The position numbers and the translations under genes were made by a program. Of a stretch of 64,000 nt of DNA, positions 1 to 64,000 are shown piece by piece. The DNA comes from Hydrogenovibrio kuenenii DSM 12350. Lineage in GTDB: Bacteria > Pseudomonadota > Gammaproteobacteria > Thiomicrospirales > Thiomicrospiraceae. The notes under the pieces are model-generated. The model was given only the letters and a program-made list of their open reading frames with translations. It was not told the origin of the DNA and did no database searches. Within the stretch, counting starts at the first letter, position 1. Each line of letters opens with the position of its first letter. The stretch lies in the NCBI RefSeq assembly GCF_000526715.1, contig NZ_JAGP01000001.1, positions 310,001 through 374,000 of the forward strand, in the 5' to 3' direction.

Positions 1-1
1 A

Positions 2-667
2 TCATTAATTGATTCGCATGTGCTTGTTGCTGGTGTGGGCGGTGTCGGTGGTTTTGTTATTGAAGCACTGGCGAGAGCAGGTGTTGGTAAGCTTACAATT
101 GTTGATCATGATAATGTTTCAGCTTCGAATATGAACCGTCAAATCATTGCCCTTAATTCTACGATAGGACAAAACAAGGCGGTTGTTATGCAACAGCGCA
201 TTCAGGATATCAACCCGGAATGTCGTGTTGAAGTCATTCAAAGCTTTTTGAAGCCTGAAGATATGGATGACTTACTCTCTCAACCTTTTGACTATGTAGT
301 GGATGCGATTGATAGCCTTAATTGCAAAGTTAATTTAGTTTCAACGGCAATCAGCAAAGGCTATAAAGTAATTGCGAGTATGGGAGCAGGACGTCGAGTT
401 GATCCCACCAAAATCATGATGACAGATTTGAATAAAACGCATACCTGTGGTCTAGCTAGGCAAGTCAGGCAGCGCCTTAAAAAGCAAGGTTATAAGAAAG
501 GATTGACGGTTGTCTTTTCTACTGAACTACCAAAAGCACCAGGGCCTATGGAAGAAATAGAAGGGGCTAGAGGGCGTGTTGTGAATGGTACGGCAAGTTA
601 TATGCCTGGTATTTTTGGTTTGATGATTGCAGGCAAGGTTATCCAGGATCTTTCAGTATTAGATTAA
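2..667 (+). CDS. tcdA: tRNA threonylcarbamoyladenosine dehydratase, 5'-truncated by window edge
   Basis: The reading frame is open from base 2, so the start codon lies outside the window. ThiF/E1-like ATP-binding fold: the glycine-rich GVGGVGG loop is at the visible N-terminus, followed by the acidic VDHDNVSASNMNRQ segment that binds the nucleotide. The C-terminal GRVVNGTASYMPGIFG stretch and lack of a CxxC zinc pair fit the TcdA/CsdL family, which cyclises t6A37 to ct6A in ANN-decoding tRNAs, rather than MoeB/ThiF. It converges on the next gene with a 4-bp overlap of stops. Confident for family; the missing N-terminal part cannot be checked. Confidence 0.88.
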   Translation, partial: SLIDSHVLVAGVGGVGGFVIEALARAGVGKLTIVDHDNVSASNMNRQIIALNSTIGQNKAVVMQQRIQDINPECRVEVIQSFLKPEDMDDLLSQPFDYVVDAIDSLNCKVNLVSTAISKGYKVIASMGAGRRVDPTKIMMTDLNKTHTCGLARQVRQRLKKQGYKKGLTVVFSTELPKAPGPMEEIEGARGRVVNGTASYMPGIFGLMIAGKVIQDLSVLD

Positions 668-1431
668 TAAAGTAAGGGATAGATGCCTTCTTGGCGAACT
701 TTACTGGTTGCTCGTTTTATTACCCCCCCAGCCTGGTACTTTTTGATGAGCTTTTGAACGATATTTCGCGTTGCTGTTAGGTTCATGCCCGGTTTTATCT
801 CATTGGCATATAGAAGCTTTAAGAATATATAGTCTAGCCCTGATAAAAGCTCAACCTTACTGACATCATTAGCGACAGAGGGGTAAACCCAGTTTGAGTC
901 GTTGGGTAGCCCCATTATCTGTGTGAGTTCTTCTACCACGCAAGCAGGCAATAAACCTTTTGTCATGGCGTAGTCTATGGGGATGACAACTGTTGCACGA
1001 TCAATCTCATGTCTTTTGTTTTTGTGAATTGTTGCCATGCAGTTACTTTCGGTTGAAAGGTTCGGCTGCTTGTTGCCAGTATATTTATCAATGACAGCCT
1101 GGTAATACTTGTCTTTGGTAATCAGTATTTTCAAATTGGTTAATGAAGCTTCTTGTGCACTAGAAATAGGGTGGTGAGTGATGTGTTGTAACTGTTTCAA
1201 ATGGGCGTCAATCATCTGAATAACGGGTTCGTAGGGCTTGAGGTGCAAGAAAGTTATTTGGTAATGAATTGGCTTCGTCCACTTGCTGATCTTCATGTCT
1301 GAAGCTTGGTATTCATTTTTTAGAGCAATTTCAATAAAAGCTTTTTCAATATAAGCTGGCTTTTGCCAGCTGTTCGGATTTGCACTGCCTAGTAAAAGGG
1401 TGGAGATTAAGGCAAGCCAAACTTTTTTCAT
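664..1431 (-). CDS. DUF2927 family secreted protein
   Basis: A 255-residue protein with a short hydrophobic N-terminal signal (MKKVWLALISTLLLGSA) and no lipobox. The central and C-terminal parts match the DUF2927 pattern as I know it: a Cys near residue 130, an IPIDYA strand, CVVEELTQIMGLPNDS, then LLSGLDYIFLKLLYANEIKPGM. The EELTQ motif is metalloprotease-like in appearance but has no full HExxH, so no activity is assigned. It sits 8 bp downstream of uvrA on the same strand, possibly cotranscribed. A CCCAGCCTGGTA string near its 3' end resembles the dispersed repeat found elsewhere in the window. Function unknown. Confidence 0.75.
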   Translation of the reverse strand: MKKVWLALISTLLLGSANPNSWQKPAYIEKAFIEIALKNEYQASDMKISKWTKPIHYQITFLHLKPYEPVIQMIDAHLKQLQHITHHPISSAQEASLTNLKILITKDKYYQAVIDKYTGNKQPNLSTESNCMATIHKNKRHEIDRATVVIPIDYAMTKGLLPACVVEELTQIMGLPNDSNWVYPSVANDVSKVELLSGLDYIFLKLLYANEIKPGMNLTATRNIVQKLIKKYQAGGVIKRATSKVRQEGIYPLLY

Positions 1432-1439
1432 GTCTAAGC

Positions 1440-4247
1440 TCAGTTCAGTAAAGGTTTTAAATAATACCCCGTATGTGAACGTTTGATATCTGCTATTTCT
1501 TCTGGAGTGCCGACAGCAATGATTTCACCACCACCTGAACCGCCTTCTGGGCCAAGATCAACAATCCAGTCGGCAGTTTTTATTACATCTAAATTGTGCT
1601 CAATAATCACGATTGTATTTCCGTGGTCACGAAGGTTACGAATCACTTTTAACAGTAGTTCGATATCATGAAAATGTAAACCAGTTGTCGGTTCATCCAG
1701 GATATAAAGTGTGTTTCCTGTGTCACGTTTAGAAAGCTCTTTTGCCAACTTAACACGTTGTGCTTCACCGCCGGAAAGGGTAGTCGCACTTTGACCTAGC
1801 TTGATGTATCCCAAGCCTACTTCCATTAGCATTTGCAGTTTTCTTGCGATGACAGGGATGGCATCAAAAAACGCTCTGGCATCCTCGACAGTCATTTCAA
1901 GAATTTTGTGGATATTTTTACCTTTGTACTCAACTTGTAGTGTTTCACGGTTGTAACGAGCTCCATTACAAGTATCACAAGCGACATAAACATCAGGTAA
2001 GAAGTGCATCTCAACTTTTAGTACACCATCCCCTTGGCATGCTTCACAGCGTCCGCCTTTAACATTGAAGCTAAAGCGTCCAGGCGTATAGCCTCTGGCT
2101 CTAGATTCTGGTGTGGCAGCTAATAGTTCGCGTATTGGAGTGAATAGGCCTGTATAAGTTGCAGGATTTGAACGAGGCGTTCGGCCAATAGGGCTTTGGT
2201 CAATGTTTACCACCTTGTCAAAGTGCTCAAGCCCACTTACTTTCTTGTAAGGCGCAGCTTCTAGTTGTGCATTGTTGAGTTTAGTTGCGGTGATCTTGTA
2301 AAGGGTTTCGTTAATCAATGTTGACTTACCAGAACCGGAAACACCTGTAATACAAGTCAAAAGCCCAGCAGGAATTTCAAGTGTTACATCTTTCAAATTG
2401 TTGCCAGAAGCGCCTTCAATGACTAAGGTTTTATTGGTGTAAGGCAGTCTGGTTTCGGGAACTTCTATTTTTCTTGTGCCGGACAAATATTGTCCTGTTA
2501 AAGAAGCGGGAGATGCCATAACTTCTTCTGGTGTGCCTTCTGCCATGATTCGCCCACCATGTATGCCGGCGCCAGGACCTATATCAAGAACATAATCTGC
2601 CGCTCGGATAGCATCTTCATCGTGCTCTACTACAATAACTGTGTTTCCTAAATCTCTTAGGTGTGTCAGTGTATTGAGCAGGCGGTCGTTATCGCGTTGA
2701 TGTAATCCAATTGAAGGTTCATCTAATACATACATTACACCAACCAGGCCTGCACCGATTTGTGAGGCGAGTCGGATGCGTTGAGCTTCTCCACCGGATA
2801 GGGTGTCAGCACTTCTGCCAAGTGTTAAGTAATTGAGACCCACATTCACTAGGAAAGATAAGCGTTCATGCACTTCTTTAATAATCTTTTGTGCAATCTG
2901 ACCTTTTGTACCTTCTAAAATAAGATTGGAAAAGAAGTCGTGCAATTGTCCAACGGGTAGTTCAGTCAAGCTTGGCAAGGTGTGATCTAAAACAAATACA
3001 TTACGAGCGGCCTCGTTTAAACGAGTACCGTGACAGCTACCACAGGGTTGTGAAATACGGTACTTGTCCAGTTCATCTCTTACACTTTTGCTTTCGGTTT
3101 CTGCAAAGCGGCGCTCCATATTGGGAATAACACCTTCAAAGCGGCGAGTATCTGAGTAACGCCCATGAGGAAGAGGAAGTTTCTCTTTACCTGAGCCGAA
3201 TAGGATGATGTGTTGATGCTTTTCTGTTAGCTCATTCCAAGGCGTTTCGATATCAAATTGATAATGGTCTGCCACAGCTTTAAGAATGTCATAGTAGTAT
3301 TTATGGCGTCGATCCCACCCACGAATTGCACCACCAGCCAGACTAAGTTCAGGGTGGATAATCACTTTACTGGCATCAAAATTTTCTTTTATGCCTAAGC
3401 CATCACAGGTTGGGCAAGCGCCATGTGGATTGTTAAATGAAAAAATTCTTGGTTCCAGCTCCGGTACAGAGTAGCCACAATGTGGACAGGAAAATCTTTC
3501 GGAGAATAACAGTTGAAAGTCGTCGCTATCATCCATGGGGACAACTTGTGCAATACCGTCAGCTAAATGAAGAGCAGTTTCAAAAGATTCAGCTAAGCGC
3601 TGTTTAATATCGTCGCGGATTTTGAAGCGGTCAACAACCACTTCAATGTTGTGCTTGATGTTTTTATCCAGCTCGATTGATCCGTCCAGTTCCATGAGTT
3701 TGCCGTTAATTCGGGCACGAACATAGCCTTGAGCTTGCAACTCATTGAGTAAGTTTATGTGAGTCCCTTTTTTACCTCGTACAACCGGCGCAATAAGCAG
3801 GCATTTGGTGCCTTCAGATAGTTCGAGCGTGTGATCGACCATTTGGCTAACGGTTTGTGCTTCTAAGTCACAGCCGTGAGTCGGGCAGCGCGGTGTTCCG
3901 GCGCGTGCAAACAATAATCTCAAATAATCATAAACCTCTGTCACGGTTCCTACGGTTGAGCGTGGGTTGTGAGAGGTGGATTTTTGCTCAATAGAAATAG
4001 CAGGCGACAGACCTTCAATGTGATCTATGTCAGGCTTGTTCATTATCGACAAGAATTGGCGAGCATAAGCTGACAGTGACTCAACGTAGCGACGTTGACC
4101 TTCAGCATAAATCGTGTCAAATGCTAGAGAAGATTTTCCGGACCCTGATAAGCCAGTAATAACAATTAGTTTATCGCGAGGAAGTTTAACGTCGATATTT
4201 TTTAAGTTGTGGGTTCTGGCACCACGGACAATAATTTCTTCTAGCAT
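1440..4247 (-). CDS. uvrA: Excinuclease ABC subunit A
   Basis: A 935-residue UvrA, close to the usual 940. It recognises damage in nucleotide excision repair and loads UvrB. Visible are two ABC ATPase halves: Walker [10 protein letters not shown] near residue 32 and GVSGSGKST near residue 635, with two LSGGEAQR signatures and two Walker B regions ([20 protein letters not shown]). Zinc-binding CxxC pairs are present (CPHCGY, CPTCDG, CEACQG, CDTCNG). It is divergent from the MFS gene; I see no convincing LexA box in the 171-bp spacer. Confidence 0.98.
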
Positions 4248-4329
4248 AGGGGGACTCGAAATGAATTAATCGAAACGATCATTATAGCAAAAAGCAGGGT
4301 TCTTCAATCCTTTAAACCTTATGCTTTGC

Positions 4330-4335
4330 TATAAT
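4330..4335 (+). promoter_or_regulatory. Extended -10 promoter element for the MFS gene
   Basis: TGCTATAAT at 4327-4335 is a perfect extended -10 about 84 bp upstream of the MFS start codon and pointing toward it. No good -35 is seen at 16-18 bp spacing, which is typical of extended -10 promoters. Confidence 0.45.
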
Positions 4336-4418
4336 TCGACGCGGTATTCGCCAGAGCTACGGCGGTTACACGTGATTTCAGAAAATGGACTTCAATCAAA
4401 CAAGATTTAGGAATAGAC

Positions 4419-5807
4419 ATGACCTCAGAGAATCAGACAATGCAACCCTTAGAGAAACGCGCTGCCCTTTCAGTGTCCGGTATTTTTGCGACCCGAATGC
4501 TTGGTTTGTTTATGATCTTTCCGGTATTTGCTATTTTTGCGCAACAAGAATTTAAAGATGTTACCGGTACGCAAATCGGGATAGCAATGGGGATATATGG
4601 TTTGACGCAAGCATTTTTGCAGATTCCTTACGGCATGTTGTCCGATAAGTTTGGGCGTAAGCCTTTGATTATTGCGGGTATGCTCATTTTTATGTTTGGT
4701 TCAATTATCTGTGCCATGGCGGATTCGATAGAAATGATGATTGTCGGGCGAGCGATTCAAGGTATGGGGGCTGTTGCAGCAGTATTAATGGCAACCGTTG
4801 CAGACTTGGTAACGGAACAGTTCCGCTTAAGAGCCATGTCAATTGTTGGGATGACGATTGGCTTCTCATTTACCGTATCACTAATCGTGGGGCCACTTTT
4901 AGGTGAGTTGTTTGGTGTGCGAGGTATCTTCTGGGTAATAGCATTGTTGGCTGTGGCAGGGATTTTATTGGTACTTTTTGCGGTACCGAAAATTGAGCAT
5001 CAAACTTTCCAGCGTGAAGCAGAAGTGGACACAACTCAGTTTAAGGATGTCTTGAAAAATACCCAGTTGCTACGTTTAGATATGGGCGTTTTTATTCTGC
5101 ATTCTATCCTAACGGCAATGTTTGTTGTCGTGCCTTTAATGATTCGTGATACAGCTCACCTGGATTCCTTGCATGATTGGGAATTGTATTTGCCTGTTAT
5201 GCTGTTGTCTTTTGTGTTGATGGTGCCGTTTATTATCATGGCTGAGTCGAAAGGTAAGATGAAACAGATTTTTGTCGGTTCAATCATCGCAATCGGGTTG
5301 GTGCAGGTAGCCCTGCTAAGTCTGTCAGGTGGTTATTGGCCAATTTTCTTAATCTTGATGGTGTTTTTCACAGCGTTTAATTTACTTGAAGCCTCTTTAC
5401 CTTCATTGGTTGTTAAGCTTTCTCCTGCGGACAAAAAAGGAACGGCAAGTGGTGTCTTTTCAAGTAGCCAGTTCTTTGGTGCTGCTCTAGGTGGTTTTGT
5501 TGGTGGTTGGATGTATCAGCATCACGGTTTTGAGGGTGTTTTCTTATTCACTTCAGGTGCCGCACTGTTGTGGGCAGCTGTTGCTGCGACTATGCAAAAG
5601 CCACTTCCATTAAGTATTGCATCAGTACCTATTCAAGGTGATATGAAGGAAAGTGAGATCCCAGCGTTGACAGAAAAACTTCTTTCATACGATGGTGTTT
5701 ATGAAGCGGTGTTCATTCTTGCAGAGAACCGTGTCTACTTTAAAATCGACCGTAAAAAAATCAATGAAGTTGGTTTGATTAATTACCTTGAACGCGGATT
5801 GTCTTGA
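4419..5807 (+). CDS. YajR-like MFS transporter with C-terminal cytosolic domain
   Basis: A 462-residue major facilitator superfamily permease. The N-terminal half has TRMLGLFMIFPVFAIFAQQ and the loop 2-3 signature YGMLSDKFGRKP near residue 75, followed by eleven further hydrophobic segments. After the last membrane segment (ends about residue 395) a soluble stretch of about 65 residues contains YDGVYEAVFILAENRVYFKID, matching the ferredoxin-like YAM domain of E. coli YajR (454 aa). The substrate is unknown for the family. Location between uvrA and ssb is common in gammaproteobacteria. Confidence 0.85.
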   Translation: MTSENQTMQPLEKRAALSVSGIFATRMLGLFMIFPVFAIFAQQEFKDVTGTQIGIAMGIYGLTQAFLQIPYGMLSDKFGRKPLIIAGMLIFMFGSIICAMADSIEMMIVGRAIQGMGAVAAVLMATVADLVTEQFRLRAMSIVGMTIGFSFTVSLIVGPLLGELFGVRGIFWVIALLAVAGILLVLFAVPKIEHQTFQREAEVDTTQFKDVLKNTQLLRLDMGVFILHSILTAMFVVVPLMIRDTAHLDSLHDWELYLPVMLLSFVLMVPFIIMAESKGKMKQIFVGSIIAIGLVQVALLSLSGGYWPIFLILMVFFTAFNLLEASLPSLVVKLSPADKKGTASGVFSSSQFFGAALGGFVGGWMYQHHGFEGVFLFTSGAALLWAAVAATMQKPLPLSIASVPIQGDMKESEIPALTEKLLSYDGVYEAVFILAENRVYFKIDRKKINEVGLINYLERGLS

Positions 5808-5876
5808 AAATTCCAAACAAGCTGAATAGCCTTGGTTATAATAAATAGCTAAATGGTTGCTAAAAACTTAGAAATC

Positions 5877-5906
5877 AAAATCTGCCAGGCTGGGTATCAG
5901 CCTTTT
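5877..5906 (+). repeat. Dispersed repeat motif copy, with its own hairpin
   Basis: AAAATCTGCCAGGCTGGG at 5877-5894 is an exact copy of the dispersed motif. Here the motif continues into AGGCTG-ggtat-CAGCCTTTT (5886-5906), a stem-loop followed by T residues, so it may also terminate the MFS transcript just upstream of ssb. Confidence 0.75.
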
Positions 5907-5938
5907 GGGAATGAAAAGAACAAGATGGAGTGTAGAGC

Positions 5939-6511
5939 GTGAGAGGAGTAAACAAAGTCATTTTGGTGGGGACCTTGGGGCGAGATCCAGAAATGAAGTA
6001 TGCTGCGAATGGAAATGCGATTGCTAACCTGAGTATTGCAACATCAGAAAACTGGACAGACAAAACCTCCGGTCAAAAACAAGAAAAAACCGAATGGCAT
6101 CGCGTAGTGATTTTTGGCAAATTAGCTGAAATCGCTGGGCAATACTTAACAAAAGGCTCTCAAGTTTACTTAGAAGGTAAGCTGCAAACACGCAAATGGC
6201 AGGATCAAAACTCTGGTCAGGATCGTTACTCAACAGAAGTAGTTATTGATTTTAACGGTCAAATGCAAATGCTTGGTGGTGGAAATCGTCAAGGTGATGC
6301 TGCTTTTGGTCAAGCACCTGCGGGTATGAATCCAGGGGTGCCGCCAATGGGGCAGCAAGCGCCTCAAGGTGGGCAGGGCTTTGCACCTCAAGGAAATCAA
6401 GGGCAGCCTAACTATGGTCAGCAACAGCCTATGCAAAACCAAGCACCGCCAATGCAGCAAGCACCTGCGTATCCAGAAAATGATTTTGGTGATGATGACG
6501 TACCGTTTTAG
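5939..6511 (+). CDS. ssb: Single-stranded DNA-binding protein
   Basis: A 190-residue SSB that coats ssDNA in replication, recombination and repair. The OB fold starts [17 protein letters not shown] and includes SIATSENW and [15 protein letters not shown] Gln/Gly/Pro-rich linker (about residues 115-178) precedes the acidic partner-binding tip DFGDDDVPF. The GTG start is chosen because the frame opens there, and GGAG lies about 9 bases upstream; nearby ATGs are out of frame. It lies downstream of uvrA/MFS, as in many relatives. Confidence 0.97.
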
Positions 6512-6575
6512 GGTTTACCTGATGCTTAAATGTAATAAATTTTAAGTTATCATTTTGAAAATTAAGTTATTTTAT

Positions 6576-6614
6576 AAAAATACCCTGCACTAATTGTGTG
6601 GGGTATTTTTTTTT
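6576..6614 (+). terminator. Rho-independent terminator of ssb
   Basis: AAAAATACCC (6576-6585) pairs with GGGTATTTTT (6601-6610), with CAC/GTG extending the stem and a run of nine T residues. The A-rich left flank could let it work in both directions. Confidence 0.85.
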
Positions 6615-6686
6615 GTCCTAAAAAAAGTTATTTTGAGTATAGGCGATTTAGTATCCGTTCTGTTTAGGCAAGAAATTGAGTAGGGT

Positions 6687-7679
6687 ATGGATAAAAATTC
6701 AGCAGGATTATTTTCAATAAAATCATCAGAAAAAATATGTTCAAAGACAATTCTTTACGCTGAAGAGCAAGCGTTGATGCAGCCCTGGGTTGAGATGGAA
6801 TGTTATCAGTTGAGCCGAGGCAGCCAAGTTACACAGATGGAATGTCTTGACTTTGGTAATCATCATATTGTTCGCGAAACCCAGTTGGCGACTGTGCAAA
6901 AACAGGGTGTTATGCCTTCAAATTTTTGTACCATTTCGTATTGCACACCAGATCAAAAGTTTCGATTTTCAGAATTCAATGCAGAGAGTGATGCGACACT
7001 CTTTTTCATGCCAGAAAATACTGAATTTGATATTTATGTGCCTGAGGGGGTGCAATCCACCTATATCAGCATGAATCAAGATGATTTTCTGAATATTGCA
7101 AGAGTAATTAATCCAGCAGAATGGGAACAACCACCTCAACAGCTTGCTGGGCTGGTTACGGCGCAGAAAGGGGCCATAAAAGAAATATTGAATAGCTGTC
7201 TTGAAGCGGCAGAATTAAATGGTTCTGCAAGCCCCTTTTTAGAAACAGATGAGATGCGCAGTATGTTGTTAAAAAATATTGTGCAGATAGCGGCTTTTTC
7301 AGAAGGTGCTACACAACCAGACTGTACTGAAAAACGACAGCGTTTTTTTGCTATTTGTAAAAGGGCGCGGGCTTTTGTAGAAGAAACCCTTGCGGCGGAT
7401 ATTGTGCCTACAATCGTTGATATTTGTCAGTTTTTAGGGGTTTCTGAAAGAACACTGCAATATGCCTTTCATGCTTATGTTGATATGCCTCCAAATGCTT
7501 ACCTGCGTTTGTGTCGTTTAAACCGGGTGCAAGCAATTCTTCGTGCCTCTGCTCCATCTTCTGTCACAGTGACCGAAGTTGCCATGCGGTTTGGTTTTTT
7601 TCACCTAGGGCGATTTGCACTTGACTATCGCCAGTTGTTTAACGAAACACCCTCACAAACCCTCTCCCTGAGTTGTTAA
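6687..7679 (+). CDS. AraC-family transcriptional regulator
   Basis: A 330-residue regulator. The N-terminal 200 residues carry a degenerate ligand/dimerisation region (PENTEFDIYVPEG). The C-terminal AraC/XylS DNA-binding domain spans about residues 225-328: first helix-turn-helix IVDICQFLGVSERTLQYAF, conserved link PPNAYLRLCRLNRVQAIL, second helix-turn-helix VTEVAMRFGFFHLGRFALDYRQLFNETPSQTL. It lies 231 bp upstream of the autotransporter gene in the same direction, so it is a reasonable candidate for its regulator, but that is inference from position only. Confidence 0.9.
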   Translation: MDKNSAGLFSIKSSEKICSKTILYAEEQALMQPWVEMECYQLSRGSQVTQMECLDFGNHHIVRETQLATVQKQGVMPSNFCTISYCTPDQKFRFSEFNAESDATLFFMPENTEFDIYVPEGVQSTYISMNQDDFLNIARVINPAEWEQPPQQLAGLVTAQKGAIKEILNSCLEAAELNGSASPFLETDEMRSMLLKNIVQIAAFSEGATQPDCTEKRQRFFAICKRARAFVEETLAADIVPTIVDICQFLGVSERTLQYAFHAYVDMPPNAYLRLCRLNRVQAILRASAPSSVTVTEVAMRFGFFHLGRFALDYRQLFNETPSQTLSLSC

Positions 7680-7817
7680 CGCATCTTTACATCACTTTTG
7701 ATTTCTGTGAATTCTGTTAAGCAAATGATTTAGTTAAATCACTGGTTATAGCTGTTTAAGTCATTAATGCTTTCCAGTTTACGTTACATAAAGCCATTGT
7801 AAATTCCTGTAAAAAAC

Positions 7818-7851
7818 TTCCGAAATCTATCCCTTTGCGGAAACCGGATAG
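7818..7851 (+). promoter_or_regulatory. Interleaved inverted repeats upstream of the autotransporter
   Basis: TTCCG (7818-7822) pairs with CGGAA (7838-7842), and CTATCC (7827-7832) pairs with GGATAG (7846-7851). The order A-B-A'-B' is that of a possible pseudoknot in RNA, or of two overlapping operator dyads in DNA. It ends 59 bp before the start codon. Confidence 0.4.
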
Positions 7852-7910
7852 CGCAATACGTATTAAGTGCTTAAGGTTATGTGCATTATTTGATACTGGG
7901 AAGTGGATAG

Positions 7911-10900
7911 ATGTTTTTCAATAGAAACACAGGAAAAGAAGTGGGTGCTCGTATTTTTCATACAAAATTGAAGCCACTCATTGTTGTCATGTCGCCGTTG
8001 ATGGCATTAAGCACAAACTATTCAGCTTCAGCTGCGGTGATTGACTACGCCGATGGCGAAAATAAAACCGGCGCTATCACGCTAACCAATAATGCAACCC
8101 AGTTTCAGGTCACAAATGGCGGAGCGACCCAATCAGGTAATGTCCAGGGGGGGTACGTAATTGAGAAAATTGGTGCAGGGAAACTGACTCTAAGTGGAGA
8201 TAATCTGACAACAGGTATCGTTGTTTCTCAGGGAACTTTGCAAATCATTGACAATGCTATTTATCATACAGGCGACATCACCAATAATGCTACGCTGGAG
8301 CTTGGTGTGACGTCACCATTGACAACTTACTATGTAAATAAAGTAATAAGTGGTACTGGAGATTTTGTCAAAACTGGAGCAGGCGGCTTAGCCCTAAACA
8401 AGGCCAATACTTACACAGGTATAACGACTGTAACGGAAGGCACGTTAAATGTGACCGGTTCTATTGCGTCAACAACAGTCAACGTCGATACCGGCGGCAA
8501 ACTTCAGGTTGGAGGCTCTTCAATTGCAGATGCTGCAGCCTTGACGTTAAGTGGTACAGGTGATTTGTCCCTGACAGGTTCTGAGACCATTGGTTCATTG
8601 GCGAGTGCCTCAGGCACATCAACGGTCATAATATATAGTAATAAGACTCTGACAACAGGAGATGCTGCCGATACCACGTTTGCAGGAGTTATCTCTGACG
8701 GAGGTGCTTTTGCATCTGATATAGGTAATTTGGCTAAAACAGGTACTGGAACCTTTACTTTAACCGGTGCCAATACTTACACAGGTACAACGACTGTAAC
8801 GGAAGGCACGTTAAATGTAACCGGTTCTATTGCGTCAACAACAGTCAACGTCGATACCGGCGGCAAACTTCAGGTTGGAGGCTCTTCAATTGCAGATGCT
8901 GCAGCCTTGACGTTGAATGGTACAGGTCAATTACAAATTACCAGTTCTGAGACCATTGGTTCATTGGCGAGTGCCTCAGGAACATCAACGGTCACACTGG
9001 GTGCCAATACGCTGACAACAGGAGATGCCACCGACACCACGTTTGCAGGTGTTGCATCTGGCACCGGTGGTTTGACCAAAACAGGCACTGGAACCTTTAC
9101 CTTAACCGGTGCCAATACTTACACTGGCGGGACAACCATCATGGCGGGAACCCTGCAAATAGGTAGTGGAGGCTCGATCGGCTCAATTACCGGAGATATC
9201 GCGAATAATAGCAAGTTAACGTTTAACCGTTCCGATGTCTTGACTTATGGGAATGTAATCAGTGGAACGGGAAGTTTAACCAAGCTTGGGGCAGGCAGCT
9301 TAAACCTAAGCAATGCCAATACTTACACAGGTACAACCACTGTTAACGCAGGCACTCTATCTGTAAATGGTTCGATTATCAACTCGACAACGACTGTTAA
9401 CACCGGAGGTGCCTTAGGCGGTAATGGAACGGTTGGAAGTGTGTATATTGCAGGGGGCACCGTTGCTCCGGGTAATTCCATTGGCACTCTCAATGTAAAC
9501 GGCAATGTCGATTTTTCTGCTGGAGGTGTCTATGCGGTAGAGATAGATGACGCTGGCAATACGGATTTAATCAAAGCAAGCGGAACTGCTACACTGACCA
9601 ATGGAACTATTAATGTTAAACCTAAAGCAGGAAGCTATGGTGGCAGTACCAATTACACTGTGCTTACCGCCGCCGGTGGATTAGGTGGCACGACTTTTAG
9701 TGGTGTTAGCTCAAGCCTTGCATTTGTAACTCCAACTTTGTCTTATGATGCCAATAATGTCTATCTCAATATACGCCGCAATAGCACTAGGTATTCTCAG
9801 ACCGCGGTTACCCCTAACCAAGTGGCAGTAGGTGCTGCGCTTGATAGTATCTATAACTCTGGGAATAAAAGTCTAAACGATATATATAACAATCTAAATG
9901 TGCTAACCGAAAAGGGCGCAAGGCAGGCTTATGACTCACTAAGTGGAGTGCAGCTTAATTACAGTAATTTGGCTGCGCTTCAATCAGTCGGCCAGTTTAA
10001 AGGACTGCTCTTCGCTCGCATAGGGCAGAAAACTTCAATGTCAGCGAATAATCAACGTCATCTATTGGCCTACAATCAAGGTGAAACCATGATTGATGTT
10101 GGTCCGCAACTTTTTGATGATGATCAAATAGTCAAGCGGGATTGGTGGCTACGCGGTAGTGGTAACTTCGGCGATATTAGCAGTAATTCTGAATCCAGAG
10201 GAGCTCGATATAGCACTGGCGGAGTGGGTGTGGGAGCTGACTGGGGTCTAAGCAATAAACAGACAATCGGGGTCGCTTTTGGATATTCACATACTAACAC
10301 TGATGTAGAGGAAGCCAGTTTAAACGTTAATAGTTATCAAGTCGCTCTGTATGGGAAAAAGTCACTTGATAACAATTACTATATAAGTGCAGTGACGGGA
10401 GTGGGCTATCACCACACAAAAGCTAATCGAACAGTAAATGTGGGGACTACAAATCAGACAGCAAAATCTGACTTTGATTCTCAGACGATGAATGTTTCGA
10501 TTGAAGGTGGTCATACATTTGAATTGAGCGGTAAAGCCATGCTTACGCCATTCGCAGGTCTAGAATATACTCACATTAAACGTGAAGGATTTACTGAGCA
10601 TGGTGCGGGTTCTAGCAATTTACAAGTTGGCGAAGAGTCTCAAAACTCTTTGAAATCTTCTATTGGTGCTCGTGTAGAAAAGATCTGGATAACAGCTAAA
10701 GGTTACCATATTAAACCTTCTGCGGAACTGGCTTGGGTGCGTGAACTTGCAGATGATCAAGCAAGTTTTTATGCGGGGTTTGGCGGTGTGTCTGACATAC
10801 TATTTAATGTGAAAGGTGTTAAGCTTGATCGTAATCGTGCAAGAGCTGGGTTGGGGGTGAATGCTGCATTTTCTGAAGAAAGTTCGTTTGATTTAAAATA

Positions 10901-10967
10901 TCAGGGAGAGATTGCAGAGTCTGATGTTCATCATAATATTTCTGCTACTTTTAAAATGAAGTGGTGA
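7911..10967 (+). CDS. Autotransporter adhesin-like protein (type Va secretion)
   Basis: A 1018-residue protein. An extended signal peptide ends near STNYSASA (about residue 41). The passenger (about 45-620) is built of autotransporter-associated beta-strand repeats; the phrase LTGANTYTGTTTV.EGTL or close variants recurs at about residues 160, 285, 400 and 468. A GNSIGTLNVNGNV segment precedes the C-terminal beta-barrel domain (about 745-1018), which ends in the aromatic-terminated strand SATFKMKW. It is predicted to be exported by Sec and displayed at the cell surface. A near-perfect internal DNA duplication marks the repeat region. The ligand is unknown. Confidence 0.93.
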   Translation: MFFNRNTGKEVGARIFHTKLKPLIVVMSPLMALSTNYSASAAVIDYADGENKTGAITLTNNATQFQVTNGGATQSGNVQGGYVIEKIGAGKLTLSGDNLTTGIVVSQGTLQIIDNAIYHTGDITNNATLELGVTSPLTTYYVNKVISGTGDFVKTGAGGLALNKANTYTGITTVTEGTLNVTGSIASTTVNVDTGGKLQVGGSSIADAAALTLSGTGDLSLTGSETIGSLASASGTSTVIIYSNKTLTTGDAADTTFAGVISDGGAFASDIGNLAKTGTGTFTLTGANTYTGTTTVTEGTLNVTGSIASTTVNVDTGGKLQVGGSSIADAAALTLNGTGQLQITSSETIGSLASASGTSTVTLGANTLTTGDATDTTFAGVASGTGGLTKTGTGTFTLTGANTYTGGTTIMAGTLQIGSGGSIGSITGDIANNSKLTFNRSDVLTYGNVISGTGSLTKLGAGSLNLSNANTYTGTTTVNAGTLSVNGSIINSTTTVNTGGALGGNGTVGSVYIAGGTVAPGNSIGTLNVNGNVDFSAGGVYAVEIDDAGNTDLIKASGTATLTNGTINVKPKAGSYGGSTNYTVLTAAGGLGGTTFSGVSSSLAFVTPTLSYDANNVYLNIRRNSTRYSQTAVTPNQVAVGAALDSIYNSGNKSLNDIYNNLNVLTEKGARQAYDSLSGVQLNYSNLAALQSVGQFKGLLFARIGQKTSMSANNQRHLLAYNQGETMIDVGPQLFDDDQIVKRDWWLRGSGNFGDISSNSESRGARYSTGGVGVGADWGLSNKQTIGVAFGYSHTNTDVEEASLNVNSYQVALYGKKSLDNNYYISAVTGVGYHHTKANRTVNVGTTNQTAKSDFDSQTMNVSIEGGHTFELSGKAMLTPFAGLEYTHIKREGFTEHGAGSSNLQVGEESQNSLKSSIGARVEKIWITAKGYHIKPSAELAWVRELADDQASFYAGFGGVSDILFNVKGVKLDRNRARAGLGVNAAFSEESSFDLKYQGEIAESDVHHNISATFKMKW
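8403..9110 (+). repeat. Intragenic tandem duplication in the passenger domain
   Basis: Two consecutive units, 8403-8768 (366 bp) and 8769-9110 (342 bp), both begin GCCAATACTTACACAGGT. Their first about 146 bases differ at only two positions (8422/8788 and 8453/8819); the second halves diverge more. Both lengths are multiples of three, so the frame is kept. Related units starting at 9111 and 9314 are more divergent. Confidence 0.85.
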
Positions 10968-11279
10968 CAACATTTAGAATGGATTTGCTTTATCTTAAAA
11001 GATGAAGATTGAATTCAATATTCTTATGTAAAGAATTCGTTTTTATTTGCGTACAAAATAAACATAAATATTTACATCAGCTGATATATGCTGCATAAAT
11101 CAGGTATGAATTGGTATAAGGTGTGTTTAACCGTTTTGACCTTTTTAAAAAACTTCACGTAAGTTGTTGATAAAAAAAGCCTCGTAAATCGAGGTTTTTT
11201 TTATTTAAAATTTTAGGACTGTTTTGCTTTAGTAACCTCGCTTCCTGCCGATAGATTTCTACAGAGGGAGACTGAGTTT
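10968..11279. other. Intergenic region, 312 bp
   Basis: AT-rich spacer between the autotransporter and the next hypothetical gene. The only clear element is the terminator at 11178-11202. A GGGAG ribosome-binding sequence lies just before the downstream start. No small gene is convincing. Confidence 0.6.
11178..11202 (+). terminator. Rho-independent terminator
   Basis: CCTCG (11180-11184), loop TAAAT, CGAGG (11190-11194), then eight T residues; preceded by A residues that lengthen the stem. Likely ends the autotransporter transcript. Confidence 0.8.
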
Positions 11280-11900
11280 ATGAAAAAGCAAGAAATTACG
11301 AAAGGGTTAAAGTATTTCTTTAAAAAGTTGGAGAAAAAATCTCAACAGCTTGATGAAGAAAGAGCTGCTGATCTAGCCTCGCGTCGTGAGATTGCTTTTG
11401 ATGAAGTTGAATCTTTTTCACGTGCTTTAATGACACAGAATATTTTTATCCATACCATTGGGATTAATGGTAAACATGAATCAACGATTTTGGCAAAAGC
11501 CATGTTTAGTATCAATAAAGTGGTTCGAGTTTATTATTCCACCAGTTTTGATGAGAATGTTCAGGGGTATATACGTCTTAGACCATGTTATCAACAGCAG
11601 TTAGTTGTGGTAGAGCGAATGCATGGTTATAGACCAAAGCCGGAGCTTTTGTATGCAAGTGTGGATGAGTGCCATGTCGTTCGTTACTTTGCCAACTGGA
11701 TATCAAAGCGCGTTGATTGGAACAAAACCAAGATTAGCAACTTAGATTTGTACAAGCAATTTAAAGAAGTGGAACGTCAAGAGTACGAAGAGAAAGTGGC
11801 AGAAGAAATTGCTCAGATTGAAGCGTTAGAGTTGAAAAAGACACTTGATAAGCACTTTGGTAAGGATGCTAAGCTGCCGCAGCAAATACATAGCGAGTAG
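11280..11900 (+). CDS. Hypothetical protein, 206 aa
   Basis: I do not recognise the family. The protein is soluble-looking, with a basic N-terminus (KKLEKKSQQLDEERAADLASRRE), a central mixed region ending in RPCYQQQLVVVERMHGYRPKPELLYAS, and a charged helical C-terminus (EVERQEYEEKVAEEIAQIEALELKK) that may form a coiled coil. No signal peptide or membrane segment. A GGGAG sequence sits about 8 bases upstream of the ATG. The gene stops 2 bp before the convergent ispB stop. Confidence 0.75.
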   Translation: MKKQEITKGLKYFFKKLEKKSQQLDEERAADLASRREIAFDEVESFSRALMTQNIFIHTIGINGKHESTILAKAMFSINKVVRVYYSTSFDENVQGYIRLRPCYQQQLVVVERMHGYRPKPELLYASVDECHVVRYFANWISKRVDWNKTKISNLDLYKQFKEVERQEYEEKVAEEIAQIEALELKKTLDKHFGKDAKLPQQIHSE

Positions 11901-11902
11901 GT

Positions 11903-12868
11903 TTAGTGGTTTCGGTTAACTGCTAAATCTGCCAGGCTGGTTAAAGCGACTTTATACTCAGACTCAGGCAAAATATTAATAGCCTGTTTTGCTTTCTCTG
12001 CTTCACTCTTCGCAGATTCAACTGTAAAGTCAATGGCGCCGCTGTTTTGAATGATTTCAGTCACTTCTGGCAGTAGTTTCAATCCTTCAGATTCAATTGC
12101 TCTACGAACAATGTCTTTTTGCTCATCTTTGCCGTTTTCTAAAACATAAATCAAGGGAAGTGTTGGCTTGCCTTCTGCTAGGTCATCGCCAATATTTTTT
12201 CCTAACTCTTCTTCATTCGCCATATAGTCCAGCGCATCGTCAATTAATTGAAACGCTGCCCCTAGGTGTTTGCCATATTTGGTAAAGGCGTCTTCGTATT
12301 CTGGCTTATCTGCTAATACAGGGCCTAATACGGCAGCGGCTTCGAATAGCTTAGCTGTTTTACGGTGAATCACTTCTAGATAGCGTTCGGCGGTAGTATC
12401 TGCGTCATGACAATTTAGTAGTTGTAAAACTTCTCCTTCCGCAATGACATTAGTCGTTTCCGATAAGATCTCCATAATACGCAGATTGCCAGGTTCAACC
12501 ATCATTTCAAAAGAGCGAGAATAAAGAAAGTCACCAACCAAGACGCTTGCAGCATTCCCCCAAACTTCATTGGCAGTTTTGTTTCCACGTCTAGTAGAGG
12601 ATTCGTCTACGACATCATCATGTAGTAGGGTTGAAGTATGTATGAACTCAATAACGGCAGCCATTGTTAAGTGGTCTTTACCTTGGTAGCCGCAAGTTCG
12701 GGCTGACAAAAGTACCAGTAACGGCCTAAGACGTTTGCCGCCATTACTGATGATGTAATGACCAATTTGATTGATTAAAACGACGTCAGAAGCCAAGCGA
12801 TTTAAAATCAGTTGATCTGTTTGTTGGATGTCATCAATAATGAGTGTGCGAATGTCGTTGAGTGTCAT
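11903..12868 (-). CDS. ispB: Octaprenyl diphosphate synthase (trans-polyprenyl synthase)
   Basis: A 321-residue all-trans polyprenyl synthase that extends FPP with IPP to make the quinone side chain. The first aspartate-rich motif LLHDDVVDESSTRRG is near residue 83, GGKRLRPLLVLLSA near 43, and the second motif LIDDALDY near 212. Length matches E. coli IspB (323). Divergent from rplU-rpmA, the standard gammaproteobacterial arrangement. A copy of the dispersed motif (11925-11940) lies within its last codons, encoding part of SLADLAV. Confidence 0.95.
   Translation of the reverse strand: MTLNDIRTLIIDDIQQTDQLILNRLASDVVLINQIGHYIISNGGKRLRPLLVLLSARTCGYQGKDHLTMAAVIEFIHTSTLLHDDVVDESSTRRGNKTANEVWGNAASVLVGDFLYSRSFEMMVEPGNLRIMEILSETTNVIAEGEVLQLLNCHDADTTAERYLEVIHRKTAKLFEAAAVLGPVLADKPEYEDAFTKYGKHLGAAFQLIDDALDYMANEEELGKNIGDDLAEGKPTLPLIYVLENGKDEQKDIVRRAIESEGLKLLPEVTEIIQNSGAIDFTVESAKSEAEKAKQAINILPESEYKVALTSLADLAVNRNH
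11925..11940 (+). repeat. Dispersed repeat motif copy inside ispB
   Basis: AAATCTGCCAGGCTGG is a 16-base exact match to the dispersed motif, here within coding sequence of ispB on the opposite strand. It may be chance or a tolerated insertion of the motif. Confidence 0.5.
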
Positions 12869-13027
12869 ATAATTTGTTATTAGAAATAAGTTTGCAAAGT
12901 TTATTATGAATGTGACTTTGTTTCAAAGCTTTCATTCATTTAATCGTAGTTAATTTATAATTTAAGGTGCTAAATTTCCAGTGAGTGGAAATGTTTTGCT
13001 TTTAGTGATAATTTTTTCTAAATTCAA

Positions 13028-13056
13028 TTGACCTAAATATAAAAAGTCATTATAAT
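13028..13056 (+). promoter_or_regulatory. Sigma70 promoter of rplU-rpmA
   Basis: TTGACC (13028-13033), a 17-bp spacer and TATAAT (13051-13056) make a near-consensus promoter. The resulting leader of about 130 nt contains a GCCG-taatt-CGGC hairpin at 13065-13077; whether it is regulatory is unknown. The rest of the 327-bp ispB/rplU spacer shows no gene. Confidence 0.8.
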
Positions 13057-13195
13057 CCCGCCTTTGCCGTAATTCGGCGTGAAAAACAGAATTTTTGAAA
13101 ACCGACTCTTTTGGGAATGTCCTGACTAAAATCAAATTTGATGGAAAGTTAGTGATAGAAAGAGTTTGAATAACGTAAAACCGGGAGTTTCCAAT

Positions 13196-13510
13196 ATGTA
13201 TGCGGTAATTAAAACCGGTGGTAAGCAATACAGAGTCCGTGAAGGTCAAGTTCTAAAAATAGAATCCCTAAATGCAAGTGAAGGTGATGCTGTTGAGTTT
13301 GATCAAGTGATGATGGTAGGTGAAGGTGCCGATGTTAAAGTTGGAGCACCACTTGTTGAAGGCGCTAAAGTAGCAGCAACTGTTAAGTCTAACGGTCGTG
13401 GTAAAAAAGTGACTATCATTAAATTCCGTCGTCGTAAGAACAGATCACGTACTAAGCAAGGCCATCGCCAAAACTATACTGAAGTAGTTATCGGTAAGAT
13501 TTCTGCTTAA
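13196..13510 (+). CDS. rplU: 50S ribosomal protein L21
   Basis: A 104-residue L21 beginning [14 protein letters not shown]. The frame extends 10 codons further upstream, but the ATG at 13196 is chosen because it gives the universally conserved N-terminus and is preceded by GGGAG at the right distance. The C-terminal [16 protein letters not shown] is the rRNA-binding basic signature. First gene of rplU-rpmA. Confidence 0.97.
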
Positions 13511-13600
13511 TATTTTCTGAGTATTTACTCGGATTCTTGATTAAATAGCACTTGAGCTACTTCTGAGTAGGGAGTAGACAGGTCAACAGGAGATTGCACC

Positions 13601-13861
13601 ATGGCTCATAAGAAGGCTGCAGGTAGTACTAAAAACGGTCGCGATTCTAATGCGAAGCGACTTGGCGTAAAACGCTTTGGTGGTGAGCTAGTTTCTGCTG
13701 GAAGCATCATTGTTCGTCAACGTGGTACTAAGTTCCACGCTGGTGATAATGTTGGTCGCGGAAAAGATGATACTTTGTTTGCAACAGCTAACGGTACCGT
13801 TGCTTTTGTAACCAAAGGTAAGCCAGTTCGCACCTATGTGACGATTGAAGCAACAGCGTAA
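13601..13861 (+). CDS. rpmA: 50S ribosomal protein L27
   Basis: An 86-residue L27 with the conserved N-terminal [21 protein letters not shown], whose tail reaches the peptidyl transferase centre; no N-terminal cleavage extension of the Firmicutes type. [13 protein letters not shown] is also typical. Cotranscribed with rplU; a strong terminator follows. Confidence 0.97.
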
Positions 13862-13888
13862 GTTTTAGCTTTAATTGTTGGTTAGCAA

Positions 13889-13918
13889 AACGCCCCGCTT
13901 TGACGGGGCGTTTTTGTT
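13889..13918 (+). terminator. Rho-independent terminator of rplU-rpmA
   Basis: CGCCCCG (13891-13897), loop CTTTGA, CGGGGCG (13904-13910), then TTTTTGTTTT. GC-rich perfect stem. Confidence 0.9.
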
Positions 13919-13944
13919 TTCAGAGAAAAAGTTATTAACTGCTA

Positions 13945-13972
13945 TTTTGAAAATGGCAGCTTAATTTATAAT
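13945..13972 (+). promoter_or_regulatory. Probable sigma70 promoter of obgE
   Basis: TTTTGA (13945-13950), 16-bp spacer, TATAAT (13967-13972), 56 bp upstream of the obgE start. Confidence 0.5.
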
Positions 13973-14003
13973 GGGTATCTTAATTTTGAGTTTCCATTGT
14001 TAA

Positions 14004-15089
<1,086 letters not shown>

Positions 15090-15119
15090 CATCATTGGAT
15101 TTAGGCGAGATTAATTAAC

Positions 15120-16247
15120 GTGCAGAATCGTGAAGCGGTAAAACAGTCAAAACGTTGGGTTGTTAAGATTGGCAGTGCGTTGCTAACAGATGATGGTAAA
15201 GGTCTTAACCAAGCTGCGATGCAACAGTGGATTGAGCAGATGGTGGCTTTGAGATCGCAGGGTGTCGAGGTTGTGATTGTCTCTTCAGGTTCTGTAGCTG
15301 AAGGTATTAAGCGACTAGGGTGGTCAAAACGACCAACTGAAATTAACCAATTGCAGGCTGCGGCAGCGGTAGGTCAAATGGGGTTAATTCAAGCTTATGA
15401 ATCTGCATTTTCAAAACATGGTATTTTGACTGCACAGATTTTGATGACGCATGATGATCTATCAAACCGTGCGCGTTATCTAAATGCTTCTAATACGATT
15501 CAAACCCTTTTGGATCAAGGTGTTATTCCTATTATCAATGAAAATGATACGGTGGTTACTGATGAGATACGTTTTGGTGACAACGACACGCTTGCCGCTT
15601 TAACGGCAAACCTTGTATCTGCCGATGTGTTGGTGATTTTGACCGATCAGCAAGGGTTGTATGATGATAATCCGAGAACAAACCCTGATGCACAATTGAT
15701 TTCAGAGGCGAAAGTCAGTCGTAAGGATATTGAAGCAATGGCAAGCCCAGAGGGTGGATTGCTAGGTAAAGGTGGTATGTATACCAAGGTGATGGCCGCA
15801 AAGCGTGCTGCCCGTTCTGGTACAGCAACCTTTATAGCATCTGGTCGCGAAGAAAGTATTTTGCCAAGGCTTAAATCTGGAGAGCAAATCGGAACTTTGT
15901 TGATTCCTGATTTAGAGCCGATGACGGCGCGCAAACAATGGTTAGCGGGGCATCTTCAGGCTAAGGGACAACTGGTGCTGGATGATGGTGCAGTTAAAGC
16001 ACTGAAGCAGACTGGGCGTAGTTTACTTCCAATCGGTGTAGTTGAGGTCTCTGGTCAGTTTCGCCGTGGTGAAATGGTGGTGTGCGTTAATCAACAAAAC
16101 CAAGAAGTTGGGCGAGGTCTGGTGAATTATGATCTGGATGATGCGCAAAAGATTCTTGGCAAGGCATCTTCCGAAATTGGAACTATTCTAGGTTACAACG
16201 ATGGTGAGTTTTTAATTCATCGCGATAACTTTGTATTGTCTGAGTAA
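15120..16247 (+). CDS. proB: Glutamate 5-kinase with PUA domain
   Basis: A 375-residue proline biosynthesis enzyme that phosphorylates glutamate on its gamma carboxyl. The amino-acid kinase domain starts [14 protein letters not shown] and contains [16 protein letters not shown] and [13 protein letters not shown]; the C-terminal PUA domain (about 280-370) has [13 protein letters not shown] and [11 protein letters not shown] start; upstream ATG options are absent in frame. Downstream of obgE with a 30-bp gap, likely one operon. Confidence 0.96.
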
Positions 16248-16271
16248 GATTTTTTTGACCTCTTCTGATAC

Positions 16272-16311
16272 CCCAGCCAGGCAGATTTTTATTAAAATCT
16301 GCCAGGCTGGG
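16272..16311. repeat. Inverted pair of the dispersed motif, probable terminator
   Basis: CCCAGCCaGGCAGATTTT (16272-16289; one mismatch) and AAAATCTGCCAGGCTGGG (16294-16311; exact) form a 18-bp inverted repeat around a 4-base loop, 24 bp after proB. It could fold as a long hairpin, but the T tract is inside the stem rather than after it. Confidence 0.8.
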
Positions 16312-16345
16312 TTGTGAATTATCTAATCTTTTTTTACCCATCTTT

Positions 16346-16374
16346 CTTGAAAAAGTATAAAAACGTCCCCATAT
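16346..16374 (+). promoter_or_regulatory. Sigma32-type heat-shock promoter of groESL
   Basis: CTTGAA (16346-16351), 15-bp spacer, CCCCATAT (16367-16374) match the RpoH consensus, including the CCCC that distinguishes it from sigma70 promoters. It lies 33 bp upstream of the CIRCE operator. Confidence 0.8.
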
Positions 16375-16406
16375 TCTTGACAGCTATGAATCTTTGTCTA
16401 AAATAA

Positions 16407-16433
16407 TTAGCACTCTCATGAATAGAGTGCTAA
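16407..16433. promoter_or_regulatory. CIRCE operator (HrcA site)
   Basis: TTAGCACTC (16407-16415), nine bases, GAGTGCTAA (16425-16433): an exact match to the CIRCE consensus bound by HrcA, 52 bp before groES. Confidence 0.96.
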
Positions 16434-16485
16434 TCTGATGCAATATATTTATGAAATCAAATCATTTTTTTAGGAGTAATAATGT

Positions 16486-16776
16486 ATGAATATTAAACCT
16501 TTACACGACCGTGTTGTTGTTCGCCAAGTAGAAGAGCAGAAAGAATCTGCTGGAGGAATTTTGCTTCCAGGTTCTGCACAAGAAAAAGAAAATCGTGGTG
16601 AAGTGGTTGCGGTAGGTCCAGGTAAGGCTGCGGATAACGGTTCTATTATTTCAATGACCGTAAAGGTTGGTGATAAAGTGCTATTCGGTCAATACTCTGG
16701 TCAAGAAGTGAAAGATGACGATGGTCAGGCGCTAAAAGTAATGCGTGAAGATGACATTATTGCGATTATCGAATAA
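16486..16776 (+). CDS. groES: Co-chaperonin GroES
   Basis: A 96-residue Cpn10 that caps the GroEL chamber. N-terminus [17 protein letters not shown], the mobile loop [21 protein letters not shown] (residues about 20-40) and C-terminal [12 protein letters not shown] are canonical. TAGGAGT precedes the start; an ATG four bases upstream is out of frame. First gene of groESL. Confidence 0.98.
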
Positions 16777-16818
16777 TTTCAGACCGATTAAATCATTAGA
16801 ATTTAAAGTATTAAGTAA

Positions 16819-18471
<1,653 letters not shown>

Positions 18472-18641
18472 ATTTTGGTTTCAGAGGTTCATTTTCACGA
18501 AATCTTCTGTGTTGAGAATTTGCTTCCGATGCTTATGTGCTATTTGCACACTCCGTTTCGGGTCAAATTCTCGCCTTAAGTCTGGCGCAAAACTGAAACT
18601 CTGAATGTCAAAATTGAACTCAAATAAGTTCGTTTACTCTC
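18472..18641 (+). ncRNA. Structured intergenic element downstream of groEL (candidate RNA or small repeat)
   Basis: Nested inverted repeats occupy about 126 bp: outer TTCAGAG (18480-18486) with CTCTGAA (18599-18605); GAGAATTTG (18514-18522) with CAAATTCTC (18564-18572); inside it CCGA/TCGG (18526-18529/18558-18561) and the hairpin TGTGC-tattt-GCACA (18536-18550); beside it CGCC/GGCG (18572-18575/18584-18587). A terminator follows at 18642. This could be an RNA three-way-type fold or a decayed miniature element. No open reading frame is seen. Confidence 0.4.
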
Positions 18642-18667
18642 AAAAGCCGGCATATGCCGGCTTTTTT
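18642..18667 (+). terminator. Rho-independent terminator after groESL
   Basis: AAAAGCCGGCA/TGCCGGCTTTT (18642-18665) is a fully self-complementary stem followed by T residues. Confidence 0.8.
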
Positions 18668-18787
18668 AATTACCTAATTTTAATATTTCCTTCCTTTTAA
18701 ATATTTATTTTAATGATTTTTGCGTACTTACTTAATATACCTTATGTTTTTCATGGTTGAGTTTTAGTTTTATTTAATAAAAGTATT

Positions 18788-18806
18788 GTAAATGATAATT
18801 GTTATT
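18788..18806. promoter_or_regulatory. Probable Fur box
   Basis: GTAAATGATAATTGTTATT matches 14 of 19 positions of the Fur consensus GATAATGATAATCATTATC, and the AT-rich dyad continues to 18811. It lies 42 bp upstream of the TonB receptor start, so iron repression of the receptor/PepSY operon is likely. Confidence 0.65.
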
Positions 18807-18847
18807 ATTATACTTACGTTTCTTCACGAAATTTGCTGGGTATCTTA

Positions 18848-21013
18848 ATGAACGAGTCATCAAAAAATATTGGTATTAGTTGTCTAAACCAAAGCAAGAA
18901 TCCATTGTCATCAGTAATCAGTCGATGTCTACTAGGGTCGGCTTTGATTGTAAATCCACTAATCTCGCATGCTGCCAAAGTAACAGAGCTTAAGCCGGTA
19001 GTTGTACAGTCTGATAAAGATAAGGCGACTATTAGTAAAGATGCTTCAACTGTAAAAGGAAGTACGGCGACTAAGTCAATTCTTTCTTTGGCTGAAACCC
19101 CCGCTGTGGTGAGCGTGGCCAAGAGTGATGACTTGGAGTTTAAAGGTGCAAGTTCTTTAAGTGAGGCAACACACTATATGGCAGGGATTACTCCTGATTC
19201 TAGAGGTGGCGTCGTCAGTCGTTATGATATGTTCACCATTCGTGGTTTTTCTTCAAACAACAATTACTGGAATGGCTTGTCGTTGATGTATGACAACTGG
19301 TATTTGTATCCGCAGTTGGATAACAGTATTTTGGATCGAATTGAGATACTCAAAGGGCCAGCATCTGTGCTGTATGGTAATGCTGCTCCAGGTGGTTTGG
19401 TTAACATGGTGAGTAAAGAACCAAGTTTCAAATCCAAGAATGAAATTGGAGTTAAGCTTGGTAACTACAATTTAAGAGAGTTATCAGGTGATTTTACTGG
19501 CGGTATCGGTAGTAGTGACTTTAGTTACAGGTTAATTGCGTTAGGTCGTACTGAAGATGGGCAAGCTAAAACAACGGAAGCAGAGCGCGTAGTGTTGGCT
19601 CCATCTTTAAAGTGGGAGCCATCTGATAAAACCTCGTTGACAGTCCGGGCACTGTATCAGAATGATCCAAAATCTGGCTCTTATGGATCTGCACCGAGCA
19701 AAGGTTCGCTTTACTCAAATCCATTGGGGCAGTTAGAGCCTGATTTTTATGATGGTGATACTAATTTTGAAAAATTCAATCGGGAGCAACGTTCTCTTGG
19801 ATACAGTCTTCGACATGAGTTTAAAAACGGTATTACTTTTAAGCAAAATGCCAGAGTGATGAATAGCAAGGTCGATTATGAAAGCATTTATGGTTCAGGT
19901 CTACAGGCTGATAATCATACGCTGACGCGCTATTCAATCTACTCCTATGAAAGTATGGATACGCAAACCATAGATAACCAGTTGTCAGGCATACTGAAAA
20001 CAGGAAAGGTTAAGCATCATTTGTTGGTTGGGTTGGATTATCAGAATATGGATGCTCACCTGAATACAGGGTATGGCAGTGCACCAACATTAGATATTTT
20101 TAACCCTAACAATAGTCAGGTGACACATGCAGGCATCATGTCATCCATGTATTCGATTACCAAGCGCGAAATCAAAGCCAAGCAAGTTGGAACCTATTTG
20201 CAAGATCAAATGAAGTGGGACAATTTTGTTTTGATGGCTGGCACCCGTTACGATCAATATGATGGTTCCGAGGTTGCGAATGGTACAAAAACCAAAGTGA
20301 ATCAAAATCATGTTTCAAGTAGATTGGGCGCACTTTATACGTTTGATTCAGGTATTGCGCCATTTATCAGTTATAGCGAGTCATTTGAGCCTCAGTCTGG
20401 TTCCGGTTATGACGGCAAAGCCTTTAAGCCGACGACAGGTCAGCAAATAGAGTTAGGAGCGAAGTATAACTCACCGAACAAGAAAGTATCTTTGACGGCA
20501 TCTGTTTTTGATTTGAAAAAGCAGAATATCACGGCAACAGATCCTGCTCACACGGGGTACAAAATTCAGTCGGGTGAAGCGCAATCTAAAGGGTTTGAGA
20601 TGGAGGCAAACTTTACTCCAGTTGATCGCTTTGATGTGGCCTTGACTTATACGGCTCTGGATATGGAGTATACAAAAGGTGATAACAAAGGGAAAACGCC
20701 AACATGGGTCGCTGACAAAACAGCATCTTTATGGGGGCAATATGCCTTTACAGGTGGTGTGAAGTTGGGTGGTGGTGCGCGTTATGTAGGAGAAACTTAT
20801 GTTGATGCCGCTAATACAGGCAAGACACCTGGATATACGCTTTATGATGCGTCAGCTTCCTACAAAACAAAAATGATGGACAAATCTGTGTTGTTCAATT
20901 TGTCTGTACATAACTTGACGGATGAGCGTTACGTGTCCGGTTGTTACTCTACTTCTTGGTGTTGGTTCGGAAAACCAAGAACGGTTGAAGCCGGCATGAA
21001 AGTAGAACTTTAA
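18848..21013 (+). CDS. TonB-dependent siderophore receptor (FhuA/FhuE type)
   Basis: A 721-residue outer-membrane receptor. The ATG at 18848 is chosen over a TTG five codons upstream because it gives a normal signal peptide ending near SHAAK. The plug domain (about 55-190) has MFTIRGFSS, DRIEILKGPASVLYGNAAPGGLVNMVSK. The barrel ends RYVSGCYSTSWCWFGKPRTVEAGMKVEL-like, with the paired cysteines common in hydroxamate receptors (split here: GCYSTSWCWFG then RTVEAGMKV). It likely imports a ferric siderophore; no siderophore synthesis gene is nearby. A Fur box precedes it. Confidence 0.93.
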   Translation: MNESSKNIGISCLNQSKNPLSSVISRCLLGSALIVNPLISHAAKVTELKPVVVQSDKDKATISKDASTVKGSTATKSILSLAETPAVVSVAKSDDLEFKGASSLSEATHYMAGITPDSRGGVVSRYDMFTIRGFSSNNNYWNGLSLMYDNWYLYPQLDNSILDRIEILKGPASVLYGNAAPGGLVNMVSKEPSFKSKNEIGVKLGNYNLRELSGDFTGGIGSSDFSYRLIALGRTEDGQAKTTEAERVVLAPSLKWEPSDKTSLTVRALYQNDPKSGSYGSAPSKGSLYSNPLGQLEPDFYDGDTNFEKFNREQRSLGYSLRHEFKNGITFKQNARVMNSKVDYESIYGSGLQADNHTLTRYSIYSYESMDTQTIDNQLSGILKTGKVKHHLLVGLDYQNMDAHLNTGYGSAPTLDIFNPNNSQVTHAGIMSSMYSITKREIKAKQVGTYLQDQMKWDNFVLMAGTRYDQYDGSEVANGTKTKVNQNHVSSRLGALYTFDSGIAPFISYSESFEPQSGSGYDGKAFKPTTGQQIELGAKYNSPNKKVSLTASVFDLKKQNITATDPAHTGYKIQSGEAQSKGFEMEANFTPVDRFDVALTYTALDMEYTKGDNKGKTPTWVADKTASLWGQYAFTGGVKLGGGARYVGETYVDAANTGKTPGYTLYDASASYKTKMMDKSVLFNLSVHNLTDERYVSGCYSTSWCWFGKPRTVEAGMKVEL

Positions 21014-21027
21014 AAAAGGGTAGCTGT

Positions 21028-22149
21028 ATGGTGTTTGGATCACGCAGGTTTTGGTTTAAGTTGCATGGTTGGTTTTCGCTGCCGGTTTGGTTGCTGTTTA
21101 GCTTTGTATGTGTTACCGGAACAATCGCCGTTATGAGTCATGAAATAACTTGGATAACCAATCCAGAAGCACGTGCTGAAAATCCTAAGAATTTGCCCAA
21201 AAAATCTATGGTTGAGCTTTTTAAAGCAGTACAGGCGCAAGTACCAGATGCAAAAGTAACACGAATCATGGAGTTGGAGCCATACTTGGTGACAGCCGTA
21301 TTTGTAAATAGAGAAGATAAGCCACCTGCAATTTTATATGTGAATCCATACTCCGCAAAAGTTCAGGAAGTGAACCAAGGTCTAACGTTTATCGGATTTA
21401 TGCGAATGTTGCATGGCTGGCTTTTATTTCCGTGGCACCATCATTACAGCGTGGGTTATTACTTGGTGACCTTGATGGCATTTGTGCTCATGGGGGCGTT
21501 GATCTCGGGTTTGGTCGTTTATAAAAAATTTTGGCGGTGTTTTTTACAACCGAAGTTAAGGTTAAATCAAGGCATACAAGCCTTCTATAAAGACTTTCAC
21601 CGCTTGGTTGCCATATGGTCAATTTGGTTTTTTGCCATTATGTCGCTGACAGGCATATGGTATTTCGTTCAAGCAGTCATGTGGCATAACGAAGTGCCTC
21701 TATGGAAGGAGTCAAAGCCTATTTCTCAACAGGTAATGTTTCAAGCGCAACAGAAGTCACTGCAATCCCCAGATGTTTTGTCTGCAGCACTGAAAAGGTC
21801 TGAATCTGAATTTAAAAACTTTCAACCAAAGATGATCTCTTTTCCTGAGCATAATCGCGACTACTTTCGGGTTGCGGGAACTGAAGGCGCATTTCTGTTT
21901 GATGACTATTCATATCAATTGTTGGTCAACCCTTGGAATGATGAAGTTGCTGATGTAAGAAAACCTAGTCAGATGAATGCGTTGCAAGTTATTTCGCATA
22001 TAGCGGATCCATTGCACTATGGCACCTTTGCGGGATTGTGGAGTAAAGCAATATGGTTTGTTTTTGGTTTGTTGCTTTCGACCATGTCGATAACGGGGTT
22101 TTTGATGTGGAGTAAGCGCACAATTATTAAGCCAAAGAAGGCGGTGTGA
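21028..22149 (+). CDS. PepSY-associated membrane protein (PiuB-like, putative siderophore reductase)
   Basis: A 373-residue inner-membrane protein with four main membrane segments (about 12-32, 138-165, 190-215 and 338-360). Conserved features are RFWFKLHGWFSLP at the N-terminus, MLHGWLLFPWHHHYSVGYYLV, YKDFHRLVAIWSIWFFAIMSLTG, and IADPLHYGTFAGLWSK; the spaced histidines suit haem binding. Relatives beside TonB receptors are thought to reduce ferric siderophores at the membrane. Starts 14 bp after the receptor, same operon. Confidence 0.85.
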   Translation: MVFGSRRFWFKLHGWFSLPVWLLFSFVCVTGTIAVMSHEITWITNPEARAENPKNLPKKSMVELFKAVQAQVPDAKVTRIMELEPYLVTAVFVNREDKPPAILYVNPYSAKVQEVNQGLTFIGFMRMLHGWLLFPWHHHYSVGYYLVTLMAFVLMGALISGLVVYKKFWRCFLQPKLRLNQGIQAFYKDFHRLVAIWSIWFFAIMSLTGIWYFVQAVMWHNEVPLWKESKPISQQVMFQAQQKSLQSPDVLSAALKRSESEFKNFQPKMISFPEHNRDYFRVAGTEGAFLFDDYSYQLLVNPWNDEVADVRKPSQMNALQVISHIADPLHYGTFAGLWSKAIWFVFGLLLSTMSITGFLMWSKRTIIKPKKAV

Positions 22150-22586
22150 TGAAAGTATTTTGGCTGAGATATCGTTTTTGGATAAATGGCTTTATTCTGT
22201 TGTTGCCATTCTGGTTTTTATATCAGGCATTAACGCCGCCGCCATTAGAGCCAAAATGGGCGAAAAAACAGAACGGAGAGTTTTCGGCTGAGGTTAGACC
22301 GATGGATAAAGAGCCGCCATACCTGCATGATGGTGAAAGAGAGAAAGATTTTAGTGTGATTTTTGGTGATAGTTGTGCCAATAGAGTTAAGCAGGCGTAT
22401 TTGAAAGTCGCCACAAGCGCTCCCAATCTGCCAGATGATGACAGTGGAATTGTACATGGCAATACCTCAATACAGCACGCTCATGTACCTTTTCCCGATG
22501 TAATAAAAACAGATGATCGTCTATGGTTAACTATTCAAGATTGGCAAGGGCGAATCATTCAACTCTCGTGGGTATTGGAAAAATGA
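22149..22586 (+). CDS. Small single-pass membrane protein of the iron operon
   Basis: A 145-residue protein with one membrane segment (about residues 10-27, FWINGFILLLPFWFLYQA) followed by a periplasmic-looking tail of about 115 residues with one Cys. The ATG at 22149 overlaps the upstream stop as TGATG, indicating translational coupling; a GTG one codon earlier is possible. I do not recognise the family. Context suggests an accessory to the PepSY protein. Confidence 0.75.
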   Translation: MKVFWLRYRFWINGFILLLPFWFLYQALTPPPLEPKWAKKQNGEFSAEVRPMDKEPPYLHDGEREKDFSVIFGDSCANRVKQAYLKVATSAPNLPDDDSGIVHGNTSIQHAHVPFPDVIKTDDRLWLTIQDWQGRIIQLSWVLEK

Positions 22587-22610
22587 TGGAATGAGATTTA
22601 AACTATTTTT

Positions 22611-22640
22611 AAAAAGCCGCAATTATTGCGGCTTTTTTTT
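22611..22640 (+). terminator. Rho-independent terminator of the iron-uptake operon
   Basis: AAAAAGCCGCAA-TTA-TTGCGGCTTTTTTTT, a perfect stem with a long T tract. Confidence 0.9.
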
Positions 22641-22738
22641 CTCTAAAAGAAAGTGGTTAAATAAACTATCACTGATTTTTTTGCCGTTTTCTGGCAAAAT
22701 TACATGTCTGTCTAAAAGAATTTTGAAGGTCGTAAATA

Positions 22739-23782
22739 ATGAAACAAATTAAGGTTGGAATCGTCGGTGGAACAGGCTATACCGGTGTGGAATTGCTGAG
22801 AATTTTGGCAAACCACCCGAATGCCGAAGTTGCGATGATTACTTCTCGTAGTGAAGAAGGTGTTGCTGTGGCAGACATGTATCCTAACCTAAGAGGTATT
22901 TATGATCTGTGCTTCTCGGTGCCTGATGTGGAAAAACTTCAAACTTGTGATGTGGTGTTTTTTGCGACACCTCATGGGGTTGCAATGAGTATGGCTGAGG
23001 CTCTGGTTGATAAAGGCGTTAAGGTCATCGACTTGGCAGCCGATTTTCGTATTGAAGATTTGGAAGTCTGGCAAAAGTGGTACAAGCATGAGCATACCGG
23101 CAAGCATTTGTTCCCTAAAGTTGCTTATGGTTTGCCTGAATATTATCGTGACGCAATTAAAAATGCCGATATCATTGGTAACCCAGGCTGTTATCCGACC
23201 AGTATCATGATCGGTTTGTTACCATTGGTTAAAGCAGGTTGGATCAGTGTAGACTCTGTGATTGCTGATGGAAAATCAGGTGTTAGTGGTGCTGGTAAAG
23301 GGGCTAATGTTGCAATGCTGGGTGCGGAAATGAGCGAAAGCTTTAAAGCCTATGGTGTAGCGGGTCATCGTCATTTGCCTGAAATGAAAGAGAAACTTGC
23401 TCAGCAAGCGGGCAAAGAAGTCGGTTTAACATTTGTGCCGCACTTGGTTCCAATGATTCGTGGGATGGAAAGTTCCATTTACGCCACAATGGTTGTGGAT
23501 AAAACGCAGGATGAAATTCAGGCGCTGTATGAGTCGGTTTATCAGGATGAAGCTTTCGTGGATGTAATGCCAGCGGGTAGTTTGCCAGAGACTCGTATGG
23601 TAAAAGGGTCAAACATGTGTCGTTTGGCTATTTATCGTCCTGAAGACAGTCCTTTAGTGGTGGTCACGTCGGTGATTGATAACTTGGTTAAGGGTGCATC
23701 TGGGCAGGCAGTGCAAAATATGAATATTATGTTCGACTTACCAGAAACAATGGGGCTGCAACAGGTCGCCTTATTGCCTTAA
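22739..23782 (+). CDS. argC: N-acetyl-gamma-glutamyl-phosphate reductase
   Basis: A 347-residue arginine biosynthesis enzyme reducing N-acetylglutamyl phosphate to the semialdehyde with NADPH. NADP-binding [17 protein letters not shown] at the N-terminus, catalytic cysteine in [10 protein letters not shown] (about residue 153), and the histidine-containing [11 protein letters not shown]. Length is typical of the long bacterial type. Own terminator follows. Confidence 0.97.
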
Positions 23783-23791
23783 CTCTACCTT

Positions 23792-23813
23792 AGCCTGGAA
23801 ACAGGCTTTTCTT
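23792..23813 (+). terminator. Probable terminator of argC
   Basis: AGCCTG-gaaa-CAGGCT followed by TTTCTT, 10 bp after the argC stop. The stem has a GNRA-type tetraloop. Confidence 0.75.
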
Positions 23814-23830
23814 GCTCACATTCTTATAAG

Positions 23831-23858
23831 AGAGGGTTTTGGTATATAATATCCCTCT
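23831..23858 (+). promoter_or_regulatory. erpA promoter with flanking dyad
   Basis: TATAAT at 23845-23850 lies 41 bp upstream of erpA. AGAGGG (23831-23836) and CCCTCT (23853-23858) flank it symmetrically, so a repressor bound there would cover the -10. It does not match the IscR consensus that I know. Confidence 0.4.
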
Positions 23859-23891
23859 TAAGAATTTATAACTCTCTAAAAGGAGAATGTT

Positions 23892-24233
23892 ATGTCTCAA
23901 ATGCCTACTCCTGTGAATTTCACAGATGCGGCCGCAGCAAAAGTCAGTGGCCTGATTGATGACGAAGGTAATCCAGAGTTGAAACTTCGCGTTTATATTA
24001 CTGGCGGCGGTTGCTCTGGTTTTCAGTATGGTTTTACGTTTGATGAAAGCCAAGCAGAAGATGACACTGTGGTCGATAAAAACGGGATTAAGTTGATGAT
24101 TGACCCAATGAGTTTTCAATATCTGGTGGGTGCTAAAATCGATTACCTTGAAGATTTGCAAGGTGCTCGATTTGTTATTGAAAACCCTAATGCGTCAACG
24201 ACGTGTGGTTGCGGTTCATCCTTTAGTGTTTAA
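23892..24233 (+). CDS. erpA: Iron-sulfur cluster insertion protein ErpA
   Basis: A 113-residue A-type Fe-S carrier. The three cluster-ligand cysteines are in [11 protein letters not shown] (about residue 42) and the terminal [22 protein letters not shown] is typical of ErpA. It delivers clusters to apoproteins such as IspG/IspH. Position after argC is frequent in related genomes. AGGAG ribosome-binding site. Confidence 0.95.
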
Positions 24234-24251
24234 CGAATAAAAAATAGGCTT

Positions 24252-25430
24252 ATGGAATATATCCCAGGACTGGCAGGTGTTCCTGCTACCAAATCAGAAA
24301 TTTCTTTCATCGATGGTCAAAATGGCATTTTGTCATATCGCGGCTACGATATTATGGAGCTGGCAGAAAAATCTTCATTTGAAGAAACTACACTATTGCT
24401 GCTCTTTGGTCGTTTGCCAACCAAAGAAGAATTGGAAACTTTTGATCAATCACTTCGCCAGTCACGCCGTGTAAAGTTTAATATTCGTGAAATCATGAGA
24501 AACTTACCTTCTACCACGCATCCAATGCACATGTTGCAAGTTGTGGTAGCCAGTTTGGCAAGTTTTTACCCTAGTACCGAGTATATGAAGGGCGGTACTG
24601 AAAACCAAACCTATATCAATGATGTTACTGTAAAAATTATTGCACACATGGGGACTTTGGTTGCCATGTGGGAGCATATGCGTAATGGGTATGATCCTAT
24701 TGAGCCAAGAACTGACCTGAATTATGCAGAAAACTTTTTGTATATGGTTACCGGTGAAGAGCCTGATAAAGATTGGGCGCGCTTGCTGGACGCATGTTTG
24801 ATTTTGCATGCGGAGCACACTATTAATGCTTCAACCTTTACAACGATGGTTACTGGTTCTACGCTTGCAAATCCGTGTTCCGTTATCTCATCTGCAATTG
24901 CTTCTTTGTCAGGGCCATTGCACGGTGGTGCCAATCAAATGGTTATCGAAATGTTGGATGAAATCGGTCGTCCAGAAAATGCCCGAGCTTATATTGAAGA
25001 TCGCCTTGCGAAAAAGAAGGTCATTTGGGGAATGGGACATAGAGAGTACAAAACCAAAGACCCTCGTGCGACGATTTTGCAGAAGTTATCTGCTGATATT
25101 TTGAAAAATAAGTCTGGTAGCTTGAGTATTGCTTTCGATACAGCCTTGGAAGTTGAAAGAGTTTGTGAAGAGTTACTTGCTCATAAGGGTGTTTATCCGA
25201 ATGTGGATTTCTACTCAGGTATTCTTTACAAAGAAATGGGCTTTGATGCTGGTTTATTTACACCAATTTTTGCAGTTGCTCGTTCTGCTGGCTGGATGGC
25301 GCATTGGCGTGAGCAATTGCAAGACAATAAGATTTTTCGTCCTACTCAGATTTATACCGGTGCTGGAAGCGCATGCTATATTCCATTAGATCAGCGTGGT
25401 CACGGTGATCCAGACTTTATGGATAAATAG
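24252..25430 (+). CDS. gltA: Citrate synthase
   Basis: A 392-residue citrate synthase of the shorter type I dimeric form rather than the 427-residue NADH-inhibited E. coli form. Catalytic residues sit in HAEHTINAST (His about 183-189), GMGHREYKTKDPRA (His about 262) and YSGILYKEMGF (Asp just before, in NVDFYSG). SGPLHGGANQ is the conserved substrate loop. It condenses oxaloacetate and acetyl-CoA; 2-methylcitrate synthase is closely related and cannot be excluded, but no prp genes are nearby. Starts 18 bp after erpA. Confidence 0.88.
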   Translation: MEYIPGLAGVPATKSEISFIDGQNGILSYRGYDIMELAEKSSFEETTLLLLFGRLPTKEELETFDQSLRQSRRVKFNIREIMRNLPSTTHPMHMLQVVVASLASFYPSTEYMKGGTENQTYINDVTVKIIAHMGTLVAMWEHMRNGYDPIEPRTDLNYAENFLYMVTGEEPDKDWARLLDACLILHAEHTINASTFTTMVTGSTLANPCSVISSAIASLSGPLHGGANQMVIEMLDEIGRPENARAYIEDRLAKKKVIWGMGHREYKTKDPRATILQKLSADILKNKSGSLSIAFDTALEVERVCEELLAHKGVYPNVDFYSGILYKEMGFDAGLFTPIFAVARSAGWMAHWREQLQDNKIFRPTQIYTGAGSACYIPLDQRGHGDPDFMDK

Positions 25431-25458
25431 TGGTTAGATAGTTTGTAGAATGTCTTAT

Positions 25459-25495
25459 AAAAAATGCCTGGCTCTTGTCAGGCATTTTTGTTTTT
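25459..25495 (+). terminator. Rho-independent terminator of gltA
   Basis: AAAAAATGCCTG (25459-25470), 8-base loop, CAGGCATTTTT (25479-25489), then GTTTTT. Confidence 0.85.
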
Positions 25496-25525
25496 GGGAC
25501 TTAGAAGTGTTGTTTCGTAGTTACA

Positions 25526-25544
25526 CCCCGGCCTGGTAGATTTT
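25526..25544 (-). repeat. Dispersed repeat motif copy between convergent genes
   Basis: CCCCGGCCTGGTAGATTTT, the reverse-strand form AAAATCTACCAGGCCGGGG: the A-variant of the motif with one further change. It lies 20 bp after anmK stop in the gltA/anmK convergent spacer. Confidence 0.65.
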
Positions 25545-25563
25545 AAACAATTTCGTGATGCCG

Positions 25564-26649
25564 TTAAGGCGCCCAGATTCCGCCCAATATAGAGGCTTCA
25601 GATGCACCGGTAATTGATTGAAGTTCAATAGGTAGTTTATTCAAGCGCTGGTGAGCCAGCCAAGAAATCATCATGGCTTCTATTGCATGAGGGTTGGCAC
25701 TATAGTTGGAGCTAGATACGACCTCAATGCCTAAAGATTTATTCAGCCTATTTTGTAATGTACGGTTGTCTGCACCACCACCACATAGAATGACTTTTTC
25801 TGGCTTAAAGTCTTTAATGGCGTTTGCAACCGTTTCAACAGTAAGTTGGTTTAAGGTAGAAATAAGTACTTCAGTTGATAAATGTTCGGTAGCAAATTGA
25901 TTTAACCACTTCAGATTAAAGTAGTCCCGGCCCGTGCTTTTAGGGAAGGGTTTTTCAAAATATGGATCTGATAGCATTTGCTTTAATAGCATTTCATCTG
26001 GCTCACAAGATTGAGCAATTTTTCCATTCGCATCATAGGCTAAGTTAAGTTTTGCTTGGCAAATTTCATCCATTAAACCATTTGCAGGCCCTGTGTCAGC
26101 TCCGTGTATTTCGCCGTTTTCGGATAGTAAGGTGACATTTGCAATGCCACCTAAATTTACTATGGCAAGTCGTTCATTGTGTTTTTGAAATAATGTCTTG
26201 TGGAAAGCAGGTGCCAAAGGTGCCCCTTGGCCGCCATTAGCCATGTCATCAATGCGAAAATCTGCAACGGTTTGAATGCCTGCGTGTTTTGCAATAAATG
26301 CAGGGTGCCCAATCTGTATCGACATAGACAAAGAGGGGTCATGGAAAATAGTTTGACCATGGGAGCCTATTGCCTGAATATCCTTGTGAGGAATGGCTTG
26401 TACGTTTAGAAAGTCATTAATGATTTCAGCATAAAGTAGCCCTAATTGAGTTTGTAGTTGCGCTAGAGTTCGCAAAGTGACTTCAGTGTTTAGGTTTAAT
26501 GCGTGCAATTGATCTTTGAGTGTAGCGGAGTAGGGGATGGTTTTAAATGCATGACAAGAAATGGTGTCGTTTGAAATTTCTGTCAATGCAATATCTACGC
26601 CATCTAAGCTGGTGCCAGACATGAGTCCGATGAATAGATTTTTATTCAA
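25564..26649 (-). CDS. anmK: Anhydro-N-acetylmuramic acid kinase
   Basis: A 361-residue murein-recycling kinase that hydrolyses and phosphorylates anhydro-MurNAc. Phosphate loop GLMSGTSLDGVDIAL at residue 8, ADFRIDDMANGGQGAPLAP near 122, VNLGGIANVT near 165 and ILCGGGADN near 285 are all family hallmarks. Its start overlaps the end of the upstream M23 peptidase by 8 bp, so both are one wall-remodelling operon. Confidence 0.96.
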   Translation of the reverse strand: MNKNLFIGLMSGTSLDGVDIALTEISNDTISCHAFKTIPYSATLKDQLHALNLNTEVTLRTLAQLQTQLGLLYAEIINDFLNVQAIPHKDIQAIGSHGQTIFHDPSLSMSIQIGHPAFIAKHAGIQTVADFRIDDMANGGQGAPLAPAFHKTLFQKHNERLAIVNLGGIANVTLLSENGEIHGADTGPANGLMDEICQAKLNLAYDANGKIAQSCEPDEMLLKQMLSDPYFEKPFPKSTGRDYFNLKWLNQFATEHLSTEVLISTLNQLTVETVANAIKDFKPEKVILCGGGADNRTLQNRLNKSLGIEVVSSSNYSANPHAIEAMMISWLAHQRLNKLPIELQSITGASEASILGGIWAP

Positions 26650-27934
26650 AACGGGTTGCCAGCTGTGTATTGTGAGGGTTGATTCTACTCAATTGGCCGT
26701 GCATTAAAGAAGCATATTCTACAAATTGAGTACGGTAACGTCTAGGTACTGGTGCGGCATCTGGGAATTTAACTTTCAATGGATCGACATAATGACCACT
26801 GATGCGAAGCTCATAGTGTAAATGGGGCCCAGTTGCTAAACCTGATTGACCAATATAGCCAATAACCTGACCTTGTTTTACCCATTGCCCTTTTTTGAAT
26901 TTACCAAACTTAGACATGTGAGCATAGACGGTGGTGTATTTTCCTGCGTGTTTGATGTAAATAACGCGTCCATAGCTTTTGCTCCAGCCGCGTCTAATGA
27001 TTTGTCCTTCGCCTGTTGCATGAATGGGTGTGCCCACAGGTCCGCCATAATCAATACCGCGATGTGCGCGCCATTTTTTCAAAACTGGGTGAAAGCGCAT
27101 GGGTTTGTAAGTGGATGTAATGCGAACATAGTCGACAGGGTTGCGTAAAAAAGCTTTTTTCAAATTGTGCTTATGGATGTCGTAATAGCCAATGTTCTCG
27201 CCTTTAGCATTTCTTAGTAAGAAAGCTGTATGTTTGTCGTCGCCAGCCGTTGTAATTTCTGCCGCCAGTATGTCGCCATCCCCGACGTATTTGTTGTCAA
27301 TAAAACGTTTTTCATAGATGACTTTAAAGTGATCTCCGGGACGAAGTTGACGTATAAAATCAATCTCCCAACTAAAGATGTCCGCTAAGTTCATAATGGT
27401 GTTGGCGCTTAATCCTGCATCTTGTCCACCCAAGTAAAATGAATGTTTAATAATGCCTGCGGTTGAAGCGATTTTAATTTCGACAGGGTGCTCGACGGGT
27501 TGAATTTTAAAACCATTATCCGAACGAGTTAGTTGGTAATGCGTAGCTCTGGTTTTTGGGTAGTCTATTTTTTGTAGCTCACGATCTTGGTCTACCCATA
27601 TGTTCAAAGTGTCGCCGACGCGAAGCTGCGTTAACAGACGGCTATTGGGTAATTTCTTGATCTCAAAAGCAGTTGTTTTACTCACACCAAGGTCATCTAG
27701 TGCTTCCGAAAGGGATCCGTTTTTAGGGATCTTAATCGAATACTTTGCCCATTTAGCAGAGGATGTTTCTTGCGTGTCTGTAATACCTAAACTTGGATTG
27801 AGTGCAGAGTGTAGCGGTGGAAGGGGGAGTCTTTGTTTTTCTAATGGTTGGCTTGCATCGGAATTGAATGCATAGAAGCTAACCAAAATAAGAGAAAAGA
27901 CAATGAGTCCTAATTTGCTGAAAAAAATCTGCAC
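26642..27934 (-). CDS. M23-family murein endopeptidase (MepM-like)
   Basis: A 430-residue periplasmic peptidase. N-terminal membrane anchor or signal (about 5-25), an OapA/LysM-like region with KIPKNGSLSEALDDLGVS (about 70-130), a Csd3-type middle domain, and the LytM domain (about 285-390) with zinc ligands in HRGIDYGGPVGTPIHATGEG and GPHLHYELR. It should cut D-Ala-mDAP cross-links. Overlap with anmK suggests coupled expression. Confidence 0.93.
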   Translation of the reverse strand: MQIFFSKLGLIVFSLILVSFYAFNSDASQPLEKQRLPLPPLHSALNPSLGITDTQETSSAKWAKYSIKIPKNGSLSEALDDLGVSKTTAFEIKKLPNSRLLTQLRVGDTLNIWVDQDRELQKIDYPKTRATHYQLTRSDNGFKIQPVEHPVEIKIASTAGIIKHSFYLGGQDAGLSANTIMNLADIFSWEIDFIRQLRPGDHFKVIYEKRFIDNKYVGDGDILAAEITTAGDDKHTAFLLRNAKGENIGYYDIHKHNLKKAFLRNPVDYVRITSTYKPMRFHPVLKKWRAHRGIDYGGPVGTPIHATGEGQIIRRGWSKSYGRVIYIKHAGKYTTVYAHMSKFGKFKKGQWVKQGQVIGYIGQSGLATGPHLHYELRISGHYVDPLKVKFPDAAPVPRRYRTQFVEYASLMHGQLSRINPHNTQLATRFE

Positions 27935-28028
27935 AGAATGTTTTTACCTAATGAAAGCCTATCAGTCAATTATACTCAAAATAACACTGGAATCTAGCGT
28001 GCTTAAAGTGTCTGGAAAATAATTTCCA

Positions 28029-28277
28029 TTATTTTACTTCGATAGTAATGAATAGTGTTGGTGTCAGCCGTTCTTTGAATTTTGATTCGCCCATTATGCA
28101 GCTGACGAGTTGATGTTTATTTACTTTGCACCAACTGCCAATATCTTTTTCAGCGCCCATGTCTGTGCATTCTATTGCAATGTGATCTCCAGAGGTAGCG
28201 TTTCTGACCGCCTGTTGTAGTTTGATGACGGGCATGGGGCACTTGAGTCCTTTTGCATCTATTGTGGTGGAGGGCAT
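28029..28277 (-). CDS. TusA-family sulfurtransferase
   Basis: An 82-residue TusA/SirA-fold protein with the catalytic cysteine in LKCPMPVIKLQQAV (about residue 13) and the following IECTDMGAEKDIGSWC. It passes persulfide sulfur to partners in tRNA thiolation, molybdenum cofactor synthesis or sulfur oxidation. It is a single gene, so the pathway cannot be told from context. Divergent from glyQ. Confidence 0.88.
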   Translation of the reverse strand: MPSTTIDAKGLKCPMPVIKLQQAVRNATSGDHIAIECTDMGAEKDIGSWCKVNKHQLVSCIMGESKFKERLTPTLFITIEVK

Positions 28278-28399
28278 TTTTCTTCCTAATTTTGTGGCGT
28301 TAAATTGGTATAATTATCAGAATTTTTCGTGGTAAAACACGGCTCAACATATTTTAAACCAAAAAATTTATAGAAACACTCAGATAGGAATCAATTCAA

Positions 28400-29320
28400 G
28401 TGTCTTCAAACGCAGCAACTGACATACAAACCTTTCAGGGACTCATTCAAACATTACAAGCCTTTTGGGCAGAACAAGGGTGCGTCATTATGCAGCCTTA
28501 TGACAATGAAATGGGAGCAGGAACTTTTCATCCGGCAACCTTTCTTCGTTCAATAGGTCCTGAGCCTTGGCGTGCAGCTTATGTTCAGCCTTGTCGACGT
28601 CCAACTGACGGCCGCTATGGTGAAAATCCTAACCGCTTACAGCATTACTACCAATTTCAAGTGATGCTGAAACCGTCACCAGATAACATTCAAGAGCTAT
28701 ATTTGGATTCTTTGCGTCAACTCGGTGTTGACCCGCTTGAGCACGATATCAGGTTTGTTGAAGATAACTGGGAGTCGCCAACATTAGGTGCTTGGGGTCT
28801 AGGTTGGGAAGTTTGGATGAATGGTATGGAAGTTACACAATTTACCTACTTTCAACAGGTCGGTGGTTTGGAGTGTCGCCCTGTAACCGGCGAAATTACC
28901 TATGGTTTAGAGCGTATTGCGATGTATTTGCAAGGTGTGAACAGTGTTTATGACCTGACATGGGTAAATGGTCCGGAAGGTAAAGTAACTTATGGTGATG
29001 TCTTTCATCAGAATGAAGTTGAAATGTCTACTTACAACTTTGAAAAAGCAGATACGGAAATTTTGTTCCGTACGTTTGATGAGTGTGAAACGATTTTTGC
29101 CAAGCTGGTAGAGGATAAGTTGCCATTACCTGCTTATGAACAAGTTTTGAAAGCATCACATGCATTTAACCTATTGGATGCACGTCATGCCATTAGTGTG
29201 ACAGAAAGAGCTAGATTTATTGGAAGAGTTAGAACCATGGCGAGACAGATTGCCGAAGCTTATTATGAAGGTCGTGAAGCCCTAGGATTCCCGTTGGTAA
29301 AAGACGGAGGTGCCAAGTAA
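28400..29320 (+). CDS. glyQ: Glycyl-tRNA synthetase alpha subunit
   Basis: A 306-residue class II catalytic subunit of bacterial-type GlyRS. Motifs: [50 protein letters not shown] (motif 2), [12 protein letters not shown] (motif 3). GTG start. Its stop overlaps the glyS ATG by one base (TAATG), coupling the two subunits. Confidence 0.97.
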
Positions 29321-31398
29321 TGACTGATACAACTGCAGATTTTTTGGTTGAAATTGGTACTGAAGAGCTACCGCCAAAAGCATTAAAAGCTTTGTCAGAA
29401 GCTTTTGCAAAAGGTATTACTGCCGGACTAGAAGTGGCTGAATTGTCTTTTGGCGAAGTGAGCACTTATGCTTCGCCTCGTCGTTTGGCGGTTAGAGTAC
29501 AAGCATTGCAAACTGTGCAGGCAGACAAAACGATTGAACGCAAAGGTCCAGCTAAAAAAGCCGCATTTGACGATCAAGGTGAACCGACCAAGGCATTGCT
29601 AGGTTTTGCTCGTGGTTGCGGTGCTGAAGTCGATGCGTTATCTGAGATTGAAACTGAAAAAGGGACATGGATGGTTTATTACCTTGAGCAAAAAGGTGAA
29701 ACGGCCAAGGTTTTGTTACCGGAAATAGTGAGTCAATCTTTGGCAAAACTCCCAATTCCTAAACGTATGCGTTGGGGTGCTTCTGATGTTGAATTTGTGC
29801 GTCCAGCTCACTGGGTGTTGATGTTGTTGGATGATCAGATTGTGCCTGCGACAATTTTAGGCTTGTCTTCTGGTCACACAACGCGTGGTCATCGTTTCCA
29901 TGCGCCACAAGAAATTGAAATTGCGATGCCTGTTGATTATGTCTCTAAGTTAGAAGTGGAAGGTAAGGTTAAAGTAGATTTTGCAGAGCGTTCTGAAATG
30001 ATTCGATCGCAAGTTGAAGCCGCTGCGAAGTCGATGAACGGTATTGCCGATATCGATGAAGATTTATTGGAAGAAGTCACCGCATTGAATGAGTGGCCGC
30101 AAGCCGTGGTGGGTGATTTTGATGAAGTGTTTCTATCCGTACCTTCCGAAGCATTGATTTCAGCGATGAAAGGCCATCAAAAATATTTCCATTTATTGAA
30201 TCAAGATGGCAGCTTGATGGCTAAGTTCATTACTTTTTCCAATATTGAAAGTAGCAATCCTGATTCTGTGAAGAAAGGGAACGAACGTGTTATTCGTCCT
30301 CGACTTGCCGATGCAAAATTTTTCTGGGATCAAGACCGCAAGCAATCTTTAGATGATTTCTTACCTCGTTTGAAAACAGTCGTTTTCCAACAAAAGTTAG
30401 GGACTTTGTATGACAAGATTGAACGTCTAGAAACGCTAACGGTAAAAGTTGGTAAGCCTCTGGGTGAAGAGCCACAATTACTAGAAAGAGCAGCACGTTT
30501 GTCCAAGTGTGATTTGATGTCTGAAATGGTAGGAGAATTCCCTGATCTGCAAGGAATTATGGGGCGCTATTATGCATTAGAGCAGGGCGAGAATGCTGCG
30601 GTAGCCGATGCCTTAGATGCACAGTATCAACCAAGGTTTGCTGGCGATGAGCTGCCAAATTCAGGTGTGGCTCAAGCTTTAGCAATTGCTGATAAGCTCG
30701 ACACAATTACCGGAATTTTCGGTTTGGGTCAGGTGCCAACGGGTGATAAAGATCCTTTTGCGTTACGTCGTTCTGCACTTGGTTTGCTGCGAATCATGAT
30801 TGAAAAACAGCTAAACCTTGATCTGGAATTACTGATTCGTGAAAGTATCAAGTTGCATGATGCGGTTGAAAGCTCTGATGCATTGACTGCCGAGATATAC
30901 GATTTTATTATCAGTCGCCTAAAAGCCTATTATGCAGATAAAGGGGTTTCTGCTGAAGAGTTTGAAGCAGTACGCGTGTGTGCACCAAGTCATCCAATAG
31001 ATTTTGATAAGCGTATTGCGGCTGTTCAACAATTTAGCGCGATGGAAGAGGCAGAAAGCCTGAGCGCGGCTAATAAGCGAATTGCCAATATTTTGAAAAA
31101 ACTAGATGAACCTTTCGCAGAAACTGTCGAAACAAGACTGTTTGAGACGGATGCAGAAAAAGTGCTTTTCGCAACTCTTGATGAGTTGAGAGAAGAGGTA
31201 AGTTGCTTGATTGCTGATCGTGATTATGCAAAAGCAATGCAAGCTTTAGCTCGCATTCGCAAGCCAGTGGATGTGTTCTTTGATGAAGTTATGGTAATGG
31301 CAGATGACATGTCTGTTCGTAATAACCGCTTGGCATTATTGAATCAAATCTATCAACTCTTTTTGCAGATAGCAGATATCTCTCGTCTGTCAGCGTAA
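29320..31398 (+). CDS. glyS: Glycyl-tRNA synthetase beta subunit
   Basis: A 692-residue beta subunit (E. coli 689) that binds tRNA. N-terminus FLVEIGTEELPPKALKAL, middle FITFSNIESSNPDSVKKGNERVIR-like region and HD-type CDLMSEMVGEFPDLQGIMGRYYA (both split here for length) are diagnostic, followed by the anticodon-binding C-terminal part (KPVDVFFDEVMVMADD). Forms the tetramer with GlyQ. Confidence 0.97.
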   Translation: MTDTTADFLVEIGTEELPPKALKALSEAFAKGITAGLEVAELSFGEVSTYASPRRLAVRVQALQTVQADKTIERKGPAKKAAFDDQGEPTKALLGFARGCGAEVDALSEIETEKGTWMVYYLEQKGETAKVLLPEIVSQSLAKLPIPKRMRWGASDVEFVRPAHWVLMLLDDQIVPATILGLSSGHTTRGHRFHAPQEIEIAMPVDYVSKLEVEGKVKVDFAERSEMIRSQVEAAAKSMNGIADIDEDLLEEVTALNEWPQAVVGDFDEVFLSVPSEALISAMKGHQKYFHLLNQDGSLMAKFITFSNIESSNPDSVKKGNERVIRPRLADAKFFWDQDRKQSLDDFLPRLKTVVFQQKLGTLYDKIERLETLTVKVGKPLGEEPQLLERAARLSKCDLMSEMVGEFPDLQGIMGRYYALEQGENAAVADALDAQYQPRFAGDELPNSGVAQALAIADKLDTITGIFGLGQVPTGDKDPFALRRSALGLLRIMIEKQLNLDLELLIRESIKLHDAVESSDALTAEIYDFIISRLKAYYADKGVSAEEFEAVRVCAPSHPIDFDKRIAAVQQFSAMEEAESLSAANKRIANILKKLDEPFAETVETRLFETDAEKVLFATLDELREEVSCLIADRDYAKAMQALARIRKPVDVFFDEVMVMADDMSVRNNRLALLNQIYQLFLQIADISRLSA

Positions 31399-31401
31399 TT
31401 T

Positions 31402-31441
31402 AGAAAAAACGGGTTGAGAAAGCTTCTCCACTCGTTTTTTT
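31402..31441 (+). terminator. Possible terminator or attenuator between glyS and gmhB
   Basis: AAAAAACG-GGTTGAGAA-agct-TCTCCACTCG-TTTTTTT: imperfect stem with GAGAA/TTCTC core and seven T residues. Confidence 0.65.
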
Positions 31442-31456
31442 GTCTAGGGTTTAAAA

Positions 31457-31993
31457 ATGAACAAAATCATTGTATTAGATCGTGATGGTGTGGTGAATCA
31501 AGACTCAGATGCTTACATTAAACATCCCGATGAATGGATTCCTGAACCTGGTAGTATTGAAGCAATTGCGAAATTGAAAAAGTCAGGGTGGACTGTTGCG
31601 ATTGCAACAAATCAGTCCGGTGTTCGTCGTGGCTATTATTCCCGTCAAACTTTACATGCCATGCATCAAAAGCTTACTCAACTGTTGGCTGAGTACGAAG
31701 TTGCCGTTGATTGGATTAGTTATTCCCCCTATGTTTCTGAGGACAATGCCCCTTGTAGAAAACCTGGAACAGGGATGCTGCAAGCGATTCAAAATCGATT
31801 TGGTTTGTCTCTGGCTAACGTTCCAATGATTGGCGATTCTCTTGCTGATATTCAAGTAGCCAAAGCGATGAAAATGAAACCGATGCTTGTTAGAACGGGC
31901 AAAGGCGAACGTACCTTGTCAAAAAAATCACCTGAGTTATCGGATGTACCTGTTTACGACAACCTTTTGACAGCTGTGGAGAGCTTGCTATGA
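31457..31993 (+). CDS. gmhB: D-glycero-beta-D-manno-heptose 1,7-bisphosphate 7-phosphatase
   Basis: A 178-residue HAD phosphatase making ADP-heptose precursor for LPS core. HAD motif I VLDRDGVVNQDSD, motif II ATNQSG, the zinc loop PYVSEDNAPCRKPGTGM (reduced in Cys/His relative to E. coli, so zinc binding is uncertain), and motif IV MIGDSLADIQ. It overlaps the next acyltransferase by 4 bp. Confidence 0.93.
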   Translation: MNKIIVLDRDGVVNQDSDAYIKHPDEWIPEPGSIEAIAKLKKSGWTVAIATNQSGVRRGYYSRQTLHAMHQKLTQLLAEYEVAVDWISYSPYVSEDNAPCRKPGTGMLQAIQNRFGLSLANVPMIGDSLADIQVAKAMKMKPMLVRTGKGERTLSKKSPELSDVPVYDNLLTAVESLL

Positions 31994-32733
31994 AGCTTTT
32001 AACTGTATTTAGGTCGTCTATTTTCTTTGCTGGGCATATTGCGACGCTTATTTTCTTTGTTGTTACCGCGCAAGTCTTGTGGGTTGCGCCTGCCTCAGTT
32101 CGCTATGCGTACATCCACTTATGGGCGAGGTTTACCATCCGATGGTTAAAGTGGACTTGTGGTGTCAATTATCAGGTTCATGGGCGCGAGAATATTGACC
32201 TTTCAAAATCTGGCGTAATCCTTGCTAAACATGAGTCGGCCTGGGAAACTTTTGCGTTTCAAGAGTTCTTTCCACGTCAGACGTTTGTTTTAAAACAAGA
32301 ATTACTGAAAATTCCTTTTTTTGGATGGGGATTGAAGATGATGGGGCCGATTGCAATTGATCGCAAAGCCGGCCGCAAAGCGATGAAACAGGTAATTGAT
32401 CAAGGGACTGAAAAGCTTGCACAAGGCGTTTGGGTGGTAATCTTTCCAGAAGGCACCCGAACCCGCCATGGAAAAATAGGCAAAATTAATGCTGGAGGGG
32501 CAATTCTTGCCCAACGATCAGGTGTTAATACCTACTTTGTCTCTCACAATGCGGGGCAATGTTGGCCAACGGGTAGTTTGCTTATTTATCCAGGAACGAT
32601 TGATGTGTATATCAGTTCACCGATAGAGCCATCGGAATTTTCAGTTGAAGAGATTAACCAGCAATTAGAGGATTGGTTTAAAGCGCACCTTACGCCCCTT
32701 TCTGAGTTTAAGACGGAGGTGCCTAAACCCTAA
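31990..32733 (+). CDS. plsC: 1-acylglycerol-3-phosphate acyltransferase family protein
   Basis: A 247-residue membrane acyltransferase. Two N-terminal hydrophobic segments (about 8-35), then motif I KHESAWETF, in which the usual HX4D is HX4E as in many proteobacterial homologues, motif II GWGLKMMGPIAIDR and motif III VIFPEGTRTR. It makes phosphatidic acid from lysophosphatidate; a second genuine PlsC may exist elsewhere. Coupled to gmhB by ATGA overlap, as in many gammaproteobacteria. Confidence 0.88.
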   Translation: MKLLTVFRSSIFFAGHIATLIFFVVTAQVLWVAPASVRYAYIHLWARFTIRWLKWTCGVNYQVHGRENIDLSKSGVILAKHESAWETFAFQEFFPRQTFVLKQELLKIPFFGWGLKMMGPIAIDRKAGRKAMKQVIDQGTEKLAQGVWVVIFPEGTRTRHGKIGKINAGGAILAQRSGVNTYFVSHNAGQCWPTGSLLIYPGTIDVYISSPIEPSEFSVEEINQQLEDWFKAHLTPLSEFKTEVPKP

Positions 32734-32737
32734 CTAG

Positions 32738-33565
32738 ATGAGCAAATTAGCAAGTATAGTAGGCATTATTCTTGGCTTGATCGTCGTCCTGTTCAACATG
32801 GTCGATTTCAAGTCAGGCGAACTGTTATCTGCATTCTTTAATTTGCAAGCTTTGATGGTGGTCTTAGGCGGGACTTTCGCCGCTGCATTTATCAACTATC
32901 CCTTCAGTCAGATGATGTGCTTTTTTAAAGGTTTTATAAAAGTTTTAACTTCTGAACCTGCTTCACAATCCACAATTATTGAACAATTGATGTATCTATC
33001 TCATCTAGCCTATACAAAGGGCGAGTTGGCTCTCGAAAAAGAAATTGAGAATCAGACTGACCCTTTTTTGGGTTTTGCACTAACTGAAATGATGATTTAC
33101 CGTGATGAAGAACATCTGCGTTCAAGCCTTGAGAATCATTTAAACTCTATGCGTATGCGTCATTTGAACTGTCAGGATGTGTTCAATAACATGGCTTCCT
33201 ATGCACCAGCATTCGGAATGATGGGGACGGTAATGGGGTTGATTATGATGATGACTTCTCAAGTAGGAGGGGGAGATGCAGCTAATGTGGTTGGGCAATC
33301 TGAGAACATGCTTAACTCTTTGTTAACCGGTATGGGGTTGGCATTGGTAACTACCTTTTATGGTGTGTTGTTTGCCAATTTTATTTTTATTCCCATGTCA
33401 GGAAAACTTAAAGTGCTTTCTGATGCAGAAGTGGTTAAAGATGAAATTATCATTTTTGGTGTAATGGGTTTAAAACAGAAGCAAGCACCATTGATGATGA
33501 AAGAAAGTTTACTCTCTTATGTTAACCATAAAACGAAGCAGAAGTTAGATTTAGAGCTTCATTAA
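32738..33565 (+). CDS. MotA/PomA-like stator subunit
   Basis: A 275-residue four-helix membrane protein of the MotA/TolQ/ExbB family. Membrane segments at about 5-22, 33-53, 155-178 and 190-215; a large cytoplasmic loop with charged residues lies between the second and third. NMASYAPAFGMMGTVMGLIMMM carries the conserved helix-3 proline, and LLTGMGLALVTTFYGVLFANF the fourth helix. It begins 5 bp after plsC and is followed by two OmpA/MotB-like genes, forming an ion-driven stator cassette distinct from the canonical motAB at 44-45.7 kb. Confidence 0.88.
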   Translation: MSKLASIVGIILGLIVVLFNMVDFKSGELLSAFFNLQALMVVLGGTFAAAFINYPFSQMMCFFKGFIKVLTSEPASQSTIIEQLMYLSHLAYTKGELALEKEIENQTDPFLGFALTEMMIYRDEEHLRSSLENHLNSMRMRHLNCQDVFNNMASYAPAFGMMGTVMGLIMMMTSQVGGGDAANVVGQSENMLNSLLTGMGLALVTTFYGVLFANFIFIPMSGKLKVLSDAEVVKDEIIIFGVMGLKQKQAPLMMKESLLSYVNHKTKQKLDLELH

Positions 33566-33586
33566 TGTTTAGGGCGTGAAACAAAT

Positions 33587-34324
33587 ATGAAACGAATGCT
33601 CCTTGATCAATCTAAGCAAGAATCTCAGACAGAAGCAGCCGATTTTCTTCGTCTCAAGCGCTATCGTTCATCACAAATCATTTTTATTGCATTGTTTACT
33701 TCCTTGTTAGCTCTTTTTGTAATTATTATCTCTATCGTTGGTATTGAAACTAACCAGTCAAAAAGAAGTTACCAAAAAGCGATTAATGCCTTATATCATG
33801 ATATTAAGGTGCAATCGTCTAAAGAAGGCATGAATTGGTTAGTTATCGATAATACGGTCGCCAAAGGCGTTAAGTTGACGTTTAAACCTACCTTATTTGA
33901 AAAAAACCGCCTCTTTGCCTCTGCGCGTGCAAAAATTAATCCGCTATATTTACCTTACTTGAACCAGCTTATTCAGTTGTTGAAAACGGTAGATTTTGAG
34001 CACTATATTCAAAATCATAGAGCTCTGGTTCGAGCGATTCCATTGAAACCAAACCAAAAGTTGATTATGACCTTAAGGGTTGAGGGTCATACCGATGCAT
34101 CAGCGCTTGCAAAGACGGCGCTGTATCAAAGTAATATTGAATTGAGTGGGTTTCGAGCTTATGCCATTATGAATTACATTCAACTCTATAGCCAGATACC
34201 GGGTAATCGTTTTGGAATAGCAGGTTATGGGAGTTTACGTCCCATTTCTAGTAACCCGATGGATCCAATAAATCGGCGTGTAGAAATTTATTTGCTGCCG
34301 CAAATTATTACTAAGCCGGGGTAG
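33587..34324 (+). CDS. OmpA-domain stator-like protein without the channel Asp
   Basis: A 245-residue protein with one membrane segment (about 29-52, IIFIALFTSLLALFVIIISIVGI) that has no acidic residue, unlike MotB/PomB. The C-terminal OmpA-like peptidoglycan-binding domain includes RVEGHTDASALAKTALYQ and AGYGSLRPISSN.PINRRVEIYLLP. It may be an accessory wall anchor rather than an ion-conducting subunit. Lies between the MotA-like and the MotB-like gene. Confidence 0.82.
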   Translation: MKRMLLDQSKQESQTEAADFLRLKRYRSSQIIFIALFTSLLALFVIIISIVGIETNQSKRSYQKAINALYHDIKVQSSKEGMNWLVIDNTVAKGVKLTFKPTLFEKNRLFASARAKINPLYLPYLNQLIQLLKTVDFEHYIQNHRALVRAIPLKPNQKLIMTLRVEGHTDASALAKTALYQSNIELSGFRAYAIMNYIQLYSQIPGNRFGIAGYGSLRPISSNPMDPINRRVEIYLLPQIITKPG

Positions 34325-34328
34325 TGTC

Positions 34329-35027
34329 ATGAGTAGTGTTAAGTCTGAAAAAATTAAGTCAGGATGGCTGTTCTCTTTTGGAGACATGATAACTTTATTG
34401 ATTACCTTTTTTATTTTAATGATTGTATTGAATAAAGGGGAGATTTCTAAAGTACAGAAGTGGTTAGAGGATGATTTAGACCAGGTTTCCATTGAGTTAA
34501 CAGGTCAATTTCAAGATGCAATTTTTGTAAAGGTTAAAAGAACGTCTCTCGGCGTGGAAATTGATATCAATAATGATCAAGCTTTTGTGGAAGGGGGGTT
34601 TAATCCATCAGAAGGTTTGGCAAAAGAATTAACATTGGTTGGAGAAGAGTTAAAGAAAATTCCTTTATTAACGGAAGAACAGTCTAAAGTTTTGCCAGCT
34701 GGTGTGGCTTATGATGCAAAAAAACAAGGGCTGAATTTACGTCGGGAGATTTCTATTGCAGGTTATACCGATAATGCGAAAATTAACCCGGAATCAAGTT
34801 TGAGAAATAACTGGTTTCTGAGCACTATGCGAGCAGAAAGTGTAATGCAGCTGCTTATGGAATCGAGTGGCTTACCTCAAAAGCTTTTTGGGATCGCGGG
34901 TTATGGTATGTATCGCCCTATAGCTTCAAATGATACACCTGATGGTCGTGCAAAAAATCGGCGAGTAAAAATTGTCATTACAGCCAACTTTACACACCAG
35001 TCAAAAGTCGAGGAAAAGTCATCCTAG
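34329..35027 (+). CDS. MotB/PomB-like OmpA-domain protein with channel Asp
   Basis: A 232-residue protein with a MotB-type N-terminus [22 protein letters not shown], where the Asp (about residue 18) corresponds to the ion-carrying aspartate. The OmpA domain has [22 protein letters not shown] and [12 protein letters not shown], ending [13 protein letters not shown]. It starts 4 bp after the previous gene and its stop overlaps that of the convergent chemoreceptor by 4 bp. Confidence 0.85.
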
Positions 35028-36856
35028 TACTGTTCTTGTAGAGAGAGGGTTTTAGATGCGCCTGCCTTTTCTACTTCGAATCCTGAAACATCTTGCTGTA
35101 ATTTCACAGCTTGTTCTGTTAGGTGTGAAGCACTTGCCGCAGTTTGTTCAACTAAAGCAGCGTTTTGCTGTACCGCACTATCAAGCTGCGCGATTGCCTG
35201 ATTTACTTGGCCAATACCTGTAGCCTGCTCCTTAGCGCTAATGGTTATTTCTGCAACAATCTCAGTTACGGTCTGTACGCCTTGATTGATTTTATCAAAA
35301 GCGTCATTGGTTTCATTTAATTGTGAAGCGCCTTGATTTACTTTAGCAACGACTTCATCTATCAGTTTTCGAATGTCGTTGGCCGCATCGGAAGATTTAC
35401 CAGCCAAGCTTCTCACCTCACCAGCAACAACAGCAAATCCTCGGCCATGTTCGCCAGCACGTGCCGCTTCCACAGCTGCATTTAAGGCCAGTAAATTGGT
35501 TTGGAAAGCAATGCTGTCAATTAATGCAATAATATCGCTGATGCGTTCACTGGATTCTTGAATACGAGACATAGATTCAACCGATTCCTGCATTACTTGA
35601 CGGCCGTCATGCGTCAGTGTCATGGTTTCACTTGCAAGTTCATGGGCGCGTTGTGCATGTTCGGATGTTTGCTGTACAGTAGATGTTATTTGCTCTACGG
35701 CAGAAGCAGTTTCTTCTAAGGATGCTGCTTGAGATTGCGTTCTTTCCGATAAGTTGTCGTTACCTTGTGAGATTTCGAGTGTTCCCTGTGCCACTTCAGA
35801 TGAAGTGTTGATAACCTGTGTCATAGAGTTATGTAGTTGGGTGACGGCATGAGATAAGTTGTCTTGTAGGGTTTTTAAATCACCGCTAAACGACCGGCTC
35901 ATGTGATAAGTGAGATCGCCTTCACTTAAGTGTTTGGCTGAAGTATTTAGCTCTTGAATGCTTTGTGATATTTCTGCAACGGCTTTGTTGATAAAGGACT
36001 TTAGCTCTGCCATTTGACCTTTTGCATCTTCGGTGATTCGTTGGCTAAAGTCGGAAACCATCACTTTTTCCATCACAAAATTTATTTGTTGAATAATGGT
36101 GTCCATATTTTGCATGGCTTGGTCTACTTTTATGCGAATATTTCCCTTTACTTCAGGATTCATTCGAGCTGAAAAGTCTCCATTTGAAATCGCACCTGCA
36201 ATGTCTTCCATTGAATTCATTGTGGTTTGTACGCTGTCAACTGATGCATTCACCATATTTTTTAAAGTTTGTAGGTCGCCGTGAACTTCTAGTGTGCAGC
36301 GTTGATCGAAGTTACCATTTGCAACTTCTGACAAGCTGGCATTAATTCGGTCAAAGATATTTTTTAAATCGCCCGTCAAGCCGTTAAAGCAAGTCATTAC
36401 TTGTCCAACTTCATCTTGGTATTTCACATCAAGTACTTTGGAAAAGTCATTGGTAGTAGTGATTTCTAATATCCCTTTTTCCATTTGTTTGATCGGTTTT
36501 ACGATCTTAATCATCAAGGTGCTGTACATGAGAATAAAGAATGCGCCGACAGCAACAAGTACGGCCACAATAAAGTAAACTGTTAAGTTTTTAACAGATG
36601 TAATGGTTTGTGTTAACTGAGTGCTCACTGCTTGATAGGAGTTTGCTGTTTCAGCGGTTCCCGATTGTGCGACTAGATGGTGGATATGCTGCCACTGGTT
36701 TAATGTTGTAGCGAGTTGAGTGTGAATTACGGTAAATGCTGTAGTAAAAAATACGCCAGCTCCTGCCATCATGACTAGCAAAATAATGCTTAGGGTCGAA
36801 ATTTTCGCTCGACTCCATACTCCCGCTTTTTGATGAGTTTTCATGTGGTTATTCAT
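35024..36856 (-). CDS. Methyl-accepting chemotaxis protein with poly-HAMP region
   Basis: A 610-residue chemoreceptor; the ATG at 36856 is preferred to a GTG seven codons upstream because AAGGG lies 9 bases before it. Two membrane segments (about 20-42 and 93-115) bracket a short periplasmic part of about 50 residues. At least four HAMP-like units follow, recognisable by NGNFDQR, NGDFSAR, VSDFSQR and EGDLTYH. The signalling hairpin tip is in [22 protein letters not shown] (split: [20 protein letters not shown]). No NWETF-type CheR/CheB tail. The ligand is unknown. Confidence 0.92.
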
Positions 36857-37040
36857 GCAAGCCAACCCTTTTAGCACCGACGTTGTGCAAATATTAAGTA
36901 TATTTCAGTAAATGCTTAAGTCTAGCATAAAATTTTTCGGCTGTTTAGTGGGTAAAGAATCGAAAAATATCCTTGTAAGCCCTGTGGGTATTGGGTTTTA
37001 GCAGGTGTGTTTCGTTATTCTTTTTAAAAATGAATAGAAG

Positions 37041-37739
37041 TTAAATAGGCGGAAGTTGCCAGTTAATGGGCGTTTTTCCATACTGTTCTAGGTAAGTATT
37101 GCTTCTTGAAAAAGGTTTGCTGCCATAGAAACCACGATAGGCTGATAACGGTGAAGGATGCGGAGACTCAATCACAAAATGTTTTTGTCGGTCGATAAAT
37201 TTTCCTTTCTTCTGTGCATAGGCACCCCAAAGGATAAACACAAGATGTTCCCTTTCTTGCGCTAAAAGGTGAATGATTTTATCGGTAAACTGTTCCCAGC
37301 CATGGTTTTGATGGGCATTAGGCTTGCCTGCTTCTACTGTCAAAACAGCATTGAGAAGTAAGACGCCTTGGTTTGCCCAGGGCTGTAAGAAACCTGTATG
37401 TGAATTGTTAATGTTTAAATCGTCTAGTAATTCTCGGTTGATATTGAGTAAAGACTTTGGCAAAGGTGTTACACCAGGTAAAACGGAAAAACTTAGGCCA
37501 TGCGCATGTCCTGGTGTTGGGTAGGGGTCTTGGCCAAGTACAACAACTTTTACTTGTTCAAAAGGTGTTGAATTCAGAGCATTGAACCACAGGTTTCCCT
37601 TAGGAAGAATTTGTTTCCCTTGCTGTTTTTCATCAAGCAAGAACTGCTTTAACGCTTGCATATAAGGTTGATCAAATTCAGCGTGTAGGCGTGATAACCA
37701 GCTTTGTTCTAAGTCAATGGAATGGTCTGTATGAGTCAT
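37041..37739 (-). CDS. ung: Uracil-DNA glycosylase (family 1)
   Basis: A 232-residue glycosylase that removes uracil from DNA. Catalytic water-activating motif GQDPYPTPGHAHGLSFS near residue 69 and the leucine-loop HPSPLSAYRGFYGSKPFS near 188 are exact family signatures. Followed 27 bp upstream by pdxH in the same direction. Confidence 0.97.
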   Translation of the reverse strand: MTHTDHSIDLEQSWLSRLHAEFDQPYMQALKQFLLDEKQQGKQILPKGNLWFNALNSTPFEQVKVVVLGQDPYPTPGHAHGLSFSVLPGVTPLPKSLLNINRELLDDLNINNSHTGFLQPWANQGVLLLNAVLTVEAGKPNAHQNHGWEQFTDKIIHLLAQEREHLVFILWGAYAQKKGKFIDRQKHFVIESPHPSPLSAYRGFYGSKPFSRSNTYLEQYGKTPINWQLPPI

Positions 37740-37766
37740 AAATTTAAGTTGAGGTTGCTGTGCGTG

Positions 37767-38417
37767 TTATGGCGAAAGACGATTTATATCCCAGCTACCA
37801 TTGCTGTCTTTTTGATATCTGAAGCGGTCATGGAGACGGTTTGGGCGGCCTTGCCAAAACTCAAAATAATTTGCTTGAAGTAAATAGCCCCCCCAGTTGT
37901 CTGGCGCGGGTATTTCTTGGTTTTCATATGTTTCTTCTGCTGTTTGTAGTCGCTGTTCAAGTGTTTGGCGGTCTTTGACGACTTGGCTTTGTTTGGAGAT
38001 TAATGCTGCAAGCTGACTTCCTCTTGGGCGGCTGAGAAAATAATCTTTTGACTTGTTGGCTGCAATTTTTGTAATTTGCCCTTCTATTCGGATTTGACGA
38101 TCCATTTCTGGCCAGAAAAAAAGTAAAGCAGCCTTAGTATTAGAAATTAGTTCACTGGCTTTAGCACTTTCGTAGTTGGTGTAGAACACAAAACCATCGG
38201 TAGAAAATTCTTTCAACAAGACGACTCGGCTATGAGGTTGACCAGTGACGTCCACGGTTGAGATGGACATAGCTGTAGGATCTTTAATGGCTTCTTGTTG
38301 ATGCGCAAATGTCATCCACTGCGAAAATTGTGCAAAAGGGTCGGCGTTAATCTGCTCTTTGTCTAAGGTCGCAAAGTTATATTCACGCCGTTCAGAGTGG
38401 TAATCGCGATTTGGCAT
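37767..38417 (-). CDS. pdxH: Pyridoxamine 5'-phosphate oxidase
   Basis: A 216-residue FMN enzyme of PLP synthesis and salvage. RVVLLKEFSTDGFVFYTNYES is the FMN/substrate region (about 64-84), FFWPEMDRQIRIEG near 100, SRPRGSQLAALIS near 135, and the C-terminal RLHDRFRYQKD and DINRLSP are conserved. Divergent from parE. Confidence 0.96.
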   Translation of the reverse strand: MPNRDYHSERREYNFATLDKEQINADPFAQFSQWMTFAHQQEAIKDPTAMSISTVDVTGQPHSRVVLLKEFSTDGFVFYTNYESAKASELISNTKAALLFFWPEMDRQIRIEGQITKIAANKSKDYFLSRPRGSQLAALISKQSQVVKDRQTLEQRLQTAEETYENQEIPAPDNWGGYLLQANYFEFWQGRPNRLHDRFRYQKDSNGSWDINRLSP

Positions 38418-38590
38418 GTGGACGCCTCTTAAAGTGTTATTGTAATGAGTAATTAGAAAGGTCAGATTCGGAGGGAATCTTGGTGTTACGCCTTTTTTTA
38501 TGTAATATAGCGGAGACTCGTTTGTAACTCAACAAACGATCTTTATTGAAAAGCTAAATCGTCATCTAATGTTTGCAGGAGTTGTTGCTA

Positions 38591-40477
38591 GTGAGCGGAA
38601 ACTATAATGCCTCAGAAATAGAAGTGTTAACAGGGTTAGACCCGGTAAGAAAAAGACCTGGAATGTATACGGATACCACCCGTCCTAACCATTTAGCACA
38701 GGAGGTTATCGACAACTCAGTAGATGAAGCTTTAGCGGGTTATTCAAATGAAATTATCGTCACCCATCTAAAAGATGGTGGTATGTCGATAGAAGACAAC
38801 GGTCGCGGTATGCCGGTTGATATTCACCCTGAAGAAGGGGTTCCCGGTGTTGAAGTCATTCTGACAAAACTACATGCTGGTGGTAAGTTTTCTAATAAAG
38901 CCTACCAATTTTCTGGTGGTTTGCACGGTGTGGGGGTGTCAGTTGTTAATGCATTGTCTAAACGTGTTGAAATCGAAATTAAGCGTGACGGTGTTAAATA
39001 TCAAATTGCTTTTGAAAACGGTAATCTTGTTGAGCCGTTGAGTGAGATAGGAAAAGTCGGCAAAAAGAATACGGGAACCAAGGTTACATTTTGGCCTGAT
39101 ACGAGTTTTTTCGACAGCCCTAAGTATGCCTTATCAAAATTAAAACATCTTCTTCGTGCAAAAGCAGTATTAAGCCCAGGGCTTCAGGTTATTTTTTATG
39201 ATGAAGTGAGCGAAGAAAAATGTGAATGGTTCTATGAAGATGGTTTAAGAGACTATTTGAACCATGCATTAGATGGTATTGAGCGTTTTCCAGTAGAAGG
39301 GTTTGTCGGTGATGTTAATGCTGAACATGAAGGGGTTTCTTGGGCGATAGCCTGGTTGGAAGAACCTTCTGAAAACTTATTGGAAAGCTATGTTAACTTG
39401 ATTCCAACACCTCAAGGAGGAACTCACGTTAACGGACTGCGTGCTGGTGCAACGGACGCCATTCGAGAGTTTTGTGAGTTCAGAAATTTGTTACCAAGAG
39501 GCATTAAGTTAACGCCTGAAGATATTTGGCAGAATGTTGCTTTTGTCCTTTCAGCTAAAGTACGCGAACCCCAATTTGCAGGTCAAACCAAAGAGCGATT
39601 GTCTTCACGTGAGTGCGTACCTTTTATTTCTGGTGTTGTTAAAGATGCATTTAGTTTGTGGCTGAATCAGCACACGGAAATCGGTGAAAAAATCGCAGAA
39701 ATTGTCATTAACAATGCGCAAAGTCGTAACAAAAAAGCGAAGAAGGTCACTCGTAAGAAAATTACTTCTGGGCCTGCTCTGCCAGGTAAGTTGGCGGACT
39801 GTACAGAATCTGACATCAATATGACCGAGTTATTTTTGGTGGAAGGGGATTCTGCTGGAGGCTCTGCAAAACAAGCGCGTGATAAAAATTATCAGGCCAT
39901 CATGCCGTTGCGAGGGAAGATATTGAATACTTGGGAAGTGGATTCTTCACAAGTGCTGGCGTCGCAAGAAATTCATGATATTAGCGTTGCTGTCGGTGTT
40001 GACCCTGGGTCGAGAGATTTATCCGGGTTACGATATGGTAAGGTTTGTATTCTGGCGGATGCGGACTCTGATGGTGCGCACATCGCTACTTTGATTTGTG
40101 CCCTGTTTGTGAAGCACTTTCCCGCATTGATTGAAAATGGACACATTTATGTTGCCATGCCGCCGTTATATCGAGTGGATGTTGGTAAACAAGTCTTTTA
40201 TGCATTAGACGAAGCCGAGCGAGAAGGAATACTGGATCGTATCCAGGCAGAAAAAATGTCCGGTAAAGTTCAAGTGACGCGCTTTAAAGGTCTTGGTGAG
40301 ATGAACCCGTCTCAGTTACGTGAAACAACAATGTTGCCAGCGACAAGACGTTTGGTGCAGCTAAGTATGGATGAGTCTGATTCCATTTCTGTTATGGATA
40401 TGATGCTCGCTAAAAAACGATCGGGAGATCGAAAAGAATGGTTGGAAGAAAAAGGCGACTTGGCAGCGGTTTTATAG
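38591..40477 (+). CDS. parE: DNA topoisomerase IV subunit B
   Basis: A 628-residue GHKL ATPase subunit (E. coli 630). The GTG at 38591 is chosen because AGGAG ends 9 bases before it; an upstream TTG in frame lacks a site. ATP-binding EVIDNSVDEALAG and DNGRGMPVDIHPEEGVPG at the N-terminus, then the TOPRIM LVEGDSAGGSAKQARD and DADSDGAHI. Decatenates chromosomes with ParC, whose gene is 1.3 kb downstream. Confidence 0.97.
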   Translation: MSGNYNASEIEVLTGLDPVRKRPGMYTDTTRPNHLAQEVIDNSVDEALAGYSNEIIVTHLKDGGMSIEDNGRGMPVDIHPEEGVPGVEVILTKLHAGGKFSNKAYQFSGGLHGVGVSVVNALSKRVEIEIKRDGVKYQIAFENGNLVEPLSEIGKVGKKNTGTKVTFWPDTSFFDSPKYALSKLKHLLRAKAVLSPGLQVIFYDEVSEEKCEWFYEDGLRDYLNHALDGIERFPVEGFVGDVNAEHEGVSWAIAWLEEPSENLLESYVNLIPTPQGGTHVNGLRAGATDAIREFCEFRNLLPRGIKLTPEDIWQNVAFVLSAKVREPQFAGQTKERLSSRECVPFISGVVKDAFSLWLNQHTEIGEKIAEIVINNAQSRNKKAKKVTRKKITSGPALPGKLADCTESDINMTELFLVEGDSAGGSAKQARDKNYQAIMPLRGKILNTWEVDSSQVLASQEIHDISVAVGVDPGSRDLSGLRYGKVCILADADSDGAHIATLICALFVKHFPALIENGHIYVAMPPLYRVDVGKQVFYALDEAEREGILDRIQAEKMSGKVQVTRFKGLGEMNPSQLRETTMLPATRRLVQLSMDESDSISVMDMMLAKKRSGDRKEWLEEKGDLAAVL

Positions 40478-40512
40478 AGCAGTTGCGCTATTTGCAATTA
40501 AGCTAATAAGGC

Positions 40513-40532
40513 AAAATCTACCAGGCTGGGGT
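40513..40532 (+). repeat. Dispersed repeat motif copy between convergent genes
   Basis: AAAATCTACCAGGCTGGGGT, the A-variant of the motif, in the 56-bp spacer between the parE stop and the convergent PilZ stop. Confidence 0.75.
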
Positions 40533-40533
40533 A

Positions 40534-40896
40534 TTAGTTGTCTGAGTGGTGGTGGCTTTTTTTGCCGAGTTGATGAAGACGGTTTTTGTAGTCGATGAAA
40601 TCCTGAATGTAGTCACGAATATCGTCAGGCACTTCTTCAAATCGTATGCCGAGTAAATAGCCGTTATCAGCGCTATGAAAATGTTCGACAAAACCTGTTG
40701 TGCTCAGCTCTCTAAAATAGCCTTTTGCGGGAATTTCAAAAAAAACCTCGACACGAGTGCCTATGCTGGCTTTTTTCGGGCTCATAACGACCACGCCAGT
40801 GATAGAAATCTCTGTAAGAATGGCTTCCACCGTTACAGTTTGGCCTCTTACTTTGGCGGCGCGTTCAGTATGGACAGATGGACTGTTGAAGAGCAT
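40534..40896 (-). CDS. PilZ-domain protein
   Basis: A 120-residue single-domain protein of PilZ type. The N-terminal HTERAAKVRGQ is a weak RxxxR-like element, and ITGVVVMSPKKASIGTRVEVFFEI resembles the D/NxSxxG region with substitutions, so c-di-GMP binding is doubtful. YLLGIRFEEVPDDIRDYIQDFI is the usual C-terminal helix. Paired with a second PilZ gene 57 bp upstream. Confidence 0.75.
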   Translation of the reverse strand: MLFNSPSVHTERAAKVRGQTVTVEAILTEISITGVVVMSPKKASIGTRVEVFFEIPAKGYFRELSTTGFVEHFHSADNGYLLGIRFEEVPDDIRDYIQDFIDYKNRLHQLGKKSHHHSDN

Positions 40897-40953
40897 GTCA
40901 AGCCTCTAAGCTATGTTAAACTTTATGTTAATTTTGTTTCGTAGTTGCCTATT

Positions 40954-41295
40954 CTAATCCAATCTGTGATGAAATCGAATAAATTCCTTAATAGCGGTTT
41001 CTTGTGATCGAGGAGTATTGATGAATTCAAGGCCCAAAAGACATTGACCGCGAACAGGACTGCTATGTGTGATCGTTGCTGATAAACTTAATGCGTAATT
41101 CGTATTTGTCGGTAAAACAAAGCTTAGCTCGATCTGGTTGGTTGTGACGCAAGTGTCATGTATTAAAACTCCGGCACCTCTAAGAGATAGGTCGATCATT
41201 TTTCCCTGTATAGGTTGTTCTTGAATCCTAAGGGTAACAGGTCGCTCAGTGGAGACGCGTTCAAAGTGACGCCTATCATTTGTAGAAGTGTTCAT
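40954..41295 (-). CDS. PilZ-domain protein, intact c-di-GMP motif
   Basis: A 113-residue PilZ protein: NDRRHFERVSTERPV gives the RxxxR arm and MIDLSLRGAGVLI gives the DxSxxG motif, both needed for c-di-GMP binding. Near the topoisomerase IV and stator genes, so a role in motility control is plausible but unproven. Confidence 0.85.
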   Translation of the reverse strand: MNTSTNDRRHFERVSTERPVTLRIQEQPIQGKMIDLSLRGAGVLIHDTCVTTNQIELSFVLPTNTNYALSLSATITHSSPVRGQCLLGLEFINTPRSQETAIKEFIRFHHRLD

Positions 41296-41450
41296 GGCTT
41301 AGCTAGATTGCTCATTTATTCGTATAGATTTCTATGATAAATTAGTTTGATAATATTGAGCAAGGTTTAAGCAAGTCTCTTAGAGTAAAGTTAAGGTGTT
41401 TTAGGTTATTCGTTGTGTCAATTAAAGATAATCTTGTCTAGGAAGAGTAA

Positions 41451-41735
41451 ATGAATAACAAGCTTCAGGTTGAGAATATTAAGTGCGGCGGGTGTGCAAA
41501 CAGTATTGAGAAAAAGCTTTCTTCATTAGAAGGAGTAAGTAATATTGTTGTCAATATAGAGGCAGGAGAGGTTTCGTTTGTGGCCAGCTCAAGTGAACAG
41601 GTAGAACAAGTTAAACATCAGCTTGAAGCAATGGGCTACCCTGAAGAGGGAAGTAGTCAAGGGATTGCTTCTGCCACTGCTAAAGCCAAGTCTTATGTAT
41701 CTTGTGCAGTTGGCCGAATGTCGGCAAAAGATTAA
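41451..41735 (+). CDS. Heavy-metal-associated domain protein (CopZ-like)
   Basis: A 94-residue protein. The first 65 residues are an HMA ferredoxin-like fold with the metal-binding motif in IKCGGCANSIEKKL and the later VKHQLEAMGYPEEG. A tail of about 28 residues, with a further cysteine (YVSCAVGRM), is longer than in simple CopZ chaperones. Stands alone just upstream of parC. The metal is unknown. Confidence 0.82.
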   Translation: MNNKLQVENIKCGGCANSIEKKLSSLEGVSNIVVNIEAGEVSFVASSSEQVEQVKHQLEAMGYPEEGSSQGIASATAKAKSYVSCAVGRMSAKD

Positions 41736-41778
41736 TTATCATATTTAAAATATTTCTTTCCAAATTTAGAGAAAAATT

Positions 41779-44010
41779 ATGAGTCAGCAAAGCATTAACT
41801 ACGAAGGCATTGAACATCAAACCATTGCCCAGTTCACTGAACGAGCCTATCTTGATTATGCGATGTATGTCATTTTAGATAGGGCTTTGCCGCATATTGG
41901 TGATGGCCTAAAACCTGTTCAGCGCCGTATTATCTATGCCATGTCCGAACTGGGTTTAAAAGCCAGTGCTAAGTATAAGAAGTCTGCTCGTACAGTGGGG
42001 GATGTGCTTGGTAAGTTCCATCCCCATGGTGATTCAGCTTGTTATGAAGCAATGGTGCTAATGGCTCAAAACTTTTCTTTCCGTTATCCATTGGTTGATG
42101 GCCAGGGTAATTGGGGATCAGTTGATGATCCTAAGTCTTTTGCGGCAATGCGTTATACCGAAGCTAAGCTGTCAAAATTTAGCCAACTTCTGTTAGAAGA
42201 GGTCGGTAAAGGAACAGTTGATTGGGTACCTAATTTTGATGGTTCGCTAGATGAACCGAGTGTACTGCCTTCTCGTGTGCCTCATGTGTTGTTGAATGGA
42301 ACCTCTGGAATAGCCGTGGGGATGGCAACAGATATTCCACCTCATAATTTGAAAGAAGTAATTAATGCCTGTGTCACGCTGTTAGAAAAGAAAAATGTAA
42401 CGGATGAAGAAATTTTTGAGCATATTCCTGGGCCAGACTACCCGAATAATGCGTTAGTTATTACGCCTAAGGATGAAATGCAGCGTCTGTACCAGACTGG
42501 AAATGGCTCCATTCGTCAGCGTGCACATTATGAAGTTGAGGACGGTGTTAATGTCGTTATCGATGCATTGCCATTTCAAGTATCTGGATCAAAGGTATTA
42601 GAGCAGATTGCCGCTCAAATGCGGGCTAAGAAATTACCGATGGTTGTTGATTTAAGAGATGAATCGGATCATGAAAATCCAGTCAGAATTGTGATTGAAT
42701 TACGCTCTAAACGTGTAGATGTTGAAACGGCTATGCTACATCTATTCGCCACGACTGACTTGGAAAGAAGTTACCGTGTCAATTTGAATGTCATCGGTCT
42801 AAATGGACGCCCTCAAGTTAAAAGTCTAAAAGACATTTTGATTGAATGGCTTGTATTCCGAATAGAAACGGTTCGTAAACGTTTGCAACACCGTTTGGAT
42901 AAAGTCATGGCGCGTTTACATATTCTGGATGGTTTGTTGATTGCCTATCTTAATATCGATGAAGTGATTGCTATTATCCGTGAAGAAGACAAACCAAAGC
43001 AGGTTCTGATGGAGCGTTTTGGTTTAAGCGATACTCAAGCCGAAGCTATCCTTGAGTTGAAATTACGTCATTTAGCACGTTTAGAAGAAATGAAGATTCG
43101 TGCTGAACAAGATGAATTGAATAAAGAACGCCAATCGCTGGAAAAAACACTTGGAAGTGAAGCCAGAATGAAAACTCTGGTAAAAAAAGAACTTTTAGCT
43201 GACAGCGAACTTTATGGTGATGAACGTCGTTCTCCAATGGTGTCGGCGCAAATGGCTCGAGCGATGAGTGAGCAAGACTTATTGCCATCCGAAGCGGTAA
43301 CAGTGGTGCTGTCTGAGACAGGTTGGGTGCGAGCGGCTAAAGGTCATGATATAGATGGTCGTACTTTGGGTTATAAGTCTGGTGATAGTTTTAAACACCA
43401 GGCTCAGGGTCAAAGCCGTCAAATGGCTATATTTCTTGACTCTACTGGCAGAGCTTACGCATTGCCGGCACATAGCTTGCCATCTGCAAGAAGTCATGGC
43501 GAACCTTTAACGGGAAGATTGAGCCCTGCTAAGGGAGCGACTTTTGAGAGCGTTATTTTAGGTCAAGATAAAGATCGCTTTATTTTATCCAGCTCTGCGG
43601 GTTATGGTTTTGTGACTCAGCTTGAAAAGTTGTCGTCAAAAAATAAGTCCGGTAAAGCTGCATTGAGCATGGGCGAAGACGCAAAAATTTTACCACCAAC
43701 ATTAGTGAAAGAGGGGGACTGGGTTGTTGTTACGACTAGCGAGCCAAGAATGTTGGTGTTTGATCAGTCTGAATTACCAGAACTAGCAAAAGGGAAGGGT
43801 AACAAACTTATTCAACTATCCAAAGAGGATGACGTTACGGCAGTCTTTGCCTTTGCGCCAGGTTCAAAGTTGGAAATTGTTGCGGGAGACTATGCAAAAG
43901 CGTTTGGCCCGAGTGCCTTAGAAGAGGCATTTTCGTCTCGAGCTAAACGCGGTATCGTTTTACCGAGAACCTTAAAACAAGCTTCAGAAATCCGTTTGAT
44001 TAAAGAATAA
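41779..44010 (+). CDS. parC: DNA topoisomerase IV subunit A
   Basis: A 743-residue ParC (E. coli 752). The winged-helix catalytic region has [19 protein letters not shown] and [11 protein letters not shown], with the DNA-linking tyrosine in RYT. Ser and Glu at the two quinolone-resistance positions (HGDSACYEA) are the susceptible type. The C-terminal beta-pinwheel repeats follow from about residue 490. Partner of ParE. Confidence 0.97.
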
Positions 44011-44082
44011 AGTCAAAAATAAAAAATTGGTCTCAAAGTTGCTTTTGCATCAAGTAGATTTAATTAGGCTCGTAGAAACGAT

Positions 44083-44925
44083 ATGAACGTGATTTCAAAA
44101 CCTTTAGCCATACTGATTATTATCGGGAGTTTTATTGGCGGCTTCCTGATGGAAGGTGGAGTGCTTTCTTCATTGTGGCACCCTTCCGAACTGGTGATTA
44201 TTTTGGGGATTGCCTTTGGTGTATTCCTTGCAGCAACACCTGTTTATGTTTGGACTAAAACTTTAGTTTACTTGGGACGTTTCTTTAAAGGTGGTCGGGT
44301 AAATAAGCAAATTTATGTCGAGTTGCTTGGGCTGCTAGATGAGCTTTCTCGCTTGGCACGTTCACAAGGTGTGTTGGCGCTTGAAGCTCATATTACAACT
44401 CCGGAAGACAGTTCTATTTTTATGAACTATCCTCTTATTCTGAAACACCGCGAGTTGAAAAAGTTTATCGTTGATAACTTTTCTTTTTTATTGCTGAACC
44501 CCCCTCAGTCCCTGAACTTTCAACATTATCTGGAAGACCAGATTCATGATGTTGTCCATTCAATGATGGAAGTGCCGCGTGCAACGGGTAGAATTTCAAG
44601 TTTATTGCCGGGTTTCGGTATTGTTGCCGCCGTTATGGGGGTTATTTTGACAATGAACCTGCTTGGTGGTGACATGGATGTGGCAAAAATCGGTTCATCT
44701 ATCGGTGCCGCGTTGGTCGGTACTTTGACGGGTATTTTCTTTTCGTTTGCTGTTGTAGCGCCTTTTACACATGCCACAGAAGTAATGGTTCGTCAGGATC
44801 AAGCGATATTTGAAGTAGCGGCTGCGTTTTTAAATGCATTTTCACATGGTGTGTCACCAAGTATGGCTACCGAAATCGGCAGACAACGCATTCCTCCAGA
44901 GTTTGAAATTCAGCGCAAAGACTGA
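44083..44925 (+). CDS. motA: Flagellar motor stator protein MotA
   Basis: A 280-residue H+-type MotA. First helix LAILIIIGSFIGGFLMEGG, cytoplasmic domain with LGLLDELSRLARSQGVLALE and HHR-free loop carrying LKHRELKKF, and helix 3/4 region SSLLPGFGIVAAVMGVILTM and IGAALVGTLTGIFFSF with the conserved prolines. Forms the proton channel with MotB 47 bp downstream. Confidence 0.93.
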   Translation: MNVISKPLAILIIIGSFIGGFLMEGGVLSSLWHPSELVIILGIAFGVFLAATPVYVWTKTLVYLGRFFKGGRVNKQIYVELLGLLDELSRLARSQGVLALEAHITTPEDSSIFMNYPLILKHRELKKFIVDNFSFLLLNPPQSLNFQHYLEDQIHDVVHSMMEVPRATGRISSLLPGFGIVAAVMGVILTMNLLGGDMDVAKIGSSIGAALVGTLTGIFFSFAVVAPFTHATEVMVRQDQAIFEVAAAFLNAFSHGVSPSMATEIGRQRIPPEFEIQRKD

Positions 44926-44972
44926 AGGCTCTTAATTGGTTAAGAAGTATCAAATGAGTGGAGTCAGGTAAA

Positions 44973-45710
44973 ATGGCAAGAAGAGACAATCATTGTGAGC
45001 AAGAAGATAGCGCATGGGAAATTGCACTTGCTGACTTGATGACCGTTTTGATGGTGTTTTTTTTAGTGATGTGGCTGACGTCTATCATTGATCCTGAAAA
45101 GCGCAAAGCCTTCGTTGAAAACCTTGTTGGAGAAAGTGGAGGAGGAGACAAGGTTTTAGAGCAAAATTCACCTTCATTGATAAAGCCGCCTATCGAGCAA
45201 CCCAAAACGCCCGTTACTTCGGAAGATATTCAAGCTGCCGTATCTAAGGTTAATCCTAAAGATATTGATATTCAAAAAACGCCAGAAGGCATCAAAATCA
45301 CTTTGAGATCGGATAGCTTTTTTGAAAGTGGGCGTGCAACAATTACTGATAAAACTAGAGAGCAGCTTGAAAAGCTAGGCGAAACACTCGCTGGCCATAA
45401 ACAAGATATGACGATCACTGGTTATACCGATAATGTTCCTATTTCTAATTTTCAGTTTCCATCTAACTGGGAATTATCGGCAGCTAGGGCGGCAACAGTT
45501 GCCAGAACCTTTATTTACATGGGTGTTGAGCAAAAATATATCACTATTGAAGGTAAAGCCGATAATTCACCTGTTGCGCCTAATAATAGTTCCTATGGTC
45601 GATCTTTAAACCGTAGGGTAATTATTATGATTAAGAACAAATCAGCCAAAACCGCTTCTAAAGTTGCTCCAGCGGCAACGAAATACATACAGCCACCTGT
45701 TCAGCGCTAG
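44973..45710 (+). CDS. motB: Flagellar motor stator protein MotB
   Basis: A 245-residue MotB. The ATG at 44973 is chosen over a GTG five codons upstream; AGGT lies just before it. ALADLMTVLMVFFLVMWLTSI contains the proton-carrying Asp of MotB; the OmpA-like peptidoglycan domain has TITGYTDNVPISN and NWELSAARAATVAR, ending SLNRRVIIMIKN. Follows motA. Confidence 0.93.
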   Translation: MARRDNHCEQEDSAWEIALADLMTVLMVFFLVMWLTSIIDPEKRKAFVENLVGESGGGDKVLEQNSPSLIKPPIEQPKTPVTSEDIQAAVSKVNPKDIDIQKTPEGIKITLRSDSFFESGRATITDKTREQLEKLGETLAGHKQDMTITGYTDNVPISNFQFPSNWELSAARAATVARTFIYMGVEQKYITIEGKADNSPVAPNNSSYGRSLNRRVIIMIKNKSAKTASKVAPAATKYIQPPVQR

Positions 45711-45729
45711 CTTTAACTTGGTTGGTCAA

Positions 45730-46485
45730 TCAGTTGCTGGCGCAAACAGGGCAATTAGAGTCTTTCTTCAAATTCAACGTACGGATATTCATGGTGTAGG
45801 CATCCACAATCATGAGCTTTCCTGTCAAGGTGGGTTTGTCTAATAATGCTTTGATAGCTTCTATTGCTTGCATGGAACCAATCATGCCCACTACCGGAGA
45901 AAGTACGCCGTTCTGGCTACAGGTCAGTTCTTGTCCGGAATCTTCTTTATAAAGACACTGATAGCAAGGAGAATGCTCTTTTCTAAAGTCATAGGTTGAG
46001 AGTTGTCCTTCCAGTCGAATAGCAGCCCCTGACACTAGAGGCTTTTTTGTCGCGTGGCAAATTCGGTTAAGAGCGAATCGAGTTGTAAAGTTATCGGTGC
46101 AATCAATCACAACATCGGCTGTTTCTATCAATGCTTGCATTTCTGATTCATCAAGTTGCTTGTCGATTGTCTGAATGTTGATATAGTGGTTAAGTGCTGC
46201 AAGATTCTCTTTTGCCGACTCGACTTTAGGCATGCCGATATTGTGTTCTCTATGCACGATTTGTCGTTGCAGATTGGAGTCATCAACCTTGTCGAAATCA
46301 ATTAGCGTCAAATTCCCGATACCTGCTGCAGCAAGATAAAGTGATACGGGGGATCCTAAGCCGCCAAGCCCCACAATAATGGCATGAGATTCGGTTAATT
46401 TCAATTGTCCGTCATAATCAATTTCTGACAGTAAAATTTGGCGGCTATAGCGGCTTAACTCTTCATCAGATAGTGAGTGCATCAT
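45730..46485 (-). CDS. moeB: MoeB/ThiF-type adenylyltransferase
   Basis: A 251-residue E1-like enzyme. RYSRQILLSEIDYDGQ precedes nucleotide-binding GLGGLGSPVSLYLAAAGIG, DFDKVDDSNLQRQIVH follows, and two zinc CxxC pairs are present (CYQCLY; CPVC at the end). It adenylates the C-terminus of MoaD- or ThiS-like sulfur carriers; neither is in the window. One-base overlap with prmC, standard hemA-prfA-prmC-moeB order. Confidence 0.9.
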   Translation of the reverse strand: MMHSLSDEELSRYSRQILLSEIDYDGQLKLTESHAIIVGLGGLGSPVSLYLAAAGIGNLTLIDFDKVDDSNLQRQIVHREHNIGMPKVESAKENLAALNHYINIQTIDKQLDESEMQALIETADVVIDCTDNFTTRFALNRICHATKKPLVSGAAIRLEGQLSTYDFRKEHSPCYQCLYKEDSGQELTCSQNGVLSPVVGMIGSMQAIEAIKALLDKPTLTGKLMIVDAYTMNIRTLNLKKDSNCPVCASN

Positions 46486-47339
46486 TATGCTTCCTTATTG
46501 GTATAACATCCCATCGTGACACGAGGGTTATTGCCATAATCATAAAAGGTTTCAATTTTTTGGTAGTCATTTTTTATTAAAAGCTGTTGTACTGCATCGG
46601 CTTGATTGTATCCATGTTCAATGAGTAACCAGCCATTTTGCTCTAAATGCGAGCGACTATTTTTGATTAGTGTTTGTATGTCTCTTAATCCATCTTCACC
46701 CGATGTGAGAGCTGTGATCGGCTCAAAGCGCACATCCCCTTGTTTTAAGTGGGGATCGTTTTCTTCAATATAGGGTGGGTTGGAAACAATAATATTGAAC
46801 TTATGGTCAGCAAAAGGTTCAAGCCAACTACCCAGTTTAAAGTTAATGTCTAATGCGTGGTTTTTTGCATTTTGTTTGGCTATCTCTAACGCGGGTGCTT
46901 GATAATCAACCGCATATGCCTGAATGGTAGGTATTTCGTTTTTGAGTGCACAAATAATTGCACCTGAACCTGTGCCCAAATCTAAAACTTTTGGTGAGGC
47001 GGTTCCAGACTTTTGGCATAAGTCGATTTTGGTTAAGGTCTGTTCAACAAGGATTTCAGTGTCAGGTCTTGGGATGAGTGTATCTTCTGTGACTTTGAAG
47101 TCCATGCCCCAAAATTCTCTACGGCCAATTAAGTGAGCAATGGGGATCCCAGCCTGGCGTTTTTTAATAAGTTTTTCAAATGCGGATTCTTGGGCGGCAC
47201 TTAGTTCGGTTTCTGGCCAAGTAAAAAGAAAGGTACGATTCTTGCCAAGTGTATAAGCCAAAAGTAGCTCAGCATCTAAAACGGGGGAGTCTGAGCTAAT
47301 ATGGCTTTTGCCATAACTTAGGGCTTCGGCAACGGTCAT
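46485..47339 (-). CDS. prmC: Release factor glutamine methyltransferase
   Basis: A 284-residue SAM methyltransferase modifying the GGQ glutamine of RF1/RF2. IPIAHLIGRREFWG, LIPRPDTEILVE, SAM-binding VLDLGTGSGAIICAL and catalytic NPPYIE near residue 183 are all present. 12 bp downstream of prfA. Confidence 0.96.
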   Translation of the reverse strand: MTVAEALSYGKSHISSDSPVLDAELLLAYTLGKNRTFLFTWPETELSAAQESAFEKLIKKRQAGIPIAHLIGRREFWGMDFKVTEDTLIPRPDTEILVEQTLTKIDLCQKSGTASPKVLDLGTGSGAIICALKNEIPTIQAYAVDYQAPALEIAKQNAKNHALDINFKLGSWLEPFADHKFNIIVSNPPYIEENDPHLKQGDVRFEPITALTSGEDGLRDIQTLIKNSRSHLEQNGWLLIEHGYNQADAVQQLLIKNDYQKIETFYDYGNNPRVTMGCYTNKEA

Positions 47340-47350
47340 CGTAGCTTGTC

Positions 47351-48436
47351 TTATTGGTCGCTAAGAGACGCGAGTTGTTCCGCTTGATATTCATTAATCA
47401 GAGGGTCGATCACTTGCTGTAAACCACCCTGCATAATGTCATCTAGCTTGTAGAGTGTTAAGTTGATACGGTGATCTGTGACGCGGCCTTGAGGATAGTT
47501 ATAGGTGCGGATTCGATCAGAACGATCTCCTGTGCCGACAAGGCTTTTACGTTCCTGAGCGATTTCTTGATCGTGCTTGCGTTGTTTTTCATCCATAATG
47601 CGTGCGGCAAGTAATGACATAGCGCGAGCACGGTTTTTATGCTGAGAACGCTCATCTTGACACTCTACAACCGTGCCTGTTGGTATATGAGTGATGCGAA
47701 TGGCAGAATCTGTTTTGTTAACGTGCTGCCCCCCTGCACCAGATGCGCGGAAAGTATCGACTTTTAAGTCAGCAGGGTTCAGTTCTATCGCTTCAACATC
47801 TGGCGCTTCAGCCATAATAACGACGGTTGCGGCAGAGGTATGAACTCGCCCTTGCGTTTCCGTTGCTGGAACGCGTTGTACTCGGTGTGCGCCAGACTCA
47901 AACTTCATGCGAGAATAAGCGCCATCACCGATAATACGTGCAATGATTTCTTTATAGCCACCGTGTTCACCATCTTGTGAGTTGATGATTTCGATTTGCC
48001 ATTTCATGGTTTCAGCATAACGGCTATACATACGGAAAAGATCGCCTGCAAAAATCGCAGCTTCATCACCACCAGTTCCGGCACGGATTTCCAAAAAGAT
48101 GTTTGAGTCATCATTTGGATCTTTTGGGAGTAGCATTTTTTGTAGTGTGATCTCAAATTCTTCTACTTGCTTTGTTAAGATAGGAAGTTCTTCTTGCCCC
48201 ATTTCTTTTAAATCGGGATCGCCAGAAGAGATCATATCTTTCGCTTCTTCTAAGTCACTTTCAGCTTGCATGAATTGGGTATACGTTTCCACCACAGAGC
48301 TGATTTGAGAGTGCTCTTTGTTCAAGTTTCTAAACTTGTTTTGATCGCTGATGATTTCTGGATCAGACATTAAGTGGTTTACTTCATCGAGGCGCTCAAC
48401 GAGCAGGTCGAGTTTTTTGCGAATAGAGTCTTTCAT
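47351..48436 (-). CDS. prfA: Peptide chain release factor 1
   Basis: A 361-residue class I release factor reading UAA/UAG. The GGQ loop is in [18 protein letters not shown] near residue 233; the stop-codon-reading PxT region is [14 protein letters not shown]. Lies between hemA and prmC, which methylates the GGQ glutamine. Confidence 0.97.
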
Positions 48437-48465
48437 AGCAAATGGTCTTTTTATGTAGGTGCTTA

Positions 48466-49746
48466 CTAATAAGTAGGCTTATTGTTTGGTTTGTCCGCTT
48501 CAAATAATAATGCTTTTGCTGCGTCAATGATGTGCTGCTCACCTTTTAACCCAGCCTGATGAATATTAGCGGTAGGTGTATGTAAGATTTTGTTGGTCAA
48601 CTGGTTTGCCAGTTTTTTAATAACTTGTTCAGGCTTTTCACCTTTTTGCAGCTGTTGCAATGCATCTTCAAGTGCGAGCTCTTTCAGCTCATAGGCATGT
48701 TTACGATAATCTTGAATGATTGGGCTTGCTTGCAAAGATGCATGGTATTGCATCATAAAGTTTTCTGCCTGAGTGCTGACGATTTCTTCAGCTTCTAACG
48801 ATGCATCTTTACGAGATTGTTTGTTTTCTTCAATAATGGCAGTTAAGTCATCTACCGTATAGAGATAAGCGTTATCTAGTTGTCCAACATCAGGTGCTAT
48901 GTCTCGTGGTACAGCAATGTCGACAATAAATATAGGTTTGTGCCTACGGGCTTTTAAAGCTGCTTTGATATCATCTTTCTGTAGTAATGGCGTTGGGCTA
49001 GCGGTTGAGGAAATAATGATGTCCGCTTCGTGTAGGTGGTCCTCAATCTCATTCAACCCGATAGCGTACCCACCAAGTGTTTCTGTGATTTGGTGTGCTT
49101 TTGCTATGGTTCTGTTAGCAATAATGAGTTTGCCAATATTGTGTTCTTTTAAGTGGCGAGCAACCAATTCAATGGTTTCACCTGCGCCCAGTAATAAAGC
49201 GGTTTGTTCTGACAAGTCTCCAAAAAATTGCTTGGACAGTGCAACAGCAGAGAAGGCAACAGAGACTGGGCTTGAGCCAATGGCTGTATCGGTACGAACC
49301 TGTTTAACCGTCTTGAAAATGTGTTGAAATAGGGCGTCCATTCTTTGGTGGATGCTGTCAGATTTTTGCGCAAGCGTATAGGCATCCTTGATTTGTCCAA
49401 AGATTTGCGGTTCACCTAAGATTAAGGAGTTTAGTCCGCTTGAGACACGCATGATGTGCTTAATGGCATCTAGATCAGATTTTTGGTACAGATAGTTTGT
49501 TAAGCTATTTGGAGTTAGTTCAAAGTAGTCGTGTAGCCATTGTTCTATCGTGTTCGATTCTAAAGTTTTAAGGTTGCAATAAATCTCGGTACGATTACAT
49601 GTAGAAAGAATCATATATTCGTCACTAGGGCACTTTTCTTTCAGTTCTGCTAGCGCATGCTGAACCTGTTCAGGCGAAAAAGAGACTTTTTCTCGAACAT
49701 CCACTGGGGCTGTTTTATGGTTTACGCCCAACACAAATAATTTCAT
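48466..49746 (-). CDS. hemA: Glutamyl-tRNA reductase
   Basis: A 426-residue enzyme committing Glu-tRNA to tetrapyrroles. [17 protein letters not shown] at the N-terminus, catalytic cysteine in STCNRTEIY (residue about 50), NADPH-binding [16 protein letters not shown] and [13 protein letters not shown]. First gene of the hemA-prfA-prmC-moeB cluster, divergent from the TPR lipoprotein gene. Confidence 0.97.
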
Positions 49747-50012
49747 TGAAGAACCGATTTACGGAGATCTTTGCATGAACCAAGCACGTGATAAAGCCGA
49801 GAGAAAATTTCCTGGTAGGTGCATGTAACTGCCTCAAACAGCTTGCTACCCATAAAGTTTCTAATGAAAAACCGGGAAATTTTAGCCACTTTTAATCCGT
49901 TTATTGATCTTGTCTAAAGGTCTCTTTTTAATAAAAAAGAAAAAATAACGCGCTAAAGAGGCGTAATTTTGCTAAATTATGCATCTAATTGCAAGTTTAT
50001 GGATAGATTTCT

Positions 50013-51842
50013 GTGCAGAATTCCCCTTCGATTTTCAAGACGATTTTATCCTTTTTGTCTGTCGTCATAATGCTTGTTTTGGTGTCTGCTTGTACTCAAA
50101 ATGTCAAACCAGGTTCACAAACTAAGCAATCGCAAGAAAATGCGGTCTCGTCAGTCGACCAAAATGTTGGTAAGTCAAAGCAAGCTGAACCCAAAATAGC
50201 CTATCGTCATTTTCCACCTGATGTCATGTATAAGGTACTGGTGGCCGAGGTCTTGATTAAACGTAATCAAGCAGCAGAAGCCTATCCTTTAATGTATGCT
50301 GCAGCAGAAGAATCTCGTGATCCTGGTTTGGCTGAGCGTGCTTTCCAATTGTCTATGACAACGTTTAACTTACAGGCCATTCAAGATGCGACTAATTTGT
50401 GGCGCAAAGTAGAGCCGGGAAAAGCACTGCCTTGGAAAGCATCTTATTTAATGTCTGTACGAGTGGGAGATTTGAAAACCGCCTTATCCCAATGGCAGCA
50501 CTATAAAACCTTATCTAATGCTCCGCTTGAATCTGTATTGATAGAAACGGGTTTGAAAGTGAGTCAATCTGCTGAACGAGACAAAGGTTTAGCATTTCTA
50601 AATAAACTAGCAGCATCATATTCAAATGAGCCATCGGCTTATTTTGCATTAGGGATTGCCGCGGTTAATTACCGTGCTTATGAAGAAGCAATACCCGTAT
50701 TGGAAAAGTCAGAAGCTTTATATAAAAAGCAGCGTGAGAGTAAAGAGACTTCTCCTGATGCGATTGAACCTGAAAAGGTTGATAGAGAGATTTATCTGTT
50801 GCTGGCAACGGCTTACTTAAAATCAGACCAACCAAAATTAGGGATGAAAAAAGTTCAGCCTTATTTGGACGAAAATGAAGATGATTGGGAGTTACAGGAA
50901 AAGTTTGCCCGCTTGGAAGTTAAAGCAGGAAGGTTTTCTGATGCTGAGAAACGCTATTTAAAAGTATTGAAGCACGAACCTAAAGCTTTTACATCAAGAT
51001 TGTCTGTTGCCTTGTTACAGCTTGAACGAAAAGACTACAAAGATGCGATTGAAAACTTGAAGCAGTTGAGAAAGTTGCATGAATACCGTTCAACTTCGAG
51101 TTACTATTTGGGCTTAGCCAATCAAGGTCAAGGCAAAGAGTCAGAGGCGATTAAATATTATCGTTCAGTCAAAAATAGTGATTATTTTTTAGATGCACAA
51201 TTACATATAGCAGAAATTCGTTTTCCCTATATTGGTTTAGAACGAACGATAGAAAACCTAAATAAACTTGAAGCGAGTAATAACGAGCAACAAATCAAAT
51301 TGTATCGCGCACAGGCCATTTTTTATAAATTGGCCGGAGAAAAGAAACAAGCGATAAAAACCTACTCATCTGCGTTGAAGTTAGAGCCAGATAATGTGAC
51401 GTTGCTGCTTTCACAAGCAATGCTTTATTACAATATGAAGCAATTTGATGCGTATGAGTCTAATTTGAAACATGCCTTAAAAGTTGACCCTGAAGATGTC
51501 GAAACACTTAATGCATTGGCATATTTCTATGTAGAACGAAAAACGAATTTAGATGAAGCAGGGAAGTTGCTGAAAAAAGCATTGGCCATAGCTCCGAATG
51601 AATACTACATTTTAGATAGCCGTGGTTGGTTATACTATCAACAAGGCAATTATCAAAGTGCTGAAGCAGATTTGCAACGAGCATTTGAAATGCAAAAAGA
51701 TGGAGAAGTCTTGATGCATTTAATTAAAGCTAAGTTGAAGCTTGGTAAGAAAGACGAGGCTAAAAAGCTTTGGGATGAGTTTCATCATCACTTTCCAAGA
51801 AATATTGAACTGCAACGTTTAATGACGGTGTTAAAGAAATAG
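50013..51842 (+). CDS. TPR-repeat lipoprotein
   Basis: A 609-residue predicted outer-membrane lipoprotein. The signal peptide ends in lipobox LVSAC (Cys about 28). The rest is tetratricopeptide helices, with clear units in the C-terminal half (AIKTYSSALKLEPDNVTLLL, LNALAYFYVERKTNLDEAGK, DSRGWLYYQQGNYQSAEADL). GTG start. Homologues sit beside hemA/prs in gammaproteobacteria and are of unknown function. lolB and ispE, often found between this gene and prs, are absent here. Confidence 0.88.
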   Translation: MQNSPSIFKTILSFLSVVIMLVLVSACTQNVKPGSQTKQSQENAVSSVDQNVGKSKQAEPKIAYRHFPPDVMYKVLVAEVLIKRNQAAEAYPLMYAAAEESRDPGLAERAFQLSMTTFNLQAIQDATNLWRKVEPGKALPWKASYLMSVRVGDLKTALSQWQHYKTLSNAPLESVLIETGLKVSQSAERDKGLAFLNKLAASYSNEPSAYFALGIAAVNYRAYEEAIPVLEKSEALYKKQRESKETSPDAIEPEKVDREIYLLLATAYLKSDQPKLGMKKVQPYLDENEDDWELQEKFARLEVKAGRFSDAEKRYLKVLKHEPKAFTSRLSVALLQLERKDYKDAIENLKQLRKLHEYRSTSSYYLGLANQGQGKESEAIKYYRSVKNSDYFLDAQLHIAEIRFPYIGLERTIENLNKLEASNNEQQIKLYRAQAIFYKLAGEKKQAIKTYSSALKLEPDNVTLLLSQAMLYYNMKQFDAYESNLKHALKVDPEDVETLNALAYFYVERKTNLDEAGKLLKKALAIAPNEYYILDSRGWLYYQQGNYQSAEADLQRAFEMQKDGEVLMHLIKAKLKLGKKDEAKKLWDEFHHHFPRNIELQRLMTVLKK

Positions 51843-51893
51843 GCCGAACGGACTATTGTTTATAGATTTAATGTTTATTTTTTAAAAAATTCC

Positions 51894-51921
51894 TTGATTT
51901 GAATTTCATAAAGTGGATAAT
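51894..51921 (+). promoter_or_regulatory. Promoter of tRNA-Gln
   Basis: TTGATT (51894-51899), 16-bp spacer, GATAAT (51916-51921), 29 bp before the tRNA. Confidence 0.55.
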
Positions 51922-51950
51922 ACGCTCCTGTCTTTAATGACACACATAGT

Positions 51951-52025
51951 TGGGCTATAGCCAAGCGGTAAGGCAACTGGTTTTGATCCAGTCATGCGCA
52001 GGTTCGAATCCTGCTAGCCCAGCCA
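51951..52025 (+). tRNA. tRNA-Gln (anticodon TTG)
   Basis: A 75-nt cloverleaf with encoded CCA. Acceptor TGGGCTA pairs with TAGCCCA, the anticodon stem is ACTGG/CCAGT around loop TTTTGAT with anticodon TTG at 51983-51985, and the T arm is GCAGGTTCGAATCCTGC. Just upstream of prs, its usual place. Confidence 0.96.
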
Positions 52026-52086
52026 TTATTCCTTACAGAATTCATCAAACATTTTTCCTTGTCCTACCCTTTAGGAGTCGCCTTGA

Positions 52087-53052
52087 ATGGCTTATAAAAA
52101 TGTCCGATTGTTTGCAGGAAATGCAAACGTAAGTCTAGCAGAAAATATTTCATCTTCTATCGAGATCCCTCTGGGTAAAGCTGATGTCGGTCGTTTTAGT
52201 GATGGCGAAATCATGGTTCAAATCAATGAATCAGTTCGTGGGAAAGATGTCTACGTTTTACAACCTACCTGTACACCAGAACCTGCTGTAAATTTAATGG
52301 AATTATTGGTGATGATTGATGCGCTTAAGCGTGCATCTGCCAAACGAATTACAGCGGTTGTACCTTATTACGGTTTTGCTAGGCAAGATCGTCGTCCTCA
52401 TTCAGCACGTGTGCCGATTACAGCTAGATTGGCTGCGGATATGATTACCGTTGCAGGTGCGGATCGAGTGATTACGGTTGACCTTCATGCCGATCAGATT
52501 CAGGGTTTCTTTGATATTCCTGTAGATAATATCTATGGTTCACCGACACTGGTTGCTGACATGCGTACTTCTAAACATATTGTTGAAGACGATATGATGG
52601 TAGTTTCACCTGATATGGGCGGTGTTGTCCGAGCAAGAGCAGTTGCTAAGGCTTTGGGTTGTGATATGGCGATTATTGATAAGCGTCGTCCAAAAGCCAA
52701 TGTTGCCCAGATTATGAATATCATTGGTGATGTTGAAGGTCGTGACTGTATCTTGGTTGACGATATGGTTGATACTGCGGGAACACTTTGTAAAGCAGCT
52801 CAGGCGTTGATCGAACATGGCGCGAAGAGTGTTTCAGCTTATGTTGTTCATGCTGTTTTATCCGGGCCTGCGGTAGAAAATATTAACAACTCTGTACTAA
52901 CAGAGTTGGTGGTAACGGATACTATTCCTTTATCAGCTGCAGCGATTGACTCCGATAAGATTCGTCAGGTAACCATTGCACCTGTACTAGGTGAGACAAT
53001 TCGTCGTGTTCACCAAGAAGAGTCCGTATCTGAGATTATGCCGATTCGTTAA
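52087..53052 (+). CDS. prs: Ribose-phosphate pyrophosphokinase
   Basis: A 321-residue PRPP synthase. [21 protein letters not shown] (ATP loop), [12 protein letters not shown], and the PRPP-binding [19 protein letters not shown] near residue 220. Makes PRPP for nucleotide, His and Trp synthesis. Ends with a strong terminator. Confidence 0.97.
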
Positions 53053-53076
53053 GTATTGCATGCTTGTTTTGCCCTT

Positions 53077-53109
53077 AAAAGCCTTGATAAAAAAATCAAG
53101 GCTTTTTTG
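53077..53109 (+). terminator. Rho-independent terminator of prs
   Basis: AAAAGCCTTGAT, A-rich loop, ATCAAGGCTTTTTT: 12-bp perfect stem. Confidence 0.92.
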
Positions 53110-53234
53110 TTTCTAAGTCTATTATTTTTATCGATTTTCTGTATAATACCGCCTTCATTTCCATGCTTGGTCGCGGGCGTGGAGTATTTATAATATTGAG
53201 AATGGATTTTTCTCAATTTTTTTGGAGTAAAACA

Positions 53235-53813
53235 ATGAGCCAATCATGGACTGCAGAACTTCGTACTGAAGAAGGGAAAGGTGCGAGCCGCCGCCTTCGT
53301 CATGCGGGGAAAATCCCAGCAATTATTTATGGTGCTGGTAAAGAAGCAAAATCAATTGCACTTTTAAGCAACACTGTTGAGCGTACGCTACAAAATAACG
53401 ATATGTTCAACTCAGTACTAACTGTTAAAGGTGCTGGCGAAGATGAAACTTGTGTTATCAAGGATCTACAGCGTCACCCAGCAACAGGTTCTATCACCCA
53501 TATCGATTTCCAAAGAGCATCTGACGGTTCAAACATCGTTAAGCGTGTACCGTTGGACTTCCAGGGTCGTGAAAAATCACCTGGTGTAAAAATTGGTGGT
53601 TTGATGTCTTTCATGCAGCGTACAGTTGAAGTACGTTGTCTGACTAAAGACTTACCTACTAAAATCATTGTTGACGTTTCTAAGATGGAAGCGGGTGAAA
53701 GCCTACGTCTATCTCAATTAGAAATGCCAGCAGGTGTTGTACTAACAGCTTTGACGCATGGTAGTGCTGACTACGACCAAGCTGTAGTAGGTATTGGTAA
53801 AGTTAGACGCTAA
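53235..53813 (+). CDS. rplY: 50S ribosomal protein L25 (CTC type)
   Basis: A 192-residue long-form L25/general stress protein CTC that binds 5S rRNA. The ATG at 53235 preceded by TTGGAG is preferred over a start 24 codons upstream that lies in an unlikely basic leader. GKGASRRLRHAGKIPAIIYG is the hallmark N-terminal part; the C-terminal domain follows from about residue 100. A TATAAT at 53142-53147 may be its -10. Standard prs-rplY-pth-ychF order. Confidence 0.95.
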   Translation: MSQSWTAELRTEEGKGASRRLRHAGKIPAIIYGAGKEAKSIALLSNTVERTLQNNDMFNSVLTVKGAGEDETCVIKDLQRHPATGSITHIDFQRASDGSNIVKRVPLDFQGREKSPGVKIGGLMSFMQRTVEVRCLTKDLPTKIIVDVSKMEAGESLRLSQLEMPAGVVLTALTHGSADYDQAVVGIGKVRR

Positions 53814-53846
53814 TAAGCGCCTATAAAGCTATCTGAAAGCCCGCAT

Positions 53847-54428
53847 ATGTCCTCTGTTAAGTTGATTGTAGGTCTCGGTAACCCGGGAACGAAATACGAA
53901 CAGACCCGACATAATGCGGGTTTTTGGTTTGTGGAGGAAGTTGCCAGACAATTTGGTGTGCAATTTCGTCCAGAAACCAAATTTTTAGGTGAAGCCGCTA
54001 GGGTGCAACAAAATGGACTGGATTTTTGGTTACTCAAACCGACTACTTTTATGAATAGAAGTGGGCAGTCTATACAAGCTCTAGCAAAGTTTTACAAAAT
54101 CACACCAGAAGAAATCTTGGTGGTGCATGACGAACTCGATTTACCCCCAGGTGTCGCGCGCTTAAAGCAGGGCGGTGGTCATGGCGGGCATAATGGCTTG
54201 CGAGATACCATTGCAGCATTAGGCACAAAAGAGTATCAGCGCCTAAGACTAGGCATTGGTCATCCTGGTGATAAAAGCCAAGTGGTTGACTTTGTTCTTA
54301 AAGCACCTTCAAAAACAGAATACCAGCAAATTGATGAAGCCATTTATCAGGCAACGCGAGTATTACCCGATTTATTATCCGGCAATACAGAAAAAGCAAT
54401 GAATCAACTGCATACAGAAACAAAATAA
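53847..54428 (+). CDS. pth: Peptidyl-tRNA hydrolase
   Basis: A 193-residue enzyme freeing tRNA from dropped-off peptidyl-tRNA. [20 protein letters not shown] with catalytic His (about residue 24), [22 protein letters not shown] and [12 protein letters not shown] are exact signatures. Confidence 0.97.
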
Positions 54429-54452
54429 CTTTCAGAATTCTAGGAGTACAGA

Positions 54453-55544
54453 ATGGGAATTAAATGTGGGATTGTCGGGTTGCCTAATGTTGGTAAATCT
54501 ACATTGTTTAATGCACTGACCAATGCCGGTATTGAATCCGCTAACTATCCTTTCTGTACCATTGAGCCCAACATTGGTGTGGTTCCAGTTCCAGATGCTA
54601 GAGAAGATGCATTGGCTGAAATCGTTAACCCAGAAAGAGTGCTATCGGCCACCGTTGATTTTATGGATATCGCAGGTTTGGTAGAAGGCGCTTCCAAGGG
54701 GGAAGGGCTTGGCAATAAATTCTTAGCAAATATTCGTGAAACCGATGCGATTGTGCAAGTGGTTCGTTGTTTTGAAAATGACGATATTGTTCACGTTGCA
54801 GGTAAAGTTGATCCTGTTGCCGATATTGAAATCATCAATATGGAATTGATGTTTGCTGATATGGAATCTCTTGAAAAAGCTATTCAAAAAGTACAGCGTA
54901 TTGCCAAAAGTGGTGATAAAACAGCATCAGCAAAAATGGCTGTTTATGAACGTGTACTGAAAGAAGTTGAAGACGGTAAGTTGGTTCGCCTAATTGACAC
55001 GAACGATGACGAAAATTTGTTATTGAGCGAATTACATTTGCTAACCGTTAAGCCAATGATGTATATCGCCAACGTCAACGATGACGGGTTTGAAAACAAC
55101 CCATACCTTGATGCGGTACAAAAAATCGCAGCAGAGCAAGGTGCTGTTGTTGTGCCTATCTGTGCCGAGATAGAAGAACAACTTACAGAGCTGGACGATG
55201 AAGAAAAAGCAGACTTTCTAGCAGAAATGGGGCAAGAAGAACCTGGGTTAAATCGCGTTATCCGCGCAGCTTATGACCTTTTAGGCCTACAAACCTACTT
55301 TACTGCCGGTGTAAAAGAAGTTCGCGCTTGGACAGTTAAAAAAGGCGCAACGGCTCCACAAGCTGCTGGAGTAATTCATACCGATTTCGAAAAAGGCTTC
55401 ATCCGTGCTGAAGTGACTGCCTACAACGACTTCATCGAGTACAAAGGCGACTCAGGAGCCAAAGCAGCCGGTAAACAGCGTTTGGAAGGAAAAGAATACA
55501 TCGTTCAAGACGGGGATGTGATGCATTTCCGTTTCAATGTCTAA
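54453..55544 (+). CDS. ychF: Redox-regulated ATPase YchF
   Basis: A 363-residue Obg-like ATPase. P-loop [30 protein letters not shown], and NVND in place of the G4 NKxD, which gives ATP preference. C-terminal TGS domain ends [12 protein letters not shown]. Translation and oxidative stress factor; follows pth. Confidence 0.97.
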
Positions 55545-55567
55545 AATTCAAATTCAGTGAATTGATT

Positions 55568-55618
55568 AAAATCTGCCAGTCTGGGGGTAATTAAAAAATA
55601 CCCAGCCTGGTAGATTTT
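55568..55618. repeat. Inverted pair of the dispersed motif after ychF
   Basis: AAAATCTGCCAGtCTGGG (55568-55585; one change) and CCCAGCCTGGTAGATTTT (55601-55618; A-variant) form an imperfect inverted repeat with a 15-base loop. Possible ychF terminator. Confidence 0.8.
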
Positions 55619-55660
55619 GCAGTTTTATGAATAAAATACGAAGAAAATCCAGCCAAGTAA

Positions 55661-55688
55661 TTGACAAGTTTTATAAACAAATTATAAT
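55661..55688 (+). promoter_or_regulatory. Consensus sigma70 promoter of tRNA-Met
   Basis: TTGACA (55661-55666), 16-bp spacer, TATAAT (55683-55688), 15 bp before the tRNA. Confidence 0.85.
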
Positions 55689-55703
55689 ACGCATCTTCTT
55701 TTA

Positions 55704-55780
55704 GGCTACATAGCTCAGCTGGTTAGAGCACATCACTCATAATGATGGGGTCCCAGGTTCAAATCCCGGTGTAGCCACCA
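55704..55780 (+). tRNA. tRNA-Met, elongator (anticodon CAT)
   Basis: A 77-nt cloverleaf with encoded CCA. Acceptor GGCTACA pairs with TGTAGCC; the stem CATCA/TGATG encloses CTCATAA with anticodon CAT at 55738-55740. The paired acceptor terminus argues against initiator tRNA. Lysidine-modified tRNA-Ile2 also has CAT but its sequence context differs; not fully excluded. Its 3' end is part of the 48-bp direct repeat bounding the downstream island. Confidence 0.93.
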
Positions 55781-55814
55781 TATTTTAAAACCCGGTTTTA
55801 TACCGGGTTTTTTT
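55767..55814 (+). repeat. 48-bp direct repeat, left copy (attL-like)
   Basis: Starts CGGTGTAGCCACCATATTTT and ends ACCGGGTTTTTTT. It holds the last 14 nt of tRNA-Met plus its terminator hairpin CCCGGT-tttat-ACCGGG. Identical over all 48 bases to 58846-58893. Confidence 0.95.
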
Positions 55815-56103
55815 ATGCCTGAAATTCGCAACAGTTCTTTGTAAGCGCCTTACTTTCTGAGCTAAAGGAAAGAGGAGGGATAAGATGTTGACCGATTTGA
55901 TTGCAAACTCTTCCGTCTAACGAAACAAAAAAACTCCCTCGAATGATTGCGGTTTATGGGGAGCTTCTGGGGGAGGTTAATGAATTATTTTTGGAAATTG
56001 TTTAAAAAAACGTTGGGGCAGCTGCCCCAGTCATTTTATTGTGCTATTTATCGAATGAAGGTTTAATATGCGATAGGTATTCAATATTTTGAGGAAGTTT
56101 TAA
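55815..56103. other. Left leader of the island
   Basis: 289 bp without a complete gene. It contains a perfect 16-bp palindrome TGGGGCAGCTGCCCCA (56014-56029) about 75 bp before the first island gene, a possible operator, and short stop-bounded stretches in three frames (around 55822-55890 and 55897-56002) that read like coding debris, for example KKLPRMIAVYGELLGEVNEL. These may be remnants of a lost gene. Confidence 0.35.
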
Positions 56104-56781
56104 GTGTTATTTTGGATAGGTGTTTTATTTACACTAACTGTTCCCTTTATTTTAAGTATATGCTTTGAAAGTGTGTCGGCCGGTTGGCTTTCAGCTGCAT
56201 GCGGAGCTTTTGTTGTTTTTGCTTCTAAACTTGAGAGAATCGCTGAACTGTCTCTTGGTCCAGTAAAAGCAAAGATGAGAGAAAAAATAGAAGAGGCTTC
56301 AGCTACTATAGAACAGCTCAGAAAGGTTTCTGTGACTATAGCAGAAGCAGAGCTTACTAATTTGATAGCAACAGCTTTTATGGGAAATATGACGCTTGAG
56401 AAAAAGCTAGAAATTCATGATAAAGTCATTGATGAATTGAAAAATATTAATGTGTCAGATGAACAAATTTCCACTGCGGAAGAGTCGTGGAAAAAAGGTA
56501 TTACTGTTATCTATCATAGGGCTATAAGAAACGCCTTAGAAGAAAGACCTCACCCAAGTATTGTTAACGCAGAAATTTCTGATTCTCAAAAGAATGCTGG
56601 CAGGGAGTTACAAGATCTATTGGATTTTGATAATTGGCTTCCTCCAACACCATATCAAATTAGAAAACTTTTGGAAAAGCATGGTATAAGCTCTAGCGCA
56701 GCAGAAGTGTGGATTGATGATTATGAACACTTTCTGAAAACTAATGAAATCAGGAATAGGGAAGAGTTTGTGAGGCAATAA
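56104..56781 (+). CDS. Island gene 1: two-helix membrane protein with coiled coil
   Basis: A 225-residue protein of no family I recognise. Two hydrophobic segments (about 2-20 and 24-42) make an N-terminal hairpin; then a long charged helix KMREKIEEASATIEQLRKVS likely forms a coiled coil; the C-terminal 50 residues include PPTPYQIRKLLEKHGISSSA. GTG start with GAGGA eight bases upstream. Topology would place the bulk in the cytoplasm, as for a sensor or effector. Confidence 0.75.
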   Translation: MLFWIGVLFTLTVPFILSICFESVSAGWLSAACGAFVVFASKLERIAELSLGPVKAKMREKIEEASATIEQLRKVSVTIAEAELTNLIATAFMGNMTLEKKLEIHDKVIDELKNINVSDEQISTAEESWKKGITVIYHRAIRNALEERPHPSIVNAEISDSQKNAGRELQDLLDFDNWLPPTPYQIRKLLEKHGISSSAAEVWIDDYEHFLKTNEIRNREEFVRQ

Positions 56782-56812
56782 AAACGGGTGGTGTTTCATC
56801 TAGCTAATATTA

Positions 56813-57460
56813 ATGGTGGTCAATGTGGAAGACTTTTTGTTAAAAAACTCAAGTGCGATTTTTGCTCTTTCCGGTGCGATTCTTGGTTCATTGCTTACAG
56901 GTCTTATTGGTTATGTTTCTATAACAAAACAAACAAAACTACGCCTAGTCGAGAAAGTATTAGATAGGAAGACAGAAGCCCATGAAGAATTAATCAACTT
57001 TATTGGTGTAATGAGAACGACAGTTCAACTAGGCGGGGTAACAGATGGTGGTGAGCTTAAAAGATGTCCTCTAGCCCTCTTTAGTAGAAAAAACTTTGGA
57101 GACTTCTTATCAGAATTTTCTAGAGTTCAAAACCTATTTGACAGGTGGTTATCTTCTGACATAAAGCGAGAAATAAGCTTATTTATGGATTATTTAGTGC
57201 ATTTGAATGAGTACTCAGGAAATGCATCAGATGACGCCCTTCAAGTAGTCGGCGTGATTATAAAAAATGATTTTTTTACATTTGCTGACGAATTGGATAG
57301 ATACGCACATGTTTTTTTTAATAAAGATATGCTTAGTTTGAAATATAAAACGGATTCGGAGTGGAGTAAGCACTCTGTAGATGTTACTTATCAGAAACTG
57401 GCTGAAACACTGTTATTTAAGAATAAAAAGAAAATTTTAGATATTTTCAACGCGTCTTAA
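56813..57460 (+). CDS. Island gene 2: single-pass membrane protein
   Basis: A 215-residue protein with one N-terminal membrane segment (about 13-36, IFALSGAILGSLLTGLIGYV) and a helical soluble part (KLRLVEKVLDRKTEAHEELI, LFDRWLSSDIKREISLFMDY). No family recognised. The ribosome-binding site is weak; starts at 56816 or 56825 are also possible. 32 bp after gene 1. Confidence 0.7.
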   Translation: MVVNVEDFLLKNSSAIFALSGAILGSLLTGLIGYVSITKQTKLRLVEKVLDRKTEAHEELINFIGVMRTTVQLGGVTDGGELKRCPLALFSRKNFGDFLSEFSRVQNLFDRWLSSDIKREISLFMDYLVHLNEYSGNASDDALQVVGVIIKNDFFTFADELDRYAHVFFNKDMLSLKYKTDSEWSKHSVDVTYQKLAETLLFKNKKKILDIFNAS

Positions 57461-57552
57461 AAAGAAGGTGTAGCTAAATATGAGTTATTGAGTAGCAAAG
57501 ATGTTTTTATATTTTTGTCTGTGGATTTTAATTTGTTCTTTAAAGGAATTCT

Positions 57553-58419
57553 ATGCAATTTATAAACCCTCATTCTGTTAATTATTGGCTGTCTATTTTA
57601 AAAAGAATGTCTACTTCTGGTCAATTTGACGGTGAAAAAGCTCCCGATTTTCTTAGGCCATTTCACTTGGTAACTCTTGCTTTAGCGATAAAAAAACATG
57701 GCATAGATGTGATTGACTTACCGGGTCAGATACAAAGCTATGCAACAAGAATGCATTTATGGGAAGCTGCCGGGTTAGAGCCCCCTTATCAAGTTAATGA
57801 GAATGATCGACGTTTCAGTTTGATTCCAGTTAGGTCGATTGAAGATGTCAAAGATATTGATGAGGTATCTAAGGCATTTGAGGTGATTGCAGCTCATCAT
57901 TATGAAGACGGTTGTTCAAATGATTTTGGTACTGTAATTTCAGAGTTACTTGATAACTGTTATAGACATGCTGAAAGATCAGAAGATTTGTTTGGGCTGG
58001 CTTGTGTTCAAACATGGGAAGGTGGTAATAAAGGTCAGTTATGTATTGCCGATACAGGTATTGGTATTAGATGTGCTTTAGGTCAAAACGAAGACCTTTT
58101 GGAAAGGTTAAATTACGATAATGCATGTCAAATGGCAACGGAATTTGGTGTGTCAGGAAAGTTAGGTAAAGGGCATTCCGGTTATGGTTTAGCTTTAGCA
58201 AAAGGGGTTATTGATTTAAATTGTGGTAAATTATTGGTGATTTCTGGCGATGAAGGGTTTGAATCATGTGCTGGCGTTTCTCGTACATTTGGTTTAAAAT
58301 CTAGATGGGATGGCACAGTTGTAATTCTAGAATGGAATCTTGACCAACCTCTTGATTCTCTGCCTGTTTATGAATCTTGGCCTTCGGAGGAAGATGATGA
58401 ATACGATGACATGTTTTAA
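57553..58419 (+). CDS. Island gene 3: GHKL ATPase with STAS-like N-terminal region
   Basis: A 288-residue soluble protein. The N-terminal 110 residues include PDFLRPFHLVTLALAIKKHG and LPGQIQSYATRMHLWEAAG, a pattern I associate with STAS-like regions fused to ATPases. The GHKL ATPase follows: N box VISELLDNCYRHAE (about 134), G1 IADTGIGIR (about 170), G2 GKGHSGYGLALAKGVIDLNCG (split: GHSGYGLALAKG, about 216). No His-kinase phosphoacceptor. The C-terminus is very acidic (PSEEDDEYDDMF). AAGGA five bases before the ATG. Related logic: SpoIIAB/RsbW-type anti-sigma kinases. Confidence 0.85.
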   Translation: MQFINPHSVNYWLSILKRMSTSGQFDGEKAPDFLRPFHLVTLALAIKKHGIDVIDLPGQIQSYATRMHLWEAAGLEPPYQVNENDRRFSLIPVRSIEDVKDIDEVSKAFEVIAAHHYEDGCSNDFGTVISELLDNCYRHAERSEDLFGLACVQTWEGGNKGQLCIADTGIGIRCALGQNEDLLERLNYDNACQMATEFGVSGKLGKGHSGYGLALAKGVIDLNCGKLLVISGDEGFESCAGVSRTFGLKSRWDGTVVILEWNLDQPLDSLPVYESWPSEEDDEYDDMF

Positions 58420-58690
58420 GGTTGTTTTCCCTGAAGTTTTTCCTCAATTAGCTTCTCGTGAAGCAGGAGAGGAAGCTCGCAGGTTTTTAAGAAAAAAAAT
58501 GAAAGAACACGAGTGTTTAGTTTTTGATTTAGCAAATAAGAACTTGACTCCTTCATTTGTTGATTCCAGCTTGGCTGTGTTGATGAGTGAAGTTGGTTAT
58601 GACGTGTTCAAACAGAAAGTTAAGTTTGATAATGCAAATGAAACAACCAAAATCCTGATTAAAAAAACCTTTTCTGAAAGAAAAAAGTGA
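58397..58690 (+). CDS. Island gene 4: STAS-like (DUF4325-type) small protein
   Basis: A 97-residue protein. The ATG at 58397 is chosen because GGAGG ends six bases before it; the frame extends upstream but without a site. It overlaps gene 3 by 23 bp, so the two are translationally coupled. LVFDLANKNLTPSFVDSSLA resembles the beta-strand/helix centre of STAS-like DUF4325 proteins, with conserved VDSSLAVLM where STAS antagonists carry the phosphorylatable Ser. Probable partner of the GHKL ATPase. Confidence 0.75.
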   Translation: MNTMTCFKVVFPEVFPQLASREAGEEARRFLRKKMKEHECLVFDLANKNLTPSFVDSSLAVLMSEVGYDVFKQKVKFDNANETTKILIKKTFSERKK

Positions 58691-58845
58691 TTTTAAGAAA
58701 ATATTGAATTTATATAGCCCGCATTTGCGGGCTTTTTTATTTTTTTAATTAGGGAGCAAAAATATTTTTGGCGGTATTTATTACGGTATTAGCTGTAGAT
58801 AAGTATAGAAAATAAAACAAAGAGGTAGACGTTTGTCTTGAATTA
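58691..58845. other. Right end of the island
   Basis: No gene. It holds the gene 4 terminator and two direct heptamers CGGTATT at 58772-58778 and 58784-58790, 12 bp apart, possible recombinase arm or operator sites close to the right repeat. Confidence 0.4.
58716..58738 (+). terminator. Rho-independent terminator of the island operon
   Basis: AGCCCGCA-TT-TGCGGGCT followed by TTTTT: strong stem 26 bp after the last island gene. Confidence 0.88.
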
Positions 58846-58893
58846 CGGTGTAGCCACCATATTTTAAAACCCGGTTTTATACCGGGTTTTTTT
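58846..58893 (+). repeat. 48-bp direct repeat, right copy (attR-like)
   Basis: Perfect copy of 55767-55814: a 14-nt tRNA-Met 3' fragment with CCA plus the tRNA terminator. The flanking bases differ on both sides, fixing the repeat ends. Confidence 0.95.
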
Positions 58894-59001
58894 GTTTATA
58901 AAATAAATAAAATGGACTTTTTTACTTATTCCGATTAAATTACCCGTTACGCACATTTATAGAAAGTCATAATAATAAAATAAAATTTTTGGGGTGGAGA
59001 C

Positions 59002-60855
59002 TTGATATTAAATTGGGATGAATTTACTCGTCGTTTTGTGCTTGTGGCTGTCGTTGTGCTCCTGTCTTCGGTGTTTTTCTTAAACACATTTTTCAATTCA
59101 CAAATTACGTTAGCCGAAAAAAATGAAATTAATCAGTATGAAGGTTATCTGCATGAAACCATCGGTAATTTAGTACGTCAAAAACAAGCGACAACGCAAG
59201 TGTTGGCGATTGCACTTTCCAATTCGATGGATTTTCGAACTGTCCTAAAAACACGCCCTGCTGACTTGCATCAGAGACTCAAAAAATTTACAGATGAACT
59301 GGCTTTACACACGGATTATAAGTCGATTTGGATTCAAGTTATTGATACCAAAGGGGTGAGTATTGGTCGAAGCTGGACAAAAGCTTCGGGTGATAATTTA
59401 TCGATGATCCGTAAAGACATTGCTGATGTTTTGCGTAACCCAAGAAAAATCAATAATTTTAGTGTGGGGAAGTTCTCGCTGACATTTAAATCACTCGCCC
59501 CCATTTTTGACCGTAACGGTAAATTATTGGGAATTTTGGATGTTATTTCTCAAGTCGATTCTATTGACAGAGACTTACAGTCTGGCAGCGGTGTTGAGTC
59601 AGTAGTTTTGGTAGATAAACGATACAAAAATCAGCTCACTAAGGCTCGTACTGGGCAATTTATAGGTGGTTATTATGTGGCCAATGCGGGTGTGCCAAAT
59701 AGCATTTTGCAACTGATTTCGAATTATGGTGCTGATAAGATCTTTCACTCAAAGAACCATGAAGTTATTGATGGCAAGCTAGTGATTGCGACACCATTAA
59801 AGAATATTCTGGGTGAAAAGATAGCGGTTTGGGTTAGCTTTAAGCCGATGCAAGTTATTGATTTGACGAATACCCATCAGTTGTATAAAAACTACACATT
59901 GGCAATGGCAGGGACCGTATTATTTTTATTGCTCTCGATGTTGTTGTTTTACTTTAAGAAAAAGTCTGATCTTGAACGCCACTTTTTTTACCAAATTTTC
60001 GATGAGTCTTCCGAAATTATTTATGTAACCGATCGTCACAAAGTTGTTCAAGCTAATAGACAGTTTTTTAACCTATTTGAAGATGTTAACTCCGTAGAAG
60101 CCTTTAATGATCAATATGATTGTTTGAGTAGCATTCTAATCGAAGAGGAAGGTTATTTAACTCGTTATGTTGATGGTATTGTGTGGTATGAATATTTGTT
60201 GCAGGACGACCACAAGACTTTGTTGGCAAAGTTGGAAACCAAAGATGGTGTTAGAACATTCAAGGTGAAGGTCAACTCGATTAATAATCGTATTGGAAGT
60301 GACTATGTTAGTGTGTTGCTGACAGATATCACTGAAGAGGTTCATTATAAAGAAGAGTTGGAGCACTTGATTATTCATGATGAGTTAACGGGTGTTTATA
60401 ATCGACATTACTTTAATGAGGCTTTGGAAGAAGAAATTAAGCGCGCACACCGTTATCAAGTACCTTTTTCGATGATTTCTTTTGATGTTGATCATTTCAA
60501 AAGTGTTAATGATGATTTTGGTCATGATATTGGAGACAATGTATTGATTCGTTTAACGAAAGAGGTTGCTCGCAGCTTAAGAGATACAGATAAGTTGTGT
60601 CGTGTTGGTGGTGAAGAGTTCTGTATTTTAATGCCAGAAACTGACCTGGAAGATGCCACTGTAACTGCTGAACGTTTAAGAAAATCAGTCCAAGAAATTC
60701 CTTATTCTGATGTACCTAGAGCGGTAACGGTCAGTTTAGGGGTCACTAAGTTAAACCGTTGGGATAATGCCTCTACGCTGTACAAACGTTCGGACATTGC
60801 TTTGTATCAAGCAAAAGGTAATGGCCGAAACCGTGTTGAAGTTATTTCCAGCTAG
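59002..60855 (+). CDS. Membrane diguanylate cyclase with periplasmic sensor and PAS domain
   Basis: A 617-residue protein. Membrane segment about 12-30, periplasmic Cache-like sensor to about 295, second membrane segment about 298-318, PAS-like domain about 328-440, then GGDEF domain (about 455-615) with HDELTGVYNRHYFNEAL and active site RVGGEEF. RDTD five residues before GGEEF is an inhibitory I-site, so product feedback is expected. TTG start is assumed, with GGGGTGG upstream. It lies just outside the island. Confidence 0.88.
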   Translation: MILNWDEFTRRFVLVAVVVLLSSVFFLNTFFNSQITLAEKNEINQYEGYLHETIGNLVRQKQATTQVLAIALSNSMDFRTVLKTRPADLHQRLKKFTDELALHTDYKSIWIQVIDTKGVSIGRSWTKASGDNLSMIRKDIADVLRNPRKINNFSVGKFSLTFKSLAPIFDRNGKLLGILDVISQVDSIDRDLQSGSGVESVVLVDKRYKNQLTKARTGQFIGGYYVANAGVPNSILQLISNYGADKIFHSKNHEVIDGKLVIATPLKNILGEKIAVWVSFKPMQVIDLTNTHQLYKNYTLAMAGTVLFLLLSMLLFYFKKKSDLERHFFYQIFDESSEIIYVTDRHKVVQANRQFFNLFEDVNSVEAFNDQYDCLSSILIEEEGYLTRYVDGIVWYEYLLQDDHKTLLAKLETKDGVRTFKVKVNSINNRIGSDYVSVLLTDITEEVHYKEELEHLIIHDELTGVYNRHYFNEALEEEIKRAHRYQVPFSMISFDVDHFKSVNDDFGHDIGDNVLIRLTKEVARSLRDTDKLCRVGGEEFCILMPETDLEDATVTAERLRKSVQEIPYSDVPRAVTVSLGVTKLNRWDNASTLYKRSDIALYQAKGNGRNRVEVISS

Positions 60856-60950
60856 ACTTACATCTTTTTCATAATGCCTTGTGCCTGCCTATTAGGCTTT
60901 TCTTCAGCAATCTGTTAGCATACGCCTGATTCTTTAGGGACATTATTTGC

Positions 60951-61340
60951 ATGAGTATTTTACCAAATCACTATCTTTATACTGATACCCATCTTTGGTT
61001 GTGGGTGGATGAAGAAGGGTACGTAACAATCGGTTTGACTGATTTTGCACAAGAGACTTTAGGCGATGTTATCGAGGTCTTTTTGCCGGAAGAGGGGTGT
61101 GAAGTTACCCAAGCTTCTGCATTGATGTCTTTGGCGGCAGAGCGCAATCACTTTGAGGTTTTTGCGCCTTTTAGTGGCGAAGTGGTTGAAATCAATGAAG
61201 AGCTTCTAGAGTCTCCTGGGCTAATCAATTATGAACCCTATGATGGTGGTTGGCTTATTAAAATGGCGCCTTCCGATAAAAATGAACTTGAAGAATTTTT
61301 ATCTGATGAAGAATATGCGCGTTTAATTGACTACAGCTAA
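60951..61340 (+). CDS. GcvH-like protein lacking the lipoyl lysine
   Basis: A 129-residue protein with the glycine cleavage H fold: THLWLWVDEEGYVTIGLTDF, AQETLGDVIEVFLPEEG, FAPFSGEVVEINEELLESPG, INYEPYDGGWLIKM match GcvH closely, as does length. The lipoylation motif ESVKA aligns with AAERN (about residues 62-66), so the acceptor lysine is absent; the first lysine in the protein is residue 104. It cannot act as a normal lipoyl carrier. No gcvT or gcvP is nearby. Confidence 0.85.
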   Translation: MSILPNHYLYTDTHLWLWVDEEGYVTIGLTDFAQETLGDVIEVFLPEEGCEVTQASALMSLAAERNHFEVFAPFSGEVVEINEELLESPGLINYEPYDGGWLIKMAPSDKNELEEFLSDEEYARLIDYS

Positions 61341-61394
61341 TACATACCCCTCCACTTTTCTCTTCTAAACAAATTATTTCGTAGGAAAAAAATA

Positions 61395-62603
61395 ATGAGC
61401 TCACCAGTTGAACGCCCAGTATTAAAGTTGAAGAAAAACGAAGAACGTCGTTTAAAACAAGGCCACCTGTGGATTTACAGCAATGAAGTAGATACACAAG
61501 CGTCGCCTTTAAAGTCATTTGAACCTGGGCAAACGGTAACGGTTGAAGCGTCTAATGGCAAAGCTATTGGAGTGGCTTATGTAAACCCGAATACTTTGAT
61601 TTGTGGGCGACTGCTTAGCCGTTCATCAAAAGTGGTGTTTAACCAAGCATTTCTAAAGAAGCGTATTCAAGCTGCTCTAGCCTTGCGAGAGCTGAATTTT
61701 GATGCACCTTACTATCGCCTAGTCTTTGGAGAGTCAGATGGTTTGCCAGGTTTGGTAATTGACCGATTCGGTGATGTTTTTGTTGCGCAAATCACAACAG
61801 CAGGCATGGAAGTTGTAAAAGATGAAATAACGTTAACAATTGAAAATCTTTTTCATCCACAAGCATTGGTCTACCGAAATGATTCACCAAGCCGTGAATT
61901 AGAAGGTTTGACCCTTTATGAAGAAACTGCATTGGGTTCTTTGCCTGAAAGTATTGAGATTGAAGAAAATGGCGCACGGTTTGATATCCCTGTGACGACA
62001 GGTCAGAAAACCGGCTGGTTCTATGACCATCGCATGGCAAGAAAACGAATGCAGTCTCTTGTTAAAGGTAAACGTGTGTTGGATGTCTTTAGTTATCTTG
62101 GCGGCTGGGGAATTGAAGCTGCGATTGCGGGAGCAACAGAAATTGTTTGTGTAGATGCATCATCTGCGGCATTAGACGGTGTTGAAAAAAATGCAGCGTT
62201 AAATGGTGTTGCTGACAAACTGACGACTTACGAAGGCAATGCGTTTGATGTCTTAAAAATGCTTGCTAGTGAAGCACAAAAATTTGACGTGGTGATTGTT
62301 GATCCACCAGCCTTTGTGAAACGTAAGAAAGACTTAAAATCAGGTTCGGATGGTTATCGTCGCATAAATGAATTAGCGATGCGTCTTGTTGAAAATGAAG
62401 GGGTTTTGATCTCTGCTTCGTGCTCACATCATATGTCTCGAGATGGTTTGTTAAACCAGGTACTAACCGCGTCTCGTCATATTGATCGACAATTGCAAAT
62501 GTTTGATCAAGGGCATCAAGGACCAGATCATCCTATTCATCCTGCTATTGCGGAAACAGAATATTTAAAAACCTTCTTCTTCAAAGTGAGCAAAAGTTGG
62601 TAA
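61395..62603 (+). CDS. rlmI: 23S rRNA m5C methyltransferase RlmI family
   Basis: A 402-residue class I SAM methyltransferase. N-terminal PUA domain (about 5-85) with RRLKQGHLWIYSNEVD, EEHD-like fold, then SAM-binding VLDVFSYLGGWGIEAAIAGA (about 222), catalytic VDPPAFVKRKKDLKSG and C-terminal SCSHHMS. E. coli RlmI modifies C1962. Follows the GcvH-like gene by 54 bp. Confidence 0.88.
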   Translation: MSSPVERPVLKLKKNEERRLKQGHLWIYSNEVDTQASPLKSFEPGQTVTVEASNGKAIGVAYVNPNTLICGRLLSRSSKVVFNQAFLKKRIQAALALRELNFDAPYYRLVFGESDGLPGLVIDRFGDVFVAQITTAGMEVVKDEITLTIENLFHPQALVYRNDSPSRELEGLTLYEETALGSLPESIEIEENGARFDIPVTTGQKTGWFYDHRMARKRMQSLVKGKRVLDVFSYLGGWGIEAAIAGATEIVCVDASSAALDGVEKNAALNGVADKLTTYEGNAFDVLKMLASEAQKFDVVIVDPPAFVKRKKDLKSGSDGYRRINELAMRLVENEGVLISASCSHHMSRDGLLNQVLTASRHIDRQLQMFDQGHQGPDHPIHPAIAETEYLKTFFFKVSKSW

Positions 62604-62686
62604 AGTAGTTAAAAGGATCTTTGTACGAGTACAGCTTGTTCCAAGGTTTTAAAAGCGGTTCCCGTTTTGGAATGGATACTTAGCAA

Positions 62687-63820
62687 ATGAATAGCCACGC
62701 ACACCATTTAGCATCAGATTTGATGTTGAAAAAAATCATGCAAAACTGCTTCTGGGATGAAGAAGAGCAGCAGTTGTGGGTGGATTGCAGAAAAATTTTA
62801 CCTGAGCATGGTGTGTTGGCGATTCCTAGTTGGGATAAAATGATGCTGAGTTCTGACTCTATTCCAGAATATCCACGGCATTTCTCTTTGTTAGCACCGT
62901 CTGCCCACCCTCAACTCTCTGCTTGGCAGAAACAGATTCCTTCTTGGGTTAAAGAAAGTTGTGCGCTATTTCCTTCTTATCAGCTCAAGCTTTTACATTA
63001 TGTTGGGCGTTATCCGCAGCTACTTGAGTTGCTCGACCACTCTCCGGTGTTGGCTTGGCGTTTGGTGAGCTCTCATTTATCTGAGAGCGATATTGTGTCT
63101 ATGTTGAATGACAAGCGTACTCAGTTGGTTGAGCAGGTAGGTTGGCCGGGCAAGGTCGAGACATTCCGTTTCTTGAAAAAATTGCGTTTGAGACAGGTGA
63201 ATGAACAAATTGCTGAACAAGTTGATGTTTGTTTGTTGGATGAAAAACGTTTAGATGCTTTGCAGGCGTTACCGAGAGTCAATTCAATGGCGTTGTCTCT
63301 GGCTGCGCGTTTCCCGGATATGATCGGTTGTCGTTTGCACTTGGCTTTGGCTTCTATGCCTTGTCGCCCTATGCAATGCCAAAGCATGGTGGCTTTACTT
63401 GAAGATGCCTATCAATTGGCCGATTACCTGCAACTGCCGAAAAGTGAAGTTGATAAGATCGCGAACACACGCTATTTGGTTGAGGTCGAGCAGCTTTACC
63501 AAAGTTGGCTGAAAACCCTGATGCAAGATGAGCCGTTACCGACATTAACATTATCGGACACACCGCAACAATTGGTTTCAAAAGAAGAGTGGTTGGCATT
63601 AACTGAACAGCAAGGGCACGCTTGGGTTGTGGATTGGTCAGATAAAGTGAGCGAGCAAGACGCAGAGTTCTCGCTTTATGCCTTTACGCTTGAGGATGAA
63701 GTGGTCGGCTTTTTGTTTAATGAGCAAAGCAAGGAGGTTGTTTGCGTACGTCAGTTGCAAAATGCATTGCCAACATCTGAGCAGTTGGGCCGTATCCATC
63801 TCTGGGCAACTTTAAAATAA
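62687..63820 (+). CDS. Hypothetical protein, 377 aa
   Basis: Not recognised. Soluble, rich in Leu, Gln and Trp, mostly helical: LKLLHYVGRYPQLLELLDHS, ESDIVSMLNDKRTQLVEQVG, RQVNEQIAEQVDVCLLDEKR. The C-terminal part (ACVVDWSDK-like strands, FSLYAFTLEDEVVGFLFN) looks like a separate small beta domain; the overall layout recalls PcfJ-type proteins but I cannot confirm that. No signal or membrane segment. Followed by an inverted pair of the dispersed motif. Confidence 0.75.
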   Translation: MNSHAHHLASDLMLKKIMQNCFWDEEEQQLWVDCRKILPEHGVLAIPSWDKMMLSSDSIPEYPRHFSLLAPSAHPQLSAWQKQIPSWVKESCALFPSYQLKLLHYVGRYPQLLELLDHSPVLAWRLVSSHLSESDIVSMLNDKRTQLVEQVGWPGKVETFRFLKKLRLRQVNEQIAEQVDVCLLDEKRLDALQALPRVNSMALSLAARFPDMIGCRLHLALASMPCRPMQCQSMVALLEDAYQLADYLQLPKSEVDKIANTRYLVEVEQLYQSWLKTLMQDEPLPTLTLSDTPQQLVSKEEWLALTEQQGHAWVVDWSDKVSEQDAEFSLYAFTLEDEVVGFLFNEQSKEVVCVRQLQNALPTSEQLGRIHLWATLK

Positions 63821-63842
63821 CCACATTGAAATTGAGTTGATT

Positions 63843-63891
63843 AAAATCTGCCAGGCTGGCCTATCTGTGATTACCCAGCCTGGCAGATTTT
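63843..63891. repeat. Inverted pair of the dispersed motif, best conserved
   Basis: AAAATCTGCCAGGCTGG (63843-63859) and CCCAGCCTGGCAGATTTT (63874-63891) are exact motif copies in opposite orientation, 14 bases apart, between two convergent genes. Probably a bidirectional terminator. Confidence 0.88.
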
Positions 63892-63897
63892 TGTGTT

Positions 63898-64000
63898 TTA
63901 AGGCAGTAGCTTTTCCGTTCCCATTAGGTCTTCGTAAGTCTCACGAGGACGAATTTCGAAGGCCTTGTCGCCATCAACCATGATTTCCGCTGCACGAGGG
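63898..64000 (-). CDS. 3' end of an unidentified minus-strand gene
   Basis: An open frame enters from the right edge and ends at a TAA at 63898-63900, giving a 33-residue C-terminus with PRAAEIMVDGDKAFEIRP and ETYEDLMGTEKLLP. The codon pattern looks genuine, but I cannot name the family from this fragment. Confidence 0.6.
   Translation of the reverse strand, partial: PRAAEIMVDGDKAFEIRPRETYEDLMGTEKLLP

What the first reader, a model, noticed from the sequence alone, without database searches (positions are those of the whole stretch)
57553..58690. Coupled GHKL ATPase and STAS-like protein: a candidate partner-switching or conflict module
Gene 3 has intact N, G1 and G2 ATP-binding boxes and a STAS-like N-terminal region but no histidine-kinase phosphoacceptor. 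Gene 4 overlaps it by 23 bp with its own ribosome-binding site and has a STAS-like (DUF4325-type) core. This parallels the SpoIIAB/SpoIIAA and RsbW/RsbV logic, but with no sigma factor nearby and on a mobile island. A role in phage defence or stress sensing is inference.
Basis: partly seen in the sequence, partly recalled or inferred. Interest (0 to 1): 0.78.

Follow-up and report, generated by a model that had tools for sequence, protein, structure and literature searches.

The report
Orphan kinase and STAS switch pair
A small mobile islet in a bacterium carries a kinase gene and its likely protein target that resemble a recently described DNA-damage alarm of bacterial immune systems, but without any of the known parts that the alarm is wired to.

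Summary
In detail: gene 3 (57553-58419) is a GHKL protein with intact N, G1 and G2 boxes; gene 4 (ATG 58397-58690, 23-bp overlap, own ribosome-binding site) is STAS-like. The gene 3 model is closest to SpoIIAB and RsbW; the gene 4 model matches mostly STAS domains, with Ser53 near the start of a helix. The pair sits on a 3.08-kb islet between a 48-bp duplication of a tRNA-Met 3' end. That site is empty in one congener and holds other cargo, including defence genes, in others. The closest known systems are CapK/CapS and VapKSC (PMC13373217), where a STAS-GHKL kinase phosphorylates, or is inferred to phosphorylate, a STAS protein after DNA damage. Both proteins are homologous to VapK and VapS, but the pair fails defining features of both systems: no HTH on the kinase, no winged helix or inhibitory tail on the STAS protein, no PIN toxin. 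It belongs to a separate, well-supported clade of pairs (5 of 5 without a detected PIN gene). These kinases, like VapKs, end in a tail with a terminal aromatic residue, often acidic, recalling SSB. Most likely a kinase-substrate switch with unknown output: a new variant of a known kind. Phosphorylation, ssDNA sensing and defence are inferred.

The parts
55704..55780 (+). tRNA-Met (CAT), integration site of the islet
   Evidence: ARAGORN; same tRNA downstream of ychF in congeners
55767..55814 (+). left copy of the 48-bp att repeat (last 14 nt of the tRNA plus its terminator)
   Evidence: direct repeat D1; 48 of 48 identical to the right copy
55852..56024 (+). decayed remnant of a mobile-element gene, shared (81% over 178 bp) with the islet at the same site in congener G012
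   Evidence: blastn; the peptide read from G012 hits Pfam HTH_56 (Cch helix-turn-helix) at E 5.1e-4, 20.5 bits, below its cut-off of 26.2; the frame is broken in the window
56104..56781 (+). gene 1: 225 aa, hydrophobic N-terminus (probable membrane anchor); accessory, rare
   Evidence: 36% homologue on Burkholderia plasmid pBMC401; 2 of 274 class genomes incl. its own, the other match short and broken by stops
56813..57460 (+). gene 2: 215 aa, hydrophobic N-terminal segment (probable membrane anchor); possible output partner, not found beside the pair in its relatives
   Evidence: 28% homologue on a Leptospira plasmid, about 1.6 kb from a Shedu SduA-domain gene; 1 of 274 class genomes, its own
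57553..58419 (+). gene 3: STAS-like N-domain plus SpoIIAB/RsbW-like GHKL domain (model residues 87-265), ending EEDDEYDDMF
   Evidence: C-terminal tail
58386..58391 (+). GGAGGA ribosome-binding site of gene 4, inside gene 3
   Evidence: sequence
58397..58690 (+). gene 4: 97-aa STAS-like protein, candidate phosphoacceptor Ser53 (codon 58553-58555), second residue of helix 52-66
58716..58733 (+). terminator-like hairpin after gene 4
   Evidence: pattern scan; 4 terminator-like sites found in 55781-58900, mean 2.1 in shuffles
58846..58893 (+). right copy of the 48-bp att repeat

Best explanation
Gene 3 and gene 4 are a kinase-substrate switch of the CapK/VapK superfamily. Gene 3 is an ATP-dependent protein serine kinase built as a STAS-like N-domain plus a SpoIIAB-like GHKL domain. 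When it meets single-stranded DNA made by DNA damage or phage infection, it phosphorylates gene 4 at or beside Ser53, near the start of the helix that carries the acceptor in STAS antagonists. In the resting state gene 4 binds and restrains, or is bound by, a target; phosphorylation switches that binding. Unlike CapS it has no winged helix to bind DNA, and unlike VapS it lacks the tail that blocks a PIN toxin, so its target is something else: most likely a host protein, because the close relatives carry the pair without a shared third gene, or in this islet possibly a membrane protein encoded by gene 2 or gene 1. SHOWN: genes, boxes, predicted folds, homology to VapK and VapS, a conserved serine, no PIN gene detected, a mobile setting. 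INFERRED: phosphorylation, ssDNA as the trigger, the direction of the switch, and a role in defence.
For: Profile-profile match of the gene 3 clade to five PIN-linked kinases, 98.5%, E 2.8e-15 over 221 columns including part of the N-domain, and of gene 4 to their STAS proteins, 91%, E 1e-6. The best PDB sequence hit of the gene 4 profile is Escherichia VapS 9z7o, E 3.8e-4, the next 0.27. GHKL fold nearest SpoIIAB (Z 13.3, rmsd 2.6 over 135 residues), RsbW (Z 12.7) and UsfX (Z 11.4); LvrC 10.1, topoisomerases and gyrases 9.0 and below. Gene 4 model pLDDT 82.9; 36 of 50 structural matches, including the first 23, are proteins with a STAS domain (SLC26 transporters, RsbS 7.3, SpoIIAA 6.8), each under Z 8 (which proteins carry STAS is partly recalled). 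Ser at the column of Ser53 in 11 of 14 aligned gene 4 homologues. Overlapping pair in 5 of 5 clade members, with no neighbour shared between any two of them at E 1e-3 within 3.5 kb, where held. PMC13373217 (sections 7, 11, 13, 14, 17 read) shows CapK phosphorylating CapS on ssDNA activation, and VapKSC phage protection that needs VapS S48.
Against: No biochemistry. HMMER aligns Ser53 with the residue that I take as VapS S48 (chain residue 66, assuming an 18-residue tag), but hhalign sets the VapS acceptor one residue earlier, and the three VapS homologues in the 14-row alignment have A, A and P at the Ser53 column. Ser53 as acceptor is likely, not proven. The gene 3 model is of moderate confidence (pLDDT 67.9, pTM 0.72) and poor at 170-209, which covers much of the G2 region. 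For the paper's VapK, ssDNA activation itself was not shown biochemically. No complex was modelled. No output partner is identified.
Confidence: 0.6

Rival explanations
1. Four-gene membrane effector system: genes 1 and/or 2 are membrane-anchored effectors held silent by unphosphorylated gene 4, and the kinase releases them, as VapK is thought to release VapC.
For: All four genes are on one strand in a 3.08-kb islet, gene 3 starting 92 nt after gene 2. Both have hydrophobic N-termini. In other DUF4325 loci a protein of about 150 aa with one hydrophobic N-terminal segment follows the STAS gene (L052, L054, L066, L070). In the prophage L093 a 599-aa frame with a hydrophobic N-terminus lies 12 nt upstream of the kinase frame.
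Against: Gene 1 and gene 2 queries find no homologue beside the pairs of the four other clade members (phmmer, E up to 0.1); the one weak hit, gene 1 at E 0.04 in L002/L031, is 2.6 kb downstream on the other strand. Genes 1 and 2 show no significant similarity to the TM proteins of the other loci (best E 0.07). On the plasmids the gene 1 and gene 2 homologues have no kinase or STAS profile hit in the 8.6-kb stretches held.
Confidence: 0.2
2. Classical sigma partner switch: gene 3 is an anti-sigma factor for a chromosomal sigma factor and gene 4 its antagonist, acquired as a regulatory cargo.
For: Closest folds are SpoIIAB, RsbW and UsfX; gene 4 has a STAS-like fold and a conserved Ser.
Against: No sigma family among the four islet genes. 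The best sequence kin with a known role are VapK and VapS, which act on a toxin (PMC13373217). Gene 3 carries an extra STAS-like N-domain. Rare distribution, partly on viral contigs. Sigma genes elsewhere in the genome were not tested.
Confidence: 0.08
3. Degraded remnant: the pair is a VapKSC or CapKS system that lost its third component, and the islet is decaying.
For: No integrase and a broken mobile-gene remnant at the left end. No PIN gene by a VapC-derived profile in the window plus 11 kb further right.
Against: All key boxes are intact. The clade is supported at 100/100 and the PIN-linked kinases form a separate group at 100/99; 5 of 5 members lack a detected PIN gene, so the loss would be old and common, not a local accident (with short flanks in two).
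Confidence: 0.1

Closest known systems
VapKSC (Chambers et al., EMBO J 2026, PMC13373217)
   Same: STAS-GHKL kinase without HTH followed by a STAS protein in one operon; homology of both proteins; kinase tail ending in an aromatic residue
   Different: No VapC/PIN gene detected; gene 4 (97 aa) lacks the C-terminal region 94-116 that VapS needs to block VapC; separate clade; acceptor serine one position off in the profile alignment
CapK/CapS (same paper)
   Same: GHKL kinase with an N-terminal STAS-like domain paired with a downstream STAS protein; the tRNA site takes defence cargo in congeners
   Different: No HTH found on gene 3; no wHTH on gene 4 (CapS has 184 aa); no immune operon downstream: terminator, att repeat and a chromosomal GGDEF gene follow
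SpoIIAB/SpoIIAA and RsbW/RsbV partner switches
   Same: GHKL kinase fold (Z 13.3 and 12.7), STAS-like partner with a conserved Ser near the start of a helix
   Different: Extra STAS-like N-domain, no sigma gene in the islet, mobile setting
Pfam DUF4325 (PF14213), 'STAS-like domain of unknown function'
   Same: Gene 4 matches at the cut-off (22.8 and 23 bits against 23)
   Different: Marginal member; several other DUF4325 domains are fused to the GHKL domain or followed by other genes

Membership tests
VapKSC | Kinase homologous to VapK (STAS-GHKL, no HTH) | tested here: met
   hhalign of the clade against five PIN-linked kinases: 98.5% probability, E 2.8e-15, 221 columns
VapKSC | STAS substrate homologous to VapS with a conserved Ser/Thr | tested here: met
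   hhalign 91%, E 1e-6; PDB VapS 9z7o E 3.8e-4; Ser present, but its register against VapS S48 is uncertain by one residue
VapKSC | VapS C-terminal region (94-116) that blocks VapC | tested here: not met
   gene 4 ends at residue 97; the five PIN-linked STAS proteins have 112-121 residues. One clade relative, L078, has 110
VapKSC | VapC-like PIN gene in the operon | tested here: not met
   a profile of three PIN-linked VapCs finds two further ones, but none in the window, the 11 kb to its right, or the stretches held of four clade relatives. The same profile does not hit a PIN-like start seen by eye in L040, so a diverged PIN could be missed
CapK/CapS | HTH domain at the N-terminus of the kinase | tested here: not met
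   no HTH family listed for gene 3; gene 3 starts directly with the region aligned to the STAS part of relatives
CapK/CapS | Winged helix on the STAS protein and an adjacent immune operon | tested here: not met
   gene 4 is 97 aa, one STAS-like fold; terminator-like hairpin and att repeat follow
CapK/CapS and VapKSC | Aromatic ssDNA-contact residue (CapK W68 / VapK F54) and ssDNA-activated kinase activity | not testable with these tools
   CapK and E4736 VapK sequences were not obtained; W70 is only a candidate; activity needs bench work
SpoIIAB/RsbW partner switch | SpoIIAB-like GHKL kinase fold | tested here: met
   the top nine rows are five SpoIIAB, two RsbW and two SigF-type anti-sigma (UsfX) entries, Z 10.2-13.3
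SpoIIAB/RsbW partner switch | Cognate sigma factor encoded with the pair | tested here: not met
   Pfam on all four islet genes shows no sigma family; sigma genes elsewhere in the genome were not tested
DUF4325 (PF14213) | Score over the Pfam gathering threshold | tested here: inconclusive
   22.8 and 23 bits marked over the cut-off against 23
tRNA-targeted genomic island | Flanking direct repeats from the tRNA 3' end, empty and alternative sites in relatives | tested here: met
tRNA-targeted genomic island | Own integrase | tested here: not met
   none among the four islet genes; integrases with Arm-DNA-bind_3 lie beside the same tRNA in four congeners

The most novel reading that the evidence does not exclude
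Stand-alone kinase-STAS pairs are a distinct, complete two-gene alarm of mobile elements and prophages, wired to a host target rather than to a co-encoded toxin or repressor. The aromatic-tipped, often acidic C-terminus of these kinases imitates the SSB C-terminal tip, either filling the ssDNA groove to keep the kinase off until real ssDNA displaces it, or docking the kinase on SSB-binding repair proteins.
Probability: 0.2. Interest if true: 0.75.

Novelty: new variant of a known kind. Interest (0 to 1): 0.5.

Why it matters
CapKS and VapKSC showed that bacteria wire a GHKL kinase and a STAS protein to different outputs in response to DNA damage. The 2026 VapKSC survey kept the cases that contain all of vapK, vapS and vapC (its Bioinformatics section), so pairs without VapC fell outside that set. 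If such pairs act alone they point to a third, unknown output of the same alarm, and the small two-gene unit makes it easy to test. The conserved aromatic C-terminal tip suggests a testable way in which these kinases could be kept off or brought to damaged DNA.

Tried and rejected
Literature (full-text library only): DUF4325 gives 2 papers (listing only); 'STAS-like' with GHKL gives 0; two of three among STAS domain, histidine kinase-like ATPase and phage defence give 5, listing only except PMC13373217; STAS, anti-phage and GHKL together give only that paper; VapKSC and CapK/CapS/STAS give only it; 'STAS-like domain' gives 2 other papers (listing only); three of GHKL, STAS domain, toxin-antitoxin and partner switching give only PMC13373217; a search on acidic C-terminal tails gave one plant paper, listing only.

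DISARM link: a PADLOC DrmA profile matches gene 3 and gene 4 near its N-terminus, but the 3 hits of that profile among 150 genomes cover only later parts (662-1726, 991-1396 and 1502-1608 of 1750), so a DISARM link is not supported.

Homologue searches with little yield: phages with gene 3, 2 records; plasmids with gene 3, none; phages with gene 4, none, and with the L078 STAS protein, none; plasmids with a VapK, one Deinococcus plasmid; E. coli genomes with a VapKSC operon, none; viral contigs with a VapK, two fusions and gene 2, none; order of G416, 2 of 5 genomes, nothing new in the clade; phylum sample, 12 of 398 genomes at E 1e-8, none new in the window's clade.

C-terminal tail as a by-product of gene overlap: rejected as the whole cause, because kinases that do not overlap their STAS gene also end in an aromatic (L042, L055, L056, L058, gaps; L099, gap; tails). 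Left out of the 15 tails counted: fusions, kinase-like frames without a STAS hit in the locus (L010, L041, L059, L064, L082, L084, L088, L091) and the seven named in the report; of the frames without a STAS hit, L084 ends FL and would count as aromatic, the others would not. The gene 3 model gives no support for tail docking: residues 277-288 have pLDDT under 50. MutL/MORC-like or gyrase-like ATPase: these folds rank lower. The natural kinase-STAS fusion L040 was not modelled, because it came from the genome search, which the structure tool does not list as a permitted source. Foldseek alone gave no PDB match at E 0.001 or better for either model.

Full report
WHAT IS THERE. Four genes on one strand lie in a 3.08-kb islet between a tRNA-Met gene (55704-55780) and a chromosomal gene that I read as a GGDEF protein by eye (59002-60855): gene 1 (56104-56781), gene 2 (56813-57460), gene 3 (57553-58419) and gene 4 (ATG 58397-58690). 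Genes 3 and 4 overlap by 23 bp and GGAGGA at 58386-58391 suits gene 4. A terminator-like hairpin follows at 58716-58733.

MOBILITY. A 48-bp stretch made of the last 14 nt of the tRNA plus its terminator is repeated exactly at 55767-55814 and 58846-58893. All 11 genomes of the genus, the window's own included, match the tRNA region. A second, partial copy of the repeat further on marks an occupied site in 6 of 11: the window's own genome (3.1 kb), G012 (2.9 kb, 87% over 47 bp), and, with weaker copies (75-79% over about 50-65 bp), G005 (about 14 kb), G009 (about 15 kb), G014 and G010 (about 30 kb each). G007 is empty: tRNA then the same GGDEF gene, without a second copy. G006, G008, G011 and G013 showed no second copy in the stretches that I read, of which G011 (2.3 kb, contig end) and G006 (3.1 kb) are short. 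Tyrosine integrases with Arm-DNA-bind_3 sit beside the tRNA in G005, G009, G014 and G010. The window islet has none; the G012 islet shows frames of 94, 109 and 367 aa, the last a Fic protein, the two small ones not scanned. Both short islets share a 178-bp left-end remnant, 81% identical; read from G012 it resembles a Cch-type helix-turn-helix below the Pfam cut-off. Of nine cargo proteins from four congeners that I scanned with PADLOC, seven hit: two type II methyltransferases and PDC-M33A in G005, type I methyltransferase and restriction enzyme in G009, SoFic in G012 and a WYL regulator (a CRISPR-associated model) in G014; two G014 proteins had no hit. The nine were chosen by eye, so this shows that the site takes defence-type cargo, not how often.

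GENE 3. HATPase_c scores over the Pfam cut-off. Foldseek alone gave SpoIIAB first at E 1.4e-3. The N-terminal part aligns with a Marinitoga phage MPV1 homologue (E 6.1e-16) that scores as STAS in Pfam (25.1 bits, cut-off 22.6) in that part. Gene 3 itself gives no STAS hit.

GENE 4. A single 97-residue STAS-like fold (pLDDT 82.9). Of 50 structural matches shown, 36, including the first 23, are proteins with a STAS domain (partly recalled), all with Z under 8: SLC26A11 7.9, TM1442 7.4, RsbS 7.3, SpoIIAA 6.8; the other 14 are unrelated ATPases, peptidases and the like. Foldseek alone gave only weak matches, with unrelated proteins mixed in. Ser53 is the second residue of helix 52-66, is invariant in four clade members and is Ser in 11 of 14 wider homologues; the three exceptions are PIN-linked VapS homologues with A, A and P there, which have Ser one position earlier.

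THE CLADE. Close relatives of gene 3 are rare: 1 of 62 genomes of the family, the window's own; 7 of 369 of the class at E 1e-3, of which three (own, G416, G174) match over nearly the whole length; one genome contig and two IMG/VR contigs, one of them matching as the genome contig does. In all five distinct members (window, Herbaspirillum sp. L002/L031, G416, G174, L078) a STAS gene follows with an overlap of 17-23 bp, given the start codons that I chose. Among 138 neighbouring frames of at least 60 aa within 3.5 kb, where that much is held, none is shared between any two of the five loci at E 1e-3.

RELATION TO KNOWN SYSTEMS. In PMC13373217 (abstract, find passages, and sections 7, 11, 13, 14 and 17 read) CapK (HTH-STAS-GHKL) is activated by ssDNA and phosphorylates CapS (STAS-wHTH) on Ser54, which lifts repression of immune operons; in VapKSC the authors infer that a STAS-GHKL kinase phosphorylates VapS (STAS plus a C-terminal helix) to release the PIN toxin VapC, and the operon protects E. 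coli from one phage. I recognised five VapKSC loci by gene order and PIN homology: L055, L058, L099 and L042, with PIN over the Pfam cut-off, and L056, with PIN below it but hit by the VapC profile at E 2.7e-24. Gene 3 and its clade against these kinases give hhalign E 2.8e-15; gene 4 against their STAS proteins gives E 1e-6 at 91%; the gene 4 profile's best PDB sequence is Escherichia VapS 9z7o, E 3.8e-4. In an IQ-TREE tree of 25 kinases the PIN-linked five form one group (100/99) and the window's five another (100/100); deeper branching is unresolved (8 open forks of 22) and CapK is not in the tree because no CapK sequence was available. A profile of three VapCs recovers the two others and finds none, up to E 1, beside the window pair, its four clade relatives, or five further pairs (L003, L004, L101, L102, L103). 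Flanks were short in some: the G174 contig is 5 kb and L078 ends 1.6 kb downstream. The profile also misses a 165-aa gene beside the fusion in L040 whose start looks PIN-like by eye, so diverged PINs could escape it. The window's genome holds one VapK-like match at E 1e-8 and one DUF4325 match, both in this islet.

THE C-TERMINAL TIP. Among 15 kinases of this kind with a separate STAS gene, 14 have an aromatic in the last two residues, against 12.3% of 324 other open frames of at least 150 aa from the same loci (scored the same way, a terminal Met also counting); 10 of 15 also have at least three acidic residues in the last ten, against 1.5%. The comparison set is made of mechanically called frames and the 15 are related to each other, so these figures are descriptive. 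The exception is L004. The tip persists where the kinase gene does not overlap the STAS gene (L042, L055, L056, L058; L099), although L050, L055, L056 and L058 have only one or two acidic residues. Seven kinases that I place apart by context and sequence (L052, L054, L057, L066, L067, L072, L074; only L052, L054 and L074 are in the tree) do not end this way. The resemblance to the SSB C-terminal tip (DDDIPF) is recalled, not from a call. SSB does not occur in the main text of PMC13373217.

GENES 1 AND 2. Both begin with a hydrophobic stretch (best 19-residue means 2.35 and 1.94). Homologues are rare: gene 2 in 1 of 274 class genomes (its own) and on three Leptospira plasmid records, about 1.6 kb from a Shedu-domain gene in the one that I opened; gene 1 in 2 of 274 (own, plus a short match broken by stops) and on one Burkholderia and one Sinorhizobium record. 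They could be outputs of the switch, but were not found travelling with it.

VERDICT. The module is a stand-alone variant of the CapK/VapK superfamily; its output is unknown. Phosphorylation, ssDNA activation and defence are inferred from homologues.

Noticed in passing
window 55704-58893; L034, L035, L037, L038-L039, L046-L047: The tRNA-Met downstream of ychF is an integration hotspot of the genus, occupied in 6 of 11 genomes, with integrase-bearing islands of about 14-30 kb and two short islets that share a left-end remnant.
   Followed up: partly
L052:1724-2188, L054:1750-2193, L066:1740-2216, L070:943-1395: In other DUF4325 loci a small protein with one hydrophobic N-terminal segment directly follows the STAS gene; L052 and L054 are similar (E 1e-5); no Pfam family over its cut-off. 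The L070 kinase passes HATPase_c_2 (27.6, cut-off 27.4); the other three stay below the cut-offs.
   Followed up: partly
L093:2150-3949: In the Marinitoga prophage contig a 599-aa frame with a hydrophobic N-terminus lies 12 nt upstream of the kinase frame; in the GenBank MPV1 record (L003) the same stretch is annotated as three shorter genes.
   Followed up: no
L097:1586-4597: A homologue of window gene 2 lies about 1.6 kb from a Shedu SduA-domain gene on a Leptospira plasmid.
   Followed up: no
L040:3867-5564: A natural kinase-STAS fusion (389 aa) lies just downstream of a 165-aa gene whose start looks PIN-like by eye (MTICLVDTSIFCNI); no Pfam hit for the latter up to E 0.5.
   Followed up: no
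L035:9025-10884: The congener G005 island carries a PDC-M33A protein (PADLOC candidate, E 2e-100) next to two cytosine-type methyltransferases at the same tRNA site.
   Followed up: no
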